Source: Chloroflexota bacterium
GTDB taxonomy: Bacteria; Chloroflexota; Limnocylindria; P2-11E
Reading direction: 5' to 3'
Length of the DNA: 64,000 nucleotides
NCBI GenBank assembly: GCA_005883625.1
Contig: VBDU01000073.1
Location: 42,644-106,643 of the forward strand
Shown here: piece after piece, positions 1 to 64,000 of the stretch
How positions within the stretch are numbered: the first letter of the stretch is position 1
Layout: every line of letters begins with the position of its first letter
Program-made: the position numbers and the translations under genes
Notes under the pieces: generated by a model
The model's database searches: none
Told to the model about the DNA's origin: nothing
What the model saw: the letters and a program-made list of their open reading frames with translations, nothing else

Positions 1-1412
1 CAGCCCGGCCAGATCCCGACCCGCACGACGCGGAAGCCGCGCGCGCTCGCGATCGGCACGCTCTCCTCGAAGGGGTGGCCCGCGAGCGCCGCGCTCAGCT
101 GCGGGAGGTTAGGCCGCGCGAACTGCTGCGCCCGCACGCTCACGCGCCAGCGCACGCCGTCGTCGCCGACCGTCGGGCCGAGGACGTTCTGGACGACCGC
201 CCCGGTCTCGTCGATGTCGTTCTCGGACGGCGCCGTGGCACGCAGCCGCGCCACGGCGGTGCGCTTGGGCTCCACGGCGACGACCGTGTAGCCGGTCGCC
301 GTGCCCGTGACCGCGAGATCGAACGTCGCGGTCGGCGCGTCCTTACCGACCACGTCGGTCGGCGGCGTGATCCCGGTGCGCCGGGTTGCCGTGCCGTACA
401 CGGCATTGTCCTTCGTGGCCGCCTTGCGCCAGGTCTCGAGCTGCGCCGCGCCCTGGACCTCGAGCTCCTTTTCGGACCGCGCCACCGTCGCGTCGTAGTC
501 GGACTGCGTGACGACGGGGATCTTCTTCGTGTCGCCGCCCACGGTCGCCGCCGGGTTGGTGACGCTGTACTGACTGGACGAGCCACTCGTGATGCGATCC
601 GGGCCGACGTTGCCGCGCGGACCCGGGTCGATGGCCTCGATCGCGACCTGCACCTGGCTGATGAAGAACGGTTGCAGGATGCTGCGCGCCAGCATCTTCT
701 CCTCCGTCGTCTGGAAGAAGATGTTGTCGCTCGTCCGTACGACCGTGCCCTTGGGGATGCGGATCTCAGAGGTCGTGAGGTTCGTGAAGCGCTCGAGCCC
801 AACCGCTTTGGACTCCTCCGTCCGCGAGCCCGTCGCCGGACCGCTGATCCTTCCGTTGATCGGGGCCGTGAGCGTCTGTGCCGCGATGTCGCCGCCCGGC
901 CCGGCGCGGAGGTCGAACTCGACGGGCCCGAGCGGCGACGTCGCGGGCGCCACGACGACGGTCGCGTACGGCGCGACCACCGCGAGGAGGATCGCGCCGG
1001 CGGCGAAGAGGCTGGACGCGACGGCGAGGGTGCGGCGGAGCGAGACTCGCGGGCGCGGGCCCTCCGACGCGATCGTCGCGAGGGCCACGCGCCGCGCCTC
1101 GGTGAGCCGCTCCGTCGGATCGAGCTCGCGCCGCTCCAGCGCGGCGAGGCCGGCGAAGGCCGGGATGTGCACGGACGCGGCGAGCGAGCGCGCGCGGGCG
1201 TCGGAGCTCACGACCATGAGCCGTCGCCGGCCGGCACGCCGCCGGAGGACCTCGAAGAAGACCGGGTTGCGCACGAGCGGCGCGCCGGCCGGCACGACGA
1301 GGACGATGTCCGCGCTCGCGTCCGCGTCGTCGATGCGACGGGCCGCGTCGAGGACGGTCGCGCCCGCGTCGAGGTCGATCACGGTGCGGCTGAGCTGCGC
1401 CGTCGCCGTCAC
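1..1412 (-). CDS. Membrane-anchored baseplate J/gp47-like domain protein, truncated by window start
   Basis: Read on the minus strand from GTG at 1412 (VTATAQLSRTVIDLDAGATVLDAARR...); TM segment LAVASSLFAAGAILLAVVAPYATVVVAP, then a baseplate-J-like stretch NVGPDRITSGSSSQYSVTNPAATVGGDTKKIPVVTQSDYDATV. GTGA overlap with the upstream gene. Absent from the ORF track because it runs off the window. Confidence 0.7.
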   Translation of the reverse strand, partial: MTATAQLSRTVIDLDAGATVLDAARRIDDADASADIVLVVPAGAPLVRNPVFFEVLRRRAGRRRLMVVSSDARARSLAASVHIPAFAGLAALERRELDPTERLTEARRVALATIASEGPRPRVSLRRTLAVASSLFAAGAILLAVVAPYATVVVAPATSPLGPVEFDLRAGPGGDIAAQTLTAPINGRISGPATGSRTEESKAVGLERFTNLTTSEIRIPKGTVVRTSDNIFFQTTEEKMLARSILQPFFISQVQVAIEAIDPGPRGNVGPDRITSGSSSQYSVTNPAATVGGDTKKIPVVTQSDYDATVARSEKELEVQGAAQLETWRKAATKDNAVYGTATRRTGITPPTDVVGKDAPTATFDLAVTGTATGYTVVAVEPKRTAVARLRATAPSENDIDETGAVVQNVLGPTVGDDGVRWRVSVRAQQFARPNLPQLSAALAGHPFEESVPIASARGFRVVRVGIWPG

Positions 1413-2473
1413 GCGTAGGCCCCCGCGCCGAGCGCCGCGGCCCCGACCGCCACCAGGTCGTCCGTCCCCACCGGGACGTCGGCGAAGACCCGGCCCACGC
1501 TCCCCATCGCGAGCGGACCGATCCGCACCGGGCCGCCACGGGCCCCGCCGACGACCTCCGCGAGGCTCGTCGCGAGGGGCTGCAGGGCGTCCGGGACACC
1601 GATGAAGAGCCAGCGCTCCGGCAGCGGGCCGTCGTACCCGGCGAGCGGGGTCGCGACGCATTCGGCCCAGACGCGAGCGTCCGGCGCGAGCGTATCGCCA
1701 CGCGCGGCGAACGCGCCGCGACCGAGCCCGAACGCGCGCGTGCCGACCACGCGGCTGTCGCGGATGATCGCGAGGGACGTGACGTCCGCGCCGAGCCGCA
1801 CCACGCCGGCGTCGGTCGTCCCGGACTCCACGACGAGCCGCGCGAGCGCGTAGCTCCCCGACACCGTCGTCGCGCGGCGCCGCGCGTCGGCGACGGCCGC
1901 GAGCGCCGCGCCCGAGAGCACGAGCGGCGCGACGGACACGTCGGTATGCACCTCGACCGCCCGCCCGCGGTAGCCCACGAGCGAGGCGAGCGGCCGGCCG
2001 TCGAGCGAGAGCGCCGCGACCTCATCCCGCAGCCGCGCGGTCGCGACGCCGCGCAAGGCCGGGTCGTCCTCCACCGCGGCGCGCGCGTGCGCGGCGGCCG
2101 CCTCGTGCGCCTCACGCATCGCGCGAAGCATCTCCGCGGAGACGATCGCCGACGTCGAGTTCGCTCGCTCGAACGTCGTCCGCACGTGGAACGTGCGGAC
2201 GTCGTCGCCGTCGAGCGCGACGATCGCGCGCTCCGCGGCGCCGGAGCGCTCGGCGGCGGCGAACGCCGTCGCGAGCGCCGCCCCGACCGCGGCACGATCG
2301 GTGACGAGCCCGCCGGTCACCGCATCGGGCGCGAGCCCGGTCTCGCCGCGACCGATCACGCGCAGGCGGCCCTCGTCCGCACGGACGACGACCACGCGTG
2401 CGACCCCCGCGGCGATCTCGATCCCAGCGATCGCAGGCCCTCTGGGGGCCGCGCCCCCGCGAGGACTAGCCAC
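1409..2473 (-). CDS. FtsA/PilM-like actin-fold ATPase
   Basis: 354 aa ORF; IAGIEIAAGVARVVVVRADEGRLRVIGRGE start, SHS2-like region and GSVGRVFADVPVGTDDLVAVGAAALGA end; between alaS and the baseplate-J-like gene. Confidence 0.6.
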   Translation of the reverse strand: MASPRGGAAPRGPAIAGIEIAAGVARVVVVRADEGRLRVIGRGETGLAPDAVTGGLVTDRAAVGAALATAFAAAERSGAAERAIVALDGDDVRTFHVRTTFERANSTSAIVSAEMLRAMREAHEAAAAHARAAVEDDPALRGVATARLRDEVAALSLDGRPLASLVGYRGRAVEVHTDVSVAPLVLSGAALAAVADARRRATTVSGSYALARLVVESGTTDAGVVRLGADVTSLAIIRDSRVVGTRAFGLGRGAFAARGDTLAPDARVWAECVATPLAGYDGPLPERWLFIGVPDALQPLATSLAEVVGGARGGPVRIGPLAMGSVGRVFADVPVGTDDLVAVGAAALGAGAYA

Positions 2474-5135
2474 GTCTCCCGTTCAATCGGTCGACCACGG
2501 CGCTCCGCGCCGCGGCGATGGCCTCGCCGAGGCGCGCGGCGTTCTTGCCACCCGCCGACGCGCTCTCGGGCCGGCCACCGCCCCGACCCTCGATGATGTG
2601 CGCGACCGTCTTGATGACCTTGTCGGCATCGACGGTGGCCACCAGGTCCCGCGACACGGTCACCAGGAGCGCCGGCTTCCCCGCGCGCGCGCCGCCCAGG
2701 ACGACGACGCCACGGCCGAGCGATCCCCGCAGACGATCGGAGAGCGCCCGCAGCTGTGTGAGATCCGCGTCGCCCACGTCGGCGGCGACGATCTGGGCCC
2801 CGTCGAGCGCTTCGGCCTTGGCGAGCAGCGACGACGCCGCGGCCTCCACGCCGGACCGCTGAACGCTCGCGAGGTCCTTTTCCAGCCGATCCCGCTGCTC
2901 CAGGAGCTGGGTCACCGCTTCGGGCAGCCTCGTCGGCGGGGCGCGGAGCGCGGCCGCGGCGCGGTTCGTGCGCTCGCGCAGCTCCCGGATCTCGCGGAGC
3001 GCGCCGACGCCGGTCACCGCCTCGAGACGCCGCACGCCGGCGCCGATCGACTCCTCCTTCGTGATGAGAAAGATCCCGATGTCCCCGGTGCAGTGGCAAT
3101 GCGTGCCACCGCAGAGCTCGCGGCTCGTCGATCCCGCCTCCACGACGCGTACCTCGTTGTCGTACTTCTCCCCGAAGAGCGCGATCGCCCCGGAGGCGAG
3201 CGCCTCTTTGAGCGGCATCGTCTGGGCGTGGACGTCCTCGTTGGAGAGGATGGCGTCGTTCACCTCGTCCTCGACACGCTGCAGCTCCTCCGGCGAGAGC
3301 GCGCGGTTGAACGTGAAGTCGAACCGGAGGTTCGGGGCGTGCACGAGCGACCCCGCCTGATGCACGTCCTCGCCGAAGAGCCGGCGCAGCGTCGCGTGGA
3401 GCAGGTGCGTCGCGGTGTGGTTGCGCATCGTGTCGCGGCGCAGGTCGGCGTCCACGGCGGCGTGGGCCCTCGCGCCCGCGCGCAAGACGCCGTCGACGAC
3501 CTTCGTGCTCATGACGATCACGCCCGGCGCGGCGGTCTGCGTGTCCGCGACGAGCGCCCTGCCCTCGTCGGTCGTGATCGTGCCCCGGTCGCCGACCTGG
3601 CCCCCGCCCTCCGGATAGAACGGCGTCCGGTCGAGCACGATCTCGACGTCGGTGCCCTCCGTGGCGTCGGTCAACGGCTCGCCGCCGACGACGAGCGAGA
3701 GGATCTTCGCGTCGGTCTCGAGCTCGCCGTAGCCCGTGAACTGGCTCCGCAGCCCCCGCTTCTCGCGGAGGTTCGCGTAGAGCTGCCCAAAGCGCATGAC
3801 GTCCTGGCTGAACTTCGCCGTCGCGCGCGACCGGCTCCGCTGCGCGTCGAGCAGCCGGCGGAAGCCAGGCTCGTCGATGGTGAGCCCCGCTCCGGCGGCG
3901 ATCTCGCGCGTCATCTCGAGCGGGAAGCCGAACGTGTCGTAGAGCCGGAACGTCGTATCGCCGTCGATCCACGTGTAACCGGCGCCCTTCGCGGCCTCGA
4001 TCGCGCCGTTGAGCTGCTCGAGCCCGGTGGTGAGCGTGCGCTCGAACTTCGCTTCCTCCTCGCGGAGGGTCTCGGGGATGCGGTCGCGCGCCCGCGTGAG
4101 CTCCGGGTAGTGCTGCTGCATGTGCTTCACGACCTCGGACCCGATCGCCGCGAGCGCGCCCGCCTTGAGGCCGAGGCGGCGCGCATGGAGCTCGGCGCGC
4201 CGGATGAGGCGGCGCAGGACGTACCCGCGCCACTCGTTGCTCGGCTGGATCCCGTCCGCGACGAGGAACGCGGCCGCCCGCCCATGCTCGACGACGATGC
4301 GGATCGAACGGTCGGCGTCCGGGTCGTCGCCGTAACGCTTCCCGGAGAGCGTCTCTACCTTCTTCACGAGCGGCTGGAAGAGATCGGTCTTGAACGTGTC
4401 GGGGATCGTCTTCTGCAGCACCTGCGCGAGCCGCTCGAGGCCCACGCCGGTGTCGATGTTCCGCTTGGGGAGTGGGTCGAGGGTGCCGTCCGCCTTGCGG
4501 TCGTACTGCTGGAAGACGAAGTTCCAGATCTCGATCCAGCGCCCGCAGTTCTCCGCCGGCGAGCACTCGTGCTCGCCGACCCCGGCCTGCGGTCCGCGAT
4601 CGATGAACACCTCGCTGCACGGGCCGCACAGCCCGGTGGGACCCGGTGACCAGAAGTTGGTCTCGTCGCCCTTGGTGATGTCCCCGAGCCGGTACACGCG
4701 CTCGGGCGGGAGCAGCGCGAGCTCCTTCGTCCAGATGTCGAACGCCTCGTCGTCGTCCTTGTAGATCGTGGCGACGAGCGAGCTCGGATCGAAGCCGAAG
4801 CGGTCGACGAGCAGCTCCCAGCCCCACCCGATGGCTTCCTTCTTCCAGTAGTCGCCGATGGCGAAGTTGCCGAGCATCTCGAAGAACGTCTGATGCCAGG
4901 TGTCGCCGCCGACCTCGTCGATGTCCGAGGTGCGGAAGATCTTCTGGATGCTGACGATCCGCTTCGCCGGCGGCTGCTTCTTGCCCAGGAAGTACGGCAC
5001 GAGCGGCTGCATGCCCGCGCTGGTGAAGAAGACCGAGGGATCGTCTTTCAGGACGAGGGGCGCGCTGGGCAGCCGGTGATGGCCCTTCTCCTCGAAGAAG
5101 GTGATGAACCGCTCGCGTATGGTCGCGCTGTCTAT
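2466..5135 (-). CDS. alaS: Alanyl-tRNA synthetase
   Basis: FTSAGMQPLVPYFLGKKQPPAKRIVSIQKIFRTSDIDEVGGDTWHQTFFEMLGNFAIGDYWKKEAI and C-terminal SRELCGGTHCHCTGDIGIF. The ORF track starts at an internal ATG (5012); conserved N-terminus DSATIRERFITFFEEKGHHRLPSAPLVLKDDPSVFFTSAG extends to ATA at 5135 behind AGGAGGG. Confidence 0.95.
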   Translation of the reverse strand: MDSATIRERFITFFEEKGHHRLPSAPLVLKDDPSVFFTSAGMQPLVPYFLGKKQPPAKRIVSIQKIFRTSDIDEVGGDTWHQTFFEMLGNFAIGDYWKKEAIGWGWELLVDRFGFDPSSLVATIYKDDDEAFDIWTKELALLPPERVYRLGDITKGDETNFWSPGPTGLCGPCSEVFIDRGPQAGVGEHECSPAENCGRWIEIWNFVFQQYDRKADGTLDPLPKRNIDTGVGLERLAQVLQKTIPDTFKTDLFQPLVKKVETLSGKRYGDDPDADRSIRIVVEHGRAAAFLVADGIQPSNEWRGYVLRRLIRRAELHARRLGLKAGALAAIGSEVVKHMQQHYPELTRARDRIPETLREEEAKFERTLTTGLEQLNGAIEAAKGAGYTWIDGDTTFRLYDTFGFPLEMTREIAAGAGLTIDEPGFRRLLDAQRSRSRATAKFSQDVMRFGQLYANLREKRGLRSQFTGYGELETDAKILSLVVGGEPLTDATEGTDVEIVLDRTPFYPEGGGQVGDRGTITTDEGRALVADTQTAAPGVIVMSTKVVDGVLRAGARAHAAVDADLRRDTMRNHTATHLLHATLRRLFGEDVHQAGSLVHAPNLRFDFTFNRALSPEELQRVEDEVNDAILSNEDVHAQTMPLKEALASGAIALFGEKYDNEVRVVEAGSTSRELCGGTHCHCTGDIGIFLITKEESIGAGVRRLEAVTGVGALREIRELRERTNRAAAALRAPPTRLPEAVTQLLEQRDRLEKDLASVQRSGVEAAASSLLAKAEALDGAQIVAADVGDADLTQLRALSDRLRGSLGRGVVVLGGARAGKPALLVTVSRDLVATVDADKVIKTVAHIIEGRGGGRPESASAGGKNAARLGEAIAAARSAVVDRLNGRRG

Positions 5136-5147
5136 GTACGCCCTCCT

Positions 5148-5195
5148 TGCGGGGGGTTCCCGGGGGGCTCGCCCCCCGGGCCGCAGCCCCCCGAC
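5148..5195. repeat. G/C-rich palindromic border element
   Basis: GCGGGGGGTTCCCGGGGGGCTCGCCCCCCGGGCCGCAGCCCCCCG. Confidence 0.8.
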
Positions 5196-5263
5196 GTGCT
5201 AAACGAAAACGCGGGTCGCCGTCCTCGGCTCCCCGCGTTCCCCTCGTGGTGAAAAGTCTAGCG

Positions 5264-5533
5264 TCAGGACCGCGTGGTGCCGCCTCCGCTGTCGCGCGAT
5301 GCTGCGGACTTCCCGCCGCTCTGGTCCCACTGCCGCTTCGCCTCGTCGACGAGCTCGCGACCCTTCACGGTCGCGTCGTCGGCGAGCTTCTGCGCGATCT
5401 TCTGCAGGTCGTCGGCACGGCGCTTCAGCTCTTCGCTGCGCGCCTTGAGCTCCTCCCGGGTGAGATCCCCGGCCTTCGGCGCGTAGAGGAGCGCGAGCAC
5501 GGCGCCCGCAAGCAGCCCAACAAGGAAACCCAT
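5264..5533 (-). CDS. YtxH-domain-like small membrane protein
   Basis: MGFLVGLLAGAVLALLYAPKAGDLTREELKARSEELKRRADDLQKIAQKL...; start reassigned from 5725 to 5533. Confidence 0.65.
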   Translation of the reverse strand: MGFLVGLLAGAVLALLYAPKAGDLTREELKARSEELKRRADDLQKIAQKLADDATVKGRELVDEAKRQWDQSGGKSAASRDSGGGTTRS

Positions 5534-5603
5534 CTGTCGCTCACTCCCTGGTCGAGGGGCCTCTGCCCCTCGCACCCCGATTCGTCGGATTTGCACCTCG
5601 ACC

Positions 5604-5861
5604 TTACCGCTTCGCGGGCGCTTCCGCGACGGCCACCGCCAGCGACGCCAGCGCCGCGGCCGCACTGGCGAGCAAAAGCTGCGTGTCTCCGAGCAGACCG
5701 GCCGTCCAGCCCGCCAGCTCGCCAAGGGCCTGCGCGCAGGCGACCGCGGCGACGGCGAGCACCCAGGCCTGTGCGAGCGCCCTGGGCCGCCCGGCGAGCG
5801 CCCGGACCGCCGCGGGGACGCCGATCGCGACGAGCCCCAGCGTCACCACCGCGGGCGGCAC
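5604..5861 (-). CDS. Small hydrophobic membrane protein
   Basis: 85 aa, two or three hydrophobic segments; its start abuts the stop of the next gene upstream. Confidence 0.5.
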   Translation of the reverse strand: MPPAVVTLGLVAIGVPAAVRALAGRPRALAQAWVLAVAAVACAQALGELAGWTAGLLGDTQLLLASAAAALASLAVAVAEAPAKR

Positions 5862-7223
5862 TCAGGCGCCTCGGCTCGGCGAGGCGAAGAGCGTGAGCGC
5901 GCCCAGCGAGCCGGCACGCTCCGGGACGACGTCGCCGAGCGGCATCCGCGCGACCGCGGCGAGGGCGAAGAGCGGCAGCAGGAAGAAATAGGAGAAGAGG
6001 CTGCGCCAGCCGAAGAAGAGCGGGACCACGGCGACGACCGCGCCCAGCTCGGGGTTCGTCCGGCGCAGCCGCCACGCCGCGACGAGGCAGACCGCGTACG
6101 CCCCCACCTCGAGGGCGGTGTACGCGACGGGCGGGAGGAGCGGGAGGCCGCCGCTCGTCGCGAGGAACACGAGGCCGGCGCCTCGCGGGAACATCGGCTC
6201 GACCACCGGCGTGAGCACGCCGAGGAGCCACGACCGCCAGTCCCAGAGAACGAACGGCAGGTTCGTCGCCGCGAAGACGGCGCAGGCGATCAGAAGGCGG
6301 CGCCCGCCCTCGCGCCAGCCGCGATCGCTGACCACCGTGATCAGGTAGAACGGCGCGACGAGCCACGCCACCTGCTTCGTTGCGATGGCCGCACCGAGCG
6401 CGAGGGCGCTCCAGCGCCGCTCGCGCCACAGCCACGCCGCGACGAGCGGGAGCGCGTACAGCAGATCGGCGCTCCCGCCGACGGTGAACGCGACGATCGA
6501 CGCCGCGCCCAAGAGCCCCGTGAGCACGAAGGGGCGTAGCCCGCCTGGCGCGCGCGCGAGGACAAGCCCCATTGCGGCGACGAGGCACGCGACGTACAGG
6601 TAGTTCGTGTCCCAGCCGAGGATCGCGAACGGCACGAGGGGGATGATCGAGAGCGCCGGGTACGACGGACGCCAGACGAACTCCTCGTTCGTCCCCTGCC
6701 CCGACGAGCGGACGGCCCACGCGGCGTCGAGCTCGTCGTCGGTCGGATAGATCACGTCGCCGGCGAAGAGGCCGCGGCGGAGCGGGGTGGTGCGGTCGGG
6801 TCCGATCTGCAGCCGGCCGTAGCACGCGAAGAGGTCGAGGTCGCGGTACGGATCGCGCCCGTCGACGAGCAGGCGCGCCGCGCATTCGTTCAACGCGATC
6901 GCATCGTTGTGGTACGGCGTCCAGTCGAACGACTTCTGCCGCGGGAGGTCCCAGAACCAGCTCATGCCCACGAGCGCCATGAGCGACACGAAGCCCCACG
7001 CCGCGCGGTGCCAGCCGATCCGCCGCGCCGAGGTCGCCGCATCACCGCGGCCGGTGCCGGTCACGGCCGCGACGAGCATCGCGAGGGCCGCGCCGACGGC
7101 GACGACGACCCACGTCGCCCCGGGCCGTGCCGGATCCGTCTGGACGATCGAGTTCACGAGCCCCGCGTAGTAGAGCGTCGCGCCCGCGATGGCGATGGCG
7201 GCGATGCGGGCGAGGGCGCGCAT
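5862..7223 (-). CDS. Polytopic membrane protein, DUF2029/GT87-like glycosyltransferase
   Basis: 453 aa, multiple TM segments, WDLPRQKSFDWTPYHNDAIALNECAARLLVDGRDPY, ALGAAIATKQVAWLVAPFYLI. Confidence 0.6.
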   Translation of the reverse strand: MRALARIAAIAIAGATLYYAGLVNSIVQTDPARPGATWVVVAVGAALAMLVAAVTGTGRGDAATSARRIGWHRAAWGFVSLMALVGMSWFWDLPRQKSFDWTPYHNDAIALNECAARLLVDGRDPYRDLDLFACYGRLQIGPDRTTPLRRGLFAGDVIYPTDDELDAAWAVRSSGQGTNEEFVWRPSYPALSIIPLVPFAILGWDTNYLYVACLVAAMGLVLARAPGGLRPFVLTGLLGAASIVAFTVGGSADLLYALPLVAAWLWRERRWSALALGAAIATKQVAWLVAPFYLITVVSDRGWREGGRRLLIACAVFAATNLPFVLWDWRSWLLGVLTPVVEPMFPRGAGLVFLATSGGLPLLPPVAYTALEVGAYAVCLVAAWRLRRTNPELGAVVAVVPLFFGWRSLFSYFFLLPLFALAAVARMPLGDVVPERAGSLGALTLFASPSRGA

Positions 7224-8317
7224 CAGTCGCGGGGGGCGGTGCCCCCCGCGATTCGGCGAACCGTTCCGCCTCCGATCACGTCGTCCCCCTCGTAGAACAC
7301 CGCGGCCTGGCCAGGCGCCACGAGCGCCGGCCGGTCGAGCGTGAGGATCGCTTCGTCACCGTGCACCACGACGCGCGCGGCAAGGGGCGTGCCGCGATAG
7401 CGGAGCACGACGGTCGTCGCGAACTCGGTCGCGGGGGGCGCGTCCGCCACGAACCGCACCTCGCCGAGCGCGTACGTCGTCATCACGATCTCCTCGCGCG
7501 TCCCGACGACCGCCGCGTTCCGCTCCGGCTCGAGGCGCAGCACGTATAGCCGTTCGCCGGTCGCGACCCCGACGCCGGACCGCTGCCCGACCGTGAGCGC
7601 GCCGACACCCGCGTGCACGCCGACGGCCGCGCCGTCGAGACGCTCGACCGGCCCGGGCACGAACGCGTTCGGGGCGCGGTCGCGCACGAGGTCACGGTAG
7701 TCACCGGGGACGAAGCAGATGTCCATGCTCTCGGCTTTCGCCGCGTTCGGCAGGCCGAAGCGAGTCGCAAGCTCGCGGGTCTCGGCCTTGTCGCGGAGCT
7801 CGCCTATAGGGAGCTCGATCCGGCGCAGCTCGCGCTGACCGAGCATATAGAGCGCGTACGACTGGTCCTTGGCGCTGTCGCGCGCGCGACGCAGATGCCG
7901 GCGGCCGTCAGCGCCGGTCGTCACACGGGCGTAGTGCCCGGTCGCCAGACGTGCTCCGCCGAACTTCGCGACGACGTCACGCAGGAGCGCTTCGAATTTC
8001 ACGTGCGCGTTGCACGAGACACACGGGTTGGGGGTCTCGCCCGACGCGTAGGCGTCGACGAAACGGTCGACGACCTGCCGGCCAAAGACGTCGGCGTAGT
8101 CGAGGGCGTAGAACGGGATGCCCACGTGCGCCGCCGCGCGCCGCGCGTCTTCGCCCGCCTCGTCCGTCCCGCAGCAGCGCGGCGCGTTCGCGTCGGTGCC
8201 TTTTGGGACGAGGCGCATCCACACGCCCACCACGTCCTCGCCGCGCTCTTTGAGGAGCGCCGCCGTGAGCGAAGAGTCGACCCCGCCGCTCATCGCCACG
8301 AAGATGCGCCCGCTCAT
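7223..8317 (-). CDS. mnmA: tRNA-specific 2-thiouridylase MnmA
   Basis: MSGRIFVAMSGGVDSSLTAALLKERGEDVVGVWMRL, NPCVSCNAHVKF, ATGHYARV, CFVPGDYRDLV. Confidence 0.95.
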   Translation of the reverse strand: MSGRIFVAMSGGVDSSLTAALLKERGEDVVGVWMRLVPKGTDANAPRCCGTDEAGEDARRAAAHVGIPFYALDYADVFGRQVVDRFVDAYASGETPNPCVSCNAHVKFEALLRDVVAKFGGARLATGHYARVTTGADGRRHLRRARDSAKDQSYALYMLGQRELRRIELPIGELRDKAETRELATRFGLPNAAKAESMDICFVPGDYRDLVRDRAPNAFVPGPVERLDGAAVGVHAGVGALTVGQRSGVGVATGERLYVLRLEPERNAAVVGTREEIVMTTYALGEVRFVADAPPATEFATTVVLRYRGTPLAARVVVHGDEAILTLDRPALVAPGQAAVFYEGDDVIGGGTVRRIAGGTAPRD

Positions 8318-8736
8318 CGGATCGTCAGCTTCTTCCGCTCGACCGTGGCCTCGGCCAAAGCGGTGACGTGCGCGTCGATAAGAGCGCTCCGCAGCGCGCC
8401 TATCGCTGTGAGGATGCAGCGCTCGCTCGCCGGGTCGACGTGCGCTTGCGCCTCGAGCGTCCGCAAGAGATCCGTCGCGCTGATCTGCGCGGCCTCGTCA
8501 GCGCTCCGGTGCACCGCGAGGCCCGAGAGCGCCGCCACCGCACGACGTGCTGTCTCGCAGCCGCTGATGCGGCCGGACCTCACGATCGCGCTGCTCACCG
8601 CTGGCAAGGGCTGCTGTGCGATCGGCTGATTGACGCGCGCGTCGAGCCAGGCGACGCGGCCATCTCGCAGCTCGATGCCGACGTAGATGCGACAGCCGTC
8701 CAGGGGATTCGCGTCGCTGCCGCTCCCCCTGGTCAC
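8314..8736 (-). CDS. Divergent NifU/IscU-like Fe-S scaffold domain protein
   Basis: 140 aa between iscS and mnmA with 4-bp overlaps on both sides; NPLDGCRIYVGIELRDGRVA, GRISGCETARRAVAALSGL, PASERCILTAIGALRSAL resemble the three IscU Cys motifs. Confidence 0.55.
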   Translation of the reverse strand: MTRGSGSDANPLDGCRIYVGIELRDGRVAWLDARVNQPIAQQPLPAVSSAIVRSGRISGCETARRAVAALSGLAVHRSADEAAQISATDLLRTLEAQAHVDPASERCILTAIGALRSALIDAHVTALAEATVERKKLTIR

Positions 8737-9896
8737 ACCGTCACCGTCGCCGCGCTCCGGAGCCTCTCGACGACGCCCGGAAGGGTCGCGAGGAACGCCT
8801 CGACGTCCGCCTCCGTCGTGGCACGGCCCACCGTCACGCGGAGCGAGCCTTTCGCGAGCTCGCGATCGCGGCCGAGCGCGAGGATCACGTACGACGGCTC
8901 CGTCTCACCCGATGTGCACGCGGACCCGCTCGAAACCGCGAACCCTTCGAGGTCGAGCGCGACGATCAGGGACTCGCCCTCGACCCCGGCGATGCAGAAA
9001 TTCGCGTTGTTCGGCAGCCGTTCGGTCCGGTGTCCGTTGAGGACGGCATCCGGCACCCCCCCGAGCACGCCGTCGATGATCCGGTCGCGGAGCTTCGCCT
9101 GCCGAGCGGACTCCGTCCCGCGCCGAGCCGCCGCGAGGCGCATGGCCGCTCCGAGTCCGACGATCCCGGCGACGTTCTCGGTCCCGGTGCGCCGGCCCTT
9201 CTCCTGACCGCCCCCCGTCTGCATCGTCGCGACCGGCGTCCCGCGGCGGACGTACAGGGCGCCCACGCCCTTGGGCCCGTAGAACTTGTGCGCGTTGATC
9301 GACACGAGGTCGACGGCGATGCGCCGCACGTCGAAGTCGAGCGCGCCGACGGTCTGCACCGCGTCGGTGTGGAACGGCACGCCGCGCTCGCGGCAGATCG
9401 GTCCGATCTCCCCGATCGGCTCGATCGTGCCGATCTCGTTGTTCGCATGCATGATCGACACGAGGCCGGTGCGCTCGTCGATCTCGCGCGCGACGTCGGC
9501 GGGATCGACGCGGCCCTCGCCGTCGACACCGACCACGCTCACCCGGACATGCGCGTGCCGCTCGAGGTCGTGCGCCGTATCGAGCACCGCGTGGTGCTCG
9601 ATCGCGCTCACGACGAGGCCGTTCTTTTCGTCGCCCCGGCGAGCCTTGAGGGCACCGCGGAGCGCGAGGTTATCCGCCTCGGTGCCACCGCTCGTGAACA
9701 CGATCTCCGCCGGCTCCGCGCCGATCGCGGCGGCGACCTCCACGCGGGCCTGGTCGACGAGAGCGCGAGCGGCGCGACCCTCGGCGTAGATGCTCGAGGG
9801 GTTCCCGTGGCTCTCGCGGAGGACGCGAGCCATCGCCTCCGCGACCTCGGGGTCGACCGGAGTGGTCGCGGCGTGATCGAGATAGACGCGCTTCAC
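8733..9896 (-). CDS. iscS: Cysteine desulfurase (NifS/IscS family)
   Basis: VYLDHAATTPVDPEVAEAM, FTSGGTEADNLALRG, SINAHKFYGPKGVGALYVRRG, AVSSGSACTSGETEPSYV. Confidence 0.95.
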   Translation of the reverse strand: MKRVYLDHAATTPVDPEVAEAMARVLRESHGNPSSIYAEGRAARALVDQARVEVAAAIGAEPAEIVFTSGGTEADNLALRGALKARRGDEKNGLVVSAIEHHAVLDTAHDLERHAHVRVSVVGVDGEGRVDPADVAREIDERTGLVSIMHANNEIGTIEPIGEIGPICRERGVPFHTDAVQTVGALDFDVRRIAVDLVSINAHKFYGPKGVGALYVRRGTPVATMQTGGGQEKGRRTGTENVAGIVGLGAAMRLAAARRGTESARQAKLRDRIIDGVLGGVPDAVLNGHRTERLPNNANFCIAGVEGESLIVALDLEGFAVSSGSACTSGETEPSYVILALGRDRELAKGSLRVTVGRATTEADVEAFLATLPGVVERLRSAATVTV

Positions 9897-9899
9897 GGA

Positions 9900-9908
9900 T
9901 AGAGTCTA
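9900..9908. promoter_or_regulatory. Interlocked divergent -10-like elements (iscS / YcaQ-like gene)
   Basis: TAGAGT (+, 9900-9905, 8 nt to GTG 9914) overlaps TAGACT (-, 9908-9903, 6 nt to GTG 9896). Confidence 0.5.
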
Positions 9909-9913
9909 GGTCG

Positions 9914-11125
9914 GTGAGCGCGCGGGAACGGCCCGTCATCACGCTCCGTACCGCGCGCCGCCTGGCGGTGCGCGCGCAGGGCCTCGACCGCGTTCCGAAG
10001 CGCGCCGACGCGAGCGCGATCCACCGCACGGTACAGCGCATCCGGTGGCTGCAGCTCGACCCGACCAGCGCGGTCGCGCCCAGCCACCTCCTCGTCCTCT
10101 GGAGCCGGCTCGGCCGCTACGACGTCGCGACGCTCGAGCGGGCGATCTGGAAGGAGCATCGCCTCTTCGAGCACCGGGCGTTCATCTATCCGACAGCGGA
10201 CCTGCCGCTCTACCGCCACGGCATGCGCACGTACCTGCACCGCCCGACCCCGTGGACGGCTCGCGCCCGGACGTGGGTCGCCGCCAACCCCGCGCTCCGC
10301 CGCCACGTCATCGACCGCCTCCGGCGGGACGGGCCGCTCCCGACGAGCGCGTTCGAAGACCGGTCGGTGATCGGCTGGCATTCGTCCGGCTGGACGCACG
10401 AGCGCAACCCGAGCCAGATGCTCGAGATCCTTTCCGGCACCGGCCGCGTCCTGGTCGCGGGACGAGCGAAGGGCCAGCGTCTCTGGGACCTCGCCGAGCG
10501 CGTCCTGCCGGCCACGGCGCTCGACACCCGCGCCGAGACCGGTCCTCTCGCCGCGAACGCGGCGGCGGAGGCGCTCCGGGCCCTGGGCATCGCGACGCGC
10601 GACCAGATCCGCGACGTCGTCACGTATTGGATGCGGCGGGATCTCGACGCCACGCTCGCGGCGCTCGTTCAGGCCGGGCGGATCAGCGAGGTCGAGGTCC
10701 GCGGCGAGGACGGACCGCTGCCGGGCCAGTGGTTCATCCGCGTCGCGGACCTGCGCACCGCGCGCGCGGTCGATAGACGGTGGCGCGGACGCACGACGCT
10801 GCTCTCGCCGTTCGACAACCTCATCCGCGACCGGGTGCGGACGCAGGCGCTCTTCGGGATGCGCGTCGTTCTCGAGATCTACACGCCCGAGGCCAAGCGC
10901 CGCTGGGGCTACTTCGTCATGCCCGTGCTGCGCGGCGACGCGCTCGTCGGGCGCGTCGACCCGCGCTTCGATCGAGCGCGCGGCGTGCTCGAGGTCCGCG
11001 CGCTCCACCTCGAGCCGGGCGTGCGTCTCGACCCGGCGTTCCGGCGCGACCTCACCGCCGCGCTGAGGGATCTCGCGCGGTTCCTCGGCGGCACCCTCCG
11101 CACGCCCCTCCCCGCGCCGCGTTAA
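9914..11125 (+). CDS. Winged-helix DNA-binding protein, YcaQ/HTH_42-like DNA glycosylase family
   Basis: RTARRLAVRAQGLD, IRWLQLDPTSAVAPSHLLVLWSRLGRYD, LLSPFDNLIRDRVRTQALFGMRVVLEIYTPEAKRRWGYFVMPVLRGDALVGRVDPRFDR. Confidence 0.85.
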   Translation: MSARERPVITLRTARRLAVRAQGLDRVPKRADASAIHRTVQRIRWLQLDPTSAVAPSHLLVLWSRLGRYDVATLERAIWKEHRLFEHRAFIYPTADLPLYRHGMRTYLHRPTPWTARARTWVAANPALRRHVIDRLRRDGPLPTSAFEDRSVIGWHSSGWTHERNPSQMLEILSGTGRVLVAGRAKGQRLWDLAERVLPATALDTRAETGPLAANAAAEALRALGIATRDQIRDVVTYWMRRDLDATLAALVQAGRISEVEVRGEDGPLPGQWFIRVADLRTARAVDRRWRGRTTLLSPFDNLIRDRVRTQALFGMRVVLEIYTPEAKRRWGYFVMPVLRGDALVGRVDPRFDRARGVLEVRALHLEPGVRLDPAFRRDLTAALRDLARFLGGTLRTPLPAPR

Positions 11126-11994
11126 CCGGCGAGCTCCTCCCACACCGCGAGCGAGAGCTGCGCGAGCGCGCGGTCGTCGTCGACGTTGTCGCGCACGAGC
11201 TCTCGGGCGAAGATCGCGACCGCGTACGCGCCGTTCGGCGCGTACACCACGCCGACGTCGTTGCGGACCCGGCGGTACGACCCGGTCTTGTGCGCGACGA
11301 CGGTGCCCTTCGGCAACAGGCCGGGGAGGCGCGTCCCGCTCTGGATGCGCTCCATGAGCGCGAGGATGGCGTCGCACGACGGCGGATCGAGGATCTCCTT
11401 GCGCGCGAGCAGCTCGAGCAGGCGGCACATGTCGCGCGGCGAGCTGCGATCGGCCTGCGCCGGGATCACCGAGCGCCCGCCGGTGCCGTGGGACGCGCGG
11501 AGCTTCGCGCGCAGCTCGTCGTACCCGCCTGGCTTGGAGTGGTCCATGTCGACGAGCTCCATGAGCATCTCGCGAATCCCGAAAGGGATGCGGATGCTGC
11601 GCAAGCCGTAGCGGCCCATCGCGGCCTCGACGCGTCCCTTCCCGACACGCTCGAGCAGCAGGTCGGTCGCGGTGTTGTCGCTCACCGACATCATGAGGAC
11701 CGCGAGGTCGCGCACCGTCGGGTCAAGCCCGGCGTCGAGGTACTGCAGGACGCCGGACCCGGCGACGCGAGTGCCCGCGTCGTAGCGCACCCGCTCGGTG
11801 AGATCGAGCCGTCCCGCGAGCGATTCCTCGTACATCGTCACGAGGAGCGGCAGCTTGATGACCGAGGCCGTCGGGAACAGCTCGTCCTCGCGGACCCCGA
11901 TGTGTCTCCTGGTCGTCAGGTGCGTCGCCGAGACGCCGACGATGCCGATGTCGCGAGCGAGCGAGTCGAGCCGCCGCGCGGACGCGTCGATCAG
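11122..11994 (-). CDS. Class A beta-lactamase-like serine hydrolase
   Basis: SVIK (SxxK), VSDN (SDN) and HKTG (KTG) motifs in order; no obvious signal peptide. No ATG/GTG/TTG between the SxxK motif and the aspS overlap; CTG overlapping the aspS TGA is the nearest candidate start. Confidence 0.75.
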   Translation of the reverse strand: MIDASARRLDSLARDIGIVGVSATHLTTRRHIGVREDELFPTASVIKLPLLVTMYEESLAGRLDLTERVRYDAGTRVAGSGVLQYLDAGLDPTVRDLAVLMMSVSDNTATDLLLERVGKGRVEAAMGRYGLRSIRIPFGIREMLMELVDMDHSKPGGYDELRAKLRASHGTGGRSVIPAQADRSSPRDMCRLLELLARKEILDPPSCDAILALMERIQSGTRLPGLLPKGTVVAHKTGSYRRVRNDVGVVYAPNGAYAVAIFARELVRDNVDDDRALAQLSLAVWEELAG

Positions 11995-13769
11995 GCGCGC
12001 TTCTCCGGCTGCGCGACCACGCGCAGGCCGAGCTCGTCGAGCAGCTTCGCGTCGACGGCCGCCGGCGCATCGAGGAGCGGGTCGTATCCGGTCTGCGTCT
12101 TGGGGAACGACTGCACCTCGCGGATGTTCTCGGTGCCCGCGAGGGTCATGCAGAGCCGGTCGACCCCCGCCCCGACGCCGCCGCTCGGCGGCGCGCCGTA
12201 CTCGAGCGCGTCGAGCAGCGCGCCGAAGCGCGTCGCGGCGTCCTCCTTCGAGACCCCGAGCTGCGCGAAGACGCGCTCCTGGACGGCGCGCTGATAGATA
12301 CGGACGCTCCCGCCAAAGATCTCCTTCCCGTCGATCACGAAGTCGTACTGCTTCGACTTCGCCTTCTCCGGATCGGTATCCAGGAGCGCGATGTCCTGCT
12401 CCGTCAAGGGTGCGCAGAACGGGTTGTGCGAGAACGTCCACCCGCCCTCGGGGGTGCGCTCGACGAGCGGGAAGTCCGTGATCCAGAGGGCGTAGTGCTT
12501 GGCCGTGTCGGCAAGCCCGAGCTCCGGGCCGAGCCGCTCGCGAACGACGCCGAGGGACACGCTCGCCGTGTGGTACGTGTCGGCCACCGCGAGTGCGAGA
12601 TCACCGTCCCCGGCTTTCGTGGCGGCGCGGATCGCGGCGATCTCGCCAGGGGTGAAGAACTTCGCGACCGGCGAGCGCACCTCGGTGCCCGCGAACGCGA
12701 ACGAGACCAATCCCTTCGCTCCTTTCGTCTTTGCGAGAGCCTGCCAGCCGTCGATGTCCTTCCGCGTCGCGTCCGCCTTGCCGGGTACGACGAGGCCGCG
12801 CACGGCGCCCCCTGAATCGATGACCGAACGGAAGGCGTTGAAGCCCGTGCTCCGGAGCGCGTCGGTGAGGTCGACGAGCTCGATCGCGAAGCGCAGGTCG
12901 GGCCGGTCGATCCCAAAGCGGCGGATCGCCTCTTCGTAGGTCATCCGCGGCACCGGCGTTTTCGCCAGCGGCTTGCGCGCGAACATCCGGAAGATCTCGG
13001 TGTAGAGACCCTCGAGCGTCGCCATGACGTCTTCCCGATCGACGAAGCTCATCTCGAGGTCGAGCTGCGTGTGCTCGTACACGCGGTCGGCGCGCGGGTC
13101 CTCGTCGCGGTAGCAATGGGCGATCTGGAAGTACTTGTCGAGGCCGCCGACCATCAGGATCTGCTTGTATTGCTGCGGGGACTGCGGCAGCGCCCAGAAC
13201 CTCCCGGGGTAGTAGCGGGACGGCACGATGAAGTCGCGCGCGCCGGTCGGGTCGGAGCGGATCAGCGTTGGCGTCTCGATCTCCCAGAAGCCGCGCTCGA
13301 TGAGATGTCGGCGGATGTACGCGACGACCTCGTGGCGCAGGCGCATGAGGTCCTTCGACCGCTCCCGCCGCAGATCGACGTAGCGGTATTTCCAGCGGAG
13401 GTTCTCGTCGACCTCGGTCTCCTCGTTCACGTAGAACGGCGGCGTCTTCGATGCGTTGAGGACCGTCACCTCCGTCGCGACGACCTCGACCTCGCCCGTG
13501 GCCAGCCTCGGATTCTTCGTCCCTTCGGGCCGCGCCCGCACCGTCCCGCGGACCCGCAGCACCCACTCGTTGCGGGCGTCGCCGAGAGCTGCGTGCGCCG
13601 CGGCGTTCTCTTTTTCGTGCGCGACGACCTGCGTCAGGCCATAGCGGTCGCGCAGGTCGATGAACGTGAGCTGGCCATGATCGCGCCGCCGGTGGACCCA
13701 GCCGCAAAGCGTGACCTCCTTGCCCGCGAGCGACGCGCTCGCCTCCCCGCAGGTGTGCGTGCGCAGCAT
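11991..13769 (-). CDS. aspS: Aspartyl-tRNA(Asn) synthetase
   Basis: MLRTHTCGEASASLAGKEVTLCGWVHRRRDHGQLTFIDLRDRYG, FWEIETPTLIRSDPTGARDFIVPSR, LPQSPQQYKQILMVGGLDKYFQIAHCYRDEDPRADR. Confidence 0.95.
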   Translation of the reverse strand: MLRTHTCGEASASLAGKEVTLCGWVHRRRDHGQLTFIDLRDRYGLTQVVAHEKENAAAHAALGDARNEWVLRVRGTVRARPEGTKNPRLATGEVEVVATEVTVLNASKTPPFYVNEETEVDENLRWKYRYVDLRRERSKDLMRLRHEVVAYIRRHLIERGFWEIETPTLIRSDPTGARDFIVPSRYYPGRFWALPQSPQQYKQILMVGGLDKYFQIAHCYRDEDPRADRVYEHTQLDLEMSFVDREDVMATLEGLYTEIFRMFARKPLAKTPVPRMTYEEAIRRFGIDRPDLRFAIELVDLTDALRSTGFNAFRSVIDSGGAVRGLVVPGKADATRKDIDGWQALAKTKGAKGLVSFAFAGTEVRSPVAKFFTPGEIAAIRAATKAGDGDLALAVADTYHTASVSLGVVRERLGPELGLADTAKHYALWITDFPLVERTPEGGWTFSHNPFCAPLTEQDIALLDTDPEKAKSKQYDFVIDGKEIFGGSVRIYQRAVQERVFAQLGVSKEDAATRFGALLDALEYGAPPSGGVGAGVDRLCMTLAGTENIREVQSFPKTQTGYDPLLDAPAAVDAKLLDELGLRVVAQPEKRA

Positions 13770-15146
13770 CTATTCCTTCTCACCGTCTCCCAGGTACGGG
13801 CCCTCGCCGGCCGCGCCGGGCTCGTGCTCGTCCGGGTTCGGGCCGGACTCCAGGCGCGGCTTGGGGCGCTTGGGCACGTGGCGGCCGACCTCGACCACGA
13901 CCGCGGCGAGCCGCGTGACGCGCTGCACCTTCTTGGCGAGGTCGCGCACGATCACGTTCCCCCCGCGCGCCTCGGGCGTGCCTCGGATGACCGCGACCTT
14001 CGCGCCGTGCTTCACCGCGCTCTCGAGCTGGCGCTCGAGCGAGCGAGTCGAGTAATCGATCGCCACGCTGAAGCCCGCCTCGCGGAGTGGCCCCGCGAGC
14101 TGAAGGCGGTCGGCGCCGTCGTCGGACTGCGCCGAGAGGACGTAGACGTCCGCGCGAGGCTCCTCGGCCACGGCCACCCCCTGCTCCTTGAGCGCGTAGT
14201 ACAGGACATCGACCCCGCCCGCGATACCCACCCCGGCCGTGTCCGGGCCGCCCATCGTCCGCACGAGCCCGTCATAGCGGCCGCCCCCGGCGACGGCGAT
14301 CTCGCCCGCCTTCGTGAACGCCGGGTTCGTGAGGTGGCACTCGAAGACCGTGCGGGTGTAGTAGTCGAACCCTCGGGCGAGGCGCTCGTCGACCTCGTAG
14401 GCCACACCGAGCCGGTCGAGCCCGTCGACGACCGCGGCGAAATGCGTCTTGTCCGCGTCGCTCACGAGATCCCGGAGCTTCGGCGCTCCCTGCGCGATCT
14501 TGCGGTCGTTCGGGTTCTTGCAGTCGAAGATCCGCAGCACGTTCGAGTCGAGCCGCGCCTTGCAGTCGTCGTCGAGCTCCGCGCGGTACCGCTCGAAGTA
14601 TTCCTTGAGAGCCTGGCGGATCTTCGGCTGGGCGGCGGTCTCGCCGACCGTGTTCACCTTGAGCGTGTACTCGGTGAGCCCGACCTCGGCGAGCAGGGCC
14701 GCGGTGAACTCGATCTGCTCGAGGTCCGCCCCCGGCTCGGCCGCGCCGTAGCATTCGAGGCCCCATTGCCAGAACTGCCGATAGCGCAGGAGCTGCGGCC
14801 GCTGCCCGCGGAACATCGGCTCGAAGTAGAAGAAGCGCTGGGGCTGCGGGGAGCGGTGCAGCCCGTGCTCGAGGTAGGCGCGCGTGACGGCGGCCGTGCC
14901 CTCCGGCCGCAGCACGAGCCCCCCGGCACCGTGCAGCGACACCTCGAGCATCTCCTTGGTGGCGACGTCGCTCGTCTCGCCGACGGCCCGCAGGAACACC
15001 TGCGCGTCCTCGACGATCGGCGTGCCCAGTCGCGGGTAACCGTACCGGAGAGCACGCGCCTGTATGACGGCCTGGAGAGCGTCGAAGGCGGCCGCCTCCG
15101 CGGGAAGCAGGTCCCGCATCCCGCGCGGGGCCTGGTAGGTGGGCAT
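13770..15146 (-). CDS. hisS: Histidyl-tRNA synthetase
   Basis: MPTYQAPRGMRDLLPAEAAAF, RPEGTAAVTRAYLEHGL, FYFEPMFRGQRPQLLRYRQFWQWGLECYGA; start reassigned to 15146. Confidence 0.95.
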   Translation of the reverse strand: MPTYQAPRGMRDLLPAEAAAFDALQAVIQARALRYGYPRLGTPIVEDAQVFLRAVGETSDVATKEMLEVSLHGAGGLVLRPEGTAAVTRAYLEHGLHRSPQPQRFFYFEPMFRGQRPQLLRYRQFWQWGLECYGAAEPGADLEQIEFTAALLAEVGLTEYTLKVNTVGETAAQPKIRQALKEYFERYRAELDDDCKARLDSNVLRIFDCKNPNDRKIAQGAPKLRDLVSDADKTHFAAVVDGLDRLGVAYEVDERLARGFDYYTRTVFECHLTNPAFTKAGEIAVAGGGRYDGLVRTMGGPDTAGVGIAGGVDVLYYALKEQGVAVAEEPRADVYVLSAQSDDGADRLQLAGPLREAGFSVAIDYSTRSLERQLESAVKHGAKVAVIRGTPEARGGNVIVRDLAKKVQRVTRLAAVVVEVGRHVPKRPKPRLESGPNPDEHEPGAAGEGPYLGDGEKE

Positions 15147-15167
15147 GGGACGCTGACGATAGCGTCG

Positions 15168-15197
15168 GGGGTCCGAGGGGGCAGCGCCCCCTCGATC
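15168..15197. repeat. G/C-rich palindromic border element
   Basis: GGTCCGAGGGGGCAGCGCCCCCTCGATCA. Confidence 0.8.
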
Positions 15198-15214
15198 ACC
15201 GCTATCGTCATCGC

Positions 15215-15763
15215 ATGAACCGTCGCTCGTTCCTCGCGACCCTTGCGACGTCCTGCGTGGCCGTCGCCTGCGGCGGGAGCGCGGCGCCGACAGGAGGTAC
15301 CGCCACGAAGTCACCGAGTCCGAGCCCCACACCCGGCCCCGCCGCGAACAAGGCGACCGTCGAGCTCGCGAAGGGCGGCTCGTTCACGTTCACGCTGCGG
15401 CCCGACAAGGCGCCGCAGACCGTCGCGCGCTTCGCGCAGAAGTCGCGCGCCAGCTTCTACGACAACCTCACGTTCCATCGGGTCGAAGACTGGGTCGTCC
15501 AGGGCGGCGACCCGCTCGGCAACGGGACCGGGGGCGGCAAGGTGCCCTCGGAGTACAACGACCTGCCGTTCGTCCTCGGCGCCGTCGGGATCGCGCGCGG
15601 TCAGGACCCCGCGATCAACAACGATTCGCAGTGGTTCGTCGTGAAGAAGGACTCGTCGTTCTTGAACAACCAGTACACGAACTTCGGGCTCGTGACCGCC
15701 GGGATGGACGTGATCATGGGCATCAAGATCGGCGACCGCATCAAGTCGATCAAGATCGAGTGA
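15215..15763 (+). CDS. Peptidyl-prolyl cis-trans isomerase, cyclophilin-type lipoprotein
   Basis: CVAVACGGS lipobox-like signal; LTFHRVEDWVVQGGDPLGNGTGGGKVPSEYNDLPFVLGAVGIAR. Confidence 0.9.
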   Translation: MNRRSFLATLATSCVAVACGGSAAPTGGTATKSPSPSPTPGPAANKATVELAKGGSFTFTLRPDKAPQTVARFAQKSRASFYDNLTFHRVEDWVVQGGDPLGNGTGGGKVPSEYNDLPFVLGAVGIARGQDPAINNDSQWFVVKKDSSFLNNQYTNFGLVTAGMDVIMGIKIGDRIKSIKIE

Positions 15764-16536
15764 CCGAGGGCGGCCCGCCGCTGACGACGCGCGGCTCGCT
15801 CGCCATCGTCGGCGCGTTCGCCTCGTTCGTCGCGCTCGCGCTGCCGCTCGACCGCGCGACCACTCCCGAGCAGCAGCTGCTCCTCTCGTTCGCGGCATGG
15901 ACCTTCCTCGCGATCGCGCTCGCGCTTCAGCCGGCCGCGATCCGCGCGCAGGTCCTCGCCCTCGTCGCGCTCGCCACCGTGCTCGAGTGCGTCGGCTCGC
16001 TCCTCTGGGGCGCGTACGCGTACCGCCTCGGCAACCTTCCGCTCTACGTCCCTGCGGGCCATGGCCTCTTCTACCTGTCCGCGCTCCGCGCGGCGTCGCT
16101 GCCGTTCCTCGCGCGCCACTCGCGCGTGGTCGTCGTGACGGTGACCATGGGCGCGACGGCCTGGATGCTTCGCGGGCTCGTCGCCGGGCCGCTGCCCGAC
16201 CTGCTCGGCTTCGTCACCTGGGCGATCTTCGTCCGCTTCATCGTCCGCGGCCGTTACCCGCTGCTCTACGCCGTGAGCTTTGCCATGACGACCGCCCTCG
16301 AGCTCTACGGCACCGCGCTCGGCATCTGGCGCTGGGCGCCGGTCCTGCCCGGGCTCATGCTCCCCGCCGGCAACCCGCCCACCGGCATCGGCGCGGGCTA
16401 CGCGGCGATGGACGCGCTCACGCGACGGCTCGTCGCACGCGCGCGAGCGGCACGGCGCGCGCCGACGACCGCAGATACAGCGGATGGCGTGGCGCGCCCG
16501 CTCGCGTCACTCCAAGACAGCGCAGCCGTCGACTGA
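15760..16536 (+). CDS. Polytopic membrane protein of unknown function
   Basis: GTG at 15760 overlaps the TGA of the upstream gene; multiple TM segments; 3' end overlaps the opposite-strand DUF1643 gene by 119 bp. Confidence 0.6.
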   Translation: MTEGGPPLTTRGSLAIVGAFASFVALALPLDRATTPEQQLLLSFAAWTFLAIALALQPAAIRAQVLALVALATVLECVGSLLWGAYAYRLGNLPLYVPAGHGLFYLSALRAASLPFLARHSRVVVVTVTMGATAWMLRGLVAGPLPDLLGFVTWAIFVRFIVRGRYPLLYAVSFAMTTALELYGTALGIWRWAPVLPGLMLPAGNPPTGIGAGYAAMDALTRRLVARARAARRAPTTADTADGVARPLASLQDSAAVD

Positions 16537-16906
16537 GGCGGCGCGCGAGCTCAGTGCCCCGCGAGCCGACCGCGGGATCAGCGCCCCAGGCGGCGACGAC
16601 CAGCGACGCGCGGCCCGCGGCCCGCGCCAGGTGCGCGACGTTCTCCGGACCGACGGGGTCGCGCGTGTACCGCAGGCGGCGGGGGTCCGTCGCACGGAGC
16701 GCGAACAGGTTCACGACCTCGATCCCGCCGTAGCCCCAGCGCCGGGCGAAGCCGATGCAGCGGCGGATCGTCGGGTCGTCGCGCCGCGCGTCGGCCGTCG
16801 AGGGATTGAGCATCACGAACGCGACGACCGGCAGGGAGCGCTCCCAGCGCCGCCAGAGCCGATAGCGGTACCGACCATCGCGGCTGAAGACCGCGCCCCC
16901 GGTCAC
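16418..16906 (-). CDS. DUF1643-like protein
   Basis: VTGGAVFSRDGRYRYRLWRRWERSLPVVAFVMLNPSTADARRDDPTIRRCIGFARRWGYGGIEVVNLFALRATDP...GAPRHPLYL. Confidence 0.85.
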   Translation of the reverse strand: MTGGAVFSRDGRYRYRLWRRWERSLPVVAFVMLNPSTADARRDDPTIRRCIGFARRWGYGGIEVVNLFALRATDPRRLRYTRDPVGPENVAHLARAAGRASLVVAAWGADPAVGSRGTELARRLSRRLRCLGVTRAGAPRHPLYLRSSARAVPLARVRRAVA

Positions 16907-18246
16907 GCGAGGAAGCCTCGCGCGATCTGCACCCAGAGCTCGGTCGAGAGGCGCAGCGACTCCTGGTCGACGTGCTCGTCGTTGCCGTGGAACATGCTGA
17001 AGAGCTTGTCGAACGGGATTCGTTCGCTCATGAGCCCGAACCCGTACCCGACCACCCCCTCCGGCCGTAGGAAGCGCGCGTCGGTCGCCGCCGGGAAGAT
17101 GTAGGGGACGAGCCGCGCGTCCGGCACGAGCTTCGCGGAGACCTGGGCGATGACCTCGTAGAGCGGCGTGTTCGTCGGCGAGACGGTCGCCGCGCGGTCG
17201 ATCTCGCGGACGATCTCGCACTCGCGCCAGAGGTCTCCGATCGCGTGCGCGAGCATCCGGTGCACGTCGTCCCGCGACTCTCCGGGCAGCTTGCGGATGT
17301 CCACCTGGATCTCCGCGGTGTCCGCGATGACGTTGATCTTCACGCCGCCGTGCAGCACCGTAGGCGCGATCGTCGTGTGGGTACAGCCGTGGATGAAGCG
17401 CGCGATCCCGACCGGCAGCGTCGGAAGCACACGCTCGAGCACGCGCGCGCTCGTGAGTGCGCGCCGCGCCGGCCAGGAGAGCCCGGCGCCCTCCACGAAG
17501 AGTCGCCACACCTCGTGGATCCGCGCCGGGGGCCGGAAGATCGCAAGCCGGTGGACGATCTCTGCCGCCTTGACGACGGCGTTGTCCGTGCCGTAGGGCA
17601 TCGACGCGTGCGCTGGCGAGCCCTTCACGCGAAGCAGGAGCCCCGCGCCGCCCTTCTCCGCGACCATGATCGGCAGTCGCGGCCCGCCGCGACCGAACGG
17701 CAGGCGCGCGCCGCCCATCTCCGTGATCACGTAGTCGGTCTTGATCGCGTCCGGCTCGTGCGCGACGAGCCACTCCACGCCGTACACGCCGGCCGCCTCC
17801 TCGTCGGCGACCGCGGCGTACACGAGCGTCCCGCGCGGCCGGAAACCGCTCGCCAGCAGCCGTCGCAGCGCGACGGCCATGGAAGCGGTGAGATTCAGCA
17901 TGTCCACGGCGCCGCGTCCCCAGACGACGCCGTCCTCGAGCGTCGCCGCGAACGGATCGTGCGTCCACCCGTCCGGGTTCACCGGCACCACGTCGGTATG
18001 TCCCATGAGGAGCAGGCTCGGCGCCTTCGGGTCGCTCCCCTCGAGCCGCACGACCAGGCTTTCGCGGCCGGGCAGCGCGGCGAACCGGCGCAGCGTGACG
18101 CCCGGCGCGTGGAGGTAGTCCTCGAGAAGATCCGCGCTGCGGGACTCGTGGCCGGACTCGGGCGTCCCGTCGTTCACGCATTCGTTGCGGATGAGCCGCT
18201 GGAGAAGGTCGGTGACCTCGGCGGTGGGATCGGCGGCCACCATCAC
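16903..18246 (-). CDS. M20/M25/M40 family metallopeptidase
   Basis: LLLMGHTDVVPVNPDGWTHDPF, VWGRGAVDMLNLTAS, AVADEEAAGVYGVEWLV. Confidence 0.9.
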   Translation of the reverse strand: MMVAADPTAEVTDLLQRLIRNECVNDGTPESGHESRSADLLEDYLHAPGVTLRRFAALPGRESLVVRLEGSDPKAPSLLLMGHTDVVPVNPDGWTHDPFAATLEDGVVWGRGAVDMLNLTASMAVALRRLLASGFRPRGTLVYAAVADEEAAGVYGVEWLVAHEPDAIKTDYVITEMGGARLPFGRGGPRLPIMVAEKGGAGLLLRVKGSPAHASMPYGTDNAVVKAAEIVHRLAIFRPPARIHEVWRLFVEGAGLSWPARRALTSARVLERVLPTLPVGIARFIHGCTHTTIAPTVLHGGVKINVIADTAEIQVDIRKLPGESRDDVHRMLAHAIGDLWRECEIVREIDRAATVSPTNTPLYEVIAQVSAKLVPDARLVPYIFPAATDARFLRPEGVVGYGFGLMSERIPFDKLFSMFHGNDEHVDQESLRLSTELWVQIARGFLA

Positions 18247-18256
18247 GCGGCCGCGG

Positions 18257-19696
18257 TCACTCCTGCACGCCGCCTTTCGTCATCGGGAGCGGATCGAGGA
18301 TGCGTCGCAGGTCCGCCTCCGGCATGACCTTCTCCTCGAGCGCGACGTCGAGGAGCGAGCGCCGCTCCCCGAGGGCGCGCTTCGCGAGCGCGGCGGCCCG
18401 CGCGTAGGTGATGTGCGGCGACAGCGCCGTGACGAGGAGCGACGGGCTCGCGTCGATCAGCTCCTTCGCGCGATGCTCGTCCACGCGCATCCCCTCGACG
18501 CACTTTGTGCGCAGCTGCCGCACCGCGTTCGTGAGGATCGTCGCCGAGAAGCAGACCGCGTAGTTGATCCCCGGCATCATCACGTTGAGCTCGAGCTGTC
18601 CGGCCTGCGCGCCCCACGCGACCGTCGTGTCGTTCCCGATGACCTGGAAACAGACCTGGTTCACCATCTCCGCGATCGCGGGGTTCACCTTGCCCGGCAT
18701 GATCGAGGAGCCCGGCTGGACCGCCGGAATCGAGATCTCGCCGAAGCCGGTCCGCGGGCCCGACACGAGCAGCCGGATGTCGTTGCAGATGCTCGACACC
18801 TCGATCGCCGCGGTGCGCATCCCGCTCGAGATGCGGACGAACGGCGCCATCGACTGCATCGCGTAGAAGAGGTTCTTCGCCGGGGCGATCGGTTCGCCGT
18901 ACTCGTGCGCGAGCAGCTCGCACACGCGCTTGCTGAACGCCGGATCGACGTTCAGGCCCGTCCCCACCGCGCTCCCGCCGATGCCGAGCTCCATGAGCTC
19001 GGTCCGCCCTGCCCGCAGCCGTGCGGACGCGCCGCGCACGCGGTCCGCCCATCCCGAGAACTCCTGCCCGAACGTGACCGGCACCGCGTCCTGCAGGTGC
19101 GTGCGGCCCGGCTTCACGACACCGGCGTACTGCTTCGCCTTCTCGTCGATCGCGCTCGCGAGCTTGTCCAGCTCCTCGCAGAGCGGCTTCGTCAGCTCGA
19201 GCGCGGCGAGGCGCATTGCCGTCGGCGTTGCGTCGTTCGTCGACTGCGCCATGTTCACGTCATCGTTCGGGTTCACGTGCTCGTACGTGCCGAGCCCCCC
19301 GCCGCAGATCTGGTTAGCGCGATTGGCGATGACCTCGTTCACGTTCATGTGGAACGAGACACCGGCACCCGAGTGGAAGACATCGACAACGAATTGATCC
19401 ACGTGCTTCCCCTCGAGGATCTCGTTGCACGCTCGGATGATCGCGTCGCGTTTCTTCGCGTCCAAACGTCCGCTGACGCCGCCGTTCGCGACCGCGGCGA
19501 CGCGTTTGATGCGAACGAACGCCCGTATGAACGCGGGAAAGGCGCGATACCCGCTGATCGGATAGTTCTCGATCGCTCGCTGGGTCTGCGCGCCCCACAG
19601 GGCGTCGGCGGGGACGTCGATCTCGCCGAGCGTGTCACGCTCCCTCCGAGTGCTCCGTCCGGGGGGCTGCGCCCCCCGAGGACCCCCCCCGATCAC
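18257..19696 (-). CDS. aspA: Aspartate ammonia-lyase/class II fumarase family
   Basis: GEIDVPADALWGAQTQRAIENYPIS, NVNEVIANRAN, VNPNDDVNMAQSTNDATPTAMRLAA, QPGSSIMPGKVNPAIAEMVNQV. Fumarase versus aspartase not resolved. Confidence 0.85.
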   Translation of the reverse strand: MIGGGPRGAQPPGRSTRRERDTLGEIDVPADALWGAQTQRAIENYPISGYRAFPAFIRAFVRIKRVAAVANGGVSGRLDAKKRDAIIRACNEILEGKHVDQFVVDVFHSGAGVSFHMNVNEVIANRANQICGGGLGTYEHVNPNDDVNMAQSTNDATPTAMRLAALELTKPLCEELDKLASAIDEKAKQYAGVVKPGRTHLQDAVPVTFGQEFSGWADRVRGASARLRAGRTELMELGIGGSAVGTGLNVDPAFSKRVCELLAHEYGEPIAPAKNLFYAMQSMAPFVRISSGMRTAAIEVSSICNDIRLLVSGPRTGFGEISIPAVQPGSSIMPGKVNPAIAEMVNQVCFQVIGNDTTVAWGAQAGQLELNVMMPGINYAVCFSATILTNAVRQLRTKCVEGMRVDEHRAKELIDASPSLLVTALSPHITYARAAALAKRALGERRSLLDVALEEKVMPEADLRRILDPLPMTKGGVQE

Positions 19697-19740
19697 CCAG
19701 GACCCCCCGCGATCACCCAGGACCCGCCCCGATCACGAAG
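19681..19740. repeat. Three contiguous 20-bp tandem repeats
   Basis: GACCCCCCCCGATCACCCAG / GACCCCCCGCGATCACCCAG / GACCCGCCCCGATCACGAAG, no gaps. Confidence 0.95.
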
Positions 19741-19759
19741 TTACAATAGTCATTCCGAC

Positions 19760-21697
19760 GTGCAGAAGAACCAGTTGACTTGGATGATCGGAGAACCCCA
19801 GGGAAGCGGCATCAACGCATCCGCCGAAGTGTTCGCGAAGGCCTGCTCGCGCGCCGGGCTGCGCATCTACGCGAACATCGAGTACCACTCGAACATCATG
19901 GGGAAGCACTCCTTTTATCGCGTTCGCGTGGGCGACGAGGACGTGCGCTCGTACCGGGACAAGACCGACATCCTCGTCGCGCTCGATCACGAGACGCTCG
20001 CCGGCGACGGCGATCACCGCCGCTGGCCGACGCACTACGGCCACCTCCACGAGGTGAACGAGGGCGGCGGCGTCATCTACGACGGCGAGATCGGCTTCGA
20101 CATCGCCGGGGGGCGGACTGATCTCCATTTCCGCGCCGTCCCCTTCATGGAGCTCATCAAGAAGGCCCTCGAGGAGGTCGGCAAGGGCGAGCAGGCGCGG
20201 CGCTACGAGGTCATGAAGAACACCGTCGGCCTCGGCGCGTCCCTGGCGCTCTGCGATTACCCGTTCGACCTCGTCGCCGAGGTCATCCGCTCGCAGTTCA
20301 AGGGCAAGCGCTCCGAGGTCGGCGAGCTCAACGTGCGCGCCGCGCGCCTCGCGTTCGAGTACGTGAAGGAGCACTTCGACACCTCGAAATTTCCCTACAC
20401 GCTGAAGCCGTATCCGGAGCCCAAGGCGCGGATCGTCGCGAAGGGCTACGAGATCCACGCGATCGCGAAGCTCAAGGCGGGCTGCGCGTTCCAGACCTAC
20501 TACCCCATCTCTCCGGCGACGGACGAGAGCGTCTTCCTCGAGCGGCAGCAGCGCGACTACAACCTCCTCGTCGTGCAGTGCGAGGACGAGATCAGCTCGA
20601 TCAACATGGCCGTGGGTGCGGCGCACATGGGCGTGCGCGCCTCGACCGCGACGAGCGGTCCGGGCTTCGCGCTCATGGTCGAGGGCATCGGCTTCGCCTC
20701 GATCACGGAGGCGCCCGGGCCCGTGCTCATCCTCTACCAGCGCGGTGGCCCGTCGACGGGCATGCCGACGCGCCAGGAGCAGGGCGACCTCCAGTTCGCG
20801 CTGCACCCCGCCCAGGGGGACTTCCCGCACCTCGTCATCGCCCCCGGCGACCTGCGCGAGTGCTACCAGGACACCTTCTCCGCCTTCAACTGGGCGGAGC
20901 GCTACCAGATGCCGATCATCGTGCTCTCGGACAAGAAGCTCGCATCGGTCTACACGACGATCGACAAGCTCGAGCTCATGTACGACCAGATCGACCGTGG
21001 CGAGATCTTCACGGGGAGCGAGTGGACGCCGGTCGCGGCGAAGGGCCCGAACGACCAGGGGACCCAGGCGCCCGGCCACAACGGGAACGGACACAAGCTC
21101 GACCTCGCGAACGTGAAGGAGTACCTCCGCTACGCGCTCACCGACGACGGCATCTCGCCGCGCTCGCGGCCGGGCGTGAAGGGCGGCCGCTTCTGGGCGA
21201 CGACCGACGAGCACGACCCCGACGGGCACATCACCGAAGGCGTCGAGATGCGCATGGCGATGATGGAAAAGCGGATGGGCAAGCTCGCGCTCGTGGCGAA
21301 GGCCATCCCGCGGGACCAGCAGTACTTCCTCCACGGGCCGAAGGACGCCGAGCTCACCGTGCTCGCGTGGGGCTCCACGAAGGGCACGGTCCTGGACGCG
21401 CTGAAGGTCCTCGAGGCGCAGGGGAAGAGGATCAACTACCTGCAGTGCCGGCTCATGAAGCCGTTCCCCGCGGAGGCCGTGGGCAGGATCCTCCGCGAGG
21501 CGAAGCGCATCGTCTCGGTCGAAGAAAATTACTCGGGGCAGCTCGCGCAGCTGGTGCAGGAGCACACCGGCGTGATGATCACGGAGCGCGCGAACAAGTT
21601 CGACGGGCGCCCGTTCAGCGAGGACGAGATGGTGCGCGCGCTCTCGCGGGTGTACGACGGCGCGAAGGCCGAGCCGGTGGTGACGCATGTCCGTTAG
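19760..21697 (+). CDS. korA: 2-oxoacid:ferredoxin oxidoreductase, fused gamma/alpha subunits
   Basis: VQKNQLTWMIGEPQGSGINASAEVFAKACSRAGLRIYANIEYHSNIMGKHSFYRVRVGDE; YPISPATDESVFLERQQRDYNLLVVQCEDEISSINMAVGAAHMGVRASTATSGPGF. Confidence 0.9.
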   Translation: MQKNQLTWMIGEPQGSGINASAEVFAKACSRAGLRIYANIEYHSNIMGKHSFYRVRVGDEDVRSYRDKTDILVALDHETLAGDGDHRRWPTHYGHLHEVNEGGGVIYDGEIGFDIAGGRTDLHFRAVPFMELIKKALEEVGKGEQARRYEVMKNTVGLGASLALCDYPFDLVAEVIRSQFKGKRSEVGELNVRAARLAFEYVKEHFDTSKFPYTLKPYPEPKARIVAKGYEIHAIAKLKAGCAFQTYYPISPATDESVFLERQQRDYNLLVVQCEDEISSINMAVGAAHMGVRASTATSGPGFALMVEGIGFASITEAPGPVLILYQRGGPSTGMPTRQEQGDLQFALHPAQGDFPHLVIAPGDLRECYQDTFSAFNWAERYQMPIIVLSDKKLASVYTTIDKLELMYDQIDRGEIFTGSEWTPVAAKGPNDQGTQAPGHNGNGHKLDLANVKEYLRYALTDDGISPRSRPGVKGGRFWATTDEHDPDGHITEGVEMRMAMMEKRMGKLALVAKAIPRDQQYFLHGPKDAELTVLAWGSTKGTVLDALKVLEAQGKRINYLQCRLMKPFPAEAVGRILREAKRIVSVEENYSGQLAQLVQEHTGVMITERANKFDGRPFSEDEMVRALSRVYDGAKAEPVVTHVR

Positions 21698-22634
21698 CGC
21701 GCCGGCCAAGCTCACACTGAAGGATTACAAGAGCGACCTCCACAATGACTGGTGTCCTGGCTGCGGGGACTTCGGCATCCTCACCGGCATCCAGATGGCC
21801 ATCCAGCAGATGCAGATCGACCCCGACAAGCTCGCGGTGTTCAGCGGCATCGGCTGCAGCGGCAAGACCCCGCACTACATCAACGCGTACGGCTTCCACA
21901 CGCTCCACGGCCGCGTCCTCACGGTCGCGACCGGCGGTCGTCTCGCGAACACCGACCTCACCGTCATCGCGCTCGGCGGCGACGGTGACGGCTACGGGAT
22001 CGGCGCGGGCTACTTCGTCGGCACCGGCCGGCGCAACGTCGACTTCACGTACATCGTCCACAACAACAACGTGTACGGCCTCACGAAGGGGCAGGCCTCA
22101 CCCACCCTCTCGAAAGGCAAGAAGACGAAGTCCATGCCCGAGCAGGCGATCCAGGACGGCATCAACCCGGTCGCTATGGCGGTCGCCTCGGGCTACACGT
22201 TCATCGCGCGCGCCTACGCGCTCGAGCCCAAGTACCTCGCCTCGATCATCGTGAAGGCGGTCGAGCACAAGGGCTCCGCGCTCGTCGACGTGCTCCAGAC
22301 GTGCCCGACGTACAACGACCTCTACACGAAGGAGTGGTACGAGGGCGCGGACCTGCCCGAGAAGCGCTCGCGCCTCTACAAGCTCGAGGAGCGCGGCTAT
22401 GACGGGAAGGTGTCCGATCCGAACGACCGCGAGGAGATCGTCGCCAAAAAGGCGGCCGCGGTCGCGCGCAGCTACGAGGACGACCCGATCCCGATCGGCA
22501 TCTACTACCAGGCCGAGCTCCCGACCTACGAGGACGCGGTCATGCAGCGGATCCCCGCGCTCGGCGAGAAGCCGCTCGTCGAACAGGACGTCTTCCATCG
22601 AGACGTCCAGCCGCTCCTCGAGGCGATGCGCTAG
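21687..22634 (+). CDS. korB: 2-oxoacid:ferredoxin oxidoreductase, beta subunit
   Basis: DWCPGCGDFGILTGIQMAI, FSGIGCSGKTPHYINAYGFHTLHGR, ALGGDGDGYGIGAGYF, HNNNVYGLTKGQASPT. Confidence 0.93.
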   Translation: MSVSAPAKLTLKDYKSDLHNDWCPGCGDFGILTGIQMAIQQMQIDPDKLAVFSGIGCSGKTPHYINAYGFHTLHGRVLTVATGGRLANTDLTVIALGGDGDGYGIGAGYFVGTGRRNVDFTYIVHNNNVYGLTKGQASPTLSKGKKTKSMPEQAIQDGINPVAMAVASGYTFIARAYALEPKYLASIIVKAVEHKGSALVDVLQTCPTYNDLYTKEWYEGADLPEKRSRLYKLEERGYDGKVSDPNDREEIVAKKAAAVARSYEDDPIPIGIYYQAELPTYEDAVMQRIPALGEKPLVEQDVFHRDVQPLLEAMR

Positions 22635-22649
22635 CCCAGGTTCCGCCGG

Positions 22650-23135
22650 CTACCTAGAGATCCAGAGAACGACACAGTCGCCCACCGCTCCGCCAACGAG
22701 CGAGACCTTCCAGCACCCCGACTCCGTGATGACCGGGTCCCGCTTCGCGGCGAGGTAGACATAGCCGAGGCCGCCGGTCGGCCAGACCAGCGGCGCCCTC
22801 GTCGTCCCCGCGCGAAGGATCTCGAACTCGACCGCACCTGCGCCGTCGACTCGCTCCGCGCGGAGCCGCGCGAGAAGCGGTGGAGCGGGCGTGTGGAGGA
22901 CCCAAGCCCAGCCTTTCGTCCCGCTGCGCGCGCTCCACGGCTCCACGGGACCGGCCAGATCGCCGCCGACGCCGAGGACCACCGGGTACCGTCCACCATC
23001 GAGGGTGAGCAGACGGCGGCCGGGCTCGCTGACCGCGCAAGCGGCTGACTGATCAGCATTGTCAGCGGTCCGTCCCGCGGGAGCTCCGCCGCTCGCGATC
23101 GCGAAACACAGGACCAGGGGCAGCGCGCGACGCAT
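22650..23135 (-). CDS. Secreted protein of unknown function
   Basis: MRRALPLVLCFAIASGGAPAG signal-like N-terminus; 161 aa; last of a four-gene minus-strand cluster. Confidence 0.5.
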   Translation of the reverse strand: MRRALPLVLCFAIASGGAPAGRTADNADQSAACAVSEPGRRLLTLDGGRYPVVLGVGGDLAGPVEPWSARSGTKGWAWVLHTPAPPLLARLRAERVDGAGAVEFEILRAGTTRAPLVWPTGGLGYVYLAAKRDPVITESGCWKVSLVGGAVGDCVVLWISR

Positions 23136-23138
23136 CGT

Positions 23139-24194
23139 TCAGCGGTCCGCGACAGCTCCGGGGAACACCGGACCGGTGAAGCTCGTCATGGCCTCGCCGA
23201 AGCCTTGCTGGACGTCCACGTGCCGCGCCTGCGCGCCGACGGTGTAGTAGAGGAACGGCGGCTGGAAGAGGACACCGCCGCTCGGCGGCGTCGACTCGGG
23301 GAAGAGCACGAGCGTGAAGCCGCCGGTCACGATCCGCACCTGCGTGTTCGCCACGCGGTCGAGGAGCGCGACGACGAGACAGCAGTCGGCCTGCGCGACG
23401 ATGCCGTCGGGGACGACGCGCGAGCCGCGCTCGCGCAGAGCGTCGTTGGTCTCGAGCCCGGGCGCGCCCGGCGCGAGGCGGACGATCTGGCCGTCGGCCG
23501 CGGCGCCGAAGAGGGCTCCGTTGGGCGCCATCGTGATGCCGACGAGCGCCGTCGTCGCTCCAAATTTCACGCTCGTCGTCTTGTCGCTCACCACGAGACC
23601 GCCTTCGCCGAGGCAGGCCATGGCGACGCGCCCGGCCGCGGCGACGATCCGGTCGCCGCAGCGAAGATCGCCGAGAACGCGGCGCACCGGGTGCAGCGTG
23701 GCCCCGTCGAACTCCTCGAGCGTCGCGAGCGGACCCTCGCGGAGCAGCGCGAAGACCGCGCCGGTCGAGCGATCGACCGCGAGCGTGCCGTGACCGATGC
23801 CCGTCGGCGCGGGTTTGGTGTTCGGGATGAGCCGCGACGCCTGCTCGGCGCCGCTCGCGACGTCGAACGAGCGAAGGCGCGCGCCGGCGTCCGTGCCGTC
23901 GAGCACGTAGAGCCGGCCGGCCTCGGGCCACGTCGCGACCTGCGTGTCGCCGAGGTCGGTCGCGATCCGGTACTTCGTCGCGTGGTTGAGGAGCGCGAGC
24001 GCGGCGACGCCGCCGGGGCCGACGACGAAGAACGTCGCCGCCGGGAACGCGCCCATCATGTCGGTGACGTCGATCTGCGAGACCGGCGTCGCGGTGGCGG
24101 TCGCCGTCGTGGACGGCGCCGGGGAGGAGCGCGTCGCCCCTCCCGCGCAGGCCGCGCTCACCACGAGGACGAGCGCGAGCAGGGAGCGCGTCAC
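23139..24194 (-). CDS. Lipoprotein with beta-propeller-like repeats
   Basis: VTRSLLALVLVVSAACAGG lipobox; GTGA overlap with the upstream gene. Confidence 0.6.
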   Translation of the reverse strand: MTRSLLALVLVVSAACAGGATRSSPAPSTTATATATPVSQIDVTDMMGAFPAATFFVVGPGGVAALALLNHATKYRIATDLGDTQVATWPEAGRLYVLDGTDAGARLRSFDVASGAEQASRLIPNTKPAPTGIGHGTLAVDRSTGAVFALLREGPLATLEEFDGATLHPVRRVLGDLRCGDRIVAAAGRVAMACLGEGGLVVSDKTTSVKFGATTALVGITMAPNGALFGAAADGQIVRLAPGAPGLETNDALRERGSRVVPDGIVAQADCCLVVALLDRVANTQVRIVTGGFTLVLFPESTPPSGGVLFQPPFLYYTVGAQARHVDVQQGFGEAMTSFTGPVFPGAVADR

Positions 24195-24754
24195 GCCGGC
24201 ACCGGCGCCGTGCGGCGGTAGAGGAGCACGCCGATCCCGAGGAAGAGGAGCGCGGCGCCGAGCGCCGCGACGCGACCGACGTCCGCCGGGATCGCGAAGG
24301 CGTCGGGCTCTTCGACCGTGCCGACCGGAAGATCGGCCTGCGGCGCGACCGGCGCGGTCGCGGCGAGGCGGCGCACGTCGAAGCTGATGTCGCTCGTCTC
24401 GTCGCCGAGGCGGAGCTTGCCGTCGTATGCGGCGGCGCGGAACGGGTAGAAGATGCCCGCGTAGGTCGCGCCGGCGCCGTCGGAGCGGACGAGCTTGAGC
24501 GGGACCTCGAGGCACTTCGTGCGGTCGCCGTCGGTGCGCATGACGACGACGAGCCCGGTCGGCGGGAGCGCGACGGCCTCCGGTCGCTGCGCCGAGACGA
24601 CGACGGTCACGGGCTTTCCGTCCGACCAGGGCCGGCCGTCGGGCGTCTGAAGGGAGACCTGCGGGTCGAAACAGGTGGGACAGGCCGCCGCGGGCGTCGC
24701 GAGGGAGAGGGAGGCGAGCGCGGCCACGGCGAGCGCGAGGACGATGCGCCGCAT
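24191..24754 (-). CDS. Secreted membrane-anchored protein of unknown function
   Basis: Signal peptide followed by ACPTCFDPQ; C-terminal TM VAALGAALLFLGIGVLLYRR; AGGAGG upstream of ATG. Confidence 0.55.
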   Translation of the reverse strand: MRRIVLALAVAALASLSLATPAAACPTCFDPQVSLQTPDGRPWSDGKPVTVVVSAQRPEAVALPPTGLVVVMRTDGDRTKCLEVPLKLVRSDGAGATYAGIFYPFRAAAYDGKLRLGDETSDISFDVRRLAATAPVAPQADLPVGTVEEPDAFAIPADVGRVAALGAALLFLGIGVLLYRRTAPVPA

Positions 24755-24787
24755 GAAGGCACCTCCTGGGTGCGCGTTCTGCCCTCC

Positions 24788-25726
24788 CTACAACGCCTCT
24801 CCGGGGCCGGTTCCCGAGGCCCGCGAGGCCCGCAGCTCGTGGCTGCCGTCGGGCCGCGTGTACTCGTAGAAGAACAGCGTCCCGCCGGGCGTGGCGAGGC
24901 TCTCGACGTAGCGCACGGTCCCGGGGCCGCCCGCCGCCCCGACCGCGGGCCCGTCGCCGAGCCGCTCCCAGCGGCGCAGGTCCGGGCTGCGCGCGAGCCC
25001 GCAGCGCTCCTCGTAGTTCTCCTCGAGCGACGCGCTCCCGTCGTACAGCCCGAGCCAGCCACCCTCGGGGTCGGACACGGCGGTCGTGAGGCGCGCGGTG
25101 AAGCGATCCCAACCCTTGCCCGCGGCGAGCACGCGACCGCGCCACGTCCAGCGAAGTCCGTCCGCGCTCTCGGCGAGACCCGTCTCCGAGCGGGTAAGAC
25201 CCGTCGAGAGCGCGTCCTCGCCCGCATGGATGCCGCGGAGGTCGTCCGGCATCGTTCCGTACGAGACGAACATGAGCCAGCGGCCGCCGACGCGTCGCAG
25301 CCACGGATCCTTCACCGCCACCGCGTCCGCGTTTTCGGCGGCGAACGTGGCGGTCCGCGTCGCGGGATCGAACCGATCGGGAGCGTCGGCCTCGAGCAGA
25401 TCGACGCGCCATCGACCGCTCCGCCCATCGACGTAGCTCACGTAGAGCCGCCAACGATCGTTCTCGCGCACGATCGCGCACCGCTCGATCGACGGGCTCG
25501 CGAAGTCGTCGCGCGTCGCACGCCAGATCGGTACGAACGCCGTGCCGTCGCCGCGCGCGACCACGAGCTCGGCGCCGCGGACCGGTCGTGGCCAGCGGAG
25601 CCGGTACACGAGGTAGACGACGTCCCCGTCGGCGTAGGCCCCGGGAGCGCCGGCCCAGTGGCCGGATCCGGCGCCTGGCGGCGCGACGAGCAGGGTGCCG
25701 CGCGCGGGGTCGAACGGTGGTCGCAC
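24788..25726 (-). CDS. Five-bladed propeller (GH43/GH32-like) protein
   Basis: 312 aa; repeated DPWLRRVGGRWLMFVSYG / LTTAVSDPEGGWLGLYDGSAS / GLARSPDLRRWERLGDGP pattern. Confidence 0.5.
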   Translation of the reverse strand: MRPPFDPARGTLLVAPPGAGSGHWAGAPGAYADGDVVYLVYRLRWPRPVRGAELVVARGDGTAFVPIWRATRDDFASPSIERCAIVRENDRWRLYVSYVDGRSGRWRVDLLEADAPDRFDPATRTATFAAENADAVAVKDPWLRRVGGRWLMFVSYGTMPDDLRGIHAGEDALSTGLTRSETGLAESADGLRWTWRGRVLAAGKGWDRFTARLTTAVSDPEGGWLGLYDGSASLEENYEERCGLARSPDLRRWERLGDGPAVGAAGGPGTVRYVESLATPGGTLFFYEYTRPDGSHELRASRASGTGPGEAL

Positions 25727-25835
25727 GAGCAGCCGAAAGTACTAGCCGGTCATGCAAGCAGGCGCGCTCCTGCCCGCCGTCCTAACTACCCGGCGCCTGC
25801 TCCGTTTGAACTAGCGGACGGGAGGTTCTCCTTAA

Positions 25836-26621
25836 ATGAAGCTGCGAACGCTTGCCGCGTCCATCGCTCTCCTCGCGGTCATGTCCGGCGTCGCGTATGC
25901 CGCGGGTAACTTCCGCCAGGTGAAGCCCGGCGAGTTCGACCCCGGCAAGACGTTCCTGGTCCAAGCGCAGTGGCTCACGGGCATCGGGTGCCCGACGAAC
26001 GCGAAGCAGTTCGACGGCACCACGACCACGACGTACTCGGATCCCGCCTGCCTCACGGGCGACAGCGGCGACAAACGCAACGAAGGCTTGCTCCTCGCGA
26101 AGACCGGCCCGACGACGAACGACGCCTCGGCCGGCGCGGAGCTCAAAGAGGTCAAGGGCCTCACGCTCACCGAGCTCGGCTACGACCTCCGCAAGCCGCG
26201 CTCCGCGGCCGACGCGAGCGGCTCGCACTGCGGCGCGGGCGCCCCTCGCTTCAACATCGAGCTGAAGGACGGCACCCTCGTCTTCGTCGGCTGCAACTCA
26301 AGCGCGACTCCCGTGACGACGACGACCGTCGGGAACGGCTGGCTCCGCCTCCGCTGGGGTGGTGGCAGCAACCCGATCATCGCGGCCCCGCAGCTCGGCG
26401 GAACGCCAATCAACATCCAGGGCAAAGAGGTCAAGAGCATCGAGATCGTGTTCGACGAGGGTCAGGACACCGGGCCGGACAACTTCGGCCTCGCCGTCCT
26501 CGACAACATCGACGTGAACGGCATGCTCGTGGGCAGCCACGAGGATCGCTCGGATCACGACAAGGACAAGGACAAGCACAAGAACCACCACCGTGGTGAG
26601 GACAGCGACGACGGCGACTAG
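25836..26621 (+). CDS. Secreted protein with His/Asp/Lys-rich C-terminal tail
   Basis: MKLRTLAASIALLAVMSGVAYA signal peptide; tail SHEDRSDHDKDKDKHKNHHRGEDSDDGD. Confidence 0.7.
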   Translation: MKLRTLAASIALLAVMSGVAYAAGNFRQVKPGEFDPGKTFLVQAQWLTGIGCPTNAKQFDGTTTTTYSDPACLTGDSGDKRNEGLLLAKTGPTTNDASAGAELKEVKGLTLTELGYDLRKPRSAADASGSHCGAGAPRFNIELKDGTLVFVGCNSSATPVTTTTVGNGWLRLRWGGGSNPIIAAPQLGGTPINIQGKEVKSIEIVFDEGQDTGPDNFGLAVLDNIDVNGMLVGSHEDRSDHDKDKDKHKNHHRGEDSDDGD

Positions 26622-26657
26622 AACACCCTAGACGTATCGCGAGACAGATCCCGATCG

Positions 26658-26690
26658 AGGCGGCCCGCGCCAGCGGGCCGCCTCCTTCGT
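26658..26690. terminator. Intrinsic terminator-like hairpin between convergent genes
   Basis: AGGCGGCCCGC-GCCA-GCGGGCCGCCT, 11-bp perfect stem. Confidence 0.75.
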
Positions 26691-26691
26691 T

Positions 26692-28488
26692 CTAGGCGAT
26701 CGGCGCCTTCGTCCCGAGGTGCTTCGCGGCGAACGCGATCTGCCGCTCGAGCTGACGGATCTGCTCTTCGACGACGAGCGAGCCGTGGCCCGCGTCATAA
26801 CGGTAGGTCTCGAAGGTCTTGCCAAGCGCGCGGAGGCGCTCCTCGTAGACGTCGACGCCACGCGCCGGGCAGCGCGGGTCGTTCAGGCCGACGAGCATGA
26901 GGACCGGCACGCGCACCCGCTCGACGTAGGTGATCGGGTTGCGCTCCCGGTAACGCTCGGGGAGGGCCTCGGGGGTCCCACCGAAGAGCGCGGCGTCGTA
27001 CTTCTTGAGCGGCTCCATCTCGTCCTCGTACGCGGCGACGTAGTCGCCGATCGGAACGCTGGCGAGCCCGAGCGCCCACCGTTCGGGCTGCGTCCCGAGC
27101 GCGAGCAGCGTGAGGTAGCCGCCCCACGAGCCGCCGCCGAACAGGCATCGCCGCGGGTCGGCGAGGCCGCTCGCGATCGCCCAGTCCTGAACCTTCGCGA
27201 TGTCGGCGAGCTCGGTCAGGCCGGGGTTCCCGACGATCGCGTCGCGCCACGCCTTTCCGTATCCCGACGACCCGCGGTAGTTCACGAGCACGACCGCGAA
27301 GCCGTGGTCGACCCAGGCCTGGACTACGGCGCTGAACGTGTCGCGGTCGTGCGCGCCTGGGCCGCCGTGGATTAGGAAGTACGTCGGATGCGGGCCCGCC
27401 CCCGTCCCCGCGGGCCGCGCGACGTAGCCATGGATGCCGTCCACGTCGTACTCCGTGTAGCCCACGCTTCTCGGGATCTCGCCCTCGGGCCGCAGAAGCA
27501 CGCCGTGGCGCAGCGATCTGATCTCGGCCGGCGTCGCCGCATTCGACCACTGGTACCAGACGTCGCCGTCCGGGTGCGCGCGGGCGGAACCGATGGTCCC
27601 GGGCTCGACGTCAAGGCGGTCGAGCGCGCGCGTGGCGAGCGCGTAGCGGTACAGCTCCACGCGCCCGCGGTGGTCGTGCCCGACGAGGAGCGCGCTCGCG
27701 TCGGGGTACCAGTCCGCAAAAGTCTCGCCGGGGAGGTCGAGCGTGATCTCCGTGTCGTTTCCCGTCGCTGCGTCGAAGATGAGCGGCCGCGCGAGCCCCG
27801 CGCGTTCGTGCATGACAAGGAGGCGCGGGTCGCCGGCGAGCGGCGACCAGCGGTGCGGGTGAAGCCCCTTCCCGGGACCGTCCCAGAGCTCCGCGACACC
27901 CTCGCCAGAGAGGTCGATCACGCGCACCGCCGGGTTCCGGCTGTCGCCGTGCTCGCTGTGCGCGATCGCGACGAGCGTCTCGTCGCGCGAGAGGTCGGCG
28001 ACGTGCGCGCTCTGTGGGTGTGCGTAGATTCGCCGCGGCGGAGCGCCGTCCTGCAGGACGTAGATCGTCGAGCCCTCGTCGCTGCGCGAGCGACCGAGGA
28101 CGGCGACCGATCGACCGACGGCGAGCCAGCCGCTGTACGCCGGGGCGAGGTCAACGGCGAGCGCGGTGCTCGCGCCGCCCGCGAACGGCTCGCGCCGCCA
28201 ATGGCCGAGCTCGTTCCCCTTCGCGTCGTCGAACCAGAAGACGTGCTCCCCGCTCGGGTCGAGCCGCGGTGGAACTCGGAAGCCGGTGCCCTCGGGCCGG
28301 TCGGTCAGCTGGCGGCGTGCCCCGGCACGGCGATCCCAGGTGTAGACCTCGAACTTCCCGCTCTCGTTGGAGATGTACACGATGCGGTCAGGGTGATCGC
28401 GGGCCCACGACGGGAATCCGAGACGTGTCGTGTGGAACCGCTGGCGCCACGGCGCCTCGGTCGCGACGCGCGGCCGCGTCATGGTCAT
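26692..28488 (-). CDS. S9 family (prolyl oligopeptidase-like) peptidase
   Basis: HPTYFLIHGGPGAHD, GGGSWGGYLTLLALG, PVLMLVGLNDPRCPA, YDAGHGSLV. Confidence 0.9.
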   Translation of the reverse strand: MTMTRPRVATEAPWRQRFHTTRLGFPSWARDHPDRIVYISNESGKFEVYTWDRRAGARRQLTDRPEGTGFRVPPRLDPSGEHVFWFDDAKGNELGHWRREPFAGGASTALAVDLAPAYSGWLAVGRSVAVLGRSRSDEGSTIYVLQDGAPPRRIYAHPQSAHVADLSRDETLVAIAHSEHGDSRNPAVRVIDLSGEGVAELWDGPGKGLHPHRWSPLAGDPRLLVMHERAGLARPLIFDAATGNDTEITLDLPGETFADWYPDASALLVGHDHRGRVELYRYALATRALDRLDVEPGTIGSARAHPDGDVWYQWSNAATPAEIRSLRHGVLLRPEGEIPRSVGYTEYDVDGIHGYVARPAGTGAGPHPTYFLIHGGPGAHDRDTFSAVVQAWVDHGFAVVLVNYRGSSGYGKAWRDAIVGNPGLTELADIAKVQDWAIASGLADPRRCLFGGGSWGGYLTLLALGTQPERWALGLASVPIGDYVAAYEDEMEPLKKYDAALFGGTPEALPERYRERNPITYVERVRVPVLMLVGLNDPRCPARGVDVYEERLRALGKTFETYRYDAGHGSLVVEEQIRQLERQIAFAAKHLGTKAPIA

Positions 28489-29396
28489 CGCGACCGAGTG
28501 TAGGTTCGCGCGCCGGTGCGGTCGTCCAGCCATGCGGTCAGGGTCCGCTCGTACTCCGGCGCGATCGGATGATCCGTGCCGCCTCCCAGCGTCGGGTGAT
28601 GCTTCGTTCCCGCGAGCCGAACGATCGTGAGGTCGGGGATGCTCGCGCCTCGCAAGGCCGCGATGCTTTCATCGATCGGGACCCACTCGTCCTCGTCGCC
28701 GTAGAACGCGAGCACCGGCACGCGAACACGCGCGAGCATCGGCGCGGGATCGAAGTCCATCGTCGGCCAGCGACCCGGCGCCGGCGGGAGAACAGGCGGG
28801 ACGAACGCGAGCGGGAACCACGGCTCCCGCACCACGTCGCCGATGATCTTCTGGGCGGAGTCTCGTGCCAGCGCGCCCCGCTCGAAGCTCTCCCAGGCCC
28901 GGCGCGCCGCGAGCATTCGTTCCACGTCGGCGGCGTAGCCCTCCCGTCGGAGCTGGACGGAGGTGCCCCAGCGCATCTGCGCCGCCGGCGTCACGCCGCA
29001 CGCGGCGACGAGGATGAGGAACGCGACGTTCCTGGACCGCGACGCCGCGAGCGGCGCCACCCAAGCGCCCTGGCTGAAGCCCCAGAGGCCGATCCGCTTC
29101 GCGTCGATCTCCGGGCGCGCTGCGAGCGTCGCTACGGCGGCGAGCGCATCGGCGCTCTGCTCGTCGAAACGATCGGCCGCGCCGGCCCGCCGGTCGAACC
29201 GAAGTACGGCGACGCCCCGCGGCGGCAGCACGCGCGCGAGGTGGAGGAAGAGGAAGTGATCGCGAGACGGACCGCCGGCCGGATGCAGGGCGACGACCGC
29301 CGGAGCGGGGCCGCCGACGCCGGGGAGATGCAGCTCGCCGGTCAGCCCCGCGAAGCGCAGCTCCTCCCCCCTCACCGCCTGCCGCGACGCGCCCAC
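28485..29396 (-). CDS. Alpha/beta hydrolase (dienelactone hydrolase-like)
   Basis: VVALHPAGGPSRDHFLFLHLARVLPPRGVAVLRFDRRA, GLWGFSQGAWVAPLAA, VLAFYGDEDEWVPI. Confidence 0.8.
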   Translation of the reverse strand: MGASRQAVRGEELRFAGLTGELHLPGVGGPAPAVVALHPAGGPSRDHFLFLHLARVLPPRGVAVLRFDRRAGAADRFDEQSADALAAVATLAARPEIDAKRIGLWGFSQGAWVAPLAASRSRNVAFLILVAACGVTPAAQMRWGTSVQLRREGYAADVERMLAARRAWESFERGALARDSAQKIIGDVVREPWFPLAFVPPVLPPAPGRWPTMDFDPAPMLARVRVPVLAFYGDEDEWVPIDESIAALRGASIPDLTIVRLAGTKHHPTLGGGTDHPIAPEYERTLTAWLDDRTGARTYTRSR

Positions 29397-29431
29397 CTGA
29401 GCGCCACCGCGGCCGAGTCTAGGTAGCCCGG

Positions 29432-30136
29432 CTAACCGCGCCGCATCGCGCTTCCGGCAGGACCGCGCCGTCCGACCGGAACGCGTGGCCGGCCGCGGCC
29501 GCCGTACCAGATGACGAAGCCAAGGAGCGCGGCGGGCGCGGTGATCCACACGGGCGAGCTGGCCGGAAGAGCAGCGCAGCAACCTGCCGGCGCGCCGAAG
29601 ACCACCGGCGCCGCGACCACGATCCAGGGCCATTGGAGCGGGCGTGCCGAGAGCCACGAGGGGATCGTCAGCGGGTCGATCGGGGCGAACCCGCGGAGCC
29701 ACCAGGGGAACGGCACGATCTGGGCGATCCACGGCGCCGCGACGACCAACGCGAGATTCAACACGACGAAGGCCAGCCCCCGCCGTGAGGGCGGGAACGC
29801 GAGCGCGGGCCATGGAGCAAGTGCGCCGGCGATCGTCGCCGCGAGCGCGAGAGTCCGCGGAACGCTGAGCGGGTTGAACGACGCGCCCGTGACCACGACC
29901 GCCGCGGCGAACGCGGCGACCCACGCATCGACCGGCCGACGTGCGAGCCGAGCCGCCGCGAGGAGGAAGAGCGCGGCGCCGACGGTCCAGCCGGCGGCGT
30001 CGTGGAGCCAGAGCCCGATACGGAGGTCGTTGGGGCTCGGAAGCTCGTGGGCCGTGGCGAAACCGGCGGCCGCGACCGCGAGGACGCTCGCGAGAACGAG
30101 TGAGCCGAACGCCGCGAGATAGAACGGTCCGCGCAC
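29432..30136 (-). CDS. Polytopic membrane protein of unknown function
   Basis: 234 aa with multiple hydrophobic segments. Confidence 0.5.
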   Translation of the reverse strand: MRGPFYLAAFGSLVLASVLAVAAAGFATAHELPSPNDLRIGLWLHDAAGWTVGAALFLLAAARLARRPVDAWVAAFAAAVVVTGASFNPLSVPRTLALAATIAGALAPWPALAFPPSRRGLAFVVLNLALVVAAPWIAQIVPFPWWLRGFAPIDPLTIPSWLSARPLQWPWIVVAAPVVFGAPAGCCAALPASSPVWITAPAALLGFVIWYGGRGRPRVPVGRRGPAGSAMRRG

Positions 30137-30152
30137 GACCTCGGCCGGCGGG

Positions 30153-32363
30153 CTAACGCCCGTCGCGATGCACGCTGTACACGTCGCGGATGCCCTCGAG
30201 CTTCGCGAGCACCCGCGAGAGCTGCTCGACGCTCGTCACCTGGAGCGTCGCGTTCACGGTCGCCGTCTTGTCGGGGTTGGCCTGCGCCGAGAGCGCGAGC
30301 AGGTTCACCTGGTTCTCGCTGATGACCCCCGCCACGTCGCGCAGGAAGCCCTCCCGGTCCCAGCCCTCGATGCGGATCGCCACCGGGTAGGTGCGCGCCG
30401 CGCTGCGCTCCCACTCGACCTCGACGAGCCGCTCGCGGTCGGCGGTGCCCTTCACGTTCGAGCAATCCGCGCGATGCACGGTGACGCCGCGACCGCGCGT
30501 GATGTAGCCCACGATCGCCTCGCCCGGCACCGGGTTGCAGCACACGCCGAAGCGGATGAGCAGGTCGCCGACGCCCTTTACGCGCACGCCGCCACGCGAG
30601 GTCGGCGGGAGCGGCGGCGCGACCTCGGGAATGGCGAGCTGGGTATCGTCGACGATCCCGAGGCGCATGACGACCTGCGGTCCCGTCAGCGCGCCGTAGC
30701 CGAGCGAGGCGAACAGCGTGTCAACGTCGTGCAGGTTCAGCTCCTCGGTGACGCGCCGCAGGTCCTCGTCCGAGATGTCGCCGAGCGAGCGCTGCGCGAT
30801 CCGCTTCAGCTCGCGGTCGAGGAGCTCCTTGCCATGCGTGACGTTCTCCTCGCGCTGGGCGCGCTTGAACCATTGGCGGATCTTCTCGCGGGCACCGGGC
30901 GTGCGGACCATCGTGAGCCAGTCGCGCGACGGCCCGCGCGCGGCCTTGCTCGTGACGATCTCGACGATGTCGCCGGACTGCAGGCGGTGGTCGAGCGGGA
31001 CGATGCGCCCATTCACCTTCGCGCCGATCGTGCGGTGGCCCACGTCCGTGTGGATCCGATAGGCGAAGTCGATGGGCGTCGACGCGGCCGGCAGCGCCTT
31101 CACCTCGCCCTTGGGCGTGAAGACGAACACCTCGTCCTGGAAGACGTCGACCTTGAGCGACTCGACGAACTCCTGCGCGTCGGTGACGTCGTGCTGCCAC
31201 TCGAGGAGCTGCCGCACCCAGGCCAGCTTCGACTCGTAGTCCCGGTCGGACTTGCCGCCTTCCTTGTACCGCCAGTGGGCCGCGATGCCGTACTCCGCGA
31301 GCGCGTGCATGTCGGCGGTGCGCACCTGGATCTCCACGGGCTGCCCGCCCGGGCCCATGACCGCGGTATGGAGCGACCGGTACATGTTCGCCTTGGGCAC
31401 GGCGATGTAGTCATCGAACTGCCCGGGGATCGGCGGCCAGAGCGTGTGGACGATCCCGAGCGCGGCGTAGCAGCCGGGGACGTCCTGGACGATGACCCGG
31501 ATGGCGAGGACGTCGTACACCTCCTCGAAGCTCACCCCCTTGCGCTCCATCTTTTGCGCGATCGACCAGAGGTGCTTCGCGCGGCCGGAGAGCTCGGCAC
31601 GGACACCGGCCTTGTCGAGCTCGCTCGCCAGCGTCTTCATCGTCTCGTTGATGTAGCGCTCGCGGACCTGTCGCCGCGCCGCGAGCTGCTCGGCGATCTC
31701 CTTGTAATGCTCGGGCTCGAGGTATTTGAACGCGAGATCCTCGAGCTCCCACTTGATCTGCCAGATCCCCAGGCGGTGCGCGAGCGGCGCGTAGATGTCC
31801 ATGGTCTGCCGCGCGATGCGCCGCTGCTTCTCGGGCGGGAGCGGCGCGAGCGTCCGCATGTTATGGAGGCGGTCGCAGAGCTTCACGATGACGACCCGCA
31901 GGTCGTCGGCCATCGCGAGGAGCATCTTGCGGATGTTCTCGGCCTGGTGCTCGTCCCGCGACTGCCCGGAGAGACGCGACAGCTTGGTGACGCCATCGAC
32001 GAGTCGGCCGATCTCCTCGCCGAAGTCGCGTCGCACGTCCTCGGTCGTGCGCTCGGTGTCCTCGGGGACGTCGTGGAGGAGCGCGGCCGCGACGGTCGCG
32101 GAGTCCATCCCGAGCTCGGCGACGAGCATCGCCACCGCGGCGGGGTGCGTGATGTACGGCTCGCCCGAGACCCGACGCTGCGTGCCGTGCGCCTCGGCGG
32201 CGTAGGCATGGGCGCGCTTCACGAGCTCGGTGTCGCCGTCCGGATAGTGGCGCAGCAGCTCCTTCGTGAGCCCGTCGATGTCGACGCTGGCGTGCCGCTG
32301 CGGCCGTAGGCGGTCGGTGATCCCGATGATCCGCGAGGTGATCGCCGAGGTCCGTTGCGCCAT
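30153..32363 (-). CDS. relA: Bifunctional (p)ppGpp synthetase/hydrolase, RelA/SpoT family
   Basis: HDVPEDTERTTEDVRRDFGEEIGRLVDGVTKLSRL (HD domain), YRSLHTAVMGPGGQPVEIQVRTADMHALAEYGIAAHW, TGS and ACT domains; start reassigned to 32363. Confidence 0.95.
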   Translation of the reverse strand: MAQRTSAITSRIIGITDRLRPQRHASVDIDGLTKELLRHYPDGDTELVKRAHAYAAEAHGTQRRVSGEPYITHPAAVAMLVAELGMDSATVAAALLHDVPEDTERTTEDVRRDFGEEIGRLVDGVTKLSRLSGQSRDEHQAENIRKMLLAMADDLRVVIVKLCDRLHNMRTLAPLPPEKQRRIARQTMDIYAPLAHRLGIWQIKWELEDLAFKYLEPEHYKEIAEQLAARRQVRERYINETMKTLASELDKAGVRAELSGRAKHLWSIAQKMERKGVSFEEVYDVLAIRVIVQDVPGCYAALGIVHTLWPPIPGQFDDYIAVPKANMYRSLHTAVMGPGGQPVEIQVRTADMHALAEYGIAAHWRYKEGGKSDRDYESKLAWVRQLLEWQHDVTDAQEFVESLKVDVFQDEVFVFTPKGEVKALPAASTPIDFAYRIHTDVGHRTIGAKVNGRIVPLDHRLQSGDIVEIVTSKAARGPSRDWLTMVRTPGAREKIRQWFKRAQREENVTHGKELLDRELKRIAQRSLGDISDEDLRRVTEELNLHDVDTLFASLGYGALTGPQVVMRLGIVDDTQLAIPEVAPPLPPTSRGGVRVKGVGDLLIRFGVCCNPVPGEAIVGYITRGRGVTVHRADCSNVKGTADRERLVEVEWERSAARTYPVAIRIEGWDREGFLRDVAGVISENQVNLLALSAQANPDKTATVNATLQVTSVEQLSRVLAKLEGIRDVYSVHRDGR

Positions 32364-34072
32364 TACGCGAGCACCGGTTCCTGCAGCATCCGCGCGGCGG
32401 TCCCGACCGGGCCAAAGTCGCGGAGCTCGAGCTCCACGAACCCGCGCAGGCCGGTGCCCACCGAGACCACCGCGTCCACGCGGCCGGCATCGGTCATGTC
32501 GGCGGCGTGTCCCCCGCGGCGGAACGCCATCGCGTCGAACGTGAAGCGGCCGACGGTGATCTTGCAGCGCAGGTGGTCGCTGTCGGCGCCGACCTGGCGG
32601 ATGTCGTACACGCGGACGTCGCGCACGAGAAGGTATGGCCGAGGGTTCCCGGCGCCGCACGGCTCGAGCGTCGCCAGCTCGAGCGCGAGCCGCGAGGTGA
32701 GCGCCTCGGCCGCGATCTCGGCGTCGACGCGGAGCGACGGCACGGGCCGGACCCCGGCGAGCCGGCGGCGCACGACCTCGTCGAGGCGCTCGCTGAGCTC
32801 TCCGATCCGCTCGACCGGGACGGAGAAGCCCGCCGCCATGGCGTGTCCCCCATGCTTTGACAGGATGTCGTCGCATTCGTCGAGCGCTTCGGCGATGTGC
32901 ACCCCCGCGATCGACCGGCACGAGCCTTTGCCTTCCGCGCCGTCGACCGCGATGACGACCGCGGGCCGGCCGTAGTCCTCGACGAGGCGCGAGGCGGCGA
33001 GGCCGACGATCCCCGCCGACCAGCCGGGATCGGCGACGACGGTCGCCCACGCGTCCGGCCGCTCGGCGGCGCGCTCGCGGGCCGCTGCGACCACCAGGCG
33101 CGTCAGCTCCTGCCGGTCCGCGTTGCGGACCTCGAGCGTCTCCGCAAGATCCTTCGCCTCCGCGGGATCCTCGGTGAGCAGCAGACGCAGCGCGTCTTCG
33201 GCATCCGCGATCCGGCCCGCGGCGTTGAGGCGCGGTCCGAGCACGAAGCCGATCTCCTGCGCGCCGACGCCACCGAGCTTCAACCCGGCGCGCTCGACGA
33301 GCGCGCGGACCCCCGTGAGTGGGGCCTTGTTCAGCGCGTCGAGGCCGGCGCGCGTGAGCGCGCGGTTCGCCCCGCGCAGCGGCACGACGTCGGCGACGGT
33401 CGCGAGGGCGCACAGCTGCAGGAGCTCCGACTCGCGGAGCGCGTAGCCGAGCTCGCCGAGGAGGTGTCTCGCGAGGACGAGCGCGACGCCGGCGCCGGCG
33501 AGATCCTTGTCGGGTGACGGGTCGCCCGCGCGGCGCGGGTTCACGAGCGCGTATGGCTCGGGCAGGACCGCCGGCGGATGGTGGTGGTCGGTGATGATGA
33601 GATCGATGCCGAGCTCGCGCGCGAGCGAGGCCTCGCGCACGGCGGTGACGCCGCAGTCGACGGACACGACGACGCGCGCCCCATCCGCGGCGAGCTTGCG
33701 GAGCGCCTCGCCGTTGAGGCCGTACCCCTCCTCGTAGCGGTTCGGGATGTACGCGCCGACGACCGCGCCGAGCTGGCGGAACGAACGGACGAGGATCGCC
33801 GAGCCGGCGATGCCGTCGACGTCGTAGTCCCCGTAGACGACGATGCGCTCGCGAGCCGCGAGCGCACGGTGGAGGCGCTCGACCGCCCGGTCCAGATCGC
33901 GCATCGGCGGGCCCTCATCCGTCGCGACCCGGGCCGCCAGGAAGTCCGCCATCTCCCTCGCGCCGATGCCCCGCCCCGCGAGGATCCGCGCGACGAGCGC
34001 GGGGATACCATCGGGGACATCCCCGATCCGCTGTGCGGGCATGATCCAGCGACGCTGCGCCACGAGGCCCAT
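32363..34072 (-). CDS. recJ: Single-stranded-DNA-specific exonuclease RecJ
   Basis: VVYGDYDVDGIAGSAILVRSFRQLGA, ITDHHHPPAVLPEPYALVNPRR, KHGGHAMAAGFSV; start reassigned to 34072. Confidence 0.92.
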   Translation of the reverse strand: MGLVAQRRWIMPAQRIGDVPDGIPALVARILAGRGIGAREMADFLAARVATDEGPPMRDLDRAVERLHRALAARERIVVYGDYDVDGIAGSAILVRSFRQLGAVVGAYIPNRYEEGYGLNGEALRKLAADGARVVVSVDCGVTAVREASLARELGIDLIITDHHHPPAVLPEPYALVNPRRAGDPSPDKDLAGAGVALVLARHLLGELGYALRESELLQLCALATVADVVPLRGANRALTRAGLDALNKAPLTGVRALVERAGLKLGGVGAQEIGFVLGPRLNAAGRIADAEDALRLLLTEDPAEAKDLAETLEVRNADRQELTRLVVAAARERAAERPDAWATVVADPGWSAGIVGLAASRLVEDYGRPAVVIAVDGAEGKGSCRSIAGVHIAEALDECDDILSKHGGHAMAAGFSVPVERIGELSERLDEVVRRRLAGVRPVPSLRVDAEIAAEALTSRLALELATLEPCGAGNPRPYLLVRDVRVYDIRQVGADSDHLRCKITVGRFTFDAMAFRRGGHAADMTDAGRVDAVVSVGTGLRGFVELELRDFGPVGTAARMLQEPVLA

Positions 34073-34096
34073 CTGACCTTCAAGTATCCCGCACTC

Positions 34097-35407
34097 GTGC
34101 TCGCGATCGGGCTCGCTCTGGCCTCCTGCGTCCCGCCCGCCACGCTGCCGGCCGCGTCGACGCCGGCGGCCGGGGGCCAGAACCCCCCGACCGCGACCGC
34201 CAACCCCACGATCCCCGGGCTCGCGCAGGCGCCCCACGCGATCTTCGGACCGCTCCGGGCCTGGTACCTCGTGCCAGATCCCGCCTTCCGCCAGGATGTC
34301 CACGTCGCCGTGACGTTCCCGGACGGCGACCCGACCGACGGGCGCCCGCGCGCGCGCCTGCGCTCGAACGGCCGCCTCGTCGACCTCGTCAGAAGCCGCG
34401 ACCTTCCCGCCTCGTGGCAGGCGGAGCTGCCCCTGGACGGGGCGCCGCCGGGCGATCAGCGGATCGAGATCCTCGTACGGCTGCGCGACGGGACCGACGC
34501 GTCGCTCGCCACGCGCGACTTCGTGCTCTCGGCGCCGGAATACGTCGTGTGGACGCTCGACTTCGAAGGCGATGCGTCGGGCGACGCCGAGCTCGCGAAC
34601 ACCGCCGCGATCGCCGACGGGCTGCGCGTCCCGATGACGATCATGTGGAACCCCCGCGTCTGGACCACCACGCAGGTGAGTCCCGCCCGCGCCGAGGCGA
34701 TGCTCGCCTGGACGAAGGCCCGCGGGTCGGCCGGCGACGAGATCGCGCTCCACCTGCACATGTGGACCGACTACGTCCGCGCGGCCGGCCTGGTGCCGCG
34801 CACCGTGCCGAGCTGGGCGGGGCGCCTCGACGGGTACGACGTGCCGATGACCGCGTACAACGAGATCGAGACGCGGACGCTCCTCGACCACGCGCTGCGG
34901 CTGATGGCCGACCACGGCCTCTCGCGACCGCTCACCTTCCGTGCGGGCGGCGACTTCGCGAACGCCGAGAACCTCCGCGCGGTCGCGGCCGCCGGGTTCG
35001 TCGCCGACTGCACGGCGGTGCCGGCGGGGACGTTCGGCAGGCTCACCTGGCCGTGGACGCTCGCTCCGGACGCGCAGCCCTACCGGCCGTCACGCGACGA
35101 CGCGAACAAGCCCGGCGACCTCCCGCTCCTCGAGGCGCCGACGATCGGCGGCAACACGTACGGCTACGACGCGCGCACGATCCAGCCGATCGCGCGCACC
35201 GACCTGTCGAATCTCGCCGCCGCGGGCCAGCCCGCGAAGGAGCGGCGCGCGATCACGGTCGTCTCCCACCCGGGGACGATCGACGCGAGCGAGCGCGCCG
35301 CGATCGAGGCGCTTCTCGGAGCGTTCGCGCCGCTCCGCTACGACCGGGACACCGGCCCGCTGCGCTTCGTCACGCTCGCGCAGCTCGCGAAGGCATACGG
35401 GCTCTAG
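34097..35407 (+). CDS. Lipoprotein, polysaccharide-deacetylase-like catalytic region
   Basis: LALASCVPPA lipobox; WTLDFEGDASGDAELANTAAIADGLRVPMTIMWNPRVW...GDEIALHLHMWTDYVR. Start uncertain (GTG 34097 or CTG 34072). Confidence 0.55.
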   Translation: MLAIGLALASCVPPATLPAASTPAAGGQNPPTATANPTIPGLAQAPHAIFGPLRAWYLVPDPAFRQDVHVAVTFPDGDPTDGRPRARLRSNGRLVDLVRSRDLPASWQAELPLDGAPPGDQRIEILVRLRDGTDASLATRDFVLSAPEYVVWTLDFEGDASGDAELANTAAIADGLRVPMTIMWNPRVWTTTQVSPARAEAMLAWTKARGSAGDEIALHLHMWTDYVRAAGLVPRTVPSWAGRLDGYDVPMTAYNEIETRTLLDHALRLMADHGLSRPLTFRAGGDFANAENLRAVAAAGFVADCTAVPAGTFGRLTWPWTLAPDAQPYRPSRDDANKPGDLPLLEAPTIGGNTYGYDARTIQPIARTDLSNLAAAGQPAKERRAITVVSHPGTIDASERAAIEALLGAFAPLRYDRDTGPLRFVTLAQLAKAYGL

Positions 35408-35558
35408 CGAGCGAGGCTGAGCGAGGAGCGGCTCAGGGGCAGGGGCCCGAGGGGCAGGGGCCCTCTCAGCGAAGCGTGCAGCGAGCCGGCAGCGAGCGTG
35501 CGCGACGAGCGAATCCGCCAGCCCTGAGCGTGTCTCCAGCGCGCAGCGCTGAGATCGA
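35404..35558. repeat. Dispersed repeat copy C, interrupted by G-rich palindromic sequence
   Basis: GAGCGAGGAGCGGCT...; core CCAGCCCTGAGCGTGTCTCC..GCGCAGCGCTGAGATCGA shared with 44843-44938 and 59905-59980. Confidence 0.75.
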
Positions 35559-37373
35559 TCAGATGAGCTCGGCGGTCTTCGTCGCCGACAGCGACCCGTT
35601 CATCGACGGCTCCTCTTCGAAGAGCTTCGGAAGCTCCACGGGCCTGCGCAGGAACGGCGCCGACTTCTCCGGGTTGGCCTCGTCGGCGTACACGAAGATG
35701 TCGTCGAGCTCGGGGCCGATCAGCTCGCCCCGCTGGATGAGGGCCTGCGCGACGGCGTGTACGGCGTACTCCTTCTCCCGCATCAGGCGCTTCGTGTCGT
35801 CGTAGAGCGAGTCGAGGAGAGCGTCCGCGAGCCTGAGGACCTGCGGCGACGGCCCGCCCAGGGGACCCATCGGCACGGCGAGGAGCGTCGGGCCCATGCC
35901 GAACTGGCCGACGTAGGCCATCGCGATGCTGGTCGCGCTCTGCAGGTCGTGCGATGCGTTCGCAGTCTTCGTCCCGAGGATGTTCTCCTCGACGGCGCGC
36001 GAGCCGAGCGAGATCATGATCCGCTCTTCCATCTCCTGCGCGTGGAGCTGGTAGCGCTCTTCGCGCGGGGACCACTGCACCACGCCCAGCGCGTCGCCCA
36101 TGCGGATGATCGACGCTTTGTTGATGCGGTCTTCCTTGCCCAGGTACCGGGCCGCGACCGCGTGGCCGGCCTCGTGGTACGCGATCGTGCGCTTGTCCTT
36201 CGCGGAGAGACTCGCGATGGGCTGCTTCAGGCCGAGCATCCGGACGTCGCGCGCGTTCAGCCAGTCCTTGTAGGTGATGAAGTCACGCCCCTGGTCGTGG
36301 GCGACGATGAGCGCCTCGTTGATGATCGTCTTGATCTCGACCGGGGTCCAGCCGATCGAGTCCGTGACCATCAGGCCGAGGTCGATCTCGGGATCATGCG
36401 CCTTCGCCTTGAGGTAGTGCTGGATGATGTCGCGGCGGCCGTCGCCGTCGGGCTCGTAGACCTGGAGCTTGCGGTCGAGCCGGCCGGGCCGCACGAGGGC
36501 CGGGTCCAGGACGTCCGGACGGTTCGTCGCGCCGATGACGAAGACGACGGGCTTCGGCGGCACCGGGCCGCGGATGAAGCCGAGCCAGCGCCCGAGCTTG
36601 TGGCGCCAGCGGTCTTCGACATGCTGGCCGAGCGAGTCCATCTGGTTGAGCATCGTGTTCAGACCCATCCGGCCCATGCCCATCATGCCGCCCATCATTC
36701 CCTGCTGCTGTCCGCCGCCCTGCACGCCGCCGCGCGACATGCCGATGGAGTCAAGCTCGTCGACGAACAGGATCGTCGCGCCCGGCGTCCCCGGCAGCGC
36801 GTACTTGCGCGCGAGCCCACGCGCTCTGCGGAAGAGCGACATAACGATGAGCGCGTCGACGCCGAACCACATGCTCGACAGGCTCGAGGCGTCGACGTAG
36901 ATGAACGGCAGGTTCGCCTCCGCCGCGATCACGCCCGCGAGGAACGTCTTGCCCGTCCCCGGCTTCCCTGACAGCAGCATCCCCCGCGGCATCTCACCGC
37001 CGAGCTGCACGAATTTCTGCACGCCACGGAGGATCCGCACCGTGCTCTTCGCATGCTCGAGCAGGTCCGGCTGGCCGCGGTAGTTCTCGAACGTCAGACC
37101 GATCTGCGGGCTGTCCGGCGTGACCGTGTAGGTACGCGGCCGCGAGAGGAACCACATGAGGCCGGCGAACTGCGCGATGCCGGCGATCAGCAGGAAGAGG
37201 AGCTGGATGACCAGCTGCGGCGCGGATCCGATGAACTCGCCGACGCCTTCCCAGAGGCTTCGCAGTCCGTAGAAGACGACCAGGAGCAGGACGATCACGA
37301 AGAGGATGACGAGCCGCCGCAGGTTGTGGTGCAGCACGTACGCCGTCGTGCCCACGAATGAGTTGACCGTCAA
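35559..37373 (-). CDS. Atypical FtsH-like membrane AAA+ metalloprotease
   Basis: Two N-terminal TM segments, GKPGTGKTFLAGVIAAEA, FVDELDSIGMSRG, GATNRPDVLDPALVRPGRLDRK, HEAGHAVAARYLG zinc site. Confidence 0.85.
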   Translation of the reverse strand: MTVNSFVGTTAYVLHHNLRRLVILFVIVLLLVVFYGLRSLWEGVGEFIGSAPQLVIQLLFLLIAGIAQFAGLMWFLSRPRTYTVTPDSPQIGLTFENYRGQPDLLEHAKSTVRILRGVQKFVQLGGEMPRGMLLSGKPGTGKTFLAGVIAAEANLPFIYVDASSLSSMWFGVDALIVMSLFRRARGLARKYALPGTPGATILFVDELDSIGMSRGGVQGGGQQQGMMGGMMGMGRMGLNTMLNQMDSLGQHVEDRWRHKLGRWLGFIRGPVPPKPVVFVIGATNRPDVLDPALVRPGRLDRKLQVYEPDGDGRRDIIQHYLKAKAHDPEIDLGLMVTDSIGWTPVEIKTIINEALIVAHDQGRDFITYKDWLNARDVRMLGLKQPIASLSAKDKRTIAYHEAGHAVAARYLGKEDRINKASIIRMGDALGVVQWSPREERYQLHAQEMEERIMISLGSRAVEENILGTKTANASHDLQSATSIAMAYVGQFGMGPTLLAVPMGPLGGPSPQVLRLADALLDSLYDDTKRLMREKEYAVHAVAQALIQRGELIGPELDDIFVYADEANPEKSAPFLRRPVELPKLFEEEPSMNGSLSATKTAELI

Positions 37374-37807
37374 TTCACACCTACTACCTGGTCGGCCCGC
37401 ACCTGCAACACGAAGCCGACGATGAGCTCTTGACCCTGCGTGCTCTTGCCTTGCGCGACGTACGCGGACAGTACCCTTCCCTGGTCTTCGACCGCGCCGA
37501 CGAACTGGACCTTGCGGACGTCGGCGATCGGGGTGAGCGCTTCACCGAGCTGCTTGAGCAAATCGCTCGAGAGCTGTGTCGACAGCGTCCGCGCGTCGTC
37601 GTTGAGGACCGCCGCGGCAACGTCGTGAGCGATCTGCGGCTCGTCCGTCTTCTGGATGGAGGGATACGGGCTCGCCGCCGGGCCTTGATCCGTCACCGCG
37701 TGCACGACCACGCCCAGGACGAGCCCTACGAGGAGGCAGAGGATCGTCCCCCACGCTCGGGCGTGACTCACGGTCTGCTGCGCGGCGATGGCGGCGGTGC
37801 TACTCAC
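37370..37807 (-). CDS. Single-TM protein of unknown function
   Basis: VSSTAAIAAQQTVSHARAWGTILCLLVGLVLGVVVHAVTD; overlaps neighbours by a few bp. Confidence 0.5.
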   Translation of the reverse strand: MSSTAAIAAQQTVSHARAWGTILCLLVGLVLGVVVHAVTDQGPAASPYPSIQKTDEPQIAHDVAAAVLNDDARTLSTQLSSDLLKQLGEALTPIADVRKVQFVGAVEDQGRVLSAYVAQGKSTQGQELIVGFVLQVRADQVVGVN

Positions 37808-38216
37808 TCCGCACCACCTTGCCGCCGACGAGCGTGAGCGCGAGCGGGAAGAACTGATCGCGGCCGTTCGAAGCCCGCATCCCCACCGCGTAGATGTGCA
37901 CGCTGAGCCGACCGAGCGTTCCGCCCCCAAGGTAGGTGAGCGACAACGGTCGCATGGTGGCCTGCCTGCTCTGCTCTGCGCTCTGGAACTCGATCGCCCG
38001 CTGGACGACGTCGCCGTGCGGCCGCAGCGCGGCGATGGAGTCCGGGTCGCGCTGCAGCAGGCCGAGCATGTAGGCCCGGGCCGCGGACGACTCGCCGCTT
38101 CCGAACAGCCCGTTGTCCTGGAGGACGATGCCGATCACGGCCGCCATGACATAGCCCGCGAGCGCTCCGACCAGGAGGATGCTGATGAACGGCGAGAGCC
38201 TACGCAGCGATCCCAC
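37800..38216 (-). CDS. Single-TM protein of unknown function
   Basis: VGSLRRLSPFISILLVGALAGYVMAAVIGIVLQ; coupled to the gene above and the FtsH-like gene. Confidence 0.5.
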   Translation of the reverse strand: MGSLRRLSPFISILLVGALAGYVMAAVIGIVLQDNGLFGSGESSAARAYMLGLLQRDPDSIAALRPHGDVVQRAIEFQSAEQSRQATMRPLSLTYLGGGTLGRLSVHIYAVGMRASNGRDQFFPLALTLVGGKVVRSE

Positions 38217-38234
38217 GCGAAAAGTCTATGCCCT

Positions 38235-39377
38235 CTATCCCCCGGCACTGAGGACGGCGGCTGAGAATCCGATAAGACCGGCGAGCTCGCCCACCCAGAA
38301 CCCGGCATCCCGCGCCCGCGCGCGCTCGTCGAGGGCCGCCGCATGGGAGAGCAGGCCGGTGACCTGCAATCGCATCGGGCGACCTCGCGTGGCCGCGGCT
38401 TCGGCGGCGAAGGCCTCGCTCACCGGCTCGAAGCGGTCGCCGACGTCGTGCAGCCAGAAGATCCGCGGAACGATCGCGGCCCAGCGCGCCCGAGGCGAGA
38501 GATCGTCGAGGACCTCGCGGAGGGACGGCGGAAGCTCTCGGATGCGGTCGAGCGCGTCCGAGTACGAGGTCGCCGCGAGCGCGCGCCAAAGCGATACGGC
38601 CTCGCCACCGAGCCCGGGCGGCGGCGGTCCAGCGAGGGTGCCACCGGTGGCGTTCAGAGCGTCGACCACGCGCGCGCGATCGCCCGCGTCGGCGAGCGCT
38701 TCCGCGGCGGCGACCGGAAGGCGCACGCGCGCCTCCGCGTCCGGCTCCCACGGGGTGAGCGCGCCCGGAGCGCCCTGGCTCCGCGAGAGGACGCTCGCGA
38801 GATACGTGTCGAGATCGAAATACCCGCCGAGCGCGCCGAGGTATGCCGCGCCCGCGAGCGCGCCGCCGCGCGACGCCGCCGCGAGCAGCATGCCCCCGCC
38901 GACCGAGAAGCCGAACGCGCCGATCCCGTGACCGCGCGTCTCCGACAACGCGGCCAGGCGCGCGAAGGCCGCGTCGATGATGTCGGGCGCGTGCCGCTCG
39001 AGGTGGCCTTCTTTGATGAACGGGAACTCGGGAAGCATGACGAGGTAGCCGGCGCGGGCGAGCGCGTCCGAGAGGCGGCGCGTCTCGGAGTCATCGTTGC
39101 CGACCGGCGTGGCGCCGTTCACGAGCATGACCGCCGGGTGCCGCTCGCCCCACCCGGGGCGCCACCAGGTCACCCGCATGTCGACGCCCCCGAAGCTCTC
39201 ACGCGTGTCGCTCACGCGCGGCTCCGGCGTAAGCAGCGCGGCGACGTTCCCGCCGTAGAGCGCGCTCGTGTAGATGTCGAGGACGATGACCGCGCCCGCG
39301 CCGGCGGGACGGACGACCGGCCGCCAGAGGATCGCGAGCGTGAGGAGGAGTCCGGCGACGATGATGCGCTGCGCCAC
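38235..39377 (-). CDS. Alpha/beta hydrolase family membrane-anchored protein
   Basis: VMLVNGATPVGNDDSETRRLSDALARAGYLVMLPEFPF, GHGIGAFGFSVGGGMLLAAAS. Confidence 0.65.
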   Translation of the reverse strand: MAQRIIVAGLLLTLAILWRPVVRPAGAGAVIVLDIYTSALYGGNVAALLTPEPRVSDTRESFGGVDMRVTWWRPGWGERHPAVMLVNGATPVGNDDSETRRLSDALARAGYLVMLPEFPFIKEGHLERHAPDIIDAAFARLAALSETRGHGIGAFGFSVGGGMLLAAASRGGALAGAAYLGALGGYFDLDTYLASVLSRSQGAPGALTPWEPDAEARVRLPVAAAEALADAGDRARVVDALNATGGTLAGPPPPGLGGEAVSLWRALAATSYSDALDRIRELPPSLREVLDDLSPRARWAAIVPRIFWLHDVGDRFEPVSEAFAAEAAATRGRPMRLQVTGLLSHAAALDERARARDAGFWVGELAGLIGFSAAVLSAGG

Positions 39378-39416
39378 GCGACGACGACGATAGGGCCGGC
39401 GTGCGGCCCGCCGGCG

Positions 39417-40337
39417 CTAGGCCGTGCCGGCCGCCAGCGCGCGATGGCGGATGCGATCCTCGAGCTCCTGCCAGAGCGAGACGATCTGGCTCGCGTTGAA
39501 GATGGACGAATACGTCCCGGAGACGATCCCGATGAGGAGCGCGAGCGCGAAGTTCCGCATCGAGTAGCCGCCGAACAGGTACAGCGCGAGCAGCGTGAGG
39601 ACCACCGTGAGTGAGGTGATGACCGACCGCGCGAGCGTCTGCATGATCGAGTAATTGATGACCGGATTGAGCGCCTCGCCCGGGTTCAGCCGGAGGTTTT
39701 CCCGGATGCGGTCGAAGACGACGATCGTGTCGTGGACCGAGAAGCCGATGATCGTGAGCACCGCGGTCACGAAGAGGCTGTCGACCTCGATGTTCAGGAA
39801 GAACCCGAGGATGGCGAAGATCCCCAGGACGACCGCCGCGTCGTGGAGCAGCGCGATGATGGCGGCGATCCCGTAGCGGAACGCGGCCCAGCCGAAGTTC
39901 CGGAAGGCCCACGCGATGAGCAGGACGATGAGCACGCTCGCGAGCGCGATCGACTTCACCGCGTTCTGGACGAGCTCGGCCGAGAACGACGGGCTCACGA
40001 CCGAAGTCGACATGTCCTTGAAGTTGGCGCCGTACCGGTCCTGCAGCGCCTTCTGCACCTTGGCCTGCTCGTCGGGCAGCATCTCGACGGTCCGCACGTC
40101 CACGCGCTCGCCGGCCGCGCCCTGCACGACCGCTTCGGGATGTCCGAGCCCGCTGAAGAAGTCGTGGACCTCGGTCGTCGCCGGGGCCGTCTGGAAGCCG
40201 ATGTCGAGGAGCGAGCCGCCCTTGAACTCGATGCCCGGCCGGAGGCCGCCGATCGAGAGAAAGATGACGCCGGGCACGATGAGCAGCGCGCTCGCGAGGA
40301 AGTACCACCACTTGCGCTCGACGACCTTGAAGAGCAC
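39417..40337 (-). CDS. secF: Protein translocase subunit SecF
   Basis: GLRPGIEFKGGSLLDIGFQ, VLTIIGFSVHDTIVVFDRIREN. Confidence 0.95.
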   Translation of the reverse strand: MLFKVVERKWWYFLASALLIVPGVIFLSIGGLRPGIEFKGGSLLDIGFQTAPATTEVHDFFSGLGHPEAVVQGAAGERVDVRTVEMLPDEQAKVQKALQDRYGANFKDMSTSVVSPSFSAELVQNAVKSIALASVLIVLLIAWAFRNFGWAAFRYGIAAIIALLHDAAVVLGIFAILGFFLNIEVDSLFVTAVLTIIGFSVHDTIVVFDRIRENLRLNPGEALNPVINYSIMQTLARSVITSLTVVLTLLALYLFGGYSMRNFALALLIGIVSGTYSSIFNASQIVSLWQELEDRIRHRALAAGTA

Positions 40338-40340
40338 CGG

Positions 40341-41693
40341 CTAGACCGCCGCCGCGGCGCGGGGCTCGCGGCCCTCGCGCGCCTCGGTCGGACGCTCCTC
40401 GACGCCGTAGAGCGTCCGCCGCCGGAGCCGCGCGAACTCGATCGCGCCGTGCAGGAGCATCTGCGTGACGATGACCGCCGTGAAGAAGGAGACCGCCACA
40501 CCGATGCCGAGCGTCAAGGCGAAGCCCTTCACCGTCCCGGTGCCGAAGTAGAAGAGGATCGCGGCCGTGAGGATCGTCGCCGCGTTCGAGTAGGCGATGG
40601 ACGGGAAGGCCCGCCGGCGGCCTTCCTCGACCGCCGCCCGCAGGGACTTCCCGGCGCGGAGCTCCTCCTTGAGGCGCTCGAACGTGAGCACGTTCGCGTC
40701 GACCGCCATGCCGATCGAGAGGATGAAGCCGGCCACGCCCGCGAGGGTGAGCGTCACCGGGACGAGCCGGAAGAGCGCGTACGTGAGGGCGGTGTAGTAA
40801 AGGAGCGCGATCACCGCGATGGCTCCGGGAAGCCGGTAGTAGACCACCATGAAGAAGGCGACAAGGAGGAGCCCGATCGCGCCCGCGAGCAAGCTCCGCT
40901 TCACCGAATCCTGCCCGAGCGTCGGCTCGACGCGCGAGGACTGCACGACGTCGAGCGACACCGGGAGGGCGCCGGAGTTGATGAGGAGCGAGAGCTCCTT
41001 GGCGGACTGCGTGGTGAAGTTGCCCTCGATGATCCCGCGGCCCGAGGTGAACACGGTGTTCACCCGCGGCGCCGAGATCTCCTTCCCGTCGAGCGAGATC
41101 TGGACCTGCTGGTTGAGGTAGTCCTTGGAGAGCTGCACCCACCGGTCGGAGTCGGGTCCGGTGAACTCGAAGTTCACGACGGGTCGGCTCGCCTGGTCGA
41201 AGGTGACGAACGTCGGATTGAGGTGCTCACCGGTGAGCGGCGGCTCGAGCGACTTGTACTGCGCCGGCTTGTCCTTGTCCGGGACCTTGATCTCGAGCTT
41301 CGCCTGCCGCGTCGCGATCTCGTTCGCCTGCTGGATGTCGTCGATGCCGGGCAGCTCGAGGAGGATCTTGTCGTCGCCGAGCGCCTGGATGACGGGCTCG
41401 GACACGCCGAGGCCGTTGATGCGCCGATCGATGACGCGCCGCGCGCGGTCGTTGTAGTCGACCACGTTCCCCCCGGCCGGGATCTCCTCGGTCCGCAGGC
41501 GCAGGATCAGCTGCGTGCCGCCCTGGAGGTCGAGCCCCAGGTGGGTCTTGATCTCCTGGTTGTACGAGTTGTCGCCGAGGCGGAAGCAGATCCCGGGGCA
41601 GTTGAACGGGAACGAGAACTGGTGCTTCGGGATGTCGATGAACACCGCGAAGAACGCGATGAGCGCGATGAGCCACGGACCGAGTCGGGGCAT
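40341..41693 (-). CDS. secD: Protein translocase subunit SecD
   Basis: HLGLDLQGGTQLILRL, RVIDRRINGLGVSEPVIQALGDDKILLELPGI, ILSIGMAVDANVLTFERLKEELRAG; ATG 41693 preferred over TTG 41699. Confidence 0.95.
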   Translation of the reverse strand: MPRLGPWLIALIAFFAVFIDIPKHQFSFPFNCPGICFRLGDNSYNQEIKTHLGLDLQGGTQLILRLRTEEIPAGGNVVDYNDRARRVIDRRINGLGVSEPVIQALGDDKILLELPGIDDIQQANEIATRQAKLEIKVPDKDKPAQYKSLEPPLTGEHLNPTFVTFDQASRPVVNFEFTGPDSDRWVQLSKDYLNQQVQISLDGKEISAPRVNTVFTSGRGIIEGNFTTQSAKELSLLINSGALPVSLDVVQSSRVEPTLGQDSVKRSLLAGAIGLLLVAFFMVVYYRLPGAIAVIALLYYTALTYALFRLVPVTLTLAGVAGFILSIGMAVDANVLTFERLKEELRAGKSLRAAVEEGRRRAFPSIAYSNAATILTAAILFYFGTGTVKGFALTLGIGVAVSFFTAVIVTQMLLHGAIEFARLRRRTLYGVEERPTEAREGREPRAAAAV

Positions 41694-41713
41694 GGGCAAA
41701 TTCTAGGTGCGGG

Positions 41714-42070
41714 CTACGACGACTGCTGCGACTTGATCCGTTCGCGCGCCTCGCGCATCTCCCGGTCGAAGGCCGTCTCCCCCTCACTCGCAGGGGGAGA
41801 ACCCCCTGCACCCCCCCCGGTTGCAGCGGGCGAGGACACGCCCGCTGCCGGGGGCTGCGCCCCCGAGCCCACGGACGGTGTCTGCTTCGCTGCGGCGTCG
41901 ATCAGCTTGTCGGCGTTCAGGAACTCCTCGCGCAGCTCGTCGGAGGTCCGGCGGAGGTCGCCGACCATGCGCCCGAGGTCGCGCGCGACCTTCGGCATGC
42001 GCTCCGGTCCGAGCACGATGAGCGCGATGACGAGCAGCAAGAGCAGCTCGCCAGTCCCGATGCCGAACAT
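41714..42070 (-). CDS. Sec-independent translocase TatA/B-like
   Basis: MFGIGTGELLLLLVIALIVLGPERMPKVARDLGRMVGDLRR. Confidence 0.9.
   Translation of the reverse strand: MFGIGTGELLLLLVIALIVLGPERMPKVARDLGRMVGDLRRTSDELREEFLNADKLIDAAAKQTPSVGSGAQPPAAGVSSPAATGGGAGGSPPASEGETAFDREMREARERIKSQQSS
41795..41870. repeat. Two G/C-rich palindromic elements inside the TatA/B-like gene
   Basis: GCAGGGGGAGAACCCCCTGC and GGGGGCTGCGCCCCC, encoding the Ala/Gly/Pro-rich linker. Confidence 0.8.
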
Positions 42071-42921
42071 CAGCTGTCGAGGGGGCTCCGCCCCCCCATA
42101 CCTCCGGCGGCGATCTGCTCTCGGGCGGCGTTCGCGGCGTCGCGGAACGCCTTTGCTGCCTGCGCGGCGGCGCGCTCGAAGTCGCTATCACGCGCCGCGT
42201 ACGTCACCGACCGCGATGCGGACGGCAGCACGCCACCGCCGCGCTCGTCCAGAGCCGCGCGGATCGCGATGGCGACGTCCGCGCCCTGCGTTCCCACGCC
42301 GGGCATGAGGAAGAGCCGGTCCGGCGCGAGCGCGCGCAGGCGCTTTGCCTCGTCGGGATAGGTCGCGCCGACGACGAAGCCGCAGCTCTCGGCCGGGAAA
42401 CGCGCGACGCATCGCTCCACGACGCGCTCGTACAGCGGCCGGCCGCCCGTCTCGAGGTCCTGGAAGTCGCCGGCGCCGGGGTTGCTCGTCCGCGCGAGCA
42501 CGAGCGCGTAGCGGCCGCCGGAGCAGAACGGCTCGATCGAGTCGAGCCCGACGTACGGCGCGACCGTGGCCGCGTCGGCCCGGAAGCTGTCGAACAGGGC
42601 GCTCGCGTAGGCGGCCGCGGTGTTCGGGACGTCGCCGCGCTTGGCGTCGAGGATCACCGGGATGTCGTCGGGGATCGTCTGCAGTGTGAGCGTGAGCACG
42701 TCCATCGCCGCGCTGCCGTAGCGCTCGTAGAACGCGAGGTTCGGCTTGTACGCGCAGACGTAATCGGAGGTGGCGCGGACGATCCGGCGCAGGAAGCGCA
42801 CCGCCGCCTGGGGTCCGCGGCCGAGCGACTCGGGGATGAGCTCGGCCTCTGGATCGAGGCCCACGCAGACGATGCTGTCCCGCGACCGCGAGGCCGCGGT
42901 CAGCTTGGGGATGAAGGTCAC
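42070..42921 (-). CDS. pyrF: Orotidine-5'-phosphate decarboxylase (type 2)
   Basis: SIVCVGLDPE, CAYKPNLAFYERYG, VILDAKRGDVPNTAAAYA, VGATYPDEAKRLRALAPDRLFLMPGVGTQG. Confidence 0.93.
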   Translation of the reverse strand: MTFIPKLTAASRSRDSIVCVGLDPEAELIPESLGRGPQAAVRFLRRIVRATSDYVCAYKPNLAFYERYGSAAMDVLTLTLQTIPDDIPVILDAKRGDVPNTAAAYASALFDSFRADAATVAPYVGLDSIEPFCSGGRYALVLARTSNPGAGDFQDLETGGRPLYERVVERCVARFPAESCGFVVGATYPDEAKRLRALAPDRLFLMPGVGTQGADVAIAIRAALDERGGGVLPSASRSVTYAARDSDFERAAAQAAKAFRDAANAAREQIAAGGMGGRSPLDS

Positions 42922-42964
42922 GCGCGTCCTATGATACGAACGCTTTCACGCTAAGGAGGGGACC

Positions 42965-43993
42965 ATGGGAAGGACGCAGCGTGCCACGCTCGGGCTCGCG
43001 CTCGTGGCGGGGCTGCTCATCGCCGCTTGTGGGGGCGGCGGCACGACCACGGCTTCCGGCGCACCACGGGCGAGCGGCGGCCCGCGACTGGGCTCGTTCG
43101 ATCGTCCGATCGTCCTCGCGTTCACGCCGTCGGTGGAGGCCGCGACCATCTCGACCAACGGCGCGGCCATCAAGGCGGCGCTCGAGCGCGCGACCGGCCT
43201 CGCCTGGAAAGTGACCGCGATGACGAGCTATGCGGCAGAGGTCGAAGGCATGTGCTCGGGCGCGATCGACATCGGTTTCTTCGCACCCCTCCAGATGACC
43301 CTCCTGCTCAACAAGCAGTGCGGCACGCCCGTGCTCGCGGCGCTCCGTCGACCCGATCAGACCAAGCCCGAGTCGGCTACGAATCAGCTCAGCCCGACGT
43401 ACGAGTCGCAGATCGTCGTGCGGGTCGACAGCGGCATCAACGACCTGAACGGGCTCAAGGGCAAGAAGTTCGCCTTCGTCGACACCCTCTCGGCGTCCGG
43501 TTACGTCTTCCCGACGCTCACCATCAAGAACAAGACCGGTCAGGATCCCAAGACCTTCTTCGCGTCGAACGGGATCATCTTCGCCGGTGGCCACCCGCAG
43601 GCGGCGCTGGCCGTCTACAACAAGCAGGTCGACGGGGCGGCGATGTACATCGACGCACGCGACCTGGTGGCGGCCGCTAACCCCGACATCAAGACCGCGA
43701 CCAAGGTCATCGAGAAGGCGGGGCCGATCCCGAACGACGGCGTCGCCCTCCGCAAGGGCTTCCCCGACGACCTCGGGAAGCAGGTCACGGGCGCGCTGAC
43801 GGACTACGTCAAGAGCGACGATGGAAAGAAGGTCGTCTACACGCTCTACCAGTGGGACGGCCTGCAGACGGTGGACGCGAAATTCTTCGACCCGATGAAC
43901 GAGGCGGCAAAGCTCGCGGGCGTCGACGTCGAGAAGCTCGCGCAGAACACGCCGCGACCGGCGGCCACGCCGACACCGACGAAGAGCCCCTAG
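42965..43993 (+). CDS. phnD: Phosphate/phosphite/phosphonate ABC transporter substrate-binding protein
   Basis: LLIAACGGGG lipobox; LAFTPSVEAATISTNGAAIKAALERATGLAWKVTAMTSYAAEVEGMCSGAIDIGFFAPLQM; SD AAGGAGGGG. Confidence 0.9.
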   Translation: MGRTQRATLGLALVAGLLIAACGGGGTTTASGAPRASGGPRLGSFDRPIVLAFTPSVEAATISTNGAAIKAALERATGLAWKVTAMTSYAAEVEGMCSGAIDIGFFAPLQMTLLLNKQCGTPVLAALRRPDQTKPESATNQLSPTYESQIVVRVDSGINDLNGLKGKKFAFVDTLSASGYVFPTLTIKNKTGQDPKTFFASNGIIFAGGHPQAALAVYNKQVDGAAMYIDARDLVAAANPDIKTATKVIEKAGPIPNDGVALRKGFPDDLGKQVTGALTDYVKSDDGKKVVYTLYQWDGLQTVDAKFFDPMNEAAKLAGVDVEKLAQNTPRPAATPTPTKSP

Positions 43994-44020
43994 CGACGAT
44001 CCCTTAGGTCGCGAGGAAGA

Positions 44021-44047
44021 GGCCGCCGCGCGAGCGGCGGCCTTTTG
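44021..44047 (+). terminator. Intrinsic terminator between phnD and phnC
   Basis: GGCCGCCGC-GCGA-GCGGCGGCC followed by TTTT. Confidence 0.8.
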
Positions 44048-44070
44048 CTCGTCCCTAGACTCGCTCGCCA

Positions 44071-44940
44071 GTGACCGCGTTCCTGCGGCTCGAGGAGATC
44101 ACGAAGACCTACCCGAGCGGCACGCGCGCGCTGGATGGGATCTCGCTCGACGTCCAGCGCGGCGAGTTCGTCGTCCTCATCGGCCTCTCCGGCTCGGGGA
44201 AGTCGACGCTCCTCCGCTGTATCAACAAGCTGGTCGAGCCGTCGGGCGGGCGCGTGATCCTGGACGGCATCGACGTGACCGCGGCAAAAGGGGCGGAGCT
44301 CCGGCGGATCCGTCGCCGGATCGGGATGATCTTCCAGCAGTTCAACCTCGTCCGGCGCATGTCGGTATTCAGCAACGTCATCGCGGGCCGTCTCGGATAT
44401 CGCTCGATCTGGCGCACCGTTGCCGGGCGCCCCACGCGCACCGATGTCGCCCTTGCCTTCGAGAACCTCGGCCGCGTGGGCATCGCGGATCGCGCGTTCC
44501 AGCGCGCCGACGCCCTCTCCGGCGGCCAGCAGCAGCGCGTCGGTATCGCGCGCGCGTTGATGCAGGAGCCCGACCTCATGCTCGCCGACGAGCCGGTCGC
44601 CAGCCTCGACCCGGCCACGAGCCACTCCGTCATGAAGTACCTCGAGGAGATCAATAAGAAGGACCGGATCACGGTCATCTGCTCGCTCCACTTCCTCTCG
44701 CTCGCGCGCCGCTACGGCAGCCGGGTCATCGCGCTGAAAGCCGGCAAGGTCGCATTCGACGGCCTGCCCGCCGAGATCGACGAGCGCCGCTTCAAGGAGA
44801 TCTACGGCGAGGACGCGGTCGAGGTCGAGATCGGCCCGACGAGCGAAAGCGAGCGAGGAGCGGCTTCGCCGCGACAAGCGAGTCCTCCAGCCTTGAGCGC
44901 GTCTCCTGAGCGCAGCGCAGAGATTGAGCAGGAGCGCTGA
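44071..44940 (+). CDS. phnC: Phosphonate ABC transporter ATP-binding protein
   Basis: [60 protein letters not shown]-terminal tail encoded by dispersed repeat A. Confidence 0.93.
44843..44938 (+). repeat. Dispersed repeat copy A within the 3' end of phnC
   Basis: GAGCGAAAGCGAGCGAGGAGCGGCTTCGCCGCGACAAGCGAGTCCTCCAGCCTTGAGCGCGTCTCCTGAGCGCAGCGCAGAGATTGAGCAGG. Confidence 0.8.
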
Positions 44941-45791
44941 TGGCCGAGTACTTCGTCGCGCGCGGGCTGCCGGTCCCGAGCGAGCTCTCGGCCAATCCGC
45001 TCACGAGGTGGCGCCGCTGGCTCGCCGTGGCGATCGGGCTCCTTGTCATCTACGTCGGCCTGCGCATCACCGACATCGACCTCACCTACGCCAACCCGGA
45101 ATACGCGGGTCGCCAGATCGCGCAGCTCTTCAAGTGGGACTTCTCGATCCTCACGCCGCAGAACGAGTACGAGACCTTCTGGGACACGGCCGAGGGCAAG
45201 ATGATCGAGACGATCTTTCTCGGGATCATCGCGACCGCCTTCTCGATCATCGTCGCCATCCCGCTCTCGTTCCTCGGGGCGCGCAACATCATGGCGGGAC
45301 ATCCCGTCACGGCGGCGATCTACGCGATCGTGCGGCTCATCTTCACGGTGATCCGGTCGATCGACGTGCTCATCGTCGTGATCGTCTTCGCGATCCTCCT
45401 CGGCATCGGCAGCGCGGCGGGCGTGTTCGCGCTCGCGTTCCACAACGTCGGCGTGCTCGGGAAGCTCTACTCGGAGGCGATCGAGGGCATCGACGCCGGG
45501 CCGATGGAAGCGATCAGCGCGACCGGCGCGAACCGATTCCAGGTCGTCTGGACCGCGGTGCTCCCGCAGATCACCAATCCGTACATCTCGTTCACGATCT
45601 ACCGCCTCGACGCGAACGTGCGGCTCGCGCCGATCCTTGGCCTCGTCGGCGGGGGCGGGATCGGGATCCTCCTCTTCCAGTCGATCAACCTGTTCCACTA
45701 CGGCGCGGCGGGGCTGATCATCTTCATGATCGTCGTCACCGTCGCCGCGATGGACTTCTTCAGCGCGCAGGTGCGGAAGCGGCTCGTGTAG
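44940..45791 (+). CDS. phnE: Phosphonate ABC transporter permease
   Basis: ETIFLGIIATAFSIIVAIPLSFLGARNIM, RSIDVLIVVIVFAILLGIG, RLDANVRLAPILGLVGGGGIGILL. Confidence 0.93.
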   Translation: MAEYFVARGLPVPSELSANPLTRWRRWLAVAIGLLVIYVGLRITDIDLTYANPEYAGRQIAQLFKWDFSILTPQNEYETFWDTAEGKMIETIFLGIIATAFSIIVAIPLSFLGARNIMAGHPVTAAIYAIVRLIFTVIRSIDVLIVVIVFAILLGIGSAAGVFALAFHNVGVLGKLYSEAIEGIDAGPMEAISATGANRFQVVWTAVLPQITNPYISFTIYRLDANVRLAPILGLVGGGGIGILLFQSINLFHYGAAGLIIFMIVVTVAAMDFFSAQVRKRLV

Positions 45792-45798
45792 CGGGCGC

Positions 45799-46245
45799 CT
45801 AGCCTGGCCGCTCGCGCGAGAGGTGCTCCGCGAGCTCGTCGGCGCTTCGCAGCCGCCGCGACAGCGTCCGCAGGAGGTCCGCAGCCACGGCCGGATACTG
45901 GATGAGCACGACCGCGATCACGGTGCGATGAAGCTCGAGCGTCCGCGTCGGCGCGAGCGCCGTGACGGTCGCGGTCCGAGCGCCGCCGTCCAGGATGCCG
46001 ACCTCGCCGACGATCTCGTTGGGGCCGAGCTCGGCGAGGACGAGCGGGCCCTCGCGGCCCTCGCCGGCGCGCTCGACGCGCACCCGGCCCGAGAGGATGA
46101 CCTGCATCGTGTCGGAGGGATCGCCCTGGCGCATGAGCGTTTCGCCGGCGGCGAACGTACGCACCTGTCCCCGCTCGACGAGCGCGCGCCGCGCCTCGTC
46201 GCTGACGGTCCGGAACAGCGCGACGCCATCGAGCTCGCGCGCCAC
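45799..46245 (-). CDS. Cyclic nucleotide-binding domain protein
   Basis: LFRTVSDEARRALVERGQVRTFAAGETLMRQGDPSDTMQVILSGRVRVER...GPNEIVGEVGILDGGARTATVTAL. Confidence 0.85.
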   Translation of the reverse strand: MARELDGVALFRTVSDEARRALVERGQVRTFAAGETLMRQGDPSDTMQVILSGRVRVERAGEGREGPLVLAELGPNEIVGEVGILDGGARTATVTALAPTRTLELHRTVIAVVLIQYPAVAADLLRTLSRRLRSADELAEHLSRERPG

Positions 46246-47279
46246 TAGGGCCCCCACGCCGGACGGCTCTCGCCGTCCAGGCCCTCGCCGCGTGTGAGCT
46301 TCACCGGTTGCCTGGGCAGGCCGCCGCTCAGCACCTCGCCGAGGTCCATCGCGAACAGGTCGATGGAGCCGTTCTGCTCCCGCAGAAAGGCGACCTGGCG
46401 GCCATCCGGCGAGAAGACGCCGTTCCAGCTGCGTCCGTCGGTCGTGAGCGCGATGTCGCGCGCCCGGCTCAGCTGCGCGAGGTGCAGGTCGTTGTTCCCG
46501 CCGTGACGCAGCGTGTAGAGGATCCAGTCGCCGTCGGGCGAGTACGCGGGCCGGTAGGGCTCTCCGTTCGGCACGATCTTGAACGGGTTCGCGGCGCGGC
46601 CGTCGGCGGCCACGAGCAGCAGCCGGGGCGCGCCGAGCGTGTACGAGGTGACGGCGATGGTCTTCCCATCGGGCGACCACGCCGGGTCCGAGAGGTTGGA
46701 GCCCTGGGAGAGCGTCGTCATGCGCCGGCCGCTCTGGGCGTCGTAGAGCGCGAGGTCGGAGACGCCGTCGCCGACGTCGAACGTCACCGCGATCCGCTTT
46801 CCGTCCGGCGACAGCGCCGGGGCGTTGAACCAGGTCACCTCGTGGAACCCGCTCTGCGCGCGGACCAGCCCGCTCACGACGACCGTCTCGGGTCCGCCGG
46901 CCGCGTCCTTCCGCACGATGTTCGTGAACCGTAGGAGCGCCGGCACGACCTGGCCGTCGACCACGCGCCTCCCGTCGATCTGCTCGGTCCGCGAGAAGAC
47001 GACGGTCTTCCCGTCCGTGGAGACGTTTGGTTGCAGCGATCGTCCCTCGGAAGTGAGCGGGACGTAGCCGCCGCCGGAGAGCACGTACACGTCGCCGCGC
47101 AGGACGAACGCGATCGTACCGCTGACGCGCGGTGCTTCGACGCGCTCGACGGGCTTCGTCGGCGTCGGCGTCGGGCTCGCAGCCGGGACGAGCAGCGGCG
47201 CCACGCGCGATCCGAGCGACGCGTAGATCACGACGAGGCCGAGCGCGACGAGCACGTACACGGCCTCGCGGAGCTTCAT
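46245..47279 (-). CDS. TolB-like beta-propeller protein
   Basis: DPAWSPDGKTIAVTSY, PAYSPDGDWILYTLRHGGNNDLHLAQLSRARDIALTTDG, GVFSPDGRQVAFLRE. Confidence 0.8.
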   Translation of the reverse strand: MKLREAVYVLVALGLVVIYASLGSRVAPLLVPAASPTPTPTKPVERVEAPRVSGTIAFVLRGDVYVLSGGGYVPLTSEGRSLQPNVSTDGKTVVFSRTEQIDGRRVVDGQVVPALLRFTNIVRKDAAGGPETVVVSGLVRAQSGFHEVTWFNAPALSPDGKRIAVTFDVGDGVSDLALYDAQSGRRMTTLSQGSNLSDPAWSPDGKTIAVTSYTLGAPRLLLVAADGRAANPFKIVPNGEPYRPAYSPDGDWILYTLRHGGNNDLHLAQLSRARDIALTTDGRSWNGVFSPDGRQVAFLREQNGSIDLFAMDLGEVLSGGLPRQPVKLTRGEGLDGESRPAWGP

Positions 47280-47818
47280 CGGGTCGCCGCCTCGACGGCC
47301 TCGGCCACGCGCGCGACGTCACGCGCGAGGTCGGCACCGTTCGCGACCTCGAGATGTCCCTCCTTCGGAGGCTCGAACGCCCGGTCCCGCATCCGCTCGT
47401 AGACGCGCTCGTCGGCGTCGGAGTGATCCTCCGGGGCGAGGAGGTTTGTCGCATCGACGACGACACGATGGCCCTCGCCGAGCAGCACCTCGACGAGCGC
47501 CTGGCTTGTCGCGAAGACGGCGCGATTCTCCGCATCGGTGTACGCCGCCGCGATGAAGAGACGGCTCCTCAGCTCATCGGTCGCGACGTGTGCCGCGCCG
47601 AGCCGCGCGCAGAGGAGCCGCGCGACGTGCGACTTCCCCACCCCCGGCAGGCCCATGAGCATGACGACCGCCGGCCGACCGTGCGGACGGTCCGGCACCT
47701 CGGCGACCTCGCGGCGGAGCTGCTCGGCGAGGGCCGCGGCGCGCGCGGCGTACGCCCGGGTCTGCGCCAGCGTGCCGGCGCCGGAGGGACGCTGGATGCG
47801 TGCACGCGCGGATGGCAC
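47276..47818 (-). CDS. P-loop kinase-like AAA_33-type ATPase
   Basis: VVMLMGLPGVGKSHVARLLCARLGAAHVATDELRSRLF; VVVDATNL. Confidence 0.75.
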   Translation of the reverse strand: MPSARARIQRPSGAGTLAQTRAYAARAAALAEQLRREVAEVPDRPHGRPAVVMLMGLPGVGKSHVARLLCARLGAAHVATDELRSRLFIAAAYTDAENRAVFATSQALVEVLLGEGHRVVVDATNLLAPEDHSDADERVYERMRDRAFEPPKEGHLEVANGADLARDVARVAEAVEAATR

Positions 47819-47836
47819 GGACCGATCGTAGGGCGC

Positions 47837-48841
47837 TCAGTGGAGGAAGATCGGGTCCCCGTAGTTGAAGCCCGCCGTCTGCGCCTTCACGACGACCGCG
47901 GCATCCTGGACGGAGACGACGAAGAAGGTGCCCATCGCGATGAACGCGATCCTCGTGCTGTCGGGCGACCACGCCGGGGTGACGTCGTCCATCGTCGTCG
48001 TGATCGATCGCAGGCTCGTCCCGTCGAGCGGCGCGACGTAGAGCTCCGACGGGATGTCGAGATGCGCGAGCCGGCCCCCGTTGCCGCCCGCGACGGGGGG
48101 GCCGACGGGAACTGCAGACGTCCGGCCCGCGGACGACCAGGTGAGCTCACGACCGTCCGGGGAGACGCGCGGCGCCTGCAGCCACCAGAATCGATCGCCG
48201 GTCTTCAGCAGAGGCTGTGGCTTCGATCCGTCGGTGCCGATCGTGTAGAGGCCGGCCTGCTGGCCGCGGTCGATCCGCACGTAGACGAGGGTCTTGCCGT
48301 CCGGGAGGACCGCGGGCTCGGCGCCGTCCGACAGCACCTTCTGGCGCTCGCCCGTGCGCAGGTCGAGGCGCTCGATCCGGTCCTCGGTCTCGAGGTAGAC
48401 GCCCGGGTTGTTCGCCTCCTGCTTCGCGGCGCGGCGGTGCACGTACATCACGTTGCCCGACGCCTCGAAGGATGGACTGGCGTAGAAGACGTCCGGCCCC
48501 TCACGAGTGATGACAGCCCGCAGGTCCGTGCCGTCGACGTTCACGCTGTAGATATCGGACCCGAAGCCGAGTCCCTCGAGCGTCTGCGAGAGCGCGAAGA
48601 AGATCCTGCCGCTCGGATGGAGCACCGGCGCGCTCGGGACGGCGCCTTTCGGCAAGGTCGCGATGCGTCCGATGATCTTTCCCGCCGCGTCGAGGCCGAC
48701 GAGTCCCGCCGGCGTCGCGATCGCGAACGTCGAGCGCGTGCCGATGCCGACCTCGTTCGGGATCGCGGACTGGGGTCCGTTCTGCGGCGCGCTCTGGCAT
48801 CCCGCGAGGCCAAGCGCGAGCAGGACCGCGAGTGCTCTCAT
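47837..48841 (-). CDS. TolB-like beta-propeller lipoprotein
   Basis: MRALAVLLALGLAGCQSAP lipobox; APVLHPSGRIFFALS, PAWSPDSTRIAFIAMG. Confidence 0.8.
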   Translation of the reverse strand: MRALAVLLALGLAGCQSAPQNGPQSAIPNEVGIGTRSTFAIATPAGLVGLDAAGKIIGRIATLPKGAVPSAPVLHPSGRIFFALSQTLEGLGFGSDIYSVNVDGTDLRAVITREGPDVFYASPSFEASGNVMYVHRRAAKQEANNPGVYLETEDRIERLDLRTGERQKVLSDGAEPAVLPDGKTLVYVRIDRGQQAGLYTIGTDGSKPQPLLKTGDRFWWLQAPRVSPDGRELTWSSAGRTSAVPVGPPVAGGNGGRLAHLDIPSELYVAPLDGTSLRSITTTMDDVTPAWSPDSTRIAFIAMGTFFVVSVQDAAVVVKAQTAGFNYGDPIFLH

Positions 48842-48860
48842 GCACACCTCACTTGCGAAT

Positions 48861-48885
48861 GGGGCCGGCGACGGGCGCCGGCCCC
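48861..48885. terminator. Strong intergenic hairpin
   Basis: GGGGCCGGCG-ACGGG-CGCCGGCCCC; follows the LVIVD-1 stop on the minus strand. Confidence 0.55.
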
Positions 48886-48899
48886 TTCTCGCTGTCAGC

Positions 48900-50642
48900 T
48901 CACCTGTACGGCGCACAGGGCTCGTAGCCGGGTGCGGTGACGCTCGGATTGTGCGAGATGCAAAGGCCCTTGGCGGGGATCTCGTTCGCGTGGGGCCCGG
49001 TGTACTTGAGCACGTACACGCCCATGTTCTCGTCCGAGTACACGATGTGGCCGTTCATGGCGATCGGGTAGCTCCGGGCGAAGACGTCGGGCGGAAGCAG
49101 CTGCTTGGTGCGGACCGGCACGCCTTCGGCGTCGACCTCCGGATCCGCGCACGGACCGGCGGCGCCTTCGGCGCACCATTTCACCTCGGGGGCCGGCCGG
49201 TTGAAGAAGAAGCCGAGCTCGAACGGACTCTGCGGGTTCGTGATGTCGACGGCACGGAGGCCGCCTCCGTACCACGTCGCGAAGAGGACGCTCGGCAGTG
49301 CGAGCGCGTTGTGGACGGTCTTGGAGCTGCGCATGATGTCGGTCCCGTAGATCCCCGTCGCCGCCGTCGTGGGCGGGATCTGGTCACCCTGCTTCGGGCA
49401 GCGGTCGGGGTTCTGCTCGGGGAGCGCGAACGTGCCGGCGTTCCTGGGGAAGAGATCCCCGCGGAACGAGCCGACCGAGCCGGCGCCGCCGGGAGCGACG
49501 AGCTGCCCCGTGGCGCGGTCGTACGTCGAGAAGCCGTCGGTGCCGATGTACGCGAAGGTGATGCCGCCGAACGGGCAGGCGTGTCCTTCGTGCTGGAGCG
49601 CGACGTACGGCCGGCCCGGGATCTTCACCACACCGTGCACGTTCGCCACCTCGGTGCCGAACGCCGCGAGCGGCTTGAAGTCCGGGAAGACCGAGAGGCA
49701 GTGACCCGCCTCGTTCTTGCTCTTCGCCGGAGACACGTCGCACGAGCGGCCCTCGGCGATCGCCGAGCTGTCGATCTGCAGGTAGCCGTACTTGGTCTGC
49801 GCGAGATGCATGCGCTTGCCGTCGAGCGACCACGTCACGTCGTGGGTCTGCGTGTTGTCGACGCGCGTGCCGCCCTCGTACTTGGTCGTGACGTTCGCGG
49901 GGACGCCGAGCTGCGCGCGCAGGCCCCACTCGCCGGCGAGCTTCGGGTTACAGCTCTTGGGGCAGCCCGTGAGGTCGTACACGCGGATGTCGACGCCGTC
50001 CTCCGGCACGCCGCTGTTGAAGGTCACCGAGGCGAACACGCGGTCCGCCTTGTTCGGGTCGCGCCACAGCGTCATGTAGTGGAGGAAGTCGTTCTGCGGG
50101 ATGTTGATCTTGGAGACGATCTGCGGCTTCTGGCAGTCGGTCGCGTCGTAGACGACGAGGCCGACGTTCTTGTCCTCGGCCGAGACGATCGGCTTCCATT
50201 TCCCGATGCCGAACGGCGCGCGGACCGAGTTCACGAGAAGGTTGAGGTCGCCGACCGCCTCGATCGCCTCGATCCCCATGCCCTTCCCCTTGATGCCGGG
50301 CACCTCACCCACGATGGTCGGCTTGCTCATGTCCTTCATGTCGAGGATGAGCGTGGGCTGAAGGTCGATGTTGCTCCCGACGTACAGGCAATCACGGATG
50401 GCGGTGATGCCGCCGTTCATGCCGCGCGGCAGGTTGAGCTTCGGGTCGATCAGCGGGTTCGAGCCGACCAGCGTGAAGTTCTTCATCTGGCCGCCGGACG
50501 GGATCTTGTCGACCGCGGTGCGCGGCTGGACGCCGGTGTATTCGGTGCTGGGCTGCGAGCAGGCGGCCGCGACGAGAAGCGCGACCGGTGCGAGAAGCAG
50601 CCATCTCCCAAGACGTGAGGGCGCGCGCGGACGCTCGGCCAT
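48900..50642 (-). CDS. LVIVD-repeat-type beta-propeller lipoprotein, paralog 1
   Basis: LLLAPVALLVAAACSQPS lipobox; NVGLVVYDATDCQKPQIVSKI, GGGLRAVDITNPQSPFELGFFFNRP, YVLKYTGPHANEI. Confidence 0.85.
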   Translation of the reverse strand: MAERPRAPSRLGRWLLLAPVALLVAAACSQPSTEYTGVQPRTAVDKIPSGGQMKNFTLVGSNPLIDPKLNLPRGMNGGITAIRDCLYVGSNIDLQPTLILDMKDMSKPTIVGEVPGIKGKGMGIEAIEAVGDLNLLVNSVRAPFGIGKWKPIVSAEDKNVGLVVYDATDCQKPQIVSKINIPQNDFLHYMTLWRDPNKADRVFASVTFNSGVPEDGVDIRVYDLTGCPKSCNPKLAGEWGLRAQLGVPANVTTKYEGGTRVDNTQTHDVTWSLDGKRMHLAQTKYGYLQIDSSAIAEGRSCDVSPAKSKNEAGHCLSVFPDFKPLAAFGTEVANVHGVVKIPGRPYVALQHEGHACPFGGITFAYIGTDGFSTYDRATGQLVAPGGAGSVGSFRGDLFPRNAGTFALPEQNPDRCPKQGDQIPPTTAATGIYGTDIMRSSKTVHNALALPSVLFATWYGGGLRAVDITNPQSPFELGFFFNRPAPEVKWCAEGAAGPCADPEVDAEGVPVRTKQLLPPDVFARSYPIAMNGHIVYSDENMGVYVLKYTGPHANEIPAKGLCISHNPSVTAPGYEPCAPYR

Positions 50643-50707
50643 GCCTTTCCCCTCTCCTGTGAAAAGGTGACGGGTCGCCCCCGCCACCCTCTCACATCAC
50701 GTGCGGT

Positions 50708-52456
50708 CTACGGAGACCAGGTCTTGTACGGCGCGCACGGCTCGAAGCCGGGCGTGACGACGTTCGGGTTGTGCGAGATGCAGAGGCCCGTCTGCGGGAG
50801 CTCGTTCGCGTGGGGACCGGTGTACTTGAGCACGTAGATCCCCGAGTTCTCGTCGTAGTAGACGATGTGGCCGTTCATGAGGATCGGATAGCTCCGTGCG
50901 AAGACGTCGGGCGGAAGCAGCTGCTTCACACGGACCGGCACGCCTTCGGCGTCCAGCTCGGGCTTGTCGCACGGGCCGGCCGACCCCTCGGAGCAGTAGC
51001 GGACCTCGGGCACCGGCTTGTTGAAGAAGTAGCCGAGCTCGAACGGCGAGGATGGGTTGGTGATGTCGATGGCCCGAAGACCGGCGCCGTACCAGGTCGC
51101 GAAGAGCACGCTTGGGAACGCGAGCGCGTTGTGGACGGTCTTGGAGCTGCGCATGACGTCGGCGCCGTAGATGCCGGTCGCCGCCGTCGTCGGCGGGATC
51201 TGGTCACCCTGCCTGGGGCAACGGTCGGGGTTCTGCTCGGGGATCGCGAACGTCCCGACGTTGCGCGGATAGAGATCTCCACGGAACACGCCGACCGAAC
51301 CGGCGCCGCCGGGAGCGACGAGCTGGCCGGTCTGGCGGTCGTAGGTCGAGAACGTGTCCTTGTCGCCGATGTACGCGAACGTGATCCCGCCGAACGGGCA
51401 GGCGTGCCCTTCGTGCTGGATGGCCACGTACGGCCGGCCGGGGATGCTCACCACTCCGTGGACGTTCGCCACTTCCGTGCCGAACGCCGCGAGCGGCTTG
51501 AAGTCCGGAAGAACGCTCAGGCAGTGACCCGCCTCGGTCTTGCTCTTCGCCGGCGAGGGGTCGCACGAGCGGCCCTCGGCGAGCGCCGAGCTGTCGATCT
51601 GCAGGTAGCCGTATTTGGTCTGCGCGAGGTGCATCCGGCGACCGTCAAGCGACCAGGTCACGTCGTGGGTCTGGGTGTTGTCGACCCGGGTGCCGCCCTC
51701 GTACTTGGTCGTGACGTTCGCGGGGATGCCGAGCTGGGCGCGCAGGCCCCACTCGCCCGCGAGCTTGGGGTTGCACGACTTCGGGCAGCCGGTGAGGTCC
51801 CAGACGCGGACGTCGACGCCGTCCTCGGGGACACCGCTGTTGTAGGTCACCGAGACGAAGACGCGGTCCGGCTTGTTTGGATCGCGCCAGAGGGTCATGT
51901 AGTGGAGGAACGTGTTCTTGACGTCGATCTTGGAGACGATCGTGGGCTTCTTGCAGTCGGTCGCGTCATAGACGACGAGCCCGACGTTCGTGTCGGCCGG
52001 CGCCACCTTGGGAGGCGCTTCGGTCCAGCCCTTGGAGTTGCGGGCCGTGTTGACGAGGAGGTTGAGGTCGCCGACCGCCTCGATCGCCTCGATCCCCATG
52101 CCCTTCCCCGCGATGCCGGGCACCTCGCCCACCACGGTCGGCTTGGTCAGGTCCTTCATGTCGAGAATCAAGGTCGGCTGGTACGCGATGCTGCTGCCGG
52201 CATAGAGGCAGTCACGGATCGCCGTGATGCCGCCGCCCATGCCGCGCGGAAGATTGAACTTCGGATCCAGCAGCTGGTTCTGGCCGACCAGCTGGAAGTT
52301 CTTCATCTCGCCGCCCGAGGGGATCTTCTCGATCGGCGTGCGGGGCTGCGAGCCGGTGTACGTCACGGGTCCCTGGGAACACGCGGAGACGACGAGCAAC
52401 GCGAGTGGCGCGAGCGACAGGAGCCTTGACCAACGCGGGACATGCACAACCTGCAT
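50708..52456 (-). CDS. LVIVD-repeat-type beta-propeller lipoprotein, paralog 2
   Basis: LLSLAPLALLVVSACSQGP lipobox; near-identical blocks with paralog 1; SD GGAAGAGGAGGAAGC before ATG 52456. Confidence 0.85.
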   Translation of the reverse strand: MQVVHVPRWSRLLSLAPLALLVVSACSQGPVTYTGSQPRTPIEKIPSGGEMKNFQLVGQNQLLDPKFNLPRGMGGGITAIRDCLYAGSSIAYQPTLILDMKDLTKPTVVGEVPGIAGKGMGIEAIEAVGDLNLLVNTARNSKGWTEAPPKVAPADTNVGLVVYDATDCKKPTIVSKIDVKNTFLHYMTLWRDPNKPDRVFVSVTYNSGVPEDGVDVRVWDLTGCPKSCNPKLAGEWGLRAQLGIPANVTTKYEGGTRVDNTQTHDVTWSLDGRRMHLAQTKYGYLQIDSSALAEGRSCDPSPAKSKTEAGHCLSVLPDFKPLAAFGTEVANVHGVVSIPGRPYVAIQHEGHACPFGGITFAYIGDKDTFSTYDRQTGQLVAPGGAGSVGVFRGDLYPRNVGTFAIPEQNPDRCPRQGDQIPPTTAATGIYGADVMRSSKTVHNALAFPSVLFATWYGAGLRAIDITNPSSPFELGYFFNKPVPEVRYCSEGSAGPCDKPELDAEGVPVRVKQLLPPDVFARSYPILMNGHIVYYDENSGIYVLKYTGPHANELPQTGLCISHNPNVVTPGFEPCAPYKTWSP

Positions 52457-52624
52457 GCTTCCTCCTCTTCCTTCCGGCCGGACGCCAAGCAAAGGTTTTC
52501 CGACCGGACCCCAAACGCTCGACGCCATACTGCTCTGACCTGTCAATGCGCGCCCACCGGGCGTTGGTCTTCCAGCGGCGGGCAGGTGAACAGGGCTTGA
52601 TCCATCCCGGGACAGGACAAAGCG

Positions 52625-52662
52625 CGGCCGGGCTGGCGGGCCGATCCCGCCAGCCCCGGCCG
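52625..52662. terminator. Strong hairpin downstream of LVIVD paralog 3
   Basis: GGCCGGGCTGGCGGG-CCGAT-CCCGCCAGCCCCGGCC (one bulge). Confidence 0.6.
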
Positions 52663-52669
52663 GATCAGA

Positions 52670-54334
52670 TCACTTGTACGGTGCGCACGGCTCGTAGCCG
52701 ACGCTCACGACGCTCGGGTTGTGCGCGATGCAGATGCCCTGCTTCGGGATCTCGCTCGCGTGCGGACCCGTGTACTTCAGGACATAGACGCCGTTGTTCG
52801 AATCCGCGTACACGAGGTAGCCGTTCATCGCGATCGGGTAGCTCCGCGCGATGATCTCGGGCGGGAGCGTTCCCTGCTGCCGGATGGGGATCCCTTCACC
52901 GTCGACCTCCGCGTCCTTGCAGCCCGCACCCTGACACCAGCGGACCTCCTGCGGCGGCTTGTTGAAGAAGTAGCCGAGCTCGAAGGGCATGTACGGGTTC
53001 GTGATGTCGATAGCCCGCAGGCCGCCGGAGTACCACGTCGCGAACATGACGTTCGGGAACGCCATGAGGTTGTGGATGCCGCCGTTGAAGTTCGGGTTGA
53101 GACCGCTCGCGGCATCGGGGTCGCCGTTCTGACCGCACCGGTCCACCTGATCTTCGGGCAGGCCGAATTCCGAGACAACCTTGGGAAAGAGATCTCCGCG
53201 GAGCTGGCCCTGACCGGGCGCGATCGCTCCGGGCGCGTACGTCTCGGTCGTTCCGACGTACACCATCTGGATGCCGCCATACGGGCAGCCACTCGAGGGC
53301 TCGTGCTGGACGGCCACGTACGGCCGGCCGGGGACCTTGACGATGCCGTGCGTGTGCGCGGCGCCGATCCCGTACGGTTGCACGCGGGCCGACAGGTCAG
53401 GATTCAGCACGCTGAGGCAGTAGCCGGTCGCTACCGCGGTCGTCGGCGATTTCGGGTTGCACGACTGGCCTCTCGCGAGCGCGCTGCTGTCGAGCTGGAA
53501 GTAGCCGAAGTGCATCTGCGCGACGTGCAGCCGTGTCCCGTCGATCGACCACGTCGCGTCGTGGGTGACGGTCGTCTTCGTGATCTTCCCGCCTTCGTAC
53601 GCCACTTCGAGCCGTTGCGGGATCCCGAACTGGGCACGAAGGCCCCATTCCGCGACCTGCTTGGGGCTGCAGCTCTTCGGGCAGCCGGTCAGGTCGAAGA
53701 CGCGGAGGTCGATCCCGTCGGCGGTGCCGTTGCAGCAGTAGTTCACGTCGACGAGGACGCGGTCGGGCTTGGCCGGATCGCGCCACAGCGTCATGTAGTG
53801 GATCAGGTCGCTCCCCACGTCGACCTTGGCGACGATCGTGGGCTTGCGGCAGTCGGTCGCGTCGTAGACGACGAGACCGATGTTCTTGTCCGCCGTGGCG
53901 ATCCGCTTCGCGTCGCCCCCGCGCGCCGTGACGACGAGCAGGTTCAGATCGGCGACGCCTTCGATCGCTTCCACGCCCATTCCTTTGAAGGCGATGCCGG
54001 GTACCTCGCCGACCACCGTCGGCTTCGTCATGTCCTTCATGTCGACGATCAAGGCCGGCTGGTAGCCAATGTTCGAGCCGACGTAGAGGCAATCGCGGAT
54101 CGCGGTGATGCCGCCGTTCTGTCCCCGCGGCAGGTTGTACTTCGGATCGAGCAGCGGGTTGTTCGCGATGAGCTCGAAGTTCTTCAGCTGACCGCTCGCC
54201 GGGATGTCCTTGACGGGCGTCCGCGGCTGCGGCCCGTTGTAGGCCGTGGGTTGCGAACATGCCGTTGCCACAAGGATCGCGATCGGTAGGAGCAGCCAGA
54301 TCGTGCGGTGCGCAGGATGAACGAAAGCAGCCAA
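52670..54334 (-). CDS. LVIVD-repeat-type beta-propeller lipoprotein, paralog 3 (most diverged)
   Basis: TIWLLLPIAILVATACSQPT lipobox; TTG start behind GAAGGAGGGGGAA; same Cys-motif order as paralogs 1 and 2. Confidence 0.85.
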   Translation of the reverse strand: MAAFVHPAHRTIWLLLPIAILVATACSQPTAYNGPQPRTPVKDIPASGQLKNFELIANNPLLDPKYNLPRGQNGGITAIRDCLYVGSNIGYQPALIVDMKDMTKPTVVGEVPGIAFKGMGVEAIEGVADLNLLVVTARGGDAKRIATADKNIGLVVYDATDCRKPTIVAKVDVGSDLIHYMTLWRDPAKPDRVLVDVNYCCNGTADGIDLRVFDLTGCPKSCSPKQVAEWGLRAQFGIPQRLEVAYEGGKITKTTVTHDATWSIDGTRLHVAQMHFGYFQLDSSALARGQSCNPKSPTTAVATGYCLSVLNPDLSARVQPYGIGAAHTHGIVKVPGRPYVAVQHEPSSGCPYGGIQMVYVGTTETYAPGAIAPGQGQLRGDLFPKVVSEFGLPEDQVDRCGQNGDPDAASGLNPNFNGGIHNLMAFPNVMFATWYSGGLRAIDITNPYMPFELGYFFNKPPQEVRWCQGAGCKDAEVDGEGIPIRQQGTLPPEIIARSYPIAMNGYLVYADSNNGVYVLKYTGPHASEIPKQGICIAHNPSVVSVGYEPCAPYK

Positions 54335-54418
54335 TTCCCCCTCCTTCGGCCTGCCGGGTGCGTTCAGACCACCGGCGCGTCCGGTCCGGCCGATTCTGTT
54401 CCTGCGGTCAAATCCCCG

Positions 54419-55462
54419 TCAGGGGAGCCGCGCGAACCAGAGAAGCGAGGCGCATGCGGCGCCGAGCAGGAGCGCCGCGGCGAGCGCCGCGAACGCGACC
54501 GTGATCTCGGACCGCTCGTCGCGAAGGACGAGCTCGGTCGCGAGGTTCGTGTAGATCTGCTGAAGGTCCGACTCGCTCTGCGCGTTGAAGTACTTCGCGC
54601 CCGACGCCTCGGCGATCTTCCGGAGCGTCGCCTCGTCGAGCTCGGAGCGCGCCGACCGCCCCTCGTTCTTGACGAGCGCGCCCTCCGGCGTCCCCACGCC
54701 CACCGTGTACACACGGATGCCCAGGTTCGCCGCCCGATCGATGACGCTGAGCGGCGGCGGGCTCTGGTTGTTCTCGCCATCTGTGAGCAGGACGATGCTC
54801 GCGGTCGCGAACTGACCCTTCGCGAGCGGCTTTGGCGTCGGCTTCGGCGTGCGTCCGGGCAGGGTCTGCTGGCTCGTGGACTGCTGATCGTCCGGGTCGC
54901 CGGGCGCGACGTCCTGGCCCTCGTAGATCGCGTCGAGCGAGACGATGATCGCCTTGCCGAGCGCGGTCGATCGCTGCGGCTTGAGGCGATCGATGGCATC
55001 GATGAGCGCCGTCCGGTCGAGCGTCGGACCCATGACGACCTGCGCGTTGTCGGAGAACGTGACCACGCCGATGCGAACGTTGTTCTTCGCCAGGCGCTGC
55101 TGCTCGACGAAGGTCTTCGCGGCCTCCTTCGCCGCTTCCATGCGGTTGGGCTTGACGTCGTCGGCGGCCATGCTCCCCGAGACGTCGATCGCCAGGATCA
55201 CGGTCCCCTCGACGCCGGGGACCTTCACGAGCATGGCCGGGCGCGCGATCGCGAGGACGAGCGCGGTGAACCCGAGGAGGAACAGAGCGGGCGGGACGTG
55301 GCGGCGGATGCCCGGTCCCGGCCCGACCGCCGTCCGGACCATCTGCAGGCTCGCGTAGCGCAGCGCGTAGCGCCGGCGCCGACGCTGGACGAAGACGTAC
55401 GCGAAGAGGAGCGCGGCCACAACGGCGAGCAGCCAGAGGTTGCCCGGCCACTGGAATTCCAT
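54419..55462 (-). CDS. VWA-domain (BatA-like) membrane protein
   Basis: VILAIDVSGSMAADDVKPNRMEAAKEAAKTFVEQQ; TASIVLLTDGENNQSP; TM segments at both ends. Confidence 0.85.
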   Translation of the reverse strand: MEFQWPGNLWLLAVVAALLFAYVFVQRRRRRYALRYASLQMVRTAVGPGPGIRRHVPPALFLLGFTALVLAIARPAMLVKVPGVEGTVILAIDVSGSMAADDVKPNRMEAAKEAAKTFVEQQRLAKNNVRIGVVTFSDNAQVVMGPTLDRTALIDAIDRLKPQRSTALGKAIIVSLDAIYEGQDVAPGDPDDQQSTSQQTLPGRTPKPTPKPLAKGQFATASIVLLTDGENNQSPPPLSVIDRAANLGIRVYTVGVGTPEGALVKNEGRSARSELDEATLRKIAEASGAKYFNAQSESDLQQIYTNLATELVLRDERSEITVAFAALAAALLLGAACASLLWFARLP

Positions 55463-55475
55463 CGCTACCGCTCGC

Positions 55476-56357
55476 TCAGAACGGCGCCGCGCCGGCGGCG
55501 GATGCGGCGGCGTCGATCGGCACGGCGAAGCCGAGGCCCGAGACGCCGTTGAGGCTGGGGCCTCCGGTCACGATCGCGACGACCTCGCCTTTGCTGTTGA
55601 CGAGCGCGCCGCCGGAGCTCTCCGGATAGAGCGTCGCGTCGAACTGGATGAGGCCGCCGAGCCGCTGCCCGGGCCACGGGGGCTCGAAGGTGCTGCCGAG
55701 CTTCGAGATCACCCCGACCGTGAGAGAGTTCTGCTGGCCGAGCGGGCTGCCGACCACGATCGCTTGATCGCCGACCTTGAGATCCTTCGCGCTCGCGAGC
55801 GTCGCGGGCTTGCGCCCGAACGATCCGAGCTCGAGCACCGCGACGTCGAACTCCGCTTGGGAGTCGCCGAGCACCGCGGCCCACTCCTCACCATCGAAGA
55901 ACACGACTTTGATCTCCGCCGCGTCGCGCAGGATGTGCAGGCTCGTGAGGATCCGGCCCCCCGAGTCGAGAAGGACGCCGGAGCCGCGCGCTCGAACCGC
56001 CGTCTCGTCGGCGGAGCGTGTCTTCACGAGCACCATCGACTCCTTGACCGCCTGGTACGCGGCGATCGCGACGTTCGGCTTGGGCGTCGCCGACGCCAGC
56101 GCCGTCTTGATGGCGTCGTTGACCTCTCGCTCGGTGATCCGTTGTGGCGCGGGCACGAGCGCGTTCGTGATGCCGATGACGGCGAGCGTCCCGAGGATGC
56201 TCACGAGGACGAGCTGCGCGTTTCGAGTCCGGCCGGCGAGCCGTCGGAGCGTGCCGCGGACGTCGAGGCGGCGCCGCGCTGGATCTGGTGCCTCCTCCGG
56301 CGCATCGCCGTGAAAGAAGGTGCCATACGGGCGATCGGCCTTGGATCGGCGCACCAT
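55476..56357 (-). CDS. Trypsin-like (HtrA/S1C-type) serine protease, membrane-anchored
   Basis: LTSLHILRDAAEIKV (His), FDVAVLELG (Asp), LYPESSGGALVNSKGEVVAI (Ser). Confidence 0.85.
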   Translation of the reverse strand: MVRRSKADRPYGTFFHGDAPEEAPDPARRRLDVRGTLRRLAGRTRNAQLVLVSILGTLAVIGITNALVPAPQRITEREVNDAIKTALASATPKPNVAIAAYQAVKESMVLVKTRSADETAVRARGSGVLLDSGGRILTSLHILRDAAEIKVVFFDGEEWAAVLGDSQAEFDVAVLELGSFGRKPATLASAKDLKVGDQAIVVGSPLGQQNSLTVGVISKLGSTFEPPWPGQRLGGLIQFDATLYPESSGGALVNSKGEVVAIVTGGPSLNGVSGLGFAVPIDAAASAAGAAPF

Positions 56358-56387
56358 CGCGGTGAGTCTAGGCGGCGACCAAAAGCA

Positions 56388-57887
56388 TCAAGGCGCGAAA
56401 CCGGCGGCACGAAGCGCATCGCGCGCGGTGGCCGCCTCGTCGTAGGGGCGCTTCGTCTCGCCGACGATGATCGAGCTTTCGTGCCCCTTGCCTGCGAGAA
56501 GCACCGTGTCGTCGGGCTGGGCGCGGCGGATCGCCTCGGCGACGGCCTCGCGTCGGTCGTCGATGACGAGGTAATCGCTTCCGCGCTTCTTCCCGGCCGA
56601 GACCGCGCCCGCCTCGATCTCCGCGAGGATGGTCGCCGGGTCCTCGAGCCGCGGATCTTCCTGCGTGAGCACGAACAGGTCGGCGTGCCTCGCCGCGATC
56701 TCCGCGAGCGCGGGTCGCTTCGCTCGGTCGCGCTCGCCGGCGCTCCCGAAGACCGCGATGAGCTTGCCGCGCGTGAGCGGCCGCAGCAGGCCGAGCACCT
56801 TGTCGAGCGACTCCGGCGTGTGCGCGTAGTCGACGATCACGCTGAACGGCTGTCCGCAGTCGACGCGCTCCATGCGGCCGCGGACCGCCTTCGCGCGAGC
56901 GAGCGCGTCGCGCGCCTGCGCCAGCGTCGCGCCCGCCGCGAGGCCCGCCGCGGCGGCGGCGAGTGCGTTGTGCACGTTGAAGCGGCCGACGAGCGGCAGC
57001 GGCACCTCGACCGAGGCTCCCGCCGAGGCGATGCGGACCCGCGAGCCGGACGCATCCGACGCGAGGATCGTCCCCTGCACGTCCGCGTGCGCGTCGATCG
57101 CGTACGTGAGGACTCGGGCGCCGCCGGCGCGGTCCGCCAGGTACCGCCAGCGCGGGTCGTCGGCGTTGAGGACGGCGGTCTTCGGCACGCCCTTGTCGGC
57201 GGAGCGCGCGAGCATGCTGAAGAGCTCCGCCTTCGTCTCGAGGTAGCGCTGGAGCGTCCCGTGGAAGTCGAGGTGCTCCGGCGAGAGGTTCGTGAAGACG
57301 GCGACGTCGACCTCGCAGCCGCGCAGCTTCCGCAGCGCGAGCGCGTGGCTCGTGGCCTCGAGCACGCCCCACGTCCCCCCGGCCACGAGGAGCTCGGCGA
57401 AGAACTCCTGCACCTCGACGGCCTCCTGGGTGCTCTGCCGCGTCTCGTTCTCCCAGACGTGCCCGACCTGCTTGAAGTCGACTGTCGTGGCGAAGCCGGT
57501 ACGTTCGCCGGCGGCCTCGAGGACATCCGACACGAGATGCACCGTCGTCGTCTTACCGTCGGTCCCCGTGACGGCTGCGAGCTTGAGCCGCCGGGTCGGG
57601 TGGTCGAAGAACTCGCTCGCGAGGTCGGCGAGCGCGATGCGCGAGTCCGCGACGACCGCCACCGGGACGCCCACGGGCACGTCGCGCTGGGCGACGACCG
57701 CGACGGCGCCGCGCGCGGCCGCGTCGGCGGCGAAGTCGTGTCCGTCCCGATGGAAGCCCTCGACCGCGACGAAGAGGCCGCCCTCGCGGACCCGACGCGA
57801 GTCGTACGCGATCGAGCGGACGTCGCGTTCGCCGGCCCCCTCGGGCACGGGGATCCGCGCCGCACGGAACAGCGCCTCGAGCCTCAT
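56388..57887 (-). CDS. murE: UDP-N-acetylmuramyl-tripeptide synthetase
   Basis: VTGTDGKTTTVHLVSDVL, EATSHALALRKLRGCEVDVAVFTNLSPEHLDFHG, VIVDYAHTPESLDKVLGLLRP; start reassigned to 57887. Confidence 0.92.
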   Translation of the reverse strand: MRLEALFRAARIPVPEGAGERDVRSIAYDSRRVREGGLFVAVEGFHRDGHDFAADAAARGAVAVVAQRDVPVGVPVAVVADSRIALADLASEFFDHPTRRLKLAAVTGTDGKTTTVHLVSDVLEAAGERTGFATTVDFKQVGHVWENETRQSTQEAVEVQEFFAELLVAGGTWGVLEATSHALALRKLRGCEVDVAVFTNLSPEHLDFHGTLQRYLETKAELFSMLARSADKGVPKTAVLNADDPRWRYLADRAGGARVLTYAIDAHADVQGTILASDASGSRVRIASAGASVEVPLPLVGRFNVHNALAAAAAGLAAGATLAQARDALARAKAVRGRMERVDCGQPFSVIVDYAHTPESLDKVLGLLRPLTRGKLIAVFGSAGERDRAKRPALAEIAARHADLFVLTQEDPRLEDPATILAEIEAGAVSAGKKRGSDYLVIDDRREAVAEAIRRAQPDDTVLLAGKGHESSIIVGETKRPYDEAATARDALRAAGFAP

Positions 57888-58900
57888 CCGGCGGCCCGGC
57901 CCCGAAGCCGGAGGGCGGCGGTGTAGACCGGCTCGGCGAGGCGATACGCGCGGTAGGCGAGCTCGTTCGCAACGGCGTCGTGCGCCCCGACGAAACGCCG
58001 GGGCGCGCCGCCGAAGCCCTTCTTGAAGTGGTAGGGCCCCTGCATCGGGTCGTCCTTTCGCGACAGGTCCGCCGGGATGCCGCCGAAGTCGAACCGCTTC
58101 GCGCCGCTCGTCTTCGCCTCGATGATGCAGCGCCACAGGAGCGCGTATGCCGCGTACGCCGACCGGCCCTCGGCGTTCGTCGCCGCCGTCTGGTAGACCT
58201 CGCGCTCGCCGCAGCGCCAGGTCATCGCCGCCGCGACCGCCCGGCCTTCGCGGACGCCCAGCCGCACGCGCGCGTGCCCGGCGCCCACCAGCGTCCCCCA
58301 CATCGCGCGGTAGTACTCCCAGGTCCGCGTGATGAACCCCGCGCGCGCGCCGGTCTGCGCGTAGAGGTCGTAGAACGCGCGCAGGTCCGTGTCGCCGTCG
58401 GCGTCGCGGATGCCGACGCCGCGCTTCTCCGCGTGGCGCACGCTCCAGCGCGTGTCCTTGTCGAGGCCACGCAGGAGCGCGTCCTCGTCCGCCGACAGAT
58501 CGAGCTCGAGCGTCGCGACCACCGGCTGCACGTCCGGCGCGCGCCGAAAGCCCGCCGCCCGGAGCGCGCCGCCGGCCTCCTCGGCCGTGAGCTCGGGGTC
58601 GGCCTTCACGAAGAGTGCCCCGCGCTCGCGCGCGAGCGTCGCGAGGCCGGCGAGGGCGGTGCGCAGCGCCGCCGCGTCGCCGGGCGGCGCGATCGGTCCG
58701 CGCGGGACGTACGCGAGGGCGCGCCCGGCCGGAAGCGGACGCCAGAGCACGAGCGCGCACGGGAGCGCATCGCCGAAGCGCAGGAACTCGGCCCGCCAGC
58801 CCTGCGCCTCGCGGATCTCGGCCCACGCCGCCGACTGGAGCACGTGGCCCGTGGGAGATCTCACCGCGGCGTCATCCCAGCTCGCCGGTGCGGCGCTCAA
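57884..58900 (-). CDS. FemABX-family aminoacyltransferase 1
   Basis: HVLQSAAWAEIREAQGW, KDTRWSVRHAEKRGVGI, KRFDFGGIPADLSRKDDPMQGPYHFKKGFGG; TTG start overlapping the TGA of the upstream gene. Confidence 0.85.
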   Translation of the reverse strand: MSAAPASWDDAAVRSPTGHVLQSAAWAEIREAQGWRAEFLRFGDALPCALVLWRPLPAGRALAYVPRGPIAPPGDAAALRTALAGLATLARERGALFVKADPELTAEEAGGALRAAGFRRAPDVQPVVATLELDLSADEDALLRGLDKDTRWSVRHAEKRGVGIRDADGDTDLRAFYDLYAQTGARAGFITRTWEYYRAMWGTLVGAGHARVRLGVREGRAVAAAMTWRCGEREVYQTAATNAEGRSAYAAYALLWRCIIEAKTSGAKRFDFGGIPADLSRKDDPMQGPYHFKKGFGGAPRRFVGAHDAVANELAYRAYRLAEPVYTAALRLRGRAAG

Positions 58901-59880
58901 AGCCGCGCGGCCGCGAGGCGCCGGCGCGCACCGAGCTGCCACAGCGGGAACAGCGGACGCACGACCGGCGTCTCGAGGAGGCCGATCCATTCGACGATCT
59001 CGCCGCCGAACCCGAGCTTGAAGTTCTCCACGCCGGCGAGGGCATCCTCCGGGCCTTCCGCCAGCCCCCACATGTCGTAGCGCCGCACGCCGAGCTGTCG
59101 CATCCGCAGCAGCGAGCGCCACTTCAAGAGATAGAACGGCCGCGACTCGGCGTGCGCGCCGCTCCAGCCGCCGAAGAGCTCCCACGCGCGATCGGCGATG
59201 CGCACCACGAGGAGGGTGCCGGCGTCCTCGTCGCCGACGCGCGCGACGAGCAGGTGCATGCGCTCGCCGAACGCGTCACGCAGCGTCCGGAAATATCCGA
59301 GGTCGTGGATCGCGAAGCGGTCGCGCTCCCCGACGATGCGCAGGATCCGGTGGAAGCGCTCGAGGTCCGTCGTCTCCTCGGTGGCGACGCCCTCACGCTC
59401 CGCCTTGCGGATGTACTGCCGCGTCTTTCGGCGCATCGCCGCAAGCAGCTCGTCCGGCTCGCGCGAGGGATCGAGGAGAAGCGTGCGGCGCGGCTGCACG
59501 AACACGGAAGACCGCGAGACGCCGGCCTCGGCCAGCGCCGCACGGAGCGTGGGATCGTCGGGCTGTTCGGGATCGCAGATGAGGGCCAGCGTGCGATGCC
59601 GCGCGGCGACGGTGCGGAGCGCGCCGATCGCCGCGGGCAGGTCGGCGGGCTCGCAGATCGGACCGCGCGACGCGTAGGCCACGGCGAGCCCGCCCGCGCC
59701 GCGCCGGACGAGGAGCTGCGCCAGGCCACGACGGCCCCGGTCGTCCTCAAGGACGTAGCGCTCGGCGATCCAGCCGGTGGCCTCCTTGAGCCGCGCCCAG
59801 CCCGACGATTGGAGGAGGTGCGGGCGGCCCGTCGCTTCCACGAGCGCGTCCCATTCCCGCGCCCCCTCGGGCGCGGGCAC
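58897..59880 (-). CDS. FemABX-family aminoacyltransferase 2
   Basis: HLLQSSGWARLKEATGW, RKTRQYIRKAEREGV, RRYDMWGLAEGPEDALAGVENFKLGFGG. Confidence 0.85.
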   Translation of the reverse strand: MPAPEGAREWDALVEATGRPHLLQSSGWARLKEATGWIAERYVLEDDRGRRGLAQLLVRRGAGGLAVAYASRGPICEPADLPAAIGALRTVAARHRTLALICDPEQPDDPTLRAALAEAGVSRSSVFVQPRRTLLLDPSREPDELLAAMRRKTRQYIRKAEREGVATEETTDLERFHRILRIVGERDRFAIHDLGYFRTLRDAFGERMHLLVARVGDEDAGTLLVVRIADRAWELFGGWSGAHAESRPFYLLKWRSLLRMRQLGVRRYDMWGLAEGPEDALAGVENFKLGFGGEIVEWIGLLETPVVRPLFPLWQLGARRRLAAARL

Positions 59881-59884
59881 GGCT

Positions 59885-59993
59885 CTCAGGCCGCGTCCTT
59901 TCTCAATCTCGGGCTCCGCCCGAAGACACGCTCAGGGCTGGTCGAGTTCGGTCGTCGCGGCAAAGCCGCTCCTCCTCACGCCGCGTCCTTTCC
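59885..59993. repeat. Dispersed repeat copy B with flanking near-identical direct repeats
   Basis: Flanks CTCAGGCCGCGTCCTTTCTC (59885-59904) and CTCACGCCGCGTCCTTTCCC (59974-59993), 18/20 identical; core shared with copies A and C. Confidence 0.8.
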
Positions 59994-62162
59994 CGGCGTC
60001 GCTTCGTCCTTCCCGGGCAGCTCCCGGGCGGTGAAGGTGCACTCGGGGTAGCGCTCGCACCCGTAGAACATGGACCGTCCGCGGCCGCGGCGTCGGACGA
60101 GCTCTCCCTTGCCGCACTCGGGGCAGGTGACCCCCGTCTTCTGCTGGGTCTTCTTGATGTACTTGCAGTCCGGGTAGCCGGTGCACCCGATGAACGGGCC
60201 GAAGCGCCCGCGCCGGCGCGCCAGCGGCTTGCCGCACTCCGGGCACATCTCGCCCTCGATGATCTCGAGCTGTGGCTCACGCTGTCCCTCGAGCGGCTCG
60301 GAGTAATCGCACGCGCCCGGCGGGACCGGCTGGCCCTTCTTGCCCTTCGCGAACCCGGTGCACGAGTAGAACCGACCGTACCGTCCGAGCTTGATGACGA
60401 CCGGGCGGCCGCACTTGGGACAGATGCGGTCCGTCGGCTCCTCGGTGACGTCCGACTTCTTCACCGACTTCGTCTTCTCTTCGACGCGCTTGCTGAACGG
60501 CGTGAAGAATTGGCGGACGACGGGGGCCCACTCGACCGTGCCGGACGCGATCTTGTCGAGGTCCTCCTCCATGCGCGCCGTGAAGCCGGTGTCGACGATG
60601 TCCGGGAAGTGCTCCCGCAGGAAGTCGGTGACGACGAAGCCGACGTCCTCCGGCACGAGCGCGCGGGCGTCCTTGCGGACGTACTTGCGATCGATGAGCG
60701 TCGAGATCGTCGGCGCGTACGTCGACGGACGCCCGATCCCATGCTCCTCGAGCGTCTTCACGAGCGACGCCTCGGTGAAGCGGGCGGGCGGCTGCGTGAA
60801 GTGCTGCGACGCGTCGAGGCCGAGGAGCTTGAGCTCCTCCCCCGCCGCGACATCGGGGAGCGGCGAGATCTCCTTCTCGGGCTCGTCGCTCGATTCGAAG
60901 TACGCCCGGAGGAATCCGTCGAAGAGGACCTTCCGGCCGTTCGCGCGCAGGACGTAGCCCGCGGCGTCGACGTCGAGGCGCGTGTTCTCGAAACGCGCCG
61001 ACGCCATCTGCGACGCGATCGTCCGCTGCCAGATGAGCGTGTAGAGCTTCAGCTGGTCCGGCTTGAGGAACCGCTTCACGCGGTCGGGCGTCCGCGCGAG
61101 GTCGGTCGGGCGGATCGCCTCGTGCGCCTCCTGTGCGCCTTTGCTCCGCGTCTTGTAGTGGCGCGGTCGCTCGAGCGCGTAGGGCACGCCGAACTCCGAG
61201 GCGATCACGTCGTGCGCCTGCCGCAACGCTCCCTCGGCCACGTGCAGCGAGTCGGTCCGCATGTAGGTGATGAGGCCGACGGGGGCCTCGCCGAGGGAGA
61301 CGCCCTCGTACTGCTGTTGCGCGAGGACCATCGTCCGTTTCACGGAGTAGCCGAGCTTGCGCGATGCCTCCTGCTGAAGCGTCGACGTCGTGAACGGCGG
61401 CGCCGCGTTGCGCGAGCTCTCGCGCGTGTCGACGCTCTTGACCGTGTAGCGCGCGTCCGCGAGGGCGGCGCGGTGTTTCTCGGCGGTCCCACCGTCGTGG
61501 ACCTCTAGCTTGTGACCTTTGTGCTGGATGACCTCGGCGGTGAAGGTGTGGCCGGCGTGATCCTCGAGCGCGGCCTCGAGCGTCCAGTACTCCTGCGCGA
61601 CGAACGCCTGGATCTCGCGCTCCCGATCGACGATGAGCCGGAGGGCGACGGACTGGACGCGACCGGCCGAGAGCCCGTACCGGATCTTCTTCCAGAGGAG
61701 CGGCGACATCGTGTAGCCGACGAGCCGATCCACGACGCGGCGAGCCTGCTGCGCGTTCACGAGATCCTGGTCGATCTCGCGCGGGTGCTTGAACGCCTGC
61801 TGGATCGCCGCGGGCGTGATCTCGTGGAAGGTCACGCGCTTCAACTTCGACTTCGGGACGTTGATGATGTCCGCCAGGTGCCAGGCGATCGCCTCGCCCT
61901 CGCGGTCGAGGTCCGTCGCGAGCCACACGTGCGGCGCCGACTTGGCCTCCCGGCGGAGGAGGCGGGCCTGCTTCTCGGAGTCCTCGGGGACGATGTACTC
62001 CGGCTCGAAGGTCTTGAGGTCGACGCCGAGCTTGGACTTGGGCAGATCCCGGATGTGGCCGAACGAGGCCTCCACTTTGTACCTGGGACCGAGCATCCGT
62101 TCTAGAGTTCTTGCCTTGGTCGGTGATTCGACGACGACCAGGTCGCGAGCCGCTTCTGCCAT
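59976..62162 (-). CDS. topA: DNA topoisomerase I
   Basis: LVVVESPTKARTLERMLGPRYKVEASFGHIRDLP, LATDLDREGEAIAWHLADI, VGLITYMRTDSLHVAE, C-terminal CxxC zinc ribbons. Confidence 0.97.
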   Translation of the reverse strand: MAEAARDLVVVESPTKARTLERMLGPRYKVEASFGHIRDLPKSKLGVDLKTFEPEYIVPEDSEKQARLLRREAKSAPHVWLATDLDREGEAIAWHLADIINVPKSKLKRVTFHEITPAAIQQAFKHPREIDQDLVNAQQARRVVDRLVGYTMSPLLWKKIRYGLSAGRVQSVALRLIVDREREIQAFVAQEYWTLEAALEDHAGHTFTAEVIQHKGHKLEVHDGGTAEKHRAALADARYTVKSVDTRESSRNAAPPFTTSTLQQEASRKLGYSVKRTMVLAQQQYEGVSLGEAPVGLITYMRTDSLHVAEGALRQAHDVIASEFGVPYALERPRHYKTRSKGAQEAHEAIRPTDLARTPDRVKRFLKPDQLKLYTLIWQRTIASQMASARFENTRLDVDAAGYVLRANGRKVLFDGFLRAYFESSDEPEKEISPLPDVAAGEELKLLGLDASQHFTQPPARFTEASLVKTLEEHGIGRPSTYAPTISTLIDRKYVRKDARALVPEDVGFVVTDFLREHFPDIVDTGFTARMEEDLDKIASGTVEWAPVVRQFFTPFSKRVEEKTKSVKKSDVTEEPTDRICPKCGRPVVIKLGRYGRFYSCTGFAKGKKGQPVPPGACDYSEPLEGQREPQLEIIEGEMCPECGKPLARRRGRFGPFIGCTGYPDCKYIKKTQQKTGVTCPECGKGELVRRRGRGRSMFYGCERYPECTFTARELPGKDEATPGKDAA

Positions 62163-62181
62163 CTGTTCCTTTCGAGCCGAG

Positions 62182-62207
62182 AAAAAAGCGCCCTTTCGGG
62201 CGCCCCT
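62182..62207 (-). terminator. Intrinsic terminator just upstream of topA
   Basis: Minus strand: GGGGCGCCCGAAAGGGCGCTTTTTT (6-bp stem, GAAA loop, U6), about 20 nt before the ATG. Confidence 0.85.
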
Positions 62208-62407
62208 TCCTCCTTAACTTTAACTGGCCCGTCTACAAAGGCCTTCCCGCAAGCTAGCAAGCAGGCGTGGCGGGGGTCAAACGGAGCGCCGCCGGCGCTA
62301 CCGAGGGCCCCCGCGCGGCGGAGGGGTCCCCGGGCGGCCGAGCCCGGGGATACCGCCGCGTAGAGAGGGTTTCGGTTGCGCCGGCGGGCACCGGGATCGA
62401 CTCACGC

Positions 62408-63478
62408 CTAGAGAAGATCGTCACGCGCTTCACGCTTCAGGCGATCGACGACCTTCTTGACGTCCTCCGCGCGATCTTTCGGCGTGATCAGCAGGGCATC
62501 GGGCGTGTCGACCACCACCAAGTCCTCGACGCCGACGAGCGCCACGAGCTTGCCGGGCGCCCAGACGTAATTCCCGTGCGCGTCCTCGGCGACCTGTTCG
62601 TCGCTTGCCCAGTTGTCCGTCTTTTGGACAAGCTCCGCCAGGCGCGCCCACGAGCCGATGTCCTGCCACGCGATGTCGGCAGGTACGACCGCGACGTTCT
62701 TCGCCTTCTCCGCGATCCCGTAATCGACGGTCGTCCGGTCCGTCTCCTCCCAGACTTCGGCGAGCACCGATTCGTAGCGCGGCGAGCCGATGGCCTCGCG
62801 CAGCGCGTGGATCGCGCTCGCGGTCTGCGGGAGATGCTCGTCGTACGCGCGGAGGATCTCCTCGACCCGCCAGACGAACATGCCGGCGTTCCAGTAATGA
62901 CCGCCCTCGGCGAGCATCCGCTCGGCGGCGTCGCGCTTTGGCTTTTCCACGAACCGCCGCACCGCACGGACCTCGACCGGCGCGTCGATCGCGAGCGCGT
63001 CGCCGGCCTCGATCCAGCCGAAGCCGGTGTCGGGACGCGTCGGTGTGATGCCGAGCGTCACGAGGTGCCCGTGCTCGGCCGCGGCCGTCGCCGAGATGAG
63101 CACCTTGCGGAACTGGTCACGCCGCTCGACGACGTGGTCCGACGGCAGGACCGCGACGACGGCCTCCGGGTCGAACGCGGCGAGCGCCGCCATGGCCAGG
63201 CCGATCGCGGCGGCGTTGCCACGCGGGTACGGCTCGACCACGAGGTGGTCGGTCCGCAGCTCGGGAAGCTGCTCGTACACCAGCCCGCGGTGCTCCGGCG
63301 GCGCGACGACGAAGATGCGCTCGTCCGGGACGAGCTCGCTCACCCGATCCACGGTGTCCTGCAGCAGGCTGCGCTCGCCGAGGAGGCCGAGGAACTGCTT
63401 GGGTCGCGCCTTGCGCGAGAGCGGCCAGAGTCGGGTTCCGGCGCCGCCGGAGAGCACGAGGACGTAGAGCCTTGGCAC
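62408..63478 (-). CDS. manC: Mannose-1-phosphate guanylyltransferase
   Basis: LVLSGGAGTRLWPLSRKARPKQFLGL, VLPSDHVV, FVEKPKRDAAERMLAEGGHYWNAGMFVWR, DIAWQDIGSWARL. Confidence 0.9.
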   Translation of the reverse strand: MPRLYVLVLSGGAGTRLWPLSRKARPKQFLGLLGERSLLQDTVDRVSELVPDERIFVVAPPEHRGLVYEQLPELRTDHLVVEPYPRGNAAAIGLAMAALAAFDPEAVVAVLPSDHVVERRDQFRKVLISATAAAEHGHLVTLGITPTRPDTGFGWIEAGDALAIDAPVEVRAVRRFVEKPKRDAAERMLAEGGHYWNAGMFVWRVEEILRAYDEHLPQTASAIHALREAIGSPRYESVLAEVWEETDRTTVDYGIAEKAKNVAVVPADIAWQDIGSWARLAELVQKTDNWASDEQVAEDAHGNYVWAPGKLVALVGVEDLVVVDTPDALLITPKDRAEDVKKVVDRLKREARDDLL

Positions 63479-63558
63479 GCGCTCCTACAGCCGAGCGAGG
63501 AGGAGGAGCGAAGCCGAACCTTCGGCACGAGGACGAGCGACGACTGTATTGCGAGGCA

Positions 63559-64000
63559 TTAGAGCCCAAAGTAGTCGAGGTGCATGGCTTCGCGGACCTC
63601 GTGCAGGGTGGCAGCCGCCTCGCGCCGCGCGCGCTCGCTGCCCGCGGCGATGATCTCCTCGACCAGACCGGGACGCGCCTCGATCTCCGCGCGGCGCTCG
63701 CGGATCGGTCGCAGGAACTCGTCGAGAGCCTCGAACAGCCGGCGCTTGACCTCGACGTCGCCCACCTGGCCGAGCCGGTAGCGGCGCTTCAGCTCCTCGA
63801 CCTCGGCCGTGTCGCGGTTGAAGCTGTCGTGGTAGGCGAAGACCGGGTTCCCTTCGACGCGGCCCGGGTCGGTGGGGCGGATCCGGTTCGGATCCGTGTA
63901 CATGCTCATGACCTTCTTCTCGAGCGTCTTGGTGTCGTCGCTGAGGTTGATTGCGTTTGCCAGGCTCTTCCCCATCTTCTCGCGGCCGTCGATACCTGGC
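63559..64000 (-). CDS. trpS: Tryptophanyl-tRNA synthetase, C-terminal part (truncated by window end)
   Basis: GREKMGKSLANAINLSDDTKTLEKKVMSMYTDPNRIRPTDPGRVEGNPVFAYHDSF. Confidence 0.9.
   Translation of the reverse strand, partial: PGIDGREKMGKSLANAINLSDDTKTLEKKVMSMYTDPNRIRPTDPGRVEGNPVFAYHDSFNRDTAEVEELKRRYRLGQVGDVEVKRRLFEALDEFLRPIRERRAEIEARPGLVEEIIAAGSERARREAAATLHEVREAMHLDYFGL

Follow-up and report, generated by a model that had tools for sequence, protein, structure and literature searches.

The window analysed here, a 64,000-nucleotide stretch from a Chloroflexota bacterium (GCA_005883625.1, contig VBDU01000073.1, 42,644-106,643 of the forward strand), contains three consecutive genes, P1, P2 and P3, whose products are homologous over most of their length to Sb-PTE, the phosphotriesterase/haloalkylphosphorus hydrolase of Sphingobium sp. 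TCM1 (PDB 5HRM, 5IOJ). They and a fourth copy, found on contig C99 of the same genome, would encode anchored, disulfide-stapled, seven-bladed metallo-propeller hydrolases that act extracellularly and were gained by way of an insertion cassette. We give this reading, which is built from sequence comparison, a probability of about 0.5.

The initial annotation described these genes as a tandem triplication of Cys-rich, LVIVD-type lipoproteins of about 550-580 aa. All three are indeed intact, full-length open reading frames of that size on the same strand (Table 1), with likely starts chosen from ribosome-binding sites and a lipobox at the N-terminus (LVAAAC in P1, LVVSAC in P2, LVATAC in P3), and every motif named for the family is present in each, in identical order. 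The division into a close pair and a diverged third gene also holds: P1 and P2 are 82% identical at the amino acid level, while each is 59% identical to P3. Two loops found in P1 and P2 are missing from P3. On inspection, all five members of the family (these three, the C99 copy and a single copy in Chloroflexi bacterium CF_147) begin with the hydrophobic segment ending in A-C (residues 21-28) that is characteristic of bacterial lipoproteins, and the products of P1-P3 and of the C99 copy would be exported as such and anchored at the membrane.

In a draft genome of 129 contigs, a run of similar genes might reflect an assembly artefact or decaying duplicates. Yet the reading frames are intact, the junctions of the insertion that carries the genes are clean, a related module occurs in the independent genome of CF_147, and even the closest pair, P1 and P2, differs at 18% of nucleotides. 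By the NG86 method, dN/dS is about 0.31 for P1-P2, 0.43 for P1-P3 and 0.49 for P2-P3, and with values of 0.3-0.5 in every pair, all three genes are under purifying selection. At synonymous sites the divergence amounts to 0.47 for the P1-P2 pair and to 0.7-0.8 when either is compared with P3; combined with dN/dS, this identifies the genes as duplicates that are old and under selection, not copies created by assembly. Assembly error, a danger named at the outset, is ruled out at the sequence level by the P1/P2 divergence and the clean junctions, and the chance that artefact or decay accounts for the cluster is negligible.

Table 1. Features of the propeller gene cluster and its surroundings (window coordinates)
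Feature	Position	Strand	Remarks
P1, Cys-rich LVIVD-superfamily propeller lipoprotein	48900..50642	-	580 aa; ATG start at 50642
P2, paralog	50708..52456	-	582 aa; ATG start at 52456
P3, diverged paralog	52670..54334	-	554 aa; TTG start at 54334; groups with C99 copy
Insert, 8.57 kb	47819..56387	.	between MurE and AAA_33 kinase gene; empty site in 10 relatives
PD40/TolB-like propeller lipoprotein	47837..48841	-	downstream insert end; syntenic beside CF_147 single copy
BatA/VWA protein	54419..55462	-	in insert; 68-69% identical to one beside CF_147 copy
HtrA/DegP-like serine protease	55476..56357	-	upstream insert end; syntenic in CF_147
PhnD-PhnC-PhnE phosphonate/phosphate ABC transporter set	42965-45791	+	converges on propeller genes; outside insert

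Profile-profile comparison (hhalign) of the family scored 99.8% against four Chloroflexota propellers of 513-528 aa, 99.7% against choice_anch_B-type proteins, and 97.3% against Sb-PTE plus a Novosphingobium relative (E 2e-11, 386 columns); among the controls, 30 column-shuffled Sb-PTE profiles reached at most 2.1% and TolB-type propellers 2.0%. A phmmer search of P1 against all PDB chains returned Sb-PTE as the best matches (5hrm and 5ioj, E 0.003), and a same-phylum relative also matches Sb-PTE (E 5.5e-10). This colinear homology firmly places P1-P3 in the LVIVD/choice-of-anchor-B/Sb-PTE propeller superfamily. The LVIVD-type label therefore stands at the level of the superfamily, with a shared blade motif (WYxxGLRxxDIxNPxxPxELG) and the His/Glu set described below, but not at the level of the curated models, since nothing in Pfam or NCBIfam scores above its cut-off: against the Pfam LVIVD model (PF08309, gathering score 20.2 bits) P2 scores 13.9 bits and neither P1 nor P3 is listed, and against choice_anch_B (TIGR04312, trusted cut-off 100 bits) the proteins score 20.4-20.6 bits (E about 2e-4). 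Judged by these scores, P1-P3 is homologous to, yet outside, the curated choice-of-anchor B family. The Sb-PTE homolog has no NCBIfam model listed for it either. AlphaFold2, run from four sequences, gave a mostly stranded model with a pLDDT of 39, so the proposed fold, a seven-bladed beta-propeller whose blade anchors were located by alignment alone, rests on homology.

The four Chloroflexota propellers are the nearest outside relatives found, at 25-29% identity. They share with the family three Cys (C83, C168 and C413), five of the six putative metal ligand positions and the C-terminal pattern SYPI..DGLIY.AD.N.GLYVL.Y.GPH, but they differ from it in having Arg in place of E123, in lacking both the extra Cys and the lipobox, and in ending with a tail rich in Pro and Ser and a hydrophobic C-terminal segment. 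The prospect that the family might prove to belong to a known enzyme family is partly realized, in that a characterised relative exists, but it is distant. Sb-PTE, the one solved and characterised relative found in this analysis, is likewise secreted but only about 21% identical, and its H545 is replaced by R521 in the family, which adds four Cys pairs and a lipoprotein anchor.

Sb-PTE is a flame-retardant-degrading enzyme that acts on man-made phosphotriesters. Its metals are reportedly bound by E201, H258, H317, H389, E407 and H475, which we take to be the ligands of a binuclear site, and its disulfides are presumably C146-C242, C411-C443 and C542-C559. A full-length Sb-PTE homolog from a Sphingobium plasmid (NZ_CP022749), which was aligned with 25 other sequences, has every one of these residues at the expected number; its gene (L084, 3665-5416) is annotated as a hypothetical protein, with IS6100 about 0.6 kb downstream. 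In the multiple alignment, P2 residues E123, H185, H264, H333, E349 and H442 align to the presumed ligands, and none of the six columns varies among the five family members. Over the 26 sequences, the H258, H317, H389 and E407 columns are conserved at 100% and the H475 column at 93%, beside structural G, P and D. Separate profile alignments reproduce five of the six pairings when made with the nearest relatives and four when made directly with Sb-PTE, where E123 and H442 are unaligned or shifted; support for these two pairings comes from the multiple alignment and by way of intermediate families. The ligand residues fall at an equivalent place in successive blades. A metal site formed by conserved propeller His and Glu is likely on this evidence: the central channel would hold one or two metals, probably as a binuclear site, and a metal-activated water would attack an ester outside the cell, as in Sb-PTE, be it a phosphate ester, a carboxyl ester or a lactone. 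Two further, distant LVIVD-type proteins are encoded in the same genome, on contigs C4 (L010, 295-1788) and C56 (L011, 1336-2982), one a lipoprotein and one Tat-type; L010 keeps the four His and the E407 positions, and in L011 the residue aligned to H475 is Asn.

That said, most of this largely uncharacterised superfamily carries the same His/Glu set, which may therefore be a signature of the fold, or of a metal site, and leave the reaction catalysed unspecified. It is possible, though somewhat unlikely, that these proteins are non-catalytic surface propellers of the LVIVD type, serving as binding or adhesion scaffolds in which the His/Glu cluster is structural or holds a structural metal. The first descriptions of LVIVD repeats came from cell-surface proteins of archaea and bacteria (PMC2447325), the His/Glu set is common to proteins whose anchors and added parts differ widely, and the VWA and TolB-like proteins encoded next door are of kinds that typically mediate interactions. 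Still, four His and one Glu are nearly the sole invariants besides turn G, P and D at about 20% identity, which exceeds what a scaffold would need, and the sole characterised homolog is a metalloenzyme. We favor the hydrolase reading, in which the P1-P3 family probably acts as an extracellular hydrolase.

The initial annotation counted about a dozen conserved Cys and suggested disulfides or metal or haem sites. Thirteen Cys are invariant in the five members, the lipobox Cys and 12 in the mature protein; P3 carries two extra, vicinal Cys (residues 200-201) found in no other copy. In the 26-sequence alignment, Sb-PTE Cys146/242 and Cys411/443 align to invariant family Cys, so two of its three Cys pairs are kept, and the third (542/559) is missing. 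The eight other invariant Cys fall into four local pairs (C224/C228, C298/C312, C488/C496 and C559/C574) that are unique to the Cys-rich family within the sampled sequences and absent from every sampled TIGR04312/PF08309 member. The even number of Cys and the match of two pairs to presumed Sb-PTE disulfides support the assignment of these residues as disulfides. The twelve mature Cys would form about six, two of them ancestral (C83-C168 and C353-C413) and the four local ones new, stapling surface loops.

Twelve invariant Cys in a mature protein could also be read as belonging to a Cys-based haem or metal protein for electron transfer, but a motif scan of the five proteins turned up no CxxCH, the haem motif of c-type cytochromes, and no CxxC, only one CxxxC in each. 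Haem sites are unsupported because CxxCH is missing, and the scan led us to reject haem or Fe-S sites built on Cys. The even count, the local pairing and the two pairs shared with an extracytoplasmic homolog also argue against such a role, as does the absence of cytochrome or redox partner genes next to the propeller genes, and we regard it as highly improbable. Of the functions first suggested for the Cys, then, disulfides survive and haem does not, and the likely metal site would be built from propeller His and Glu, not Cys.

Three features of the family had gone unnoticed at first: the C99 copy, the single copy in CF_147, and the location of the cluster on a discrete 8.57 kb insert. By nucleotide alignment, the borders of this insert are the MurE stop codon (56388-56390) and the start of the AAA_33 kinase gene (47818), and between them lie the genes for the HtrA-like protease, the BatA/VWA protein, P3, P2, P1 and the TolB-like lipoprotein. 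Ten relatives have the 0.54 kb kinase gene alone between MurE and a TolB-like gene (window 46245-47279); in the window, the latter two are 9.1 kb apart. The GC content of the insert is 67.7%, versus 69.7-70.9% in the flanks, and no recombinase gene was seen in this insert or in that of C99. The same order of four genes, with a single propeller gene, recurs in CF_147 on another contig, and the MurE-kinase site of that genome is empty. Both the window's genome (contig C82, 58%) and CF_147 also retain a second VWA gene of the ordinary type. The propeller gene would have arrived on an HtrA - VWA - propeller - TolB-like lipoprotein cassette and then been copied several times. Beside MurE, two adjacent genes (57884-59880) were identified by eye as encoding GNAT/FemX-like, peptidoglycan-type aminoacyltransferases.

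About 3 kb from the propeller genes lies a transporter set in which PhnC and PhnE pass NCBIfam cut-offs and PhnD passes a broader phosphate/phosphite/phosphonate model. As the nearest solved relative is a phosphotriesterase, the two could be parts of a phosphorus-scavenging set, the propellers releasing phosphorus compounds that PhnDCE imports. The transporter genes, however, lie outside the insert and on the opposite strand, DNA at the PhnE end (45501-45811) adjoins the empty site in six of the ten relatives without propellers, and the CF_147 propeller has no adjoining Phn gene. The adjacency is thus probably coincidental, and we consider a scavenging partnership quite unlikely; as a conserved association, the link was rejected on the CF_147 context and the empty-site alignments. 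No substrate-specific gene neighbor is conserved.

The C99 copy (L008, 1392-3377) is full length, 71% identical to P2, and constitutes a roughly 2 kb single-gene insertion that four genus members lack at the same flanks. Among 177 class genomes searched, one other carrier emerged, CF_147, of a different genus in the same family as the window's species; the Cys-rich family was not found in about 175 other class genomes, ten species congeneric with the window's also lack it, and a 400-genome sample of the phylum held distant relatives only. DNA-pattern scans of 84,980 GTDB species genomes, which more diverged members could escape, returned CF_147 only. One weak Rhizobium match came from a plasmid scan, and none from viral contigs searched with two alignments for further family sequences. 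The GTDB isolate name of CF_147, 14_0929_05_30cm, is taken to denote a 30 cm soil sample.

The phylogeny recasts the history originally proposed. P3 is sister to the C99 copy (support 98/98 in one set and 88/96 in another), and a single clade of P1, P2 and P3 is rejected (p-AU 0.008). The genes do stand in tandem, but a simple tandem triplication is rejected. Since four copies exist, at least three duplications are needed, not the two first supposed, with a dispersed copy involved, and P3 is no mere outlier of the trio. The root among P1/P2, CF_147 and P3/C99 is not fixed by the tree.

To our knowledge, LVIVD/choice-of-anchor-B propellers occur widely, and hardly any of them has been characterised. 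A bolder proposal, which we hold to be doubtful, is that the Cys-rich proteins, as metallohydrolases anchored to the cell and stapled by disulfides, form a new subfamily, related to Sb-PTE, that travelled from one Chloroflexota genus to another on an HtrA-VWA-propeller-TolB cassette lacking an integrase and was amplified to four diverging copies in one species. If true, the Sb-PTE metal site would be an old and widespread environmental catalyst, not a recent invention. The 8.57 kb insertion offers a small, well-bounded example of the entry of surface proteins into soil Chloroflexota genomes. Few non-structural positions in the whole superfamily are nearly invariant, and the ligand residues belong to them; by tying the Cys-rich branch to the metal-site residues of Sb-PTE, the comparison makes the question of whether LVIVD propellers are metallohydrolases directly testable.
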